Origin: a virus
Length of the DNA stretch: 36,817 nt
Virus record (IMG/VR): IMGVR_UViG_3300032278_000044
Location: 1-36,817 of that record
Direction: 5' to 3' (one strand)
Shown here: positions 1 to 36,817 of the stretch, in pieces
Numbering within the stretch: the first letter of the stretch is position 1
Layout of the letters: every line of letters begins with the position of its first letter
Position numbers and translations under genes: made by a program
Notes under the pieces: model-generated
The model's database searches: none
What the model was told of the DNA's origin: nothing
What the model saw: the letters and a program-made list of their open reading frames with translations, nothing else

Positions 1-1
1 T

Positions 2-2344
2 AAACATTTAGTGGATGTTGATAGCAATTATTTAGGTAACTCTCACCCTAAAGGAGAACATCCTCTAGAAGTAGCTACTCCTCAGAGGGAAGTCTCTCCC
101 CATAGTCCTGAAGAATTGCAAAAAGCAAAAGCGGATATGCTTGCACACATCAAGGAGCAAAACTCAATTTTGAAGGGGGCGGTTAAAGCAACGAACCGTG
201 GTATTCCTCAAGGGTGGCTTGATAAGTCTAAAGAAGCTATAGAAAATGCAGCAAATGATGGTGAGTTACATCAAGCTATGCAAGAGGCACATGAAAAGGT
301 TCAAAATGTGCAAAAATATTATAATCAAAATCTACATCTTGGTCGCAAAGAACCCAAATTAAAAACCCCTGAAGAAGGGGAACCTATGCATCCAAAGCCT
401 GAGCCTGAACCTCAGCCCGAAGTTGAGGAGCCTACTCCTGAAGAAGAGCCTGAAGACGGAGAAAAATCCCCAGTAGAAGAAGCTGCTTATGCATTAAATA
501 GGGCTATGGATTCCAAAGACGCAACATCTGTACTTGAAGCCCAAAAGAATTTACAATCCGTAGAAGAGGACATGGGACTTGGAAGTATAACAGCAGAGAG
601 TGGCTCTGCCCAGATAGATAAATATGATACCTTAGTAACAACTCTTTTGAGTCAGGAAGCTGCTGACTTCCATGTATCAGGCCAACCTTTAGATAGCTCT
701 TTTAAGAACTGGCCTGGGAAGGAAGAACCAGAGCCTGAAGACGAAGAGGAAGAAGAGGCTGAAGAAGAACTTGAACTGCCTGATGAAGAGGGAGAGTTAC
801 CATCAGACACAGAAGAAGAAGAACCTGAAGTCGATGAACTGCCTTCAGTTGAAGATGAATTAGATACCGTTGATGATGCAGCCGATAGCATAGACAGACA
901 AAAGGCTGAAATCATGCAGGAGGTATTTGGGCGTGACCAAGACAGTTCGGATGCTAAGAAATACAGTAAATTCTTAGACAAACAGAAGCCCGAAAAAATT
1001 GACTCTTTGCATGAGAAACATGTAATTGGTAACATTGAGAAAAAGGCTTTGAAAGCTAAGGCTGATAAAGTTAAACAAAAGGTACAGGCACAAAAAGACG
1101 AAGAGAAAGCTGCTGCCAAAGAAGAAACTGATAAGGCTAAAGCTGACGAGAAACAACAAAAGGAAGAGGATAAAACTTCTCAGAAGGAAGCTGATGCCCT
1201 TCCTCATAAATCTAGTGAAATTGATAAGAAAATCAAAGATGGTCAAGATGCCAAACAGATGGCTAGGGAGAATATGATTCATCAGCATCAGCATGAAGAT
1301 AATATGTCTCCAAAGACTCAAAAAGATTATGAAGAAGCTCATAATAAATTTGAGGCTGCGGGTGTAGACATGGATGAATTAATTGCTGAAAAAGATGAAC
1401 ATGGCGATAAATATGGTTCCGAAGAACATCTAACATCTGCTATGGATAAAGATGCCAAACAACAAGACGAAGCTGACCATTATGACAAGCACATAAGCAG
1501 CGATAATTATGAGCATCGCAAGAACAGGGAGAATTCCTTTAGGGCTGGTCAACCTGGGAAATTTACTGAGTTTGATGAAGAAGGTAATCCATCCAAAGAC
1601 TTACATCATAAACTAGACCAGTATGGAGAATCTTCTCTACAAGAGCATGAACATGGGAAAGGGCCAGAGAAAGAGAAGGTTCATTCTGAAACTGGTGAGG
1701 AGTTGGGCGAAGGTACTGCACATTCAGAAGGTGGAAAAGCTGACGAGGATGCGCTTGGACAAGGCCCACCAGACCCAGAAGTAGCCCGAAGAAAAATGTC
1801 AGAAGGCTATATTTGGCATGAAGAAACACGTAGTTGGATGTTGAAAGAAAATATGAAGACTCTTAATTCAAATCATGGCCCGAAGGGGGCAAGCATGATT
1901 CATGGGGGTTCTTCCGCAGGAACTAAGCCTGGTCAAATGGTGAAACCGTTTGCTTTAAATGAAGACGGTTCTACAAGCGATAACCACTTTGTTGTGAGTC
2001 ATGCTGGTGTCCATAAAGTAGGGACTCCCTCTTCCAAGCCTGGAAGTTTCTCTAGTAACCAGCATACAACTGAAGCTGCTTTAGGTCACGCTTTGAAAGA
2101 TACTAAAACAGGGCCAGGCGGTGTCACACATCTAGGGAATGATGCTTTGGGCCTGGGTGGTACTTTGGGCAATACTGGATTAGGAACGGCTTCTAATCAT
2201 ATTAATCCTGCTCCAAAGCCGAAGGGAATGACTGCTGCTGCTGGAGCTAACATTGGTGGGGCAATAGATAAATTAAAAGACATGCTTAATTTAGAAGATA
2301 TAGAAGAATCTGCGGTAGATAAACTGTACGTAAAATATAAGTAA
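2..2344 (+). CDS. Acidic Lys/Glu-rich virion-associated protein, 5'-partial
   Basis: The reading frame is open to the left edge of the window. A GTG at 11 gives 777 residues, but no ribosome binding site is visible in the ten bases before it, so the gene probably starts upstream. The protein is strongly low-complexity: Pro/Glu repeats near residues 125-155, a very acidic block near 237-290 (runs such as DEEEEEAEEELEL), a charged Lys/Glu/Ala helical stretch near 330-420, and a Gly/Ser/His-rich tail. A short motif near 598-615 (GYIWHEETRSWMLKENM) recurs in the next protein. I recognise no enzymatic domain. Acidic, helical, low-complexity composition beside virion genes fits a scaffold or head-associated protein, but this is inference; it could equally be the tail of a larger portal- or protease-fused protein. 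Confidence 0.75.
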   Translation, partial: KHLVDVDSNYLGNSHPKGEHPLEVATPQREVSPHSPEELQKAKADMLAHIKEQNSILKGAVKATNRGIPQGWLDKSKEAIENAANDGELHQAMQEAHEKVQNVQKYYNQNLHLGRKEPKLKTPEEGEPMHPKPEPEPQPEVEEPTPEEEPEDGEKSPVEEAAYALNRAMDSKDATSVLEAQKNLQSVEEDMGLGSITAESGSAQIDKYDTLVTTLLSQEAADFHVSGQPLDSSFKNWPGKEEPEPEDEEEEEAEEELELPDEEGELPSDTEEEEPEVDELPSVEDELDTVDDAADSIDRQKAEIMQEVFGRDQDSSDAKKYSKFLDKQKPEKIDSLHEKHVIGNIEKKALKAKADKVKQKVQAQKDEEKAAAKEETDKAKADEKQQKEEDKTSQKEADALPHKSSEIDKKIKDGQDAKQMARENMIHQHQHEDNMSPKTQKDYEEAHNKFEAAGVDMDELIAEKDEHGDKYGSEEHLTSAMDKDAKQQDEADHYDKHISSDNYEHRKNRENSFRAGQPGKFTEFDEEGNPSKDLHHKLDQYGESSLQEHEHGKGPEKEKVHSETGEELGEGTAHSEGGKADEDALGQGPPDPEVARRKMSEGYIWHEETRSWMLKENMKTLNSNHGPKGASMIHGGSSAGTKPGQMVKPFALNEDGSTSDNHFVVSHAGVHKVGTPSSKPGSFSSNQHTTEAALGHALKDTKTGPGGVTHLGNDALGLGGTLGNTGLGTASNHINPAPKPKGMTAAAGANIGGAIDKLKDMLNLEDIEESAVDKLYVKYK

Positions 2345-2360
2345 CATAGTATAATAATAT

Positions 2361-3503
2361 ATGCCTATTAAACAAAAGGGTAATGAATGGTACTGGGGTA
2401 AGAAAGGCCCGTTTCCTTCTCGCAAGAAAGCAGCAGAAGTAGCACAGGCTGCATATTCGACTGGACACTTACAGAAGATTGAAATGGGAGCAGCTATTCA
2501 AGGTGGGGTTAAAAACCCTTCGGCAGCAGAGTTGTGGAGGGGTCAGACCGAAAGGAAGCCCAATAATAAAAAGAGGGATAATATGAATTCGTATAAAGAT
2601 TTACAAAATTTTTATAAAGAAGAATATGATTTAGAGAAAGCCCAAAAGGTGGAAAACCCTTGGGCTGTAGCTAGGGCTATTGTAGATGGTAAATCAGGCC
2701 GTAAAAAAGGTAACCCAGGCCACCAAGAAGCCCTGTGGGGAGATAAAGTTGACCCGAATGCCAGTGAGGAAGAAAAACGTTCTATGATGGGCAAGATTGT
2801 GGCTGGTATTGAATCTAATAAATGGAATAAAATGGTTAAAGAGTTTGTGGAAAAAGCTACCTCAGGCAGTTACATTAAAACTGGCGCAGGGTCACATCTG
2901 TCGATACCACCTCGACCTGGGGAGATTTATAATGCTCAGACCCATAGATGGCAGAAACGAGAGAACATGGGTCAAGTATACCAGAGTTCGCATGGTGAAA
3001 AACGGCACAGGTCTTTGGATGTAGGTTCTAAAGGTTCCAAGACCGTCAGTGGGCATGGTAAAGGCCAAGTCCGTGAAGTTTATGCAGGACGCAAGAATGT
3101 TGAACGTGGAGAACGTTTAGAGCCAGGCCATGACCTCAAAGATTCTAAGCATAAAGGCAAAGACTCTAAGCACGAAGACAAAAAGAAAGCTCATCATAGC
3201 AAGCCCGTTCATAAAAATCTCTCAGATAGAGGCCATAAAGAAGTAATAGAGAAAAAAATGGGTGGAGCTATGGGAGCTTTAGCAGGCTGGTGGTTAGGTG
3301 GAGAGATTCAAGAGATTATTCAGGGCAATAGTCAGCCTACTCCTGCCCAACAGAGAGAATTTGAAAGGCAAATCCAACGTCAAATGAGGCGTGGGATTAA
3401 AAAAGATACATCTAGTTTAGAGGCTTTGCAGACGTTTTATTCAGATGCAAACGATACTTATATAAGACGCACTCCAGTAAAAAATGGAGTAGTTACAGAT
3501 TAA
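2361..3503 (+). CDS. Basic phage protein with W-x-WG-KGPF motif, probable virion protein
   Basis: 380 residues. The N-terminus (residues 8-36) carries EWYWGKKGPFPSRKKAAEVA, a short motif I have seen at the ends of phage head-associated proteins; it is not tied to a known function. Residues about 187-203 (GEIYNAQTHRWQKRENM) echo a motif of the upstream acidic protein. The middle is Lys/His-rich and basic. A Gly-rich hydrophobic segment near 303-322 (GGAMGALAGWWLGG) could be membrane-interacting. The ATG at 2361 has no Shine-Dalgarno sequence, whereas an in-frame internal ATG at 2583 has a good one, so a shorter nested product is likely. A phrase LQNFY/LQTFY occurs near residues 80 and 358. A basic partner to the preceding acidic protein is possible; function unknown. 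Confidence 0.75.
   Translation: MPIKQKGNEWYWGKKGPFPSRKKAAEVAQAAYSTGHLQKIEMGAAIQGGVKNPSAAELWRGQTERKPNNKKRDNMNSYKDLQNFYKEEYDLEKAQKVENPWAVARAIVDGKSGRKKGNPGHQEALWGDKVDPNASEEEKRSMMGKIVAGIESNKWNKMVKEFVEKATSGSYIKTGAGSHLSIPPRPGEIYNAQTHRWQKRENMGQVYQSSHGEKRHRSLDVGSKGSKTVSGHGKGQVREVYAGRKNVERGERLEPGHDLKDSKHKGKDSKHEDKKKAHHSKPVHKNLSDRGHKEVIEKKMGGAMGALAGWWLGGEIQEIIQGNSQPTPAQQREFERQIQRQMRRGIKKDTSSLEALQTFYSDANDTYIRRTPVKNGVVTD
2572..2585 (+). promoter_or_regulatory. Internal ribosome binding site and nested start
   Basis: AGAGGG at 2572-2577 lies five bases before an in-frame ATG at 2583-2585 inside the 2361-3503 gene. It would give a 306-residue C-terminal product starting MNSYKDLQNFY. The annotated upstream start at 2361 lacks such a site. 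Confidence 0.45.
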
Positions 3504-3516
3504 AGGAGTTTAGATT

Positions 3517-3873
3517 ATGCCAGCTAAAAAGAAAGATACAGAAGAGGAAGTTGTGGAAAACACACCGAAAAGACATATCGCAGAAATTGTATTGAGTAGG
3601 GAACCATTGCAGAAGGATTTGTATGTAGGGTCATATGTATATAGGGATGCTACAGATACTCTAGTATTAGAGGACGCTAATCCAGGCTGTGCTTCCGATT
3701 TAGAAGGGTTAATGGTGGGTGATTTAAGCATTTCTGATGAGTTGGGGGGAACATCGTTTGTTTCCGTAAACGAAAGCCCAAGAGATTGGGTAATCAATTC
3801 AATTAACTCAAACGAATTTTCAGGCCACCCTTACGGCATTGGTAGAGTGTTTAATTTAGATGAAGCTGAATAA
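3517..3873 (+). CDS. Small acidic phage protein, unknown function
   Basis: 118 residues. The ATG at 3517 follows AAAGGAG at a normal distance, so the start is firm. The first 16 residues are a charged Lys/Glu tail (MPAKKKDTEEEVVENTPKRH), followed by a compact mixed sequence with alternating hydrophobic residues that suggests beta strands, ending in an acidic tail. No known family is recognised. It sits between the basic virion-associated protein and a coiled-coil protein and overlaps the latter by 14 bases, so the two are probably translationally coupled. A small virion or head-assembly component is a guess from position only. Confidence 0.75.
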   Translation: MPAKKKDTEEEVVENTPKRHIAEIVLSREPLQKDLYVGSYVYRDATDTLVLEDANPGCASDLEGLMVGDLSISDELGGTSFVSVNESPRDWVINSINSNEFSGHPYGIGRVFNLDEAE

Positions 3874-4861
3874 TTTTTTACAGAAAACTGAGACAGTAAA
3901 ACCTCAAAGACGGGTGTTTTCCCTAGACAATGAGGCCAAAGACGAGAGATACAACAAACAAATAGAAGAATTAGAACAGAAATTAGAGCATTACGAGGCG
4001 TTAGACCAGACCTTTGAGGAATTAAAAAGGACTACCTCACGGTTGCAGGAGTCTCATACAGATTCCAATGTTCAGCTAAGCAAAGCCGAAGAGAGAGTTA
4101 GCATCCTAAACTTAGATTTGGAGCAAGCTCAAAGTCAACTCAATCTTATTCCTAAGTTTGAGGAGACAGTAAAAGGTTTGGAGGGGTCTTTATCCGATAA
4201 ATCTAATGAATTAGATAATATGCATAAAGTAGCTCACCAACAAAGCTCTGATTTAATAGCTTTACGTTCTCAGGTAGAAGGATTAAAAAACGAAAATACG
4301 CAATTAACGACTCAAACAGAGGAATCAGTCAGCCATTCAATCTCAGCAGAGAATGAATTGGCCTCGATTAAGGATACATTTGAGACTCTTGAAACTAATA
4401 TGAATAATTTTGGACGGGAAAACCTTGAATTTAAGAAAGAAGTTAGTGAACTGAAGGATTTAGCAGTCTTCTGGGAAAACGAGACTAAAGAATCTACGAT
4501 TAGAATTGTTCAATTAGAGGAACTAGAGAGCAGATTACGGAAATGGATTAGTGATTGCGAGGTTTCGATTAGTAAAAGCACCTCCAAATCTAAAGGTGCT
4601 ACTAAAGCAAACGAAGGATTGACACAAACGGTGGCTGAAATGGGAACTACAATTGACGAACTTATGAAAGAACTCTCATATGTAAATATGGTTAATGCTG
4701 AGTATAGAAAAGAAATGTCTAAACCTAGATATACTTCGGCAGGAGCCATTGCAGCGCAAGATGGGTTCGCTTTCCCCTTATCTAAGGAGAACTTACGTAC
4801 TAAATTTTTGGGAAACAGCTCACCTACTTTATTAAAGTTCAGTGAGAAGGAGAGTATTTAA
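3860..4861 (+). CDS. Long coiled-coil protein, unknown function
   Basis: 333 residues, overlapping the preceding gene by 14 bases. Residues about 35-235 form an almost continuous coiled coil with Leu/Ile heptads, rich in Glu, Gln, Ser and Lys, with few prolines or glycines. The C-terminal 60 residues leave the coil pattern and contain Pro, Gly and aromatic residues (for example DGFAFPLSKENLRTKFLG), which may be a small folded or capsid-binding end. Long coiled coils beside head and fibre genes are seen in scaffolds, whiskers and fibre shafts. The sequence alone does not decide among these. The start at 3860 lacks a strong ribosome binding site and probably depends on coupling. Confidence 0.75.
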   Translation: MKLNNFLQKTETVKPQRRVFSLDNEAKDERYNKQIEELEQKLEHYEALDQTFEELKRTTSRLQESHTDSNVQLSKAEERVSILNLDLEQAQSQLNLIPKFEETVKGLEGSLSDKSNELDNMHKVAHQQSSDLIALRSQVEGLKNENTQLTTQTEESVSHSISAENELASIKDTFETLETNMNNFGRENLEFKKEVSELKDLAVFWENETKESTIRIVQLEELESRLRKWISDCEVSISKSTSKSKGATKANEGLTQTVAEMGTTIDELMKELSYVNMVNAEYRKEMSKPRYTSAGAIAAQDGFAFPLSKENLRTKFLGNSSPTLLKFSEKESI

Positions 4862-5187
4862 TGTCTACGAAACCTATTTGGCGACAGGAAATTGAATTAC
4901 TGCAAACTTATAGTAAACATAAGTCATTTACGTTTACTACTGATGGTGCTTCTGCTGAAAACGCCATTACTTTAGCTGGTAATATGGAAGAATGTAATAA
5001 AATTTCTTTCGTAGTAGAATTGGCAGATGCTTATGTGGAATTTGATGATGATGCATCTGCAACGACCATGCTTATCCCTCAGGATGAAGGTTATTTTGAT
5101 AGCGATATTTACATCGGTCAGAGAATCAGTATTATGAGGACTTCTGGCACAGATGTTCGTATCCGTGGAATTTTATGGGGGAGATAA
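4861..5187 (+). CDS. Small beta-rich virion protein
   Basis: 108 residues. The ATG shares its A with the TAA of the coiled-coil gene, and AAGGAGAG just upstream supports the start. The sequence alternates polar and hydrophobic residues (ISFVVELADAYVEFDDDA, YIGQRISIMRTSGTDVRIRG), typical of a small beta sandwich. It recalls small phage decoration or fibre-adaptor proteins, and its overall character resembles the 123-residue product at 9700, though I cannot align them confidently. It directly precedes the fibre genes, so a role at the virion surface or in fibre attachment is plausible but unproven. Confidence 0.7.
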   Translation: MSTKPIWRQEIELLQTYSKHKSFTFTTDGASAENAITLAGNMEECNKISFVVELADAYVEFDDDASATTMLIPQDEGYFDSDIYIGQRISIMRTSGTDVRIRGILWGR

Positions 5188-5190
5188 ACC

Positions 5191-5757
5191 ATGCCGTTAC
5201 GGAGTAAGAATCAAAAACATACTCAATTTTTAACTGGTGTTACTTCGGTATCAATTGGATTCGGGGAAATAGATTCCAATGCTATAGATACTGACTTATC
5301 AGATGGGGTTAACCAGTCCCATTCCCAATTAGCATCTTCTAAAGCAGTCAAAGATTACATAGATGGGGCCATTACGGTAGCTGCAATGGAAGATACTACC
5401 ATTGCTAGTATAGGAGACAACCATAATCTTCAATATGATAGTGCCACTAGTAAGTGGGTTAACAAAACTTACATAGATTTCTCTAAAATTTCAGCCCCTT
5501 CTGACCCTGGTAATGAAGAAGGGCGAATGTACCTTAAACAAATTGATGCTGCGAATAATGCGTTGGCTATCAAAATACAAAAAGCAGGAAATATAGTTGA
5601 AGTGGAGCTAACTTCGCCAGGATGTGTCTGCGAATGTGGGAGTACAGATGGAGCTAAAGACCCATTATACGACTTTCCTAGGGGTAAAATGGTCGTTGAA
5701 CTTTATTGTGGGCATTCCTATGAAATGGATATTCCCAATTTGAGGAGAATACAGTAA
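5191..5757 (+). CDS. Short tail-fibre protein with zinc-ribbon-like C-terminus
   Basis: 188 residues; GGGGGAG before the ATG supports the start. The N-terminal half contains the fibre phrase [20 protein letters not shown], which also appears in variant form in the fibres at 7858 and 10658. From about residue 101 a module runs to the end and is shared with the C-terminus of the next fibre: [20 protein letters not shown], then a Cys cluster (C145, C147, C149) and a Cys-Gly-His (C173, H175). Cys pairs plus CGH suggest a zinc-stabilised tip. The gene ends one base into the next gene's ATG (TAATG), so the pair is coupled. It could be a short receptor-binding fibre or a truncated copy of its neighbour. 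Confidence 0.75.
5490..5732 (+). repeat. Shared fibre C-terminal module, copy 1
   Basis: Encodes the Arg-Met-Tyr-Leu-Lys / Cys cluster / CGH module of the short fibre; it matches 7594-7842 at protein level (EVELTSPG versus [14 protein letters not shown] versus [14 protein letters not shown] versus VELWCGHS). Confidence 0.75.
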
Positions 5758-7868
5758 TGGCGATTACATATTACGCTGGTAATAGATGGACAGGAACGGC
5801 TTCTGACCGTGCAGGGTATACTACTACTAATCTAGTAGCAGGGTTAACATTTCTTGAAACTGATACAGACGATTTGTATCAGTGGGATGGAGATAGCTGG
5901 AATATTATTGCTGGGGATGCAATTGCACAAACCCTAGTTAATAAAACTTTAACTAGCCCTGTTCTGACTACTCCTCAAATCAATGATTCAGCTACTGACC
6001 ATCAGTATATATTTGCTGCTGGTAATCTTGCAGCCGATAGAACAGTTACTTTACCTGTATTGACTGGAAATGATGGGTGGGTTTTTGAAGCTCATGCTCA
6101 AACATTGACTAATAAAACCATTGTAGCAGGCAGTAACTCCCTTAGCGGTGTTGTGAATGCGAACCTCAGCGGGTCTGCTGGCATTACTAACGCTAATTTA
6201 GCTAATTCTACGTTTACTGTTGCTGCTGAAACTGGCTCCGCTGACCCAGTTGCCTTAGGAGAAACACTTACCTTTACGGCTGGAGAAGGTATAAATACTT
6301 CAGTAGGTTCAAATGCTATAACTATCGCTGGTGAAGATGCCTCAGCCAGTAACAAAGGAGTTGCCAGTTTTGATAGCAATGATTTTTCAGTATCCAGTGG
6401 TGCTGTTACCATTAAAAGCGGTGGAGTTACCAGTACTCAACTTGCTGGTAGCGTTGCTAACGCTAAATTGGCTAACAGTGCCATAACTATTGGTGGTACG
6501 TCTACCTCTTTAGGTGGTACAATAACTGCTTTAACTGCTTTAACAGACTTGGATTTAACTGCGGGGAACAAAACCATTTTTGATACGGTTGGGGGGAATA
6601 CTCTAACGGTAGGTGCTGCCAGTACCACAGTGGTTATTGCTGGCAATCTTACAGTGTCAGGCACACAGACAATGGTTTCTAGCAACACCGTATCTATTGG
6701 CGATGCCTTAATACTTCTCAATAGCGATGAAGACGGTACTCCGAGCCATGATTCAGGGTTGATTATAGAACGAGGAACATCTGCTAACGTAGGCTTTATT
6801 TGGGATGAATCGGCTGACCAATGGGCTGTAATTAATACAGATTCCACGGCTACTGAAACAGGAAACGTAACCATAGCCAGTTATGCGGGATTCCAAGCAG
6901 CAGCTATAGTAGGGACTACTTTAACAGGAACACTACAAACCGCTGCCCAACCTAATATAACTTCCATAGGAACGGTAGCAAGTGTAACTTCTGGTGGGGC
7001 TATAACTGCTGGTGGAGTAGTTGATATAACTGACGGGTCAAATTCGGCTCCCGCACTTACGAATACTGGGGATACAAATACTGGACTATATTTTAGTGCT
7101 GCTGATACAGTAGATATTACAGTTGGTGGAACTAGAACTGCTACAGTTACTGCGGGAATACTGGATATATGGAATGGAGGAACGGCCTCTCAGATACGCT
7201 TGTATTGTGAAACAAGCAATGCTCATTATGTTTCACTTCAATCTCCTCCCCACGCTAATTTTTCAGGTAATGCTACTCTAACTCTACCCTCTGCTAGTGA
7301 TACGTTAGTAGGTAGAGCTACTACAGACACACTGACTAATAAAACCTTAACGGCTCCAAAAATAGCTAATGCTGGATTTATTGCAGACGCAAATGGAAAT
7401 GAAGCTATTATTTTCGCTACTACGTCCAGTGCAGTAAATGAAGTAACTGTGACAAATGGAGCTACGGGGAATCCAGCCCAAATAGCAGCCAGCGGAGAAT
7501 CGAACATAGGTTTGAAAATTGCTGGTAAAGGTACTGGCGGTGTTATAATTACTAACGCAACTGCCAATGGAGCTTTCTTAGAGTTTGACACTAAGGCTGC
7601 TCCAGCAGACCCTTCTGCTGAAATGGCCCGAATGTATCTTAAACAGGTTGATGGCAATAATAACGCATTAGCCGTTAAAATTCAGAAGGCAGGGACAGTT
7701 AGAGAAGTGGAGATTACTTCACCTAAGGCCGTTTGTGCGGTATGTGGAAGCAAAGATGGGGCAACAGACCCAACTTATGACTTTGCCCGTTCTACGATGA
7801 TTGTAGAGCTTTGGTGTGGGCATTCCTTTGAAGTACCAATGCAATGGAGTCAAATAAATGGCGATTAG
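5757..7868 (+). CDS. Tail-fibre protein, mosaic, zinc-ribbon-like tip
   Basis: 703 residues, Thr/Ala/Gly/Asn-rich, the usual composition of trimeric fibre shafts. The N-terminus (residues 1-62: YAGNRWTG, then [20 protein letters not shown]) is shared with the next fibre and probably forms the virion-attachment end. A module near 243-300 ([18 protein letters not shown]) is again shared with the next gene. Residues around 290-365 carry the common marine-phage fibre block [20 protein letters not shown]. The C-terminal 90 residues match the preceding short fibre, with CAVCG and WCGHSF as likely zinc ligands. No lyase or S74 domain is seen. The TAATG overlap with the previous gene and an 11-base overlap with the next make one translational unit. 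Confidence 0.85.
6480..6620 (+). repeat. Shared fibre mid-module, copy 1
   Basis: Encodes [20 protein letters not shown] and the following [19 protein letters not shown]; matches 8695-8840 nearly residue for residue with synonymous changes. Confidence 0.75.
7594..7842 (+). repeat. Shared fibre C-terminal module, copy 2
   Basis: C-terminus of the 703-residue fibre, homologous to 5490-5732. It contains CAVCG and WCGHSF as candidate zinc ligands. Confidence 0.75.
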
Positions 7869-9690
7869 ATATTTAGCTGGTAATAGGCAAACTGGATTAA
7901 ATAGTGATACTAAGGCTTCTTCTAATATAGTTTTAGGAACTACATTCCATGAAACTGATACCGATGATTTATATATCTGGGACGGGGATTCGTGGAACAT
8001 AGTTGCGGGAGACAGCATAGCCCAAACTCTGAGTAATAAAACTTTGGGTACGCAGTTACTTGTAACCGAGTTAGGGTCTAGTCCTGGCACACCTTCCTCT
8101 GGATTCGGAACCATATACGCTAGAGATAATAATAAGTTGTATTTCAAGGCTGATGATGGGACTGAATCCGATTTAACGGCTGGTGTAGGTTCTACGGGGT
8201 CAATTTCAGGAGCTTCAGATACAACGTTTACTTCTGTTAATGACGCAGCTTTAATCCTATATGATAGTAATACTGTTACGTGGCGTGATGCTGATATGTC
8301 TGGTATAGCCACTATAAATGACGTAGGGGTACTAACTGCACATAACAATATTATCACAAGTCAAACGGGTGAAGCCACTGTTAATAACAGTAATGATTTC
8401 GTATTAATTTATGATGGTTCTGCCGATGCGCTAAGAAAAATGTCTGTCTCTAACTTAGTTGCTGGTGGTGTTAGTGTAGATACTCTAGCACTTTTGAACG
8501 ATACTACTATAGCTAGTGTATCTTCTGCCCAAGTAATTATTTATGATGGAACAGATTCCTGGGATAATAAAACAGTTTCTGGCGATATAAGTATAAATAC
8601 TTCTGGTGTAACTGCCATAGGTAGTGGTGTTATAGTAAACGCAGATGTGAATGCTTCAGCAGCGATTGCAGTCTCTAAATTAGCTGCGAGTACAATTACC
8701 ATAGGTGGTACTTCCACTACTTTAGGTGGGACGATTACGGCCCTTACAGCTTTAACTGACCTTGACTTAACGGCTGGCAGTAAAACTATTTTTGATACAG
8801 TTGGGAATAATACTTTAACTATTGGAGCAAGTAATACAACTGTAAATATAGCTGGTGATTTAACCATAGCAGGCGATACAACCACTGTTAATACTGCAAC
8901 ATTAAGTGTTGAAGACCCGTTGATAATTTTAGCCAGTGGTAACAGTGCTGCTGATAGTGTAGACATAGGCATGTACGGTCTATACGATACATCTGGTTCT
9001 CAGGATTTGTACAGTGGTTTATTTAGGGATGCCAGTGATTCGGGGAAATGGAAATTATTTAAAGATTTGCAAGCAGCCCCAACAACTACTGTAAATACTA
9101 GCGGTACTGGATATGCTGCTGGTACATTAGTAGCTGCTCTAGAGGGTAATGCTACTACGGCAACTACTTTAGCAACAGCTAGAACTATTGGCGGTACATC
9201 TTTCGATGGTTCTGCTGCTATAGTTCCAGCTACCATTACGGTAGCTGATACTACAGATTCTACTGCTTTTGTAGGATTGTGGGAAAGTGCTACAGGAGAC
9301 TTGGCTCCTAAAACTGATGCAGGGCTTACATACAATGCTGGTACTGGTACGTTAACTGCTACTGCCTTTGTAGGGCCAATAACAGGTAACGTAACTGGTA
9401 ACGCTTCAGGAACAGCAGCGACAGTTACTGGCGGGACGCAAGCCTCAATTACGTCTGCTGCTAACTTAGCTACAGTAGGTACAATTGCTACAGGCGTGTG
9501 GAATGGTACAGCGATTGTCCAGGCATATATTGGTGCTGAAGCTATAAATGAAGCTAAAATGCAGATATCTAATGCTGGTAGTGATGGGCAATTTTTATCC
9601 AAACAATCTGGTAATACGGGTGGACTAACTTGGGCCACCCCCGATGCTGCTTCAGAATCCTTTGCCATTGCAATGGCAGTCGCATTATAA
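7858..9690 (+). CDS. Tail-fibre protein, paralogue of upstream fibre
   Basis: 610 residues, fibre-like composition. The N-terminal 64 residues ([29 protein letters not shown]) and a middle module near 280-330 ([18 protein letters not shown]) match the preceding fibre almost residue for residue, while the DNA differs at many third positions, so the duplication is old and under protein-level selection. Two phrases of the type [18 protein letters not shown] and [19 protein letters not shown] are repeats of a strand motif. The C-terminus differs from the neighbour: it lacks the Cys module and ends in a hydrophobic AIAMAVAL. It may be the shaft of a separate fibre or a heteromeric partner. Confidence 0.85.
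8695..8840 (+). repeat. Shared fibre mid-module, copy 2
   Basis: Encodes [20 protein letters not shown] and [19 protein letters not shown] in the second fibre, homologous to 6480-6620. Confidence 0.75.
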
Positions 9691-9699
9691 GGAGTAATA

Positions 9700-10071
9700 A
9701 TGGCTACAGAGTTTAAAAGAGCAACAATGGGAGATGTTCCTACTACCGCATTACCAAATACAAGTAATGCTAACAGTGATTTATATACAGTGCCTGCCAA
9801 CTGCGACACCGTTGTAATTGGGTTGTTGTTAACTAATATTTCCGCAGGGGCAATTGTAGTGGATGTCTTGATTGAAGGTCAAAGTGGTCAGGGTGACGAT
9901 GTTTACCTCGTTAAAAATGCGGATATCCCATTTGGCAGCGCATTGGAAGTTATATCAGGAAAAGTAGTTCTAGCCAATACAGGTTCTGGCACGGGGGATA
10001 CGCTCCAAGTTAGATGCCAGACTGGGGCCACACATTTAGACGCAGTTGTAAGCATATTAGAGAATACATAA
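9700..10071 (+). CDS. Small beta-sandwich virion protein
   Basis: 123 residues; AAGGAG ten bases upstream fixes the start. The sequence has the look of a small phage beta sandwich: LYTVPANCDTVVIGLLLTNI, then VDVLIEGQSG, DVYLVKNADIPFGSALEVIS and a final LDAVVSILE strand. Proteins of this kind in other tailed phages accompany fibres or decorate virions and often form trimers. No catalytic residues are evident. Its position between two large fibre genes suggests an adaptor or accessory fibre subunit. Family name not recognised with certainty. Confidence 0.75.
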   Translation: MATEFKRATMGDVPTTALPNTSNANSDLYTVPANCDTVVIGLLLTNISAGAIVVDVLIEGQSGQGDDVYLVKNADIPFGSALEVISGKVVLANTGSGTGDTLQVRCQTGATHLDAVVSILENT

Positions 10072-10082
10072 ACGGAGGATAG

Positions 10083-10322
10083 ATGAGACATACTCATTAC
10101 GTAGTTGTAGCCTATGAGGAATCAGGGGAAGGTATGGGTGGTGTAGAAATTTTTAGGGGGCAAGTTACACTTGATTTGATTGTGAATAACGAGGAAGAAG
10201 CTATTTCTAGGGCGCAGAAATTAGTGGAAGGACGCAAATGGTATCGTGTAACTGCTATTTTTGAGCATGACCCTAGTTTAGAAATAGCTGTAGCCCCTGA
10301 AATTGCGGTAAATGGAGTATAA
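10083..10322 (+). CDS. Small protein, unknown function
   Basis: 79 residues; GGAGG before the ATG supports the start. The middle segment (NNEEEAISRAQKLVEGRKWY) resembles an amphipathic helix followed by a strand, VTAIFEH. This alpha/beta pattern is seen in many small phage proteins of unknown role. It lies between a beta-sandwich protein and a membrane-anchored coiled-coil protein inside the fibre cluster, and all three are spaced by under 15 bases. I do not recognise a family. Confidence 0.65.
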   Translation: MRHTHYVVVAYEESGEGMGGVEIFRGQVTLDLIVNNEEEAISRAQKLVEGRKWYRVTAIFEHDPSLEIAVAPEIAVNGV

Positions 10323-10328
10323 TATACT

Positions 10329-10643
10329 ATGGGGAAATTAAATCTAAGTCTTATAGCTACGATAGTTCCACTTATCATAGTGGGTATAGGGTTGATTGGG
10401 TGGGTACTCTCTTTAAGAAGTGATGTTACAACTACGGTTGGGCAATTAGAAGCTATACAGGAAGAGGCAGAAACTTTGCAAGAACGGATGAATGCATTAG
10501 AAAAGAGTATTGCAGTTGCAGATGACCAGATGAAGACCATCATGGGTGACCATATGGGATTCAATGATGTGTTACAAGAATTAGGAAAATCTGGACTTCT
10601 CCCTTCAGGAGAACGCAGAGCCTACGGGGGATATTCAAATTAA
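10329..10643 (+). CDS. Small membrane-anchored coiled-coil protein
   Basis: 104 residues. Residues about 6-28 (LSLIATIVPLIIVGIGLIGW) form one clear hydrophobic transmembrane segment, followed by a coiled coil at about 38-75 (QLEAIQEEAETLQERMNALE) and a short Gly/Tyr tail. With a short N-terminus before the membrane segment it resembles a single-pass type II or N-in protein. Small phage membrane proteins of this design include i-spanins and some holins, so a lysis role is possible, but the location inside the fibre cluster and absence of an endolysin nearby make this uncertain. A GGAG lies 11 bases before the ATG, somewhat far. Confidence 0.7.
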   Translation: MGKLNLSLIATIVPLIIVGIGLIGWVLSLRSDVTTTVGQLEAIQEEAETLQERMNALEKSIAVADDQMKTIMGDHMGFNDVLQELGKSGLLPSGERRAYGGYSN

Positions 10644-10657
10644 AGGGGTAATCTAAA

Positions 10658-13171
10658 ATGCCATATATAGCTAATCCGTTAGAAGGTCTACCAATACGGA
10701 GTTCTTTCATTCTAGACCAAAGTAGTCTAGGGGCTGCCCCTGCTACAGATGATACCCTCATTATCTATGACTTGTCGGGTACACAAGTAAAGCAGTTAAC
10801 TGTTGCAAATCTGTTCGCTGCTCCTGCTATTACAGGAAACGCTACCGCTGTAACACAATCTGCTAGTAATAACTCCACTAGAATCGCAACTACGGCCTAT
10901 GTAGATGCTGCTACAGGCGCATTAAATACTGTATCTGAAATGACAGATGTAACCATTACTTCAATTGCTTCTGGGGAAGTGTTGAAATGGAATGGCTCTG
11001 CTTGGATAAACCAGACGCTGGCAGAAGCGAATATTCTTCCTGTTGCTGGCCCCACCTTCACTGGTGTTCTTACGGTTGGAAGTGCTGTCCTTTCAGAAGC
11101 GGATTTAGAGCAGATAGATGATTTGACTGCTGGAACAGCGGTTGCTTCCAAAGCCCTGGTGGTGGATGGTAACAAAGATATAGGAACTCTTAGAAACCTG
11201 ACTATAGATGGCACATTCTCTGACGGTAACTATACCTTTGATACCAGCGGTAACGTATCTGGATTAGGTACAATTGGTTCTGGAGCAATTACGTCTTCTG
11301 GTGTTATAACTGGTTTAACTATAGAAGCAACTGGCGATACTGCTGCAAGTGATAATGCTGCAATAGGATATACAGCAGCAGAGGGATTAATTTTAACTGG
11401 TCAAGGTTCAACCAATGATATTACCATTAAAAATGATGCTGATGCCACTGTTATGTCCATTCCAACAGGCACTACAGGTGTAACTTTTGCAGGAACCGTA
11501 GGGTCTGGAGCAATCACATCTACTGGAGTTGTTACAGGAACAGGGTTTACGATTGGAAGCGCAGTAATTAACGAAGCTGATTTAGAGCGGATAGACGATT
11601 TAAGTGATGGTGTTGTCGTTGCTTCTAAAGTTGTTACGGTGTCTGCTGATAGACATATACAAACTATTGGAAACCTAACAATAGATGGCGTATTTACCGA
11701 TGGTAATTATACCTTTGATACAAGTGGAAACGTTACAGGATTAGGGACTATTACTGGTGGAGCCATCACTTCGTCAGGAATTATTAAGACTGATAGTACT
11801 ACTAATGCAACGTCAATTACGGATGGCTCCCTTCAGACAGATGGTGGACTAAGTGTGGCTTTAGATGTCATTATTGGTGATGACGTAACACTTATCTCCG
11901 ATGCTGCCATATTGAATTTTGGTGTAAACTCAGATGTAAATCTGACTCATGTACACGATACAGGATTATTGTTAAACAGTTCTCGTAAAATACAGTTTGG
12001 TGATGCTGGTACATTCATTCATCAATCGGCTGACGGTGTTCTCACCATAGAATCCGATACTACTGTAGACATTAATGGTGCTGTAGTCTTTGATGGAGCA
12101 TTATCTGGTATTACAACTCTTGGTGCGTCTGGGATTATAACGGCTGGTGGATTTACGATTGGCAGCGCAGCAATTGCTGAAGCTGAGCTAGAAATGTTGG
12201 ACGGTATTACCGCAGGAACTGCTGCTGCATCTAAGGCGGTTGTTCTGGATGCCAGTAAGAATATAGCAACCATCGGTACTATTAGTGCTGGTACTACTAC
12301 AATAGGGTCATTAGTAGTAGCTGCTGCAAGCATTACAGATACCTCAGGAGCTATAACATTTGGTAATGAAAACCTGTCTACTACAGGTACTCTAGCTGCT
12401 GGTACTACCACAATAGGAACACTTACCGTAGCTGCTGCTAGTATCACTGATAGTTCGGGAGCAATATCTTTCGGTGACGAAAACCTTACAACTTCAGGAA
12501 CTATTTCTGCGGGAAATCTAACTGTGACGGGTACTACTACAACAGTTAACTCTTCTGTTATGACAGTTGTAGACCCAATCATCCATTTACAGACTGCCTC
12601 TGGCGGTGGAAACCTATCATCTGATACGAATAAAGATGTAGGGTTGATGATGGAATATTATTCAGGGTCTGCTAAACAAGCATTTCTTGGATTTGATGAT
12701 TCTGCTGCTAAATTAACCTTTATTCCAGATGCTACCCTCAGTTCTGAAGTAGTTTCAGGGTCTGTGGGAACTATAGTAGCTAATTTAGAAGGTACTGTTA
12801 CAGCCAGCGGTACTATTAATATGAATACACAAGATATAGATAATATCAGGTCAGCTACATTTATAGCGGAAGTAGATAATGGTAACAGTAGTACATCAGA
12901 TACTGTAGATTGGGGTGCTGGACAAAAGCAAAAGTCTACTTTAACGGGTAACTGCACATATACATTTACGGCTCCTGATGGCCCTTGTAACCTTATGTTT
13001 AAGCTTATACAAGATGGCACAGGGAGTAGAACAGTTACTTGGCCTAATACGGTTAAATGGGCTGGTGGTGTGGCCCCCACGCTGACAACTACTGCTAGTG
13101 CTACAGATGTAGTAGCTTTTTATTTTGACGGGACAAATTACTATGGTTCTGCTCAATTAGCGTTTGCTTAA
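10658..13171 (+). CDS. Large tail-fibre protein with internal repeats
   Basis: 837 residues; AAAGGGG upstream supports the start. The N-terminal 60 residues (SSLGAAPATDDTLIIYDLSG) look like a fibre attachment end. About 80-residue repeats follow, each beginning GSAV..EADLE..DDL and passing through TIDG.F.DGNYTFDTSGNV; two full copies start near 11069 and 11549 and a diverged third near 12155. Next come TTTIGSLVVAAASITDTSGA-type repeats and the widespread fibre block NLTVTGTTTTVNSSVMTVVD. The last 115 residues (WGAGQKQKSTLTGNCTYTFT, TVTWPNTVKWAGG, FYFDGTNYYGSAQLAFA) are a common phage fibre C-terminal domain, probably the tip. Likely a homotrimeric receptor-binding or side fibre. Confidence 0.85.
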   Translation: MPYIANPLEGLPIRSSFILDQSSLGAAPATDDTLIIYDLSGTQVKQLTVANLFAAPAITGNATAVTQSASNNSTRIATTAYVDAATGALNTVSEMTDVTITSIASGEVLKWNGSAWINQTLAEANILPVAGPTFTGVLTVGSAVLSEADLEQIDDLTAGTAVASKALVVDGNKDIGTLRNLTIDGTFSDGNYTFDTSGNVSGLGTIGSGAITSSGVITGLTIEATGDTAASDNAAIGYTAAEGLILTGQGSTNDITIKNDADATVMSIPTGTTGVTFAGTVGSGAITSTGVVTGTGFTIGSAVINEADLERIDDLSDGVVVASKVVTVSADRHIQTIGNLTIDGVFTDGNYTFDTSGNVTGLGTITGGAITSSGIIKTDSTTNATSITDGSLQTDGGLSVALDVIIGDDVTLISDAAILNFGVNSDVNLTHVHDTGLLLNSSRKIQFGDAGTFIHQSADGVLTIESDTTVDINGAVVFDGALSGITTLGASGIITAGGFTIGSAAIAEAELEMLDGITAGTAAASKAVVLDASKNIATIGTISAGTTTIGSLVVAAASITDTSGAITFGNENLSTTGTLAAGTTTIGTLTVAAASITDSSGAISFGDENLTTSGTISAGNLTVTGTTTTVNSSVMTVVDPIIHLQTASGGGNLSSDTNKDVGLMMEYYSGSAKQAFLGFDDSAAKLTFIPDATLSSEVVSGSVGTIVANLEGTVTASGTINMNTQDIDNIRSATFIAEVDNGNSSTSDTVDWGAGQKQKSTLTGNCTYTFTAPDGPCNLMFKLIQDGTGSRTVTWPNTVKWAGGVAPTLTTTASATDVVAFYFDGTNYYGSAQLAFA

Positions 13172-13191
13172 ACTAAAGTAGAGGTAAAAAT

Positions 13192-14496
13192 ATGCCAGCA
13201 ATACCTGAAGGTGTAGGCGTTTGGTGGCCTGCATCACATGGCTCAATTCCATCTGGATGGACTCGTAACACGAACTTTGATACTAGATTTATTAAATCAC
13301 AGTCTGGTAGCACTGACCCAAATAGTAATGGTGGTTCAGGTACTCACAATCATAGTGCGGGTGGTAACCACACACATACCGTAGATGGGCATACACATAC
13401 TGGAAATACCAACGCTAACACCCAGACCTCTGGAATTGTTGGAGAGTGGACAACATATTTTTCTGCTGCATCACATACACATGCATTTACTCTGCCGAGC
13501 CAAACTGGTAACCTTGGTACTGGTACTGGTTCCTGGGCAACTGGAACCCATGAACCAGAATCTCATCTTGCCATATACATCGAGAGTGATGGTACTGGTG
13601 ATGGATTCCCCGCTGGCTGTGTAGTGTACTGGAATACTTCTTCTGCGCCTAGTGGATGGAGCCAACATTCTGGCACTACAGGTAGACTTATTAGAGGCGC
13701 AGCAGGAAGTAGCGGAAATGGTGGTGCTGATGGCCCTGGCTCAACAAACCATACACATACAGCTAACGCCCACAGTCATACACAAGCAACCCATGAACAT
13801 GGTACTGGTACTTCTGGCAACGCCAGTGCTACTTTTCATGGTGTTTCCCCTTATGGGTATGTACATTGCTCTCCCCCTTCAGGTCATACTTTTGACCCAC
13901 CTAATGCTATTACGGATAGTGGTGTACAGAGTGTTGCTGGAGGTGCTTCTGGAAATGCTAATAATACTGAGCCAGCTTGGTATAGACTTGGAAATATCAC
14001 TAACTCCTCTGCTGGTTGGCTTGAAAATGCTATTTGTATGTGGCGGGGAACACTAGGCAATATTCCCGATGATTGGGTTCATATGAATACAGCAAGTGGG
14101 TCAGGCGAAAGTGCAACCATTGACCTACGGGGTAAGTTCATTAAATCGGCTAATAGCAGTTTAGGTGGCATTGGGAATACTGGTGGGAGTGCAGGCCATT
14201 CTCATTCTGCCCCAGGTGGGCATGACCACGATTCTCCCCATGTACATGCTGGAGTAACTTTTGGGGCTGCGGGAGGACTTCAACACCCCCATAACTGGTA
14301 TGCTTATGCTGCTTCTTCGGGCCATACTCATCCTAACGCAGACTCAGACGCAGCTACTCCCAATTCTAGTAGCGTTGCAGAGCCAGCACCAGGTAATACG
14401 GCAGACACTGAGCCAGTGTTTAGAACAGTAGCTTTTATACGTTCACCTGAGGAGCCTGCTAGTGGTGGATGGGCGATGCTTGGAGCGAATTTTTAA
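13192..14496 (+). CDS. His-rich tail-collar/fibre-tip protein, three tandem collar-like domains
   Basis: 434 residues. Three units of about 145 residues follow each other. Each opens with a Trp-rich strand and a G..P.GW phrase (GVWWPASHGSIPSGW; GCVVYWNTSSAPSGW; AICMWRGTLGNIPDDW), passes through a G(R/K).(I)(K/R) phrase (TRFIKS, GRLIRG, GKFIKS), then a dense HxH block (HNHSAGGNHTHTVDGHTHTG; HTHTANAHSHTQATHEHG; HSHSAPGGHDHDSPHVHAG) and closes with EP......I (EPESHLAIYI, EPAWYRLGNI, EPVFRTVAFI). This is the phage tail-collar plan; in known trimeric fibre tips HxH motifs coordinate metal ions. The protein probably forms a receptor-binding tip or baseplate-proximal fibre. Having three copies in one chain is unusual. 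Confidence 0.8.
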   Translation: MPAIPEGVGVWWPASHGSIPSGWTRNTNFDTRFIKSQSGSTDPNSNGGSGTHNHSAGGNHTHTVDGHTHTGNTNANTQTSGIVGEWTTYFSAASHTHAFTLPSQTGNLGTGTGSWATGTHEPESHLAIYIESDGTGDGFPAGCVVYWNTSSAPSGWSQHSGTTGRLIRGAAGSSGNGGADGPGSTNHTHTANAHSHTQATHEHGTGTSGNASATFHGVSPYGYVHCSPPSGHTFDPPNAITDSGVQSVAGGASGNANNTEPAWYRLGNITNSSAGWLENAICMWRGTLGNIPDDWVHMNTASGSGESATIDLRGKFIKSANSSLGGIGNTGGSAGHSHSAPGGHDHDSPHVHAGVTFGAAGGLQHPHNWYAYAASSGHTHPNADSDAATPNSSSVAEPAPGNTADTEPVFRTVAFIRSPEEPASGGWAMLGANF

Positions 14497-14513
14497 TCTA
14501 GAGGAGAGTTTAG

Positions 14514-15260
14514 ATGGAGCCTGTTACCATTACATTTCAACGTGACCCTGTTTGGGAGTTTATAGAACCGATTGTTCCAGCTTATCAAGCAATGCCAAAT
14601 TGGTACAAGGATGCTAAAGCTGCTATCACAGAGTTGCCAGTGTACGATAGTTCAAGACTCACTTTTAAGGCTTGTCCAGCTATCATGGATGGTTTCTCCC
14701 AAGGGTACATACTCCCCCTTTGGGCAGATGTTTGGGTAGAACCAAAGGAAGGTAGTGATGACCCTTCCTTTTGGTGGGATAGACGTTTACAAGAGTCGGC
14801 AGAAGATAGAAAAGTTGTGACTCCCCATAATCCTTGGCAAACACAAGATTTGAAACCCTTTAAAGACATGTCCAGTTCATCCATAGCATGGAAACTGAAT
14901 TCTCCTTGGCTAGTTGAAACTCCCAAGGATTATTCAATGTTAATGATACCTCCTTTGAATAATAGGGATAGTAGATTTGAACCTGTAGCTGGTGTAATAT
15001 GTACAGATGACTTCACTACGTACATAAATGTCCCATTGATATGGAAAGCACCTCCAGGGTATTCAGGTTTAATCAAGAAAGGAACTCCGCTATTACAAAT
15101 GATTCCATTTAAGCGAGAAAACTTTCAGCACGAACTTGGATTAACATCGGATGATGGAAAAAGACTTCTTCAGAAGCACGATGCCTGTTTCCGTGGGATT
15201 GCCTCTCATTTTCAGAATGGGTACAAAAAGCTTTTTCATAAATCTTCGGCAAGTAAATGA
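14514..15260 (+). CDS. Conserved phage protein, DUF6065-like, copy 1
   Basis: 248 residues; GAGGAG before the ATG fixes the start. It shares its plan with the next gene: an aromatic P....MP.WY segment near residue 25, a Cys-Pro segment with GYILPLWADV near 62-72, NSPWLVETPKDYSMLMI..L.N near 128-150, GVICTDDFTTYINVP near 160, and KKGTPLLQMIPFKRENF near 188. This pattern resembles a conserved phage/bacterial family I know as DUF6065-like, whose function is unknown; the family name is given tentatively. Conserved Trp, Cys and Pro residues suggest a compact globular protein. It follows the collar-like tip gene, so it may be a virion component or fibre-assembly factor. Confidence 0.75.
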   Translation: MEPVTITFQRDPVWEFIEPIVPAYQAMPNWYKDAKAAITELPVYDSSRLTFKACPAIMDGFSQGYILPLWADVWVEPKEGSDDPSFWWDRRLQESAEDRKVVTPHNPWQTQDLKPFKDMSSSSIAWKLNSPWLVETPKDYSMLMIPPLNNRDSRFEPVAGVICTDDFTTYINVPLIWKAPPGYSGLIKKGTPLLQMIPFKRENFQHELGLTSDDGKRLLQKHDACFRGIASHFQNGYKKLFHKSSASK

Positions 15261-15290
15261 ATATACTAAAAACAATGGGAGAAGCAAAGC

Positions 15291-16097
15291 ATGGAACATG
15301 AACTGGAAGATATAAAAGGTACTGTAATTGAATTTTATACAGCAGAGACTCAAGTTGATGTTTTACCGCCTCCTGTACCCTCAGTTAAAATGATGCCAGC
15401 TTGGTGGTATAACGCAAGTAGACATGTAGGAAATGAGTGGGAGGAGGGCAGTCCTGCTCCATCCCCAACCACCTTTAAACAGTGTCAACCTTTTACGGAT
15501 GTATTACGCACAGGGTATATGATTCCTTTGTGGCAGGATTTTTCTTACGGAAACGTAAATCCAAACTCCGATATCCCTCAGATTGAAATTGATTGGGGGA
15601 AAGGCAGATATCCGTTTCCTGCTGATGCTGCTAGACACATGGAATTGGATAACCCAATAGCCCATAAAGATTGGGATAGTTGGGCAGAGATTGAGGGAGT
15701 AAAAGAGGGTATAATCCCCAACGCATCTTTTTCCTTTACAAATCCGTGGATTATTAGAACGCCCCCTGGTTACTCTTGTTTGTTTACGGCCCCCATTAAT
15801 GGAGAAGACCCTAGAATTAGATTGTTTTCGGGAATTGTTAACACAGATACATATTTTAATTCAGTGAATTTTTTCTTTGGGATGAGAAAAGAAGCACCCC
15901 CACACGGGATTCTTAAAAAAGGTATGCCTCTAGTCCAAGTTATTCCTTTCAAACGAGAAGAATGGACTTCTGTAGTGAAACCTATAAAACTAGGTAGTCC
16001 AGAATTTAATCATCGCATAAATGTTATAACAGAAATATCATCGGTTATAACTGGTGCTTATAAATCACAGCATGGGTGTCCCGTAGTCTTTAAATAA
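15291..16097 (+). CDS. Conserved phage protein, DUF6065-like, copy 2
   Basis: 268 residues. It is a paralogue of the preceding gene: MPAWWYNASRHVG, CQPFTDVLRTGYMIPLWQDF, NPWIIRTPPGYSCLFTAPIN, GIVNTDTYFNSVNFFFGM and KKGMPLVQVIPFKREEW line up in order with the copy-1 motifs. The copies have diverged widely apart from these segments. GGGAG a few bases upstream supports the ATG at 15291. The gene ends just before a strong promoter, so it closes the fibre-region transcription unit. No catalytic signature is seen. A cupin- or jelly-roll-like fold is conceivable from the strand pattern but is only a guess. Confidence 0.75.
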   Translation: MEHELEDIKGTVIEFYTAETQVDVLPPPVPSVKMMPAWWYNASRHVGNEWEEGSPAPSPTTFKQCQPFTDVLRTGYMIPLWQDFSYGNVNPNSDIPQIEIDWGKGRYPFPADAARHMELDNPIAHKDWDSWAEIEGVKEGIIPNASFSFTNPWIIRTPPGYSCLFTAPINGEDPRIRLFSGIVNTDTYFNSVNFFFGMRKEAPPHGILKKGMPLVQVIPFKREEWTSVVKPIKLGSPEFNHRINVITEISSVITGAYKSQHGCPVVFK

Positions 16098-16101
16098 AAA
16101 C

Positions 16102-16130
16102 TTGACAAAATCCACAAATTAGTGTATAAT
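16102..16130 (+). promoter_or_regulatory. Sigma-70 promoter, perfect consensus
   Basis: TTGACA at 16102-16107 and TATAAT at 16125-16130 are separated by exactly 17 bases. The predicted transcript starts near 16137, leaving a leader of about 22 bases that contains AGGAG at 16148-16152 before the ATG at 16159. It would drive the connector genes. Confidence 0.85.
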
Positions 16131-16158
16131 AGATAGTAGACGAACATAGGAGTATAGT

Positions 16159-16386
16159 ATGGCTGAGATAAATTTGGACGTAGATTTGACGCAAGTGAAC
16201 GCACAAATAGAAGATTTAGTTACACAGTTAAATAAATTGAACGCAGACCGAGAACAGCTAACTCAAAGTATACACAATCTAAATGGTATAGCTATGTATC
16301 TTAGAGGCAAGCAGCAGGAAGGCGGTGAACACGTAGATGAAATCGTAAACGAATATCCACCCGATGAAGTGGAAAAGGATGATTAA
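16159..16386 (+). CDS. Small coiled-coil protein, unknown function
   Basis: 75 residues, first gene behind the perfect promoter at 16102. Residues about 8-50 form a coiled coil (VNAQIEDLVTQLNKLNADRE), and the C-terminus is acidic (EYPPDEVEKDD). AGGAG six bases before the ATG gives strong initiation. The stop codon overlaps the next start (TAATG). Small coiled-coil proteins of this size appear in many phages without known role. Position before the connector gene hints at head-tail assembly, but it may simply be an accessory protein. Confidence 0.7.
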   Translation: MAEINLDVDLTQVNAQIEDLVTQLNKLNADREQLTQSIHNLNGIAMYLRGKQQEGGEHVDEIVNEYPPDEVEKDD

Positions 16387-17504
16387 TGGCTACTGCTGCT
16401 GGCGCAGAATTTACCAGTGTCTTTACGTATAATGGTAGTGCCTATACAGACGTATCTCTAGAAGCACAATCTCCAGCAGGAACGTCCTTTGCCATTTTAG
16501 GTGGGGCTTCCCATTACTTGTATTTAGGACATAATTACAAGTTTGATTTGGCTGTGTTTGATGTAGATACGGCTGGTAGTTTAGGTGCGTTAACATGGCA
16601 ATATACGAATGATAGTGGCGGTTGGACAACCTTCATCCCAGGTTCAGCTAGATATGAACTTGACCCTGATGATGAACAAGGAGTTCAGTTTGATTTTGGT
16701 GAGGATGGAGCCGAAACATTTCCACCAAACATATTAGCTGGTTGGTCAACATTAACCGTAAATAGTTCAAATGTATACTGGGTGAGAGTATCTACGGCTA
16801 GTTCACAAACTGCTCCCACCATTAAACGTATTCAAATGCGTCCTTATTCAGCGTATTGTACTCCTCAAGATGTGTTTAGAATGTTGCAGTTAGGCAATGT
16901 CACAGGCACAACTGATTTCACTACGAGTACAACACCTACTAAAGAAACTGTAGAACAATATATTATGGAAGCTCAATCGGTTGTAGATTTTACCACTAGA
17001 AAGAGTTGGCGACCAAATTACGTAGTTAATGAATACCAATCATTTAATTTGAATGGTTTTAAATTAGATAAACCAGACCCCTATAAAATACTCAAGTTAG
17101 AGATATGGAATGGGGCAGGCTGGGATAATAAAAGACAAGGAAGAACTAAAGATTACTTTCTAGTACCAGATACAGGCATGATTCAGTTCTCTCGTTATTT
17201 CCTGTTACCAGCGAGATTTACATCGTATAATGCTCCTGTATGGCGATGGGGTGGTGGTGAATTCACTATGCCCGTCAAGGTAACATATTTAGCTGGACGA
17301 GATATACAAACGGATATAAGGCAAGGTGGCATCGTTCAAGATTGCACTAAAAAATTAGCTGCCATTGATGTGATGCGTGATGCAGACTTCGGAAATCTAG
17401 TTGTAAGCGGTATGGATAGAATCCAAATGCAGCAGAGAGTAGATGGTTGGAGTCAGGAAGTCGAAGATAGATTAGATAGTTTAAGAGCATTTGAGGTGTT
17501 TTAA
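16386..17504 (+). CDS. Head-tail connector (adaptor) with extra N-terminal beta domain
   Basis: 372 residues. Residues about 157-372 look like a head-tail adaptor of the HK97 gp6 / SPP1 gp15 type: YCTPQDVFRMLQL, then TPTKETVEQYIMEAQSVVDF helices, a beta segment and a C-terminal helical bundle ending in VEDRLDSLRAFEVF. Such proteins form a 12- or 13-fold ring under the portal. Residues 1-155 are an added beta-rich domain (LTWQYTNDSGGWTTF, NVYWVRVSTASS) that is not part of a normal adaptor, usually 100-200 residues long. The TAATG junction couples it to the preceding gene. The connector assignment comes from motif style and gene order rather than a strong signature. Confidence 0.65.
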   Translation: MATAAGAEFTSVFTYNGSAYTDVSLEAQSPAGTSFAILGGASHYLYLGHNYKFDLAVFDVDTAGSLGALTWQYTNDSGGWTTFIPGSARYELDPDDEQGVQFDFGEDGAETFPPNILAGWSTLTVNSSNVYWVRVSTASSQTAPTIKRIQMRPYSAYCTPQDVFRMLQLGNVTGTTDFTTSTTPTKETVEQYIMEAQSVVDFTTRKSWRPNYVVNEYQSFNLNGFKLDKPDPYKILKLEIWNGAGWDNKRQGRTKDYFLVPDTGMIQFSRYFLLPARFTSYNAPVWRWGGGEFTMPVKVTYLAGRDIQTDIRQGGIVQDCTKKLAAIDVMRDADFGNLVVSGMDRIQMQQRVDGWSQEVEDRLDSLRAFEVF

Positions 17505-17505
17505 T

Positions 17506-18357
17506 ATGGAACGTAAAGATATACATGAAAAAATTCTATATCCTGTAACTAGAGTTAGGGCTTCCGATTCTGGTGGTAGTGGGGTATTGGTTTACAGTGA
17601 ACCTGACCCACAGAATCCAGACCAATACATAAATATAGCTTTAACTTGTCAGCATGTAGTTGATAAGAATATCATCGTGAAAGATGAGTGGGATGCTGTG
17701 TTGAAGCGTGATATTAAACGGGATATTATGCAAGAAGTTAACGTAGAAATATTTGATTATGATGGGAGTAAGATTGTTTCTGCAAACTCTACGTCTTCAG
17801 AAATTATTGCTTACGATAAAAACCATGATATAGCTGCGGTTAAGTTGAATAACACTAGAAAGATGAATTATGTATCGACTGTTATTCCTAGAACGGAAAT
17901 TGCAGATTTACATATTGCAGACCCTGTATGGGTTAGTGGTTGTTCATTGTTGCATGACCCTTTCCCAAATGCTGGTACATTGACCTCTTTGAGGGAAATG
18001 ATTGACCAGAAGGCTTACATAATGCAGAATGCTCCTAGCATTTTCGGTAACTCTGGTGGCGGGTTGTTCCACGGTGTTACTGGGCATTTATTGGGATTGA
18101 CCTCTCGTATTACTGTAACTCAGATGGGGTTTGGTATGGATGTTCAATCTTGGATGGGGTTCAGCACACATCCTGAAAGGTTGTATGAGTTCTTTGACCA
18201 TCAGGAATTACAGTTCCTGTATGACCCTAATGATAATTATTATGATGCGATTAAACGTAGGGATTCCCGTAGAAAGGAAGCTTTGCGCTCTGTATTGGTG
18301 GACGGAGAACTGGATAAACCCACTCCTCCTGCACCACCAGAAGACTTTGTGATATAA
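17506..18357 (+). CDS. Trypsin-like (chymotrypsin-fold) serine protease
   Basis: 283 residues from the ATG at 17506, chosen because GAGGTG lies seven bases upstream; a TTG at 17491 would place this site inside the gene. The catalytic triad is complete and ordered: H50 in LTCQHVVD, D108 in YDKNHDIAAVKL and S183 in IFGNSGGGLF. GGSGVLVYS near residues 23-31 is the first barrel strand seen in HtrA-type enzymes. There is no signal peptide, no transmembrane segment and no PDZ domain, so it acts in the cytoplasm or inside virions. The C-terminal 80 residues are charged and end in a Pro-rich tail. Neighbours are a connector and a tail-completion protein, so it may process a virion protein. Known phage prohead proteases are usually other folds. 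Confidence 0.85.
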   Translation: MERKDIHEKILYPVTRVRASDSGGSGVLVYSEPDPQNPDQYINIALTCQHVVDKNIIVKDEWDAVLKRDIKRDIMQEVNVEIFDYDGSKIVSANSTSSEIIAYDKNHDIAAVKLNNTRKMNYVSTVIPRTEIADLHIADPVWVSGCSLLHDPFPNAGTLTSLREMIDQKAYIMQNAPSIFGNSGGGLFHGVTGHLLGLTSRITVTQMGFGMDVQSWMGFSTHPERLYEFFDHQELQFLYDPNDNYYDAIKRRDSRRKEALRSVLVDGELDKPTPPAPPEDFVI

Positions 18358-18792
18358 ATGCCTGAACCGTTACCTGTAAATGTTGTTCTAGCTGATTTAG
18401 ATAGTCAGTGGAATGCGTCAAATGTAGTTGAACCTTTCTTTATCGAAGTTACAGGGAATAATGAACCTATTCGATTTGACTTGAATAGGGGTGACCATGT
18501 AATCGGTAGAGCGGGTTCTCCTGCATTTGATGAGGAACCTATCGGTAATTGGAAGTACGGTAATCGTACTTATGGTATCGAATTAGAGGTATATACAAGG
18601 TCTGGACGACAGAGATTATACGATTTAATGGCTGAAATACGCAGATTATGCCACTCCCGCATGCATTCCCTAACTAACTTTCAGCGACAGCAATTTATGG
18701 GATTTGAAGAAGAGACTCAAGAACATGCTAATGTATGGATGGGTACTATAGAGATTGAATTAGTGAATAATGCGGTACTGTTAGAAACTTAG
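18358..18792 (+). CDS. Tail-completion / tail-terminator-like protein
   Basis: 144 residues starting immediately after the protease stop codon. An alpha/beta sequence with RSGRQRLYDLMAEIRRLCHS as a long central helix and WMGTIEIELVNNAVLLE as a final strand. This arrangement, together with its place just before the tail tube gene, fits neck or tail-terminator proteins (lambda gpU / HK97 gp10-like), which form a ring on the end of the tube. No sharp motif defines that family, so the call rests mainly on gene order and secondary-structure pattern. Initiation probably depends on coupling since no clear ribosome binding site is present. Confidence 0.55.
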   Translation: MPEPLPVNVVLADLDSQWNASNVVEPFFIEVTGNNEPIRFDLNRGDHVIGRAGSPAFDEEPIGNWKYGNRTYGIELEVYTRSGRQRLYDLMAEIRRLCHSRMHSLTNFQRQQFMGFEEETQEHANVWMGTIEIELVNNAVLLET

Positions 18793-18808
18793 TAAAGTGT
18801 AGTATAAT
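18781..18808 (+). promoter_or_regulatory. Candidate promoter of the tail operon
   Basis: TATAAT at 18803-18808 lies in the 46-base gap before the tail tube gene, with a poor -35 (TTAGAA at 18781, 16-base spacer). The predicted start near 18815 leaves a short leader with GAAGGAG. Only the -10 element is convincing. Confidence 0.4.
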
Positions 18809-18838
18809 AAATATAACCTTTGGGGAAGGAGAATTTTC

Positions 18839-20578
18839 ATGGCTGTATTTCGTTCTGACCAAGCGCAACTCACATTTGGAGTAGAGGCTGCAATAGGTGG
18901 TGACCCTGAAATGATTGAGGGTACTGCTGGCACTGGGTCTACTACTATTAACGCTGCCTTTGAAGCTGGTAGCCGTGCAATCACTGTGGCTAGTGCATCT
19001 AACTTTACTGTAGGTGACCAGATTCGTATTGGTACTGTAGCTGGTACTGCTGCTGATTCTGTTACTACACATGAAGTTAGGCGTATTGAGTTCATAGATA
19101 GTACAACGTTTGTCCTCGATAGGCCCACAGGTTTTTATCATGCTAGTGGTCAAGAGGTAAAAGAAATTACCGCTCTAGGTGGGGCTGCTGGTAGAAATGA
19201 CCAAGGTAAATATATTACGTGGATTCCTGGGGTTTATGAAACCATAGATACTCCAGACCCTGAAATGACTATAGAGCCTCGTAGATTCCTGGGAACACAA
19301 TCTAAGCGTAACTTTTCCGTAGCTTATAAAGGCCAACAGACCTTTAGCGGTGGAGTTTCAGGGATTGTTCTTTTGAATGGTTGGCCTCTCCGATTCCCCA
19401 TAGGTAAAGTTGTTAGTACTCCCTCTGATATTAGTGGAAGTGCTACTATTACCCTAGGCGCAGCAGCTAAAAAGGGAGACATATTTATCACAGTGTCTGC
19501 TACTCATGGTTTGGTTGCTGGGGATTTTATAGGTTTATATGATGATGGTAGTTTAACTGCTACACAATTAGAAGTTAGAAAGGTAGAATTAGTACCTACC
19601 ACCAACGTTATGAAGTTAAATGCTCCCCTTCAGTTTGCTCATGCTAGTGGGGCTGGAGTTAGGGAAGTAGCTGCTGGTGCGACTTACACCCATGTTATAT
19701 CTGAATCAGTAGATTTGGATACAGTATCTTGGCATGTACATATGCGAGATAGCGGTGAAACCGTGGCTAATGATTTCGATAGGCGTTATGTGGGCGGTAT
19801 GATTGGGTCTTCTGTTATATCTGCGGAAGAGGGCGGTCTAGTAACCATGAGTTGGGACAGTGTAAACTTCTTAGACATGGTACATAATCAAAATAACCAA
19901 ACTGGTTCTCAACTTTACCCTGGTGCTAGTGTAGCTGCTAGTATGCCTAGATATGCCTTGATGCAGTCTATAGATGTAGATGATGTGGGTCAGCCAGGAT
20001 TAAATGATGCTACGGGCTTTCCCACTACAGAGCCTTACTATTTCTCTCAAGGACAGGTAAAATTCTTTGGGCAGGAATTTGCTAGGGTACGAAGTTTCTC
20101 TTTGAATATTTCAAATGGTGAAGAACCTCGATACTATATAGGACGTAAGGGTATGGGGGCGCATCGTGGCCCTTCAGAGATTTTTGAGGGGGCGAGGGAA
20201 TACACCTTGAGTTGTTCTGTTACTCTTCCTGATAGCGCAGCAGCCACCAGTTCTGACCAAACCACCGCAATGGAACTCTTTAAACAACTGTTGCTAGAAG
20301 GTGACTTAGGTGGCACATCTACCGCCCAAGCAATGGCTGGTTTTACTATGATGTTGAGATTTGACCGTGGGGCTAATGATTCCATAATCATAGATATACC
20401 TTCTAGCTCAACTGCTGGAAGTCCAACGGCTGCTGCTCATGCATTGAATAGTCAAGGAGCTTTTATACGAACTGCTCCCCATACTATTACTACAGATAAC
20501 CCATTCCAAGTAGATTTAGACATTTTATTTAGGGCATTGAAAATCACAGTGAACGATTCAGTACCAGTATATCCGTAG
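18839..20578 (+). CDS. Major tail tube protein with two inserted beta modules
   Basis: 579 residues, GAAGGAG upstream. Beta-rich throughout with tail-tube-like phrases (SVAYKGQQTFSGGVSGIVLL, QGQVKFFGQEFARVRSFSLN, AREYTLSCSVTLPD, NPFQVDLDILFRALKI). It precedes the paired tail chaperones and the tape measure, the standard place of the siphoviral tube protein. At 579 residues it is far longer than the common 150-300. Two related modules explain part of this: residues about 47-108 (ITVASASNFTVGDQIRIG ... FYHASGQEVKEI) and about 214-279 (ITVSATHGLVAGDFIGLY ... FAHASGAGVREV). They may be surface decorations. An own -10 element upstream fits high expression. Confidence 0.75.
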   Translation: MAVFRSDQAQLTFGVEAAIGGDPEMIEGTAGTGSTTINAAFEAGSRAITVASASNFTVGDQIRIGTVAGTAADSVTTHEVRRIEFIDSTTFVLDRPTGFYHASGQEVKEITALGGAAGRNDQGKYITWIPGVYETIDTPDPEMTIEPRRFLGTQSKRNFSVAYKGQQTFSGGVSGIVLLNGWPLRFPIGKVVSTPSDISGSATITLGAAAKKGDIFITVSATHGLVAGDFIGLYDDGSLTATQLEVRKVELVPTTNVMKLNAPLQFAHASGAGVREVAAGATYTHVISESVDLDTVSWHVHMRDSGETVANDFDRRYVGGMIGSSVISAEEGGLVTMSWDSVNFLDMVHNQNNQTGSQLYPGASVAASMPRYALMQSIDVDDVGQPGLNDATGFPTTEPYYFSQGQVKFFGQEFARVRSFSLNISNGEEPRYYIGRKGMGAHRGPSEIFEGAREYTLSCSVTLPDSAAATSSDQTTAMELFKQLLLEGDLGGTSTAQAMAGFTMMLRFDRGANDSIIIDIPSSSTAGSPTAAAHALNSQGAFIRTAPHTITTDNPFQVDLDILFRALKITVNDSVPVYP

Positions 20579-20586
20579 GAGGATTT

Positions 20587-20967
20587 ATGGCAGTTAAAGA
20601 AAAGGGTGGCTTCGACCTACAAAAGTATCAAATTCAAACAGGGCCAAAAACCATAACGGTAGAAATTGAAGGAACTGGTGACGAGTTTGAGCTTACGGTA
20701 AAACAATTACCGTGGGCCAGAAGGAACCAATTAATTTCTAAGTGTGTGAGTTGGGACAACGATGGAAAAACCAGCTTTGGTGGCGATACATATGTAAGGG
20801 AATGTCTGAAGGAAATGATTGTAGAGGCTCCTTGGGGGCGTACTACAGAAGCATTCCTTCTTTCAATTGATGAAAGACTGGGAAGCGCATTAGAGAAATT
20901 AGTTCCCGCTGCCTTTTCGGGGGCAGAGGATGGTCTATCTCCTGACGAAATAAAAAAAGAGTCCTAG
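20587..20967 (+). CDS. Tail assembly chaperone, gpG-like
   Basis: 126 residues; GGAGG before the ATG supports the start. It lies between the tube protein and the tape measure gene, the position of lambda gpG and its relatives, which coat the tape measure protein during tail assembly. The protein has a beta N-terminus (KTITVEIEGTGDEFELTVKQ) and helical C-terminus, common in this group. Near its 3' end seven A residues allow a -1 shift into the next frame, giving a longer fusion of about 201 residues. Identification relies mainly on order and frameshift rather than a sequence motif. Confidence 0.75.
   Translation: MAVKEKGGFDLQKYQIQTGPKTITVEIEGTGDEFELTVKQLPWARRNQLISKCVSWDNDGKTSFGGDTYVRECLKEMIVEAPWGRTTEAFLLSIDERLGSALEKLVPAAFSGAEDGLSPDEIKKES
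20952..20958 (+). other. Programmed -1 frameshift site
   Basis: A AAA AAA read in the upstream gene's frame, followed by G. A one-base backward slip continues as RVLVWIRG into the downstream frame without a stop, joining the two chaperone frames. The upstream gene would otherwise stop three codons later at 20965-20967. Confidence 0.75.
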
Positions 20968-20978
20968 TTTGGATTAGA

Positions 20979-20996
20979 GGGATGGATGTCCGTCCT
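20979..20996 (+). promoter_or_regulatory. Hairpin covering the start of the gpT-like frame
   Basis: GGATGG (20980-20985), loop ATGT and CCGTCC (20990-20995) form a six-pair stem with one G-U pair, extendable by a G-U pair to seven. It covers the ATG at 20982 and part of AGAGGG. It is 20 bases past the slip site, farther than usual stimulators. Confidence 0.35.
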
Positions 20997-21191
20997 GAAG
21001 AAGCATACATATATAATTATTGGTTGATTACGTTAAGGCTATTAAAGATAGGACTCCCTTGGGATTATATAGCTTCGATACACGAAAACGAATTAATAAT
21101 GATTCTGGGGGTACAACTAGCTCTAGAACAAAAAGAAGCTGAAGACCAGCAATCTGAAATGAATAGTATGAAAGGTAATGTCAACTTTTAA
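20982..21191 (+). CDS. Tail assembly chaperone, gpT-like (frameshift extension)
   Basis: 69 residues from the ATG at 20982, but the frame is open back to 20958, and the gene is best read as the C-terminal part of a -1 frameshift product with the preceding gene (77 residues added after the slip). The AGAGGG sits directly against the ATG with no spacer and is inside a hairpin, so separate initiation looks poor. Content is helical (EEAYIYNYWLITLRLLKIGL) with an acidic Glu/Gln-rich end. In lambda-like phages the GT fusion binds the tail tube and recruits tape measure. The tape measure gene follows after 19 bases, as expected. Confidence 0.75.
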   Translation: MDVRPEEAYIYNYWLITLRLLKIGLPWDYIASIHENELIMILGVQLALEQKEAEDQQSEMNSMKGNVNF

Positions 21192-21210
21192 ACGGGAGTA
21201 AAAAATAAAT

Positions 21211-23145
21211 ATGGCAGCAACCGTTGGTTCATTACTCTTAGATGCTATTAAATCCTCAGGGATGATTGGTAAGGTGCAGTCTAGAGTCATGCAGAATCCT
21301 GCTATGCAAGCAGGAGTGGCAGCAGGACAAAAAGCTGCCAGCATTGGTGCTATGACAGCGACTGCTGGGCCTGGTGGCGGTGGAGGAATTGCCAAACAGC
21401 TTACAAGCCCTTTGCACGGTATGATGAAGACCTTCATGCCTGGTATCGGCAAAATGATGCCGAACATAGGTAAGGTCTTTAAACAAACTATAGGTCTTCC
21501 TGGCAAATTACTAAGCAAAGGCTTAGGTATGCTAGGAATTAACCTGTCCCTCAGTACTTTACTCCGTCAATCTCAGCTTTTTACAGGCATATTGGGTGCG
21601 CTCTTCCAGATATTGGGAGGGTTTGTTGATGTTATATTAGCTCCCTTTATGCCCCTCCTAGTTAAAGTTGTCCAAAAATTGGGCGCACAAATCCCAAAAA
21701 TTAGGGAATTCGCTCAAAAAGCTTACGTCTGGTTATCAGACAATTTTTTCCCCTTAGTCAGAAATGCAGTAGGATGGATATGGGGCAAACTTAGTGATGT
21801 CGTTACCTGGGCTAAAACCTTCGGGCCGAAAATTCAGGAAACTCTTGAGACAATTTGGGACGTTATCAAAGAAGTTGCTGGAGGTACGGGTGACCTTTTA
21901 AAGGCTGTATTCGGCTGGATGCAAGAGAACGTATGGCCTGTTCTTAAAGTTATAGGTGAAACTATATGGGAACTGATTCAGTTTACTTGGAATTGGCTTA
22001 AAGACACCATGTGGCCTGGTATTAAAACCGCTTTTGGCAACTTAAAAATGATTATAGAAGGGGTTTTAATATGGCTTAAAGATACCTTCTTCCCATTATT
22101 TAGAGATGTTTATACATGGTTTCTAGACAAGATAGGTGGATTTTTTGTCTGGTTTGTGAACTTTGTTATCCATAATATTCTTCAGAAATTAATTCCGACT
22201 ATACAAAGTATTTTCACACAGATTGTGGACATACTTCTAAATAGTATTATGAAACCTTTATGGGCAGCTTTAGAACCGTTTATCAAGTGGTGGCTCACAG
22301 AATGGGCTAAACAGTTCACTTGGATTTGGTCTATGATAGACACCAAAATCCTGCCATTTGTTAAAAGTATGATAGACATTTTTATGCCACCTGTTACACG
22401 GTTAATTGATTCATACATGAAAGAGGTTTCTCCACATTTGACTGAGTATTTCAGATTGATGCGTGAAATAGCAGAAGCTATAATGGATTTATTAATGCCT
22501 CTCCTAAAGTTTATTTCAAAGTCTATATGGTTTTTCCTAGAACCTATATTAATGGCGGTCATTAAAATGATGGGTCTGATGATGAAGTGGATTATCATAC
22601 CTATTTTGAAAGCTCTACTGTGGATTCTTAGATTGCCTTACACATTCCGAAAGGAAGTACTAGAACCAATACAAGCATTCTGGGAGAGAACCTTAGAAGA
22701 ACTAACTTTCTTTGGTAGATTCCTAAAAGAATTGCCAAATATAGGAAGAGGTATCTTGCTGAAATTGTGGGGTACAATCTTTGCCAAGATTGGAACCATG
22801 AAAGGTGGCCCATTTGGTCTGTTAGAAAAGATAGCTAAACCTTTTAGTTCTGCTGGTTTACAACTCTCAGGCCAAAGTGAAAGCGCATTCCAAGGAATGC
22901 GTGATTTACAGAGAGATATAAGAAGTGCTGCCTTTAGAAGGGCGTATGCTGGCATGGGCGAACAAGGATATGGTGGTATAGGTGCGACTCAGATAACGAT
23001 TAATAATATTTCTAAAGAAGGCATGTTGGACGATACCAAAAAATTTGTAGTGGACGCTGATGAACAGAGAGAGATAGAGAATATGCAAAACAGAGACTCT
23101 GATTTCGGGTCATATAGTTCACTTCAATCTGGTTTAATTTTCTAA
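21211..23145 (+). CDS. Tail tape measure protein
   Basis: 644 residues. The gene directly follows the G/GT chaperones. It is largely alpha-helical and strongly hydrophobic, with regularly spaced Trp and Phe and recurring phrases such as ETIWELIQFTWNWLKDTMWP and GVLIWLKDTFFPLFRDVYTW, typical of tape measure proteins that pack in the tube and later contact the membrane. The N-terminus is Ala/Gly-rich, and the C-terminus loses the hydrophobic pattern. No peptidase or lysozyme domain is seen. Using the usual 0.15 nm per residue, it predicts a tail of about 97 nm. GGGAG upstream supports the start. Confidence 0.85.
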   Translation: MAATVGSLLLDAIKSSGMIGKVQSRVMQNPAMQAGVAAGQKAASIGAMTATAGPGGGGGIAKQLTSPLHGMMKTFMPGIGKMMPNIGKVFKQTIGLPGKLLSKGLGMLGINLSLSTLLRQSQLFTGILGALFQILGGFVDVILAPFMPLLVKVVQKLGAQIPKIREFAQKAYVWLSDNFFPLVRNAVGWIWGKLSDVVTWAKTFGPKIQETLETIWDVIKEVAGGTGDLLKAVFGWMQENVWPVLKVIGETIWELIQFTWNWLKDTMWPGIKTAFGNLKMIIEGVLIWLKDTFFPLFRDVYTWFLDKIGGFFVWFVNFVIHNILQKLIPTIQSIFTQIVDILLNSIMKPLWAALEPFIKWWLTEWAKQFTWIWSMIDTKILPFVKSMIDIFMPPVTRLIDSYMKEVSPHLTEYFRLMREIAEAIMDLLMPLLKFISKSIWFFLEPILMAVIKMMGLMMKWIIIPILKALLWILRLPYTFRKEVLEPIQAFWERTLEELTFFGRFLKELPNIGRGILLKLWGTIFAKIGTMKGGPFGLLEKIAKPFSSAGLQLSGQSESAFQGMRDLQRDIRSAAFRRAYAGMGEQGYGGIGATQITINNISKEGMLDDTKKFVVDADEQREIENMQNRDSDFGSYSSLQSGLIF

Positions 23146-23159
23146 GGAGTGTAGAGTAA

Positions 23160-23699
23160 ATGGCTGTATCAATGCCAGTATCGGTATTATTAAGGGATGG
23201 TAGTCATGCAGGAGCTACTGTGAGGCTTGGATTGAAAGCTGAGCAGTTTGCTATCAATATTGCAAAGACTCCTATTCAAATACCTATCCCTCAACAAAGC
23301 CCAGAGATTATTGACCTGGGTATCTTCAGACCGTCTATTACGTTGTCTGGAGTTATTGAAAACGAACCTGAAGACGCATCTAATACAACGAATACTCCTA
23401 CTGGAGCTAGGGGAATGCCTTCCTTTACTCACGGAGGTCAAACTTATTTCTTCCCGTATAAAAATTATCTAGAAGAACAGGTAGTTAAATGGGTAAGTAC
23501 TGAGGATACTTTATTACAAGTAGAAATTGGAGATACTACTACTCCGATGTCTACGGGTTCTGTTTTTTCCTCTGGGGGCGGTCTATATATAGTAGCTATT
23601 CAACAAGCCCAGTTTACACAAGAGCCAGCTAAAGAAGATAGATGGCAATTTACAATGCAGTTCGTAGCCAAAGCAAGAAACGATATTTCTTTTTCATAG
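23160..23699 (+). CDS. Distal tail / baseplate protein
   Basis: 179 residues; AAGGAG twelve bases upstream. A beta-rich protein with SPEIIDLGIFRPSITLSGVI near residues 46-65, in which IDLG..R..I.L.G is a pattern common in tail-tip proteins that describe a tube-like beta domain. Residues 80-150 contain GGQTYFFPYKNYLEEQVVKW, and the C-terminus ends in strands (WQFTMQFVAKARND). It lies between the tape measure and the large hub protein, the normal place of the distal tail protein. The exact family is not recognised; a T4 gp48/54-like tube initiator is an alternative. Confidence 0.65.
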   Translation: MAVSMPVSVLLRDGSHAGATVRLGLKAEQFAINIAKTPIQIPIPQQSPEIIDLGIFRPSITLSGVIENEPEDASNTTNTPTGARGMPSFTHGGQTYFFPYKNYLEEQVVKWVSTEDTLLQVEIGDTTTPMSTGSVFSSGGGLYIVAIQQAQFTQEPAKEDRWQFTMQFVAKARNDISFS

Positions 23700-23707
23700 G
23701 ATAGATT

Positions 23708-26700
23708 ATGGCTTTTTCACAATCATTATTACAATATTGGACGGGTTCCGCTTGGGTAACGGCTTTAACGCCAGCCAATAATAGCGCATTAATTTCTGTT
23801 GAATTGGTAGATAAAATGGGTCAGCCGATGATGATGAAAGCACGGCTATCTAATAAATCTAATAATCCTTTTAGTGCTACTCTCAGCGATGCAAAAGGTA
23901 AATTATCTGGTGTATTAGCTGACTTTCAAAGAGTCAGATTAATAGATGAGGCTACTCGTTTTGTACTCTTCTATGGGCGTATTTATAAGAGCAACGAAGA
24001 CCATGATTTAAGTTATGGGAACATCCTGAGTTTGGATTGTAGCGATGCATTAGAAGAATTAAAAGATACTGTTACTGATGGCGCAACCGATATTAATGTG
24101 AATGGTGCAGGGAGTGATACTTATCCTACTCCTGCCAGCCCCACAACCTCTGTAAGTAAAAGAAGTGGGTTGATAAAAGGTTTCCTGTCTCTCTTTAGTA
24201 AATCTGGAAATATTACATTTGCTAGTGATGCCACTAGATTTAGTGATTCTGCGGTTGCTTTCGCAGGCGCATCTGGTGAATATCCTTTAAAAGATAGCGG
24301 GAATAAATCTGCGTTATCCCACATAGCATCAGCAGCTAAAGATGACCCACATACAACGGCCCGAAAAGTTTTGACTTATGATTATTATGTTGACCCCAAT
24401 TTTCAAAATACTGGGAATGTCACTCCAGCAGCCTTCTTTAACTACTTTAAACGAGGAACTAGACCTACGGCTACTCCTGCTACCTATGGACTCAGAGTTG
24501 AATATCCTTCTGGCGGTGGATTAACCAGAACTGGTAGAATTTATCCTATGATGAGTGATTATGGCTTTGAACGCCCTAGAGCCGAGTTATTTACAGATGC
24601 TGCTTGTCACTATTTGGATGAAGGCCCAGATACTTTTGATGGGTCAACCAATAAAGATAAAGGCTTTGATTCCGAAGAAAAAACTGTTAGACTTGAATTA
24701 ATTAAAATAAAAAATATTTCAGCAGCTTTTACATGGCAAGGTAAAGCTATCGGTGGTGGCGTTGTAGGAACTGATTCTGCGGAATATTTAACAGGTAATA
24801 ACGCTAAAATACAGTATGTATCTGCCACTAGTGGTGGCACTGATGGTGACCCTGAATATGCCTTGATTTCTGATGTGACCAACAGTTTCCCAAACAGTGG
24901 GACAATTACTGGACAAACTTCAGGCTCTACATTCGTAATAGTTAGTAGACCTAGAGAGACATACGGCATTATTAAAACAGCTAGACTAGGGGCTACAAAT
25001 ATTAACAACGCTGATGTAATCAGAGAACAGGCCGTATCTAGATTACGTAGAAGCACTGACCCGATTATTCGTGGGCGGTGTAGAATAATTAACAAACCTT
25101 GGTTCCATGTAGAAACTGCCAGTACTACTGTAAATGGTACTACTATTACTTTTGGTGGTGGGTTCAACCCGCAGTCCTATGGCTTTAAAATTGGTATGAC
25201 TGTAACAAAAGTTTCGGCTACTGGTACAGTTCAATCGTATGGATATGCTACGTCTGTAACATCTTCTACTGTAGTTGTGGGTAATGGAATGTCTGCTACT
25301 GTAAGTAGCGGGAATATTGTACGGTTATACATTCCTGTTAGAGCTAGTGATACTACTTATATTGTAAATAAACTAGTTAATATAACTGGTTCTGATTTCC
25401 TCATTACTGAAATGCAATATAGTGAAGATAATGGTGTTCTAAACACTGAGATACAGGTTGTGGGTGCTGAATCAGGACTAGGGCCAGTACAAAATGTGGT
25501 GGGGGCAGTTGTTACTGCTGCAACTGAAAAAGAACGATATGAAACTGGGTCTGGTAATAGACGTATAGATAAAGGTCTTAAACTTACTTCTAAGTTTACA
25601 CATGATGGAACGAACCCCCATACTACTATTGATTGGAGTGCTGGACAATTAACTGTAGGTGGAACATCTTTTAAAATAACTGCTGGAACTAATGTATTTG
25701 GCGCAACTGGAGAATACTATCTGTATCATACAGGTGTAGAAGGGTCTACAGGTTTTTCTGCTTCTCTAACTAGTAGTTACGTAACTAATAAACAACATGT
25801 TCTGGTAGCTTGGGTGAAAGTTAATTCGACCAGTGACTCCAGCAGTAGATTGGAATTTAAAACTCTGGGTCAAGTTAATGCTAGTGTACCAGATATAGGC
25901 AACGCATCTAGTGTGCTAAATGAAGGGTCAGTTACTACAACTCAAATAGATTCTACTTTCGTTGCTGCTACTGCTGGTAAAACTAAGATTTGGTATCAAG
26001 CCAACCCACCTGACGGGGATGGTGCGGATGCTGTATCTGAGGGCGATAACTGGGTTCGGACTTCTGATTTACGTGTGTATCGAGCAGATTCTGATAATGC
26101 TGACGCTATAGCTGCTGGCCCCGATTCCAATGAATGGGAATTAGTAAATGAGGGTGATGCAGTTGCTGTCCTTGCTAACGCTACAGCTAATACAGCTAAC
26201 ACCTTGGCTGGTACAGCTAACACCTTGGCTGGAACTAAAAATACTCTCAATAGACAGAATGAGGTATGGAAAAATACCAATGATGGTGTTCGGGTTGGCG
26301 ATATACTTGTGGCTGTTGATAATGAGACTATATGGACTTGGACTGGTAGTGAATGGGTTCTCAGGAGTGATTCTGGTGCTATTAATCATGCTGGTACTGA
26401 TATTAATGGTGGCTTGATAAATACTCAAACAATCATTTTAACTAGTGGTGGCAGTAATAATATGTTATCAACAGGTGCTGGTACTGGTAGCGGTACACGG
26501 ATTCTGTTGAGCCATTCTGGTATCTTTGGTTATAACGGTAGTGCATCCCAATTCGCTATTCATACGAATGATGGCAAAGCTTACTTTGGTTATGATTCTG
26601 GTGGTAGTAACCACGTAGTTAAACTAGCAGGAGATGGCATGACTGTAGGACATAACAACAGCAATGCTTCTGGTGTAGGGTCTGTGATTTATAGATATGA

Positions 26701-27958
26701 TGCTGGTGGTGGGGCTGTTTCTACTTATAATATGTTCAATTTTTTGGGTAGCTTGTACATCCATAATGCAGGCTCCTCTGGGGCTGCGAAAGCATTCAAA
26801 CCTACTAGTAATGCTACTTTCTTCCTGGGTTCTGGCGGTGAATTTGGTATGGGATGGGCTGGAATATACCTAGGGTACTCAGGCTCTGGCAATGTGGAGA
26901 AATTATGGAATGATTCTGGGACTTTGAAATGGGGTACTACGGCTGTTGGAACTGCTGGAAGCGCAATTATAAACACTGGAAAAAATGATTATTTAGCTGC
27001 TTATAAAGATGACAGTGTTAACCCTGCTGGTACTTCTACTACTATAGGTGATAGCGATAGCGGTAGTTTGCTTTTTGGGAACAGCCTGATTCCCGATTCG
27101 GATGGTTCGTACAGTATAGGCTTAGGAACTCAGAGTCAGGATGCTGATGTGGCTGTACTGAGGTTTGTTGCGTATGAAAGTTCCATTGCTGGCAATCCTC
27201 CTTTCTGTTTTGCTAATGTGAATAATACGGGTATGAGTTACAGAACAAGTGGTGGTTATTCTTTTGTAAACTTTGAAACTAATGATACAGATATTTTCAG
27301 GGTTGGGCTTCACAAAATAGAAGTTAGAGCAGGAGGTATCGTACCCTCTGGAAATAACCTCAGGCATGTTGGAAGCTATACTTCAAATGTCTGGTCAACA
27401 CCAAATAATACTTCTGATTTAAGATTTGGTTCAGGAAATTTTAAAGATTTTTCTACTACTAGAAAAGCACATTTCCATTATTCTTATCTGGCTCAAAGTC
27501 CAGAGCCTAGTGGTGGTTTTGCTATTGATGAAGATTCTTCCCGTGTTCATATTACTTGCCCTCTATACTATGATAATGTCCATATGCCTCTTTCTGGTGG
27601 GGGAGAATCGACTGCGGATATGGAGATAATTTATTATGCTAACAATAATCAACATAAAATGGTGAGAGCTGCATCTTCCGCTAGGTTTAAGGATAATATC
27701 AGGGATTTAGATATTGATACTTCTAAAGTTTGGGATTTACAACCCCGTTCTTTTGAATGGAAAGGTGATGGCACTACATCATTTGGTCTTATAGCTGAAG
27801 AGGTAGATGAAATTCTTCCTGGGTTGGTAGCTAAGTACGCCCACGGGGATTCAGATGAAGCTGTACCCCAGAGCGTACATTATAAGTTTTTAAGTGTGCT
27901 ACTTTTGGCAGAAATGAAAGAATTAAAAGCTCGTATAGAAGAGTTAGAAAAGGAGTAA
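23708..27958 (+). CDS. Baseplate hub / tail-tip fibre with C-terminal S74 auto-protease chaperone
   Basis: 1416 residues. The N-terminal part (about 1-130) resembles tail-hub proteins: FQRVRLIDEATRFVLFYGRI and LSLDCSDALEELKD; a further hub-like segment near 435-600 includes REQAVSRLRRSTDPIIRGRC and NITGSDFLITEMQYS. The middle is Gly/Ser/Asn-rich fibre, with a heptad tandem near 829-842. The last about 95 residues are an intramolecular chaperone of family S74: S1323-S-A-R-F-K1328 matches the S..R.K active site, followed by NIRDL, FGLIAEEVDEILPGLV and a coiled coil. In this family cleavage occurs at the serine after trimer folding, releasing the chaperone. Fusing hub and S74 fibre in one chain implies a central, trimeric tail-tip spike. 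Confidence 0.85.
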   Translation: MAFSQSLLQYWTGSAWVTALTPANNSALISVELVDKMGQPMMMKARLSNKSNNPFSATLSDAKGKLSGVLADFQRVRLIDEATRFVLFYGRIYKSNEDHDLSYGNILSLDCSDALEELKDTVTDGATDINVNGAGSDTYPTPASPTTSVSKRSGLIKGFLSLFSKSGNITFASDATRFSDSAVAFAGASGEYPLKDSGNKSALSHIASAAKDDPHTTARKVLTYDYYVDPNFQNTGNVTPAAFFNYFKRGTRPTATPATYGLRVEYPSGGGLTRTGRIYPMMSDYGFERPRAELFTDAACHYLDEGPDTFDGSTNKDKGFDSEEKTVRLELIKIKNISAAFTWQGKAIGGGVVGTDSAEYLTGNNAKIQYVSATSGGTDGDPEYALISDVTNSFPNSGTITGQTSGSTFVIVSRPRETYGIIKTARLGATNINNADVIREQAVSRLRRSTDPIIRGRCRIINKPWFHVETASTTVNGTTITFGGGFNPQSYGFKIGMTVTKVSATGTVQSYGYATSVTSSTVVVGNGMSATVSSGNIVRLYIPVRASDTTYIVNKLVNITGSDFLITEMQYSEDNGVLNTEIQVVGAESGLGPVQNVVGAVVTAATEKERYETGSGNRRIDKGLKLTSKFTHDGTNPHTTIDWSAGQLTVGGTSFKITAGTNVFGATGEYYLYHTGVEGSTGFSASLTSSYVTNKQHVLVAWVKVNSTSDSSSRLEFKTLGQVNASVPDIGNASSVLNEGSVTTTQIDSTFVAATAGKTKIWYQANPPDGDGADAVSEGDNWVRTSDLRVYRADSDNADAIAAGPDSNEWELVNEGDAVAVLANATANTANTLAGTANTLAGTKNTLNRQNEVWKNTNDGVRVGDILVAVDNETIWTWTGSEWVLRSDSGAINHAGTDINGGLINTQTIILTSGGSNNMLSTGAGTGSGTRILLSHSGIFGYNGSASQFAIHTNDGKAYFGYDSGGSNHVVKLAGDGMTVGHNNSNASGVGSVIYRYDAGGGAVSTYNMFNFLGSLYIHNAGSSGAAKAFKPTSNATFFLGSGGEFGMGWAGIYLGYSGSGNVEKLWNDSGTLKWGTTAVGTAGSAIINTGKNDYLAAYKDDSVNPAGTSTTIGDSDSGSLLFGNSLIPDSDGSYSIGLGTQSQDADVAVLRFVAYESSIAGNPPFCFANVNNTGMSYRTSGGYSFVNFETNDTDIFRVGLHKIEVRAGGIVPSGNNLRHVGSYTSNVWSTPNNTSDLRFGSGNFKDFSTTRKAHFHYSYLAQSPEPSGGFAIDEDSSRVHITCPLYYDNVHMPLSGGGESTADMEIIYYANNNQHKMVRAASSARFKDNIRDLDIDTSKVWDLQPRSFEWKGDGTTSFGLIAEEVDEILPGLVAKYAHGDSDEAVPQSVHYKFLSVLLLAEMKELKARIEELEKE
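26192..26232 (+). repeat. Short tandem repeat coding heptads
   Basis: A 21-base unit starting ACAGCTAACACCTTGGCTGG occurs twice in tandem, exact over 20 bases, with a partial third copy before it. It encodes TANTLAG heptads inside the tail-tip fibre. Confidence 0.8.
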
Positions 27959-27962
27959 GATA

Positions 27963-28178
27963 ATGGCTAAAACAGTGACAATGGAATGGACAGATGCACA
28001 ATGGGCGTTGCTCGTACAATATTTGCCTGCACAGGTTGGGAGTTATATTCCAGCAGATGATACATGGACAGAAGAAGCAGTAGGCGCAGCATATCAAAGG
28101 CATATAGCCCTTCATGTCCAGCAAGGCATGAGGAATAATCTATTGACTACTACCGAATTTGATTCTTTATTTAGTTAG
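27963..28178 (+). CDS. Small protein downstream of fibre, paralogue 1
   Basis: 71 residues; AAGGAG before the ATG. It starts MAKTVTMEWTDAQWALLVQY and carries WTEEAV near the middle, both shared with the next gene. The pattern is a beta strand followed by helices. Small proteins beginning MAKTITIE.TDA.W are common next to tail-fibre genes in environmental phages, but their function is unknown to me. It follows the S74 fibre by four bases and is probably co-translated with it. It might assist fibre assembly or be an unrelated small factor. Confidence 0.7.
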   Translation: MAKTVTMEWTDAQWALLVQYLPAQVGSYIPADDTWTEEAVGAAYQRHIALHVQQGMRNNLLTTTEFDSLFS

Positions 28179-28187
28179 GAAGGTAAT

Positions 28188-28403
28188 ATGGCTAAGACGA
28201 TTACAATTGAGTTTACAGATGCCCAGTGGGAATTAATTAAGGAACACTATCCTAAACAGTATTATGATGATTCCCATGATATGAATAGTCATTCTGTCTG
28301 GACAGAAGAATTAGTTGCTAAATGGTTAAAATTTGGTGTGCAATCAGAAGTAAACGACCAAATAAATTTTAAAGCCGTTAGAACCAATTCCTTTGATGTG
28401 TAA
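28188..28403 (+). CDS. Small protein downstream of fibre, paralogue 2
   Basis: 71 residues, GGAAGG upstream. It begins MAKTITIEFTDAQWELIKEH and has VWTEELVAKW, clearly a duplicate of the preceding gene with the same length. The two proteins differ most in the C-terminal third. The stop TAA overlaps the start of the HTH/zinc-finger gene (TAATG). The duplicate may have a specialised partner. No known domain is recognised. Confidence 0.7.
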   Translation: MAKTITIEFTDAQWELIKEHYPKQYYDDSHDMNSHSVWTEELVAKWLKFGVQSEVNDQINFKAVRTNSFDV

Positions 28404-28774
28404 TGTCTACTCGACAAGAAGCTATAGACTTGCGCCAAGCAAATCCCTTTCTGTCTATGGTGGAAATTGCTGAACAATTAAAGGTATCCAAACAACGGAT
28501 ACACTTTATCTTAAAACAGGCTAAATTACCCACTTCTTCTATTAAACTCAAAAGGGCAGTTTACTGTAAAATTTGCCGTTTGCCCACAAAAGGCGCAAAA
28601 ACCTGCCAGGAATGCCACTTTACGTACTATTTCCTTAAAGTTAATTGTGCTTTCTGCCATGTTCCGTTTTACCTTAGACAAAGTGAGATTCGGAGAAGGC
28701 ATAAAGCAGGGTATAATAATATATACTGTGGACGTACTTGCTACTATAGAGGAAGGCGTGATGGTATTAGTTGA
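28403..28774 (+). CDS. HTH and zinc-finger protein, possible regulator
   Basis: 123 residues. Residues about 16-40 (FLSMVEIAEQLKVSKQRIHF) form a helix-turn-helix of the sigma-4/LuxR-like 'AEQLKVSKQRI' type. Two Cys groups follow: C55-x2-C58 with C68-x2-C71, and C82-x2-C85 with C109-x3-C113, each able to bind one zinc. The C-terminus is very basic. This looks like a DNA-binding phage regulator, or an HNH-like endonuclease remnant, though I see no HNH histidines in the usual order. The gene ends on top of the -35 box of the promoter at 28771, so it closes the virion unit just before the early region. Confidence 0.7.
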   Translation: MSTRQEAIDLRQANPFLSMVEIAEQLKVSKQRIHFILKQAKLPTSSIKLKRAVYCKICRLPTKGAKTCQECHFTYYFLKVNCAFCHVPFYLRQSEIRRRHKAGYNNIYCGRTCYYRGRRDGIS

Positions 28775-28799
28775 CAAAATCGCTGAAAGGTGTTATAAT
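28771..28799 (+). promoter_or_regulatory. Sigma-70 promoter, perfect consensus, apparently leaderless
   Basis: TTGACA at 28771-28776, 17-base spacer, TATAAT at 28794-28799. The expected +1 is 28806-28807, and the ATG of the next gene is 28807-28809, so the mRNA would have a leader of zero or one base. Confidence 0.85.
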
Positions 28800-28806
28800 A
28801 TATAAT

Positions 28807-29229
28807 ATGAGTGATAAGTTAGAAGCTTACTTGAGCTTTTTAGAGCCTGCGAGTCAGGCTGTGATTGACGATGTACGCATGGGGGCTGTTGAACCTTATA
28901 CAGTTTTATCCATTCTCCATTGGGTAGCCCATCAACCTAGCGTGACTGACAAATTAAGTATGCTTATTGTGAAAGAATTACAAGATATATTAAATAGGTT
29001 CCAGCCTAATCGTGAGGGCATCAGTTCTATGGCTTCTTTAACTATGCGTCCTGATAAATGCAAGGCTGAATGTTTCGGGGCTTGGGAAGATTATGATAGA
29101 ATACTGACCAAGGTTCCTTATTTGGAAGCTGTGTTAGGAAAACGTATTTCTGTCATTCCAAAAGACGCTGACTATAACAAACAACAGGTGTTTAATTACA
29201 TTACTGGAGCTAAAGTAGATGGTTCATAA
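28807..29229 (+). CDS. Unknown early protein from a leaderless transcript
   Basis: 140 residues from the ATG at 28807. Upstream in-frame TTG at 28771 is rejected because it is the -35 box. There is no ribosome binding site between the -10 box and the ATG. The protein is mostly helical (KLEAYLSFLEPASQAVIDDV; LSMLIVKELQDILNRFQ) and contains two Cys (KCKAECFG is close to this) in a short KCKAEC segment. I recognise no family. It precedes the sigma factor by six bases and probably shares its transcript, so a regulatory or early host-takeover role can be imagined but not shown. Confidence 0.65.
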   Translation: MSDKLEAYLSFLEPASQAVIDDVRMGAVEPYTVLSILHWVAHQPSVTDKLSMLIVKELQDILNRFQPNREGISSMASLTMRPDKCKAECFGAWEDYDRILTKVPYLEAVLGKRISVIPKDADYNKQQVFNYITGAKVDGS

Positions 29230-29235
29230 ACAAAA

Positions 29236-29760
29236 ATGATTATTGATGATGATTTACTAAAACAATGGGAACCTAAAATTCAAAAGATGTGTTCTAATCT
29301 ATGGATTCCTGGGTATGACCGTGACGACCTAGCCCAGGAATTACGTATTGCGGTGATTAAATCAGCTAAAGCTTATGAGGAGAATAGAGGCGCATCATTC
29401 CACACGTATTTACATTCAGCAATGGTGAATACTATTCGTACTTTGTTATCTAAATCTAATAAACAACTATCTACCAAAAGTTTAGATGTAACATACGAAG
29501 AAACAGATTTATTACCGCTAGATATTGTCAAGGCGTTAACTGATGATTCGGATTTTACACTAGATTTTGATATTACAGATGAAATTTTCTCTTGTGGCTT
29601 GACTCAAGCTGAGCAGAAATTCCTGGTTTTACGCCTAGAGGGACTAACTATGGAAGAGATTACTGATGATTTAGGTGAACCAGCATATAGAATTAGGCAA
29701 TCTTTAAGGAAGAAAATTTTAGATGGAACAAACCTCTACGAAAAGCATTCAACTGTATAA
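29236..29760 (+). CDS. RNA polymerase sigma factor, phage type
   Basis: 174 residues. Residues about 25-70 match sigma region 2 (YDRDDLAQELRIAVIKSAKA, then a GASFHTYLHSAMVNTIR segment that corresponds to the -10 recognition helix). Residues about 122-165 resemble region 4 (LTQAEQKFLVLRLEGLTMEE and an HTH, RIRQSLRKKI). Regions 1 and 3 are absent. Its size is close to the T4 late sigma gp55 and many ECF factors. It probably directs host core polymerase to a subset of phage promoters, perhaps the virion genes. No Shine-Dalgarno precedes the ATG, so its translation may depend on coupling to the gene six bases upstream. Confidence 0.8.
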   Translation: MIIDDDLLKQWEPKIQKMCSNLWIPGYDRDDLAQELRIAVIKSAKAYEENRGASFHTYLHSAMVNTIRTLLSKSNKQLSTKSLDVTYEETDLLPLDIVKALTDDSDFTLDFDITDEIFSCGLTQAEQKFLVLRLEGLTMEEITDDLGEPAYRIRQSLRKKILDGTNLYEKHSTV

Positions 29761-30193
29761 CGCTAGAGATTTGCACCAAGTTTTCACTCGTTTATACGAA
29801 GAACAGTTTCAGCAAGCCTATCAGGTAAAATCATTCATAGGCTATGAAATGAAAGGATTAAAGAATCTTCTAGACAAGTATGATGCCTGGTCAATACTGT
29901 GTGCTATTAGAACATGCATTAAATCGCATAGCAGTTCTGTTACCGTGCATTATGTTATTTCTGATGCAAAGTCTTATATACCTGATTCTCACGCTGAGCT
30001 TAGATGGATGGTAGGGGAATACGGGACTCCTGAGATAAAGGAGAAGTTTAGAGAGTTTTTGTTTGGGACAAGTAGGTGGTTTCCATCTGGCTCCCAGAAC
30101 AAAAAGCAACAAGAATTATTAGAATCAATTAAAGAGTGGGTATATGAAGAAGAGAAACAAAAGGGGTGGGTTGACAAAACTTCAAAAATCTGA
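29723..30193 (+). CDS. Unknown protein between sigma factor and helicase
   Basis: 156 residues, overlapping the sigma factor by 38 bases; AAGGA before the ATG supports the start. It is helical with charged segments (QVFTRLYEEQFQQAYQVKSF; MKGLKNLLDKYDAWSILCAI) and a C-terminus rich in Lys/Glu. A location just upstream of a DnaB-like helicase is where phages often keep helicase loaders or replication-initiation proteins, but I see no Walker motif or other loader signature, so this is only a hypothesis. Its 3' end contains the promoter at 30171 and overlaps the next small gene by 50 bases. Confidence 0.7.
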   Translation: MEQTSTKSIQLYNARDLHQVFTRLYEEQFQQAYQVKSFIGYEMKGLKNLLDKYDAWSILCAIRTCIKSHSSSVTVHYVISDAKSYIPDSHAELRWMVGEYGTPEIKEKFREFLFGTSRWFPSGSQNKKQQELLESIKEWVYEEEKQKGWVDKTSKI

Positions 30194-30383
30194 TATAATT
30201 AGTAGACAAGCTCCAGAAGGCCACTTCAGAGTAATTGGCATATCGGAGGACGAAAAATCTGTTTGGGTAGTTGGTACATACACCGATTTTCGGTCAGCAA
30301 AATTAGTAGTTGACAATCAGCAGTCAGAGGGTGTACAATATTACGTACATAGTGATTCCAACAGAATTTTATATAGAGGATAG
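30144..30383 (+). CDS. Small protein, unknown function
   Basis: 79 residues. From residue 27 the sequence is a convincing small fold (FRVIGISEDEKSVWVVGTYT, then VHSDSNRILYRG) with the pattern of strands around an exposed helix; similar VHSD.NR.LY endings occur in small phage proteins of unknown role. The N-terminal 25 residues overlap the previous gene and are Lys/Arg-rich, so they may not be genuine; however no ATG, GTG or TTG exists in frame downstream of the internal promoter, so the ATG at 30144 (with AAGAG upstream) is kept. The helicase begins three bases after its stop. Confidence 0.55.
   Translation: MKKRNKRGGLTKLQKSDIISRQAPEGHFRVIGISEDEKSVWVVGTYTDFRSAKLVVDNQQSEGVQYYVHSDSNRILYRG
30171..30199 (+). 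promoter_or_regulatory. Sigma-70 promoter, perfect consensus
   Basis: TTGACA at 30171-30176, 17-base spacer, TATAAT at 30194-30199, with +1 near 30206 (A). It lies inside two overlapping coding regions and would drive the replication genes with a leader of about 180 bases before the helicase ATG. Confidence 0.75.
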
Positions 30384-30385
30384 TA

Positions 30386-31645
30386 ATGGAGAGTTTTGAG
30401 TTCATTGAATCAGCAATCATCTTTGGCCTAGATAACAAAAGAAGTTTAAGGGAGTTTAAACATACAGCAAAGGACTTTGCTAAATTTGGTGAAGCATATA
30501 AATTTGTTGTAAACCACTTCGATAAATATGGGGAATTCCCTTCTCCAGAAACCCTCGTTCAAGAATATACACCCATTGGACTACATCCAGAAGCTCAAAG
30601 TGTTAACTTTGACTATGCGATGGATTGTTTTAAAAATCAAGTGTTGCAGAGACAAATTGTTTCTGCTGTTCGTACTCAGAAAGATGCTGTGCAGGAAAAT
30701 CCGAAGCAAGCCCTCTCTGCTATAATGACCAGCCTGACTGATATTGAGGTTGCTTATGACGAAGACATAACTATATATGATGAAGGTTCCACTGATAGAT
30801 TAGGCGAGTGGAGAGAACGTACTAAGCAACGGAAAATGGGAGAGGGCTTAATGGGTGTAGCCACATCTTTTAAAGCTCTGAATGGAACTGGTGTAGGCTG
30901 GATGCCAGGAGAATTGATAGCAGTATTTGCTAGACCTACAGTAGGCAAGACTTGGTTAATGGTACACTCTGCTGTAACTGCTATGATGCAAGGTAAGAAA
31001 ACCCTTCTTATTTCTACTGAAATGCCTATCTCCGCTATTAGCTTACGGATAGATGTAGTATTAGGAGCGTTGACTGGTTACAAACTTTCCCACAAAGCTT
31101 TACGTTCTGGAGAACCTATTGATGAGGCGGTATACGCTAAGTTTTTACAGGAACAGGCCAACAGTAAATCGTTGCTAGTATGTGACCATATAGTAGGACA
31201 ATCTACTATTTCTCTAGAAGCTATTGCTTCTTTGATTCGTAAACATAATCCTGAGTTTGTAGTAATAGATGGTGTATATCTAATATCTCAGAGTGAGAGT
31301 AAAAAGGCTATGTGGGAACAATCTCATGCCTTGTTCTATGGATTAAAAAACTTGTGCCTTGCTATGGATACGGCTATAATGGTTTCTACTCAGGCTAATA
31401 GGGATGCCTCTAATATGTTTGTGCCACCAAGGGCTGACCAAGTAGCGTTTGGCGATGCTCTGATTAGAGCAGCAGATGTAGCATTAGGAATGTGTAAGAT
31501 GGAAGACGCTGACGATAAGCGTATAATTCAATACCAGAAGTATAGGGATGGAGAGTTACCATCAGACATTGCTGTTATGCAATGGGATGTAGATTGTGGT
31601 GATATTAAAGAAATTCCTGATTATGTGTGGGCTACTGATTTCTGA
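30386..31645 (+). CDS. dnaB: Replicative DNA helicase, DnaB-like
   Basis: 419 residues; GAGG before the ATG. A RecA-fold C-terminal domain of the DnaB/gp41 type: Walker A at about 182-189 (ARPTVGKT, with Ala in place of the usual first Gly), KKTLLISTEMP after it (the E of H1a), Walker B near 291-296 (FVVIDGVYL), and STQANRD (H3-type Gln/Asn sensor) near 340. The N-terminal 130 residues are helical and probably correspond to the primase-binding/hexamer collar. It unwinds DNA 5'-3' at the phage fork and should work with the primase encoded next. The stop overlaps the primase ATG by one base. Confidence 0.9.
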   Translation: MESFEFIESAIIFGLDNKRSLREFKHTAKDFAKFGEAYKFVVNHFDKYGEFPSPETLVQEYTPIGLHPEAQSVNFDYAMDCFKNQVLQRQIVSAVRTQKDAVQENPKQALSAIMTSLTDIEVAYDEDITIYDEGSTDRLGEWRERTKQRKMGEGLMGVATSFKALNGTGVGWMPGELIAVFARPTVGKTWLMVHSAVTAMMQGKKTLLISTEMPISAISLRIDVVLGALTGYKLSHKALRSGEPIDEAVYAKFLQEQANSKSLLVCDHIVGQSTISLEAIASLIRKHNPEFVVIDGVYLISQSESKKAMWEQSHALFYGLKNLCLAMDTAIMVSTQANRDASNMFVPPRADQVAFGDALIRAADVALGMCKMEDADDKRIIQYQKYRDGELPSDIAVMQWDVDCGDIKEIPDYVWATDF

Positions 31646-32511
31646 TGATAGCAACTGATTGGAACCAAATATTGATAACACATGGATTTGATGTCCCTAT
31701 AGATAAGGATGAATTTAATATTCTATGCCCGTTCCATGTGGACTCAGTTCCTTCCTGTGCAATCAATACAACTAAAGGTTTATGGATTTGCTTTCGGGGC
31801 TGCGGTCAAGGTAGCCTAAAGTATTTCATGCAAAAACATTTAGGAGTTCCTTGGAACGAAGTAGAATCTGAATTGGATACTGCTCAGTGGTCACTGGATT
31901 TCTGGGATGAACTGAGTAGTATAGTAGAAACTCCAGTGGAAGAGGTTCACTTACCAGAAGGTTTAAGTATCCCTCAGAACCATTGGATATTCCGTAGAGG
32001 TTTTACTAGGGAAGTGTTAGAAGATGTGGGGTGCATAGTTAATAAATATGGGGATTTGATTATCCCCGTAGAGGATTTTAATAATAAGTTACAAGGGTTT
32101 ATTTCTCGTAGACAACAAGCTACTCCAAAGTATATGTATTCTCCTGGGTTCAGGAAATCTACCGTACTGTTTGGTGGCAACCTCTTAGAGAAATCTGCGA
32201 AAATATATGTAACTGAAGGAGCGTTAGACGCATTGTGGTTAAGGCAACATGGCTACCCTGCCGTGGCTGTGCTTGGAGCGCATGTCTCCAGGGAACAAAT
32301 CAGACTCTTAAATACTCTTTATCCTGAGGAAGTTATACTGTGTTTAGACAATGATGAAGCTGGTCAGATAGGGATTAATAAAGCCCTACTTGACATGGAG
32401 CCTAGTTATATGGTATCATACATAGTAATACCAAGGGGTTATAAAGATGTACAAGACATTCATAACTCAAAGGTCTTGAAACAAATAATACAAGACCGAG
32501 AATATTGGTAA
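31645..32511 (+). CDS. DNA primase, zinc finger plus Toprim
   Basis: 288 residues. The N-terminus has a DnaG-type zinc finger: C28-P-F-H31, then C49-x3-C53 with CG (CFRGCG), slightly unusual because bacterial primases have C-x2-C. The middle has few recognisable elements. The Toprim core follows: TEGALDAL near 190, AVAVLGAHVS, and CLDNDEAGQIG near 233-241, supplying the catalytic acids. At 288 residues it lacks the helicase-binding C-terminus of a full DnaG and the large RNA-polymerase domain is shortened, as in many phage primases. It makes RNA primers and should pair with the helicase that overlaps it. Confidence 0.85.
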   Translation: MIATDWNQILITHGFDVPIDKDEFNILCPFHVDSVPSCAINTTKGLWICFRGCGQGSLKYFMQKHLGVPWNEVESELDTAQWSLDFWDELSSIVETPVEEVHLPEGLSIPQNHWIFRRGFTREVLEDVGCIVNKYGDLIIPVEDFNNKLQGFISRRQQATPKYMYSPGFRKSTVLFGGNLLEKSAKIYVTEGALDALWLRQHGYPAVAVLGAHVSREQIRLLNTLYPEEVILCLDNDEAGQIGINKALLDMEPSYMVSYIVIPRGYKDVQDIHNSKVLKQIIQDREYW

Positions 32512-32524
32512 AAGGAGAACTCAT

Positions 32525-33223
32525 ATGAGTGGTATAGCAAAAATACAACAACTTAGGGACGACTATCGAAGTGGTGCAGGAACCACATTTACCCCTGGCA
32601 AGGAAATTTGGCTGAAAGACGGTGACCAAATCTTCCTAACCTCTATTGCTACTGGTGAAGAGGGAGACAGTTCCCTAGATGAATACTACATGTATACATT
32701 TAGGCAAAACAATCGTTGGACAAACGTTCTTAGGGACGATGGGATAGACCAATCCGCAGTACCTGATGATGTACGCCCTTCCCATAAATTTGCGTTCTGG
32801 GCTTTTGTATATGAAATTATGCATGATGAAAAGCGGAACGAGGAGTGGGAAAGCGTAGATGGCCCTGGCGGGAAAAAACTGTTCAAGGAAACCATTAATG
32901 ACTTTCGCATTATACCCCTTGGTTTTGGGCGTAGTGACTACGTGTGGAACCAATTGGTAGAGGTGTACGAGGATTGGGGTAGCTTGGACAAGGGTGTGCT
33001 TAGGATTAAACGTACTGGTTCTGGTGCTACGGACACTTCTTACAGCATTACAGCCACTTCCCGTGCCTTAGAAATACCTTCAGAGAAGGGTGATGAGGCA
33101 GCGGAATTGGATAGCGTACATAGCTATTTGATGGAACGCTATGGTGGTTCTGTAGATGGAGAACATGCCCCCACTATTGCTAATGGTACTTCTAAAGAGG
33201 ATGGTTTGGGTGACCTCTTCTAA
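32525..33223 (+). CDS. Probable single-stranded DNA-binding protein
   Basis: 232 residues; AAGGAG before the ATG. A central OB-like beta pattern (EIWLKDGDQIFLTSIATGEE, YMYTFRQNNRWTNVL, NDFRIIPLGFGRSDYVWNQL) is followed by a disordered tail ending in EDGLGDLF. An acidic, aromatic-ended C-terminus is typical of phage and bacterial SSBs and recruits replication partners. Aromatic and basic residues in the middle fit ssDNA binding. The gene lies between primase and polymerase. I do not see a diagnostic domain such as the gp32 zinc site, so the assignment remains moderate. The dCMP deaminase start lies inside its 3' end. Confidence 0.6.
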   Translation: MSGIAKIQQLRDDYRSGAGTTFTPGKEIWLKDGDQIFLTSIATGEEGDSSLDEYYMYTFRQNNRWTNVLRDDGIDQSAVPDDVRPSHKFAFWAFVYEIMHDEKRNEEWESVDGPGGKKLFKETINDFRIIPLGFGRSDYVWNQLVEVYEDWGSLDKGVLRIKRTGSGATDTSYSITATSRALEIPSEKGDEAAELDSVHSYLMERYGGSVDGEHAPTIANGTSKEDGLGDLF

Positions 33224-33650
33224 TAGAATAGACTTTGATTCCTACTGCTTGGAACTGGCAGAGTTGGTTGCTAAACGAGCCACTTGCCAGCGAAGGGCAG
33301 TAGGATGCGTCTTAGTCGATTCTCAGAACCATATAGTAGCTACAGGCTATAATGGCGTACCCATTAAATTTCTGCATTGTACGGATGAACCCTGTGAAGG
33401 AGTTGATTACCCTAGCGGTGAAGGTCTAGACGAATGTATAGCAGTTCACGCAGAAATCAATGCGCTATTACAGCTACGGTCTGATGATAATCTAACCTGT
33501 TATTTAACTACTACGCCTTGTGTCCAATGTGCCAAGGCAATTTGCAACTCTAAGATAAAGCGCATAGTAGCTAGGACATGGTATCTTCAGGAAAAAGCAG
33601 AATGGTTTTTGCGGAATGCCGAAATTAAAGTGGATATAGTGGAATGTTAG
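33210..33650 (+). CDS. Deoxycytidylate (dCMP) deaminase
   Basis: 146 residues from a GTG at 33210, chosen because AAAGAGG (33194-33200) is nine bases upstream and the sequence before it matches no family member; an ATG at 33201 and another at 33156 lie in the same frame. The deaminase signature is complete: H80-A-E82 (proton-donor Glu) and P103-C104-V-Q-C107 as zinc ligands. Extra Cys/His residues (H56, C57, C62, C76) could bind a second, structural zinc as in T4 dCMP deaminase. It converts dCMP to dUMP for thymidylate synthesis and supports the replication module. It overlaps the SSB by 14 bases. Confidence 0.85.
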   Translation: MTSSNRIDFDSYCLELAELVAKRATCQRRAVGCVLVDSQNHIVATGYNGVPIKFLHCTDEPCEGVDYPSGEGLDECIAVHAEINALLQLRSDDNLTCYLTTTPCVQCAKAICNSKIKRIVARTWYLQEKAEWFLRNAEIKVDIVEC

Positions 33651-35686
33651 TAGATACCCAAGAAAAGTTTGACGAAGTAATGCCAGCCCTGTTGTTTAGC
33701 CCTAGAAAAACTATAGATGTAGAGACTAATGGTTTAAATGCATTTGGGTACAATCAACTCTGTGGTGTAGGTATAGCTACTATGGAAGATGATGAATCCT
33801 TTTATTTTCCATTCAGGCATCAGCAAGGCGATAATTTACCTTTTGGTTGTTTAGCTAAACTGATGGCAGTAGTATCTCAATCAACTGAAGAGTTGCTAGG
33901 CTATAACCTCAAGTTTGATTTACGATTCCTAGAAAATGATGGGCTGGTGGTTGACCGCATAGCGAAATTAGTAGACGTTATTGTGATGGTTCGTTTGACT
34001 GAACCTTCTACAGTAACAGAATTAGGATTGACCCCTACCATTAAACGCCACTATGGTACTGAGGCTGCGAATTACGACATTGATACGAAAAAGGTACTCA
34101 AGAGTAACAAGTGGAGCAAAGACTTCTCTATGGCTCCTGCAACGCTGCTAGGGCCATACTGTGAATTAGATGTAGTTTGGACATATAAAATCTACAAGGA
34201 TTGCCACAAGAAGATACAGAAATCGGGGCAGGAAGATATCTTTGAATTGGAATGTAAACTTACTAGAGTGTTATATGATATGGAGTGCCGTGGTGTGGCG
34301 GTAGATAAAGCCTACGCCACAGAATCTTTAAGTAAGGTAGAAAAGCGCAGGGTAGAAGTAGCTCAAGAGATTTTTGGTTTAGTTGGCTATGAATTTTCTA
34401 TTCAAAGCCCTCAACAAGTTGGAGCCGTGTTTAATGAGATAGGAATTAACTCTCCTATTAAAACCCCAGGTGGGAAAGAATCTTGGAGTGAACTGGCTCT
34501 CATTGGTATTAATCACAAGTTAGCGGGACTCATTAGACAGTATAGGTCATTGGGTAAGCTTCAATCCACGTACATAGAGCCTTACACTGACATAGATATA
34601 CTGCACACTCAATATTGTAATTGGGGAGCATTAACAGGAAGGCTTTCTTCTCGTTCTCCTAACTTACAGAATATTCCCCGTAATCACTTTAAACTAACTT
34701 ACAGAGATTTATCTGAGGAAGAACGCTCTGAAGTTAAGGAACGCATAGCATCTGCTATGTCAGCAAAAGGGCTGACTCGTATCGGAGAGTTAGATGATGC
34801 TGTATTGGATACGTGGGGGTTCATGGGTGATAAATCCTTCAATGAACAGGATGAACATCAAATAGCCATTAGACGAACTTTTGTTCCAAGGGAAGGATTT
34901 AGTTTAGTAGCCTTCGATTACTCCCAAATGGAAGTACGTGTATTTCTAAACTACTTGGATAATGAAACCGTTAATGCAATGCTTCAGCAAGATGATGTAG
35001 ACTTTCATGCAGAAGCTGCCAAACTTGCCTTCCATGTGACCGAAGACAGTAAGGACTTTGCTGAGAAACGACAACTAGCTAAGAATATTACCTTTGGTAC
35101 TATTTATGGTATTGGTACAAAACGCTTGGCATTACAGTTACAAACTTCTCAGCCCGAAGCTGCTGACTATAAGAAGAAATATTTTGCTGGCTTAGAGGGT
35201 TCTAAAGAATTCTTTGATAGTGTTATGACTACTGTAGTAGATAGAGGTTGGATAAAAAACCGATACGGAAGAGTTTACAAGATTCCTGAAGATTATAGCT
35301 ATAAAGGCGTTAACTATTTAGTACAAGGTACGGCTGCTGATATTCTAAATGAACGTATAATTAAAGTACATGAGTATTTAGTTGATAAGAAAAGCAGTAT
35401 TTTAATGCAAGTACATGATGAGATTATCTGTGAAATTCACGATGATGAACTCGCTAAACTACCGTGGACATTAAAGGAAATACTAGAGGAAAACAGCTTG
35501 GGTATTCCATTGGTAGTAGATATGGAAGTATGTGACCCTTCTTGGGCCTCTAAACGGGATTACTGGCAGTATACTACGGAAGTAATTGACCATCCCTGTT
35601 CCGAAGAAGTTGAAGTATCACTAGAGGATATTGAAGAAGCTTTAGCATCAGTGGACTTTATAGAAGATTATATTGATTGGAGTTAA
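33644..35686 (+). CDS. polA: DNA polymerase I, family A, with 3'-5' exonuclease
   Basis: 680 residues. N-terminal proofreading domain: D25-V-E27 (Exo I), GYNLKFDLRFL (Exo II) and YCELDVVWTYKIY (Exo III). Polymerase domain: QNIPR, motif A near 425 (FDYSQMEVRV, catalytic Asp), motif B near 474-487 (R..AK..TFG.IYG, with Phe at the E. coli 762 position) and motif C near 589-594 (QVHDEI). No 5'-3' exonuclease. About 50 extra residues sit between QNIPR and motif A. Marine phage studies link Phe762 mainly with virulent phages, so a lytic lifestyle is suggested. It overlaps the deaminase by seven bases. Confidence 0.9.
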   Translation: MLVDTQEKFDEVMPALLFSPRKTIDVETNGLNAFGYNQLCGVGIATMEDDESFYFPFRHQQGDNLPFGCLAKLMAVVSQSTEELLGYNLKFDLRFLENDGLVVDRIAKLVDVIVMVRLTEPSTVTELGLTPTIKRHYGTEAANYDIDTKKVLKSNKWSKDFSMAPATLLGPYCELDVVWTYKIYKDCHKKIQKSGQEDIFELECKLTRVLYDMECRGVAVDKAYATESLSKVEKRRVEVAQEIFGLVGYEFSIQSPQQVGAVFNEIGINSPIKTPGGKESWSELALIGINHKLAGLIRQYRSLGKLQSTYIEPYTDIDILHTQYCNWGALTGRLSSRSPNLQNIPRNHFKLTYRDLSEEERSEVKERIASAMSAKGLTRIGELDDAVLDTWGFMGDKSFNEQDEHQIAIRRTFVPREGFSLVAFDYSQMEVRVFLNYLDNETVNAMLQQDDVDFHAEAAKLAFHVTEDSKDFAEKRQLAKNITFGTIYGIGTKRLALQLQTSQPEAADYKKKYFAGLEGSKEFFDSVMTTVVDRGWIKNRYGRVYKIPEDYSYKGVNYLVQGTAADILNERIIKVHEYLVDKKSSILMQVHDEIICEIHDDELAKLPWTLKEILEENSLGIPLVVDMEVCDPSWASKRDYWQYTTEVIDHPCSEEVEVSLEDIEEALASVDFIEDYIDWS

Positions 35687-35687
35687 T

Positions 35688-36131
35688 ATGGTACAAAACA
35701 ATTATGAGTTATCATTAGGAAAAAAGATTCAAGAATTCAAGAATCGTATACAAGATTTAGAACGTATCAACCGTATGCATGAAGCCTTGAATGGGCAACT
35801 GAGGCAAGAGATTTCTCGCTCTGATGATGCTACCACTTTTAATGGGGCTTGTATGCAGGAAGCCGTGGACATAGCAAACCTAGTCTGCCAGAAACAGACA
35901 GATTATGGAACTACGAATATCACAATGTTCGGGCTTGAAGGAATTATGATACGGTTATCAGATAAGATTAATCGTTTAATTAATTTGGTTCAGAATGATA
36001 AGCATCCAGAGAACGAATCTCTCCAAGACACCTTGACAGATATCGCTGGATATGCTATAATAGGATTAATGTTATCTCATAAAACTTTTGAATTACCGTT
36101 GAGGGACATAGATGTTGAAGAAACCAGTTAG
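35688..36131 (+). CDS. DUF1599 / nucleotide modification-associated domain (Nmad1-like) protein
   Basis: 147 residues from the ATG at 35688, chosen because GGAG lies a few bases upstream; an in-frame TTG at 35673 is ignored. After an N-terminal coiled coil, the C-terminal half carries DYGTTNITMFGLEGIMIRLS, DKINRLINLV and ESLQDTLTDIAGYAIIGLML, the pattern of the DUF1599/Nmad1 family. These all-alpha proteins are predicted, mostly from context, to act on nucleotides (pyrophosphatase-like fold) in phages. It may clear non-canonical dNTPs or assist base modification. It follows the polymerase and overlaps the nuclease gene by 20 bases, consistent with a nucleotide-metabolism cluster. Confidence 0.75.
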   Translation: MVQNNYELSLGKKIQEFKNRIQDLERINRMHEALNGQLRQEISRSDDATTFNGACMQEAVDIANLVCQKQTDYGTTNITMFGLEGIMIRLSDKINRLINLVQNDKHPENESLQDTLTDIAGYAIIGLMLSHKTFELPLRDIDVEETS

Positions 36132-36817
36132 GAAACCTTTTAGCAAAGGTAACTATAAGAAGAATGACAAAGTAGGGAAACAGGCTGTATTAAAGTACTT
36201 ACATAGTATTGATATACCAGCAGTAGAGAACCCAGATTGGGGTGCTGATTTAATAGTTCCAGGGCGTGACGCTAGTTATGAGGTAGAAGTTAGAAGAATA
36301 TGGACAGATAAGTGGCCTCACCCTACAGTACATATACCTGAACGTAAAACAAAGTTGATGCACAAAGATAATTTAGTGTACGCTGTAGTGAATACCAATT
36401 TAAATAGAATTTTGTTCTGCCGTAGCGAAGTGATTAGACAGTATAAAATTGTAGAGGTTCCTAATAAATCCATAGAAAAGGGCGAATTCTTTTTTGATGT
36501 TCCCATAGATAAATGGACTTTAAGGGAAGTATCAAAAATAACAGCGGAACAGTTGGGAAAACAGAGACAAAAGGCTCATCCCAAAGGCACTCCTAGATTT
36601 TTTACTGACCCAAATACTGAAGATATTCGTGGTAGTCTAGGTGAGTTATTATTTAGTAGTGTCTATGGATTTCCTGTTGATACTACTATACGGCCTAATG
36701 GTGATGGGGGAATAGATTTTACTACTCCTATAGGAATTATAGATGTTAAAACGGCTTTGAAACCCTTCAATCTTCTCATAAAGAAAAAAGAAATTAATAA
36801 TCCTGTAGAGATTTATA
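36112..36817 (+). CDS. Protein with two PD-(D/E)XK nuclease-like domains, 3'-partial
   Basis: An open frame runs from the ATG at 36112, with GAGGG six bases upstream, to the end of the window (235 codons). The first domain (about 22-135) has GADLIVP (D46) then E57-V-E59-V-R61, the fold of PD-(D/E)XK enzymes but with Arg where the catalytic Lys is normal. The second (about 170 onward) has LGELLF (E178), GDGGIDF (D202) and D211-V-K213-T, an intact active site. The gene continues off the edge. In phages such nucleases serve as resolvases, recombination or host-DNA-degrading enzymes; the family cannot be chosen here. A tandem pair in one chain is unusual. Confidence 0.75.
   Translation, partial: MLKKPVRKPFSKGNYKKNDKVGKQAVLKYLHSIDIPAVENPDWGADLIVPGRDASYEVEVRRIWTDKWPHPTVHIPERKTKLMHKDNLVYAVVNTNLNRILFCRSEVIRQYKIVEVPNKSIEKGEFFFDVPIDKWTLREVSKITAEQLGKQRQKAHPKGTPRFFTDPNTEDIRGSLGELLFSSVYGFPVDTTIRPNGDGGIDFTTPIGIIDVKTALKPFNLLIKKKEINNPVEIY

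Follow-up and report, generated by a model that had tools for sequence, protein, structure and literature searches.

Proteases of the HtrA/Deg group (MEROPS S1C: DegP, DegQ, DegS and HhoA) are the nearest relatives of solved structure of the serine protease described here, which is encoded on a 36,817-nucleotide stretch of viral DNA (IMG/VR record IMGVR_UViG_3300032278_000044; hereafter the window). The window protease shares with them the fold of the protease domain, the catalytic triad and the motif GNSGG followed by an LGFxxxV segment, along with a weak match to the NCBIfam model degP_htrA_DO that lies far below the cut-off. Unlike these proteins, to which it is 15-19% identical, it possesses neither a PDZ domain nor a signal peptide, with a helix (residues 245-268) and an unordered tail occupying the place of the PDZ domain. 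Its protease domain is of the HtrA type, but because PDZ and export features are absent it is not classed among the HtrA/Deg proteins. Staphylococcal proteases of the V8/exfoliative-toxin type (S1B) show weak profile similarity around the Asp and Ser motifs (E 0.016-0.94), but this match is weaker than that to HtrA, and as S1B enzymes are secreted and have different specificity pockets, the likeness is one of analogy only.

Proteins of many phages and giant viruses already bear the annotation 'trypsin-like peptidase' (PHROG 9683; BFVD entries including A0A8S5MFA3, A0A7G7WW26, A0A1S5Y2X3 and A0A6J5RC96), these names being annotation only. They share the Trypsin_2 domain and the predicted fold with the window protease, but identity to the listed phage and archaeal-virus entries is 16-20%, and the window family has conserved stretches of its own (LHEKILYP, GCSLLHDP and HPxRLYEFF). 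Prohead proteases of families S78 (HK97-type) and S77 (T4 gp21) are also phage-encoded serine proteases found in the same or related genomes; however, they have a different fold and show no sequence match, and the relatives of the window phage have S78 in addition. A literature search with limited coverage of subscription journals yielded no study of this protease family and none of a phage trypsin-like protease containing an intein.

Fold, catalytic site and conservation of the protease

The ORF at 17506..18357 (plus strand) encodes a protein of 283 aa ending in a stop codon, which was identified as a stand-alone, HtrA-like S1-type serine protease on the basis of its translation, domain matches, predicted structure and relatives. 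It matched Pfam PF13365 Trypsin_2 (E=2.6e-9) with 38.4 bits against a curated cut-off of 27.6, Pfam PF00089 Trypsin just above the cut-off of that family, and PHROG 9683 'protease' (E=8e-7). The prohead protease families S78 and S77 were absent among its Pfam matches up to E=1, no Pfam match to a PDZ domain was obtained, and none of the PADLOC defence-protein models was matched (0 families). The N-terminus (MERKDIHEKILYPVTRV), judged by eye, contains no hydrophobic segment that could serve as a signal peptide.

The putative catalytic residues are H50 in LTCQHVVD (codon 17653..17655, LTCQHV), D108 in YDKNHDIAAVKL (codon 17827..17829, DKNHDIA) and the nucleophile S183 in GNSGGGLF (codon 18052..18054, GNSGGG), all on the plus strand. 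A structural model obtained by running AlphaFold2 on the family alignment (pLDDT 85.8, pTM 0.83) was compared to solved structures using Foldseek, with DegQ, DegP, Deg8 and DegS identified as the top PDB matches (probability 1.00) and a TM score of 0.76 by target length against a protease-only DegS structure. Model and matches agree on a double beta-barrel, followed in the model by the C-terminal helix and unordered tail described above. While a single-sequence search with the window protein matched no solved structure, a profile built from 35 family members matched HtrA/Deg proteases (best E=1.2e-5) in an alignment spanning the Asp and Ser motifs, in which D108 aligns with the triad Asp of HtrA; the His motif aligned weakly and as a separate stretch. 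From fold and alignment, H50, D108 and S183 are predicted to come together, and the protein is a genuine member of the S1 fold (PA clan, Trypsin_2) that presumably has proteolytic activity.

Scans of viral contigs yielded 23, then 69 and then 14 protease loci in overlapping sets, giving approximately 75 viral relatives that are roughly 36-73% identical and possess the triad wherever the region is covered. Among 58 distinct sequences (window included), the H, D and S motifs were matched in all 51 for which the three regions are uninterrupted. The remaining seven comprise six contig-end fragments and one relative interrupted by an intein (L023); no triad residue is lost in the covered part of any of these, with L023 retaining all three. 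Residues corresponding to H50 and D108 were found in every relative covering those sites. The triad is also present in four more divergent relatives (L161, L162, L163 and L166), in one of which GSSGG replaces GNSGG. Ratios of dN/dS were 0.04-0.11 in 11 close pairs of protease genes. Since the triad is invariant and these ratios are low, the protease is maintained by purifying selection, presumably as an active enzyme.

No relatives were identified in cultured phages beyond one 23%-identical match, itself in a 595-kb uncultured phage. One pattern-based scan of genome contigs for cellular homologues gave a single match (L089, NZCQ01000013.1), on a contig of a Pacearchaeota MAG. This contig was found to have the gene order of a T4-like group of phages, with a GH108-cluster lysozyme, flagellin and the protease, and was rejected as a cellular homologue on these grounds; the contig is probably from a phage and was assigned to the wrong genome in binning.

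A reading made from the sequence only had proposed a complete trypsin-type triad at H50, D108 and S183 in an enzyme lacking a signal peptide and a PDZ domain, distinct from the usual prohead protease folds and little described. The three residues are at these positions and in these motifs in the translation, no homologue was found to miss one of them in a covered region, and the model is of the chymotrypsin/HtrA type. The proposed lack of a signal peptide agrees with the sequence and that of a PDZ domain with the Pfam scan, while the searches of folds, Pfam and literature bear out that the protein is stand-alone, little described and different from prohead proteases. The term 'trypsin-type' describes the fold and the triad correctly but not the specificity, as the nearest solved relatives are HtrA/Deg proteases and the residue six positions before the catalytic Ser is Pro or Ser, where trypsin has Asp. 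An invariant residue, Arg201, adjoins the position of chymotrypsin Ser214, from which an unusual substrate preference is predicted.

Insertion between the connector and tail-completion genes

Upstream of the protease gene lies the gene of a connector-like protein of 372 aa (16386..17504, plus strand) and downstream that of a putative tail-completion/terminator protein of 144 aa (18358..18792, plus strand), these forming the left and right edges of an insertion. A scan with the connector retrieved 53 relatives of the same phage lineage that are 60-75% identical. In all 53, the connector gene is followed by the tail-completion gene at a coordinate distance of 3-14 nt with no protease between, and the tube, chaperone, tape-measure and other genes occur in the same downstream order. 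Only in the window was the protease found between the two genes. The junction of the siblings reads TTTTAATGCCTGAACC and that of the window TTTTAAT-(protease)-ATGCCTGAACC. In longer context, the siblings have ...TTTGAGGTGTTTTAATGCCTGAACC..., where the connector stop overlaps the next start, and the window has ...TTTGAGGTGTTTTAAT-ATGGAACG...(protease)...GATATAA-ATGCCTGAACC.... The insert is a clean insertion of one gene with no spacer (TTTTAAT-ATG...TAA-ATG), a single gene present or absent between contiguous conserved genes in the manner of a mobile accessory element.

A putative ribosome-binding site, GAGGTG (17493..17498, plus strand), lies within the 3' end of the connector gene, and the same motif precedes the tail-completion gene in protease-free siblings. 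The junction, being without a spacer, has no room for a promoter and terminator of the protease gene's own, so that the gene should be co-transcribed with the virion genes in the window phage. As it would depend on transcription of the operon, the term 'moron' in its strict sense would not apply here. The GC content (0.399) and GC3 (0.345) of the gene are inside the range of the adjacent genes and give no compositional sign of a recent foreign origin.

Records of the connector lineage, which are fragments, were found to carry the protease in only two of 24 cases (G002 and G008), both times away from the connector; in G008, the protease and S78 genes are on different strands. A profile of the S78 head-maturation protease of the lineage (A4) was searched against 23 connector records and matched 13 of these, namely G002, G008 and 11 in which the protease was not found. 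These 11 include contigs of 81.6, 85.1 and 81.3 kb, although some absences of the protease may reflect missed sequence, the records being fragments. Retention throughout the lineage alongside portal and capsid genes, as for a head-maturation protease, was thus not observed for the trypsin-like gene, and head maturation in this lineage is clearly independent of it. The window phage presumably also has an S78 protease, as its relatives do, its head genes lying outside the window.

The sequence-only reading had tied the protease to a connector operon and had named the nearby tube, connector and acidic proteins as possible substrates. With all 53 connector relatives lacking the protease at this junction and the window copy being an insertion of one gene, the link to the operon falls, and the structural neighbourhood of the protease is, as judged from these junctions, accidental. 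The proteins named make poor substrate candidates, because the insertion is accidental, S78 or S77 proteases are present and the neighbours of the gene differ elsewhere.

Two other features of the window were observed. Tandem paralogues of PHROG 7084, of unknown function, are encoded at 14514-15260 and 15291-16097 (E=2e-44 and 5e-36), the second also weakly matching DUF6065. A match to an Rz-like spanin (PHROG 739, E=1.6e-5) was found at 10329-10643 between fibre genes, which suggests a Gram-negative host.

Occurrence in unrelated phages and inteins

At approximately 40 protease loci, almost none of the other genes of the window were found alongside the protease, and clustering of all neighbours revealed a dozen or so different contexts. 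These include phages with an SU10/HVTV-1-type capsid and an S78 protease, T4-like phages with gp32, gp59, a GH108 lysozyme and a flagellin gene, a phage with a strong match to the S77 gp21-like prohead protease (G006, E=3e-38), and loci at which terminase genes lie directly downstream of the protease. At about 15 SU10-type loci, no more than a few kb separate the protease from the capsid and S78 genes, and the GH108 lysozyme gene is adjacent or one gene away in about nine T4-like loci. Clustering of neighbours within 6 kb at about 55 loci revealed no obligatory partner gene, none being common beyond one or a few phage groups. Protease identity across phage groups is 60-70%, with the other genes mostly unrelated. 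On the gene tree, SU10-type copies were found in three places, with one (L005) grouping with T4-like copies at a support of 94/90, just below the starred threshold. Transfer between phage groups is the simplest account of this distribution.

A flagellin gene of bacterial type, with a product of about 282 aa that has Flagellin_N and Flagellin_C but lacks the central domain, was identified within about 2 kb of the protease at ten T4-like loci (L043, L044, L045, L047, L048, L053, L064, L065, L066 and L089; e.g. L045:12429-13277), with hardly any match in cultured phages. At two of these loci, a phage-encoded permuted tmRNA (Rfam RF04321) lies a short distance upstream of the protease (L044:2772-3080, 84 bits, and L045:9375-9683, 81 bits), which may point to a host group with a two-piece tmRNA. 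The major capsid protein of the protease-carrying SU10-type relatives (L012:453-1829) has as its nearest cultured viruses the haloarchaeal tailed viruses HVTV-1 and HCTV-5, at about 30% identity over 36% of its length.

On a contig of 96.9 kb (L023, IMGVR_UViG_3300005613_000020), the trypsin-like protease (8001-9962) was found to be interrupted by an intein of the 360-aa class with a LAGLIDADG endonuclease. This intein lies between GN and the catalytic Ser, directly before the residue corresponding to S183 (IFGN/CLPGES...VHN/SGGS; Pfam Intein_splicing E=1.2e-20). The S78 head protease of this phage, encoded some 0.9 kb further downstream (10874-14605), contains an intein of its own, which differs from the first and has an HNH endonuclease; the frame, of 1243 aa, also contains a methyltransferase domain. 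This second intein directly follows a conserved His (VMH/CLAPET...FHN/SDAQVGW, with intein-free relatives reading VLH/SDVQVGW), which from its position is presumably the catalytic His of S78. Both proteases of this phage would thus need splicing to become active. As inteins have a preference for conserved active sites, the double occurrence may reflect nothing beyond this. Inteins have been described in other phage genes, such as those for UvrD helicase, terminase and ribonucleotide reductase (PMC3868849, PMC3322345).

Possible role of the protease

The reading preferred here, to which a probability of roughly 0.6 is given, is that of a functional stand-alone HtrA-type protease encoded by a single accessory gene that is exchanged as a cassette among unrelated tailed phages, the target most likely being a protein of the host or of a defence system. 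In the window, this 'moron-like' cassette has inserted precisely at the junction of the connector and tail-completion genes, where translation from the ribosome-binding site inside the connector gene would cause the protease to be made late, with the virion proteins. Lacking both an export signal and a PDZ domain, the protease should work in the cytoplasm on specific substrates. It would not mature virion parts but would cleave a single host protein or a small number of them, the target being a defence, stress or housekeeping factor that the hosts of the carriers have in common. For a gene that assembly can do without and that passes between unrelated phages, yet is under strong purifying selection, the best explanation is a target shared by those phages, i.e. 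in the host, a shared host being assumed here. Against this reading stand the SU10-type loci with the gene near capsid and S78 genes, where a structural role is possible.

An overlapping explanation is that the protease is packaged in the virion, ejected with the DNA and cleaves a host defence or regulatory protein early in the next infection. The late-operon position in the window and closeness to capsid genes in SU10-type phages fit late expression and packaging, as does the lack of an export signal; yet neither a packaging signal nor a fusion with a virion protein was observed, and T4-like loci place the gene near the gp32/gp59 replication genes and not among structural ones, making this explanation unlikely. 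A role in assembly, with connector, tube, tape-measure or capsid proteins being trimmed by the protease, is quite unlikely. The late structural operon would provide the right timing in the window, and the gene is near capsid and S78 genes in many SU10-type loci, but the protease is missing between and beside the connector and tube genes of relatives in which these two proteins are 55-75% identical, S78 or S77 head proteases are present anyway and the gene moves independently of the structural genes. Of the two roles that the sequence-only reading had offered, host attack therefore survives, while virion maturation is made improbable by the accidental locus, the differing neighbours and the head proteases, with S78 present in the connector lineage with or without the trypsin-like gene and S77 in T4-like carriers. 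Clean-up of misfolded phage proteins in the manner of DegP, or help in lysis, is very unlikely, as although the closest folds (DegP, DegQ and DegS) are those of general quality-control proteases and a GH108 endolysin gene is a neighbour at some T4-like loci, the protein has neither the part with which Deg proteases sense substrates nor their periplasmic location, and no lysis neighbour was found in the other groups.

A narrower form of the host-target reading can be offered tentatively, at somewhat less than even odds: that of a phage-exchanged family of cytoplasmic proteases which disable one conserved host or defence protein across the hosts of several unrelated groups of phages, with the activity of one member depending on splicing of the intein before its catalytic Ser.

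Many phages have genes annotated as trypsin-like proteases whose role is not known. A position among structural genes is easily taken as a clue to function, but fails as one here. Movement between phages under strong selection points to a target in the host, making this family candidate anti-host or counter-defence proteases.
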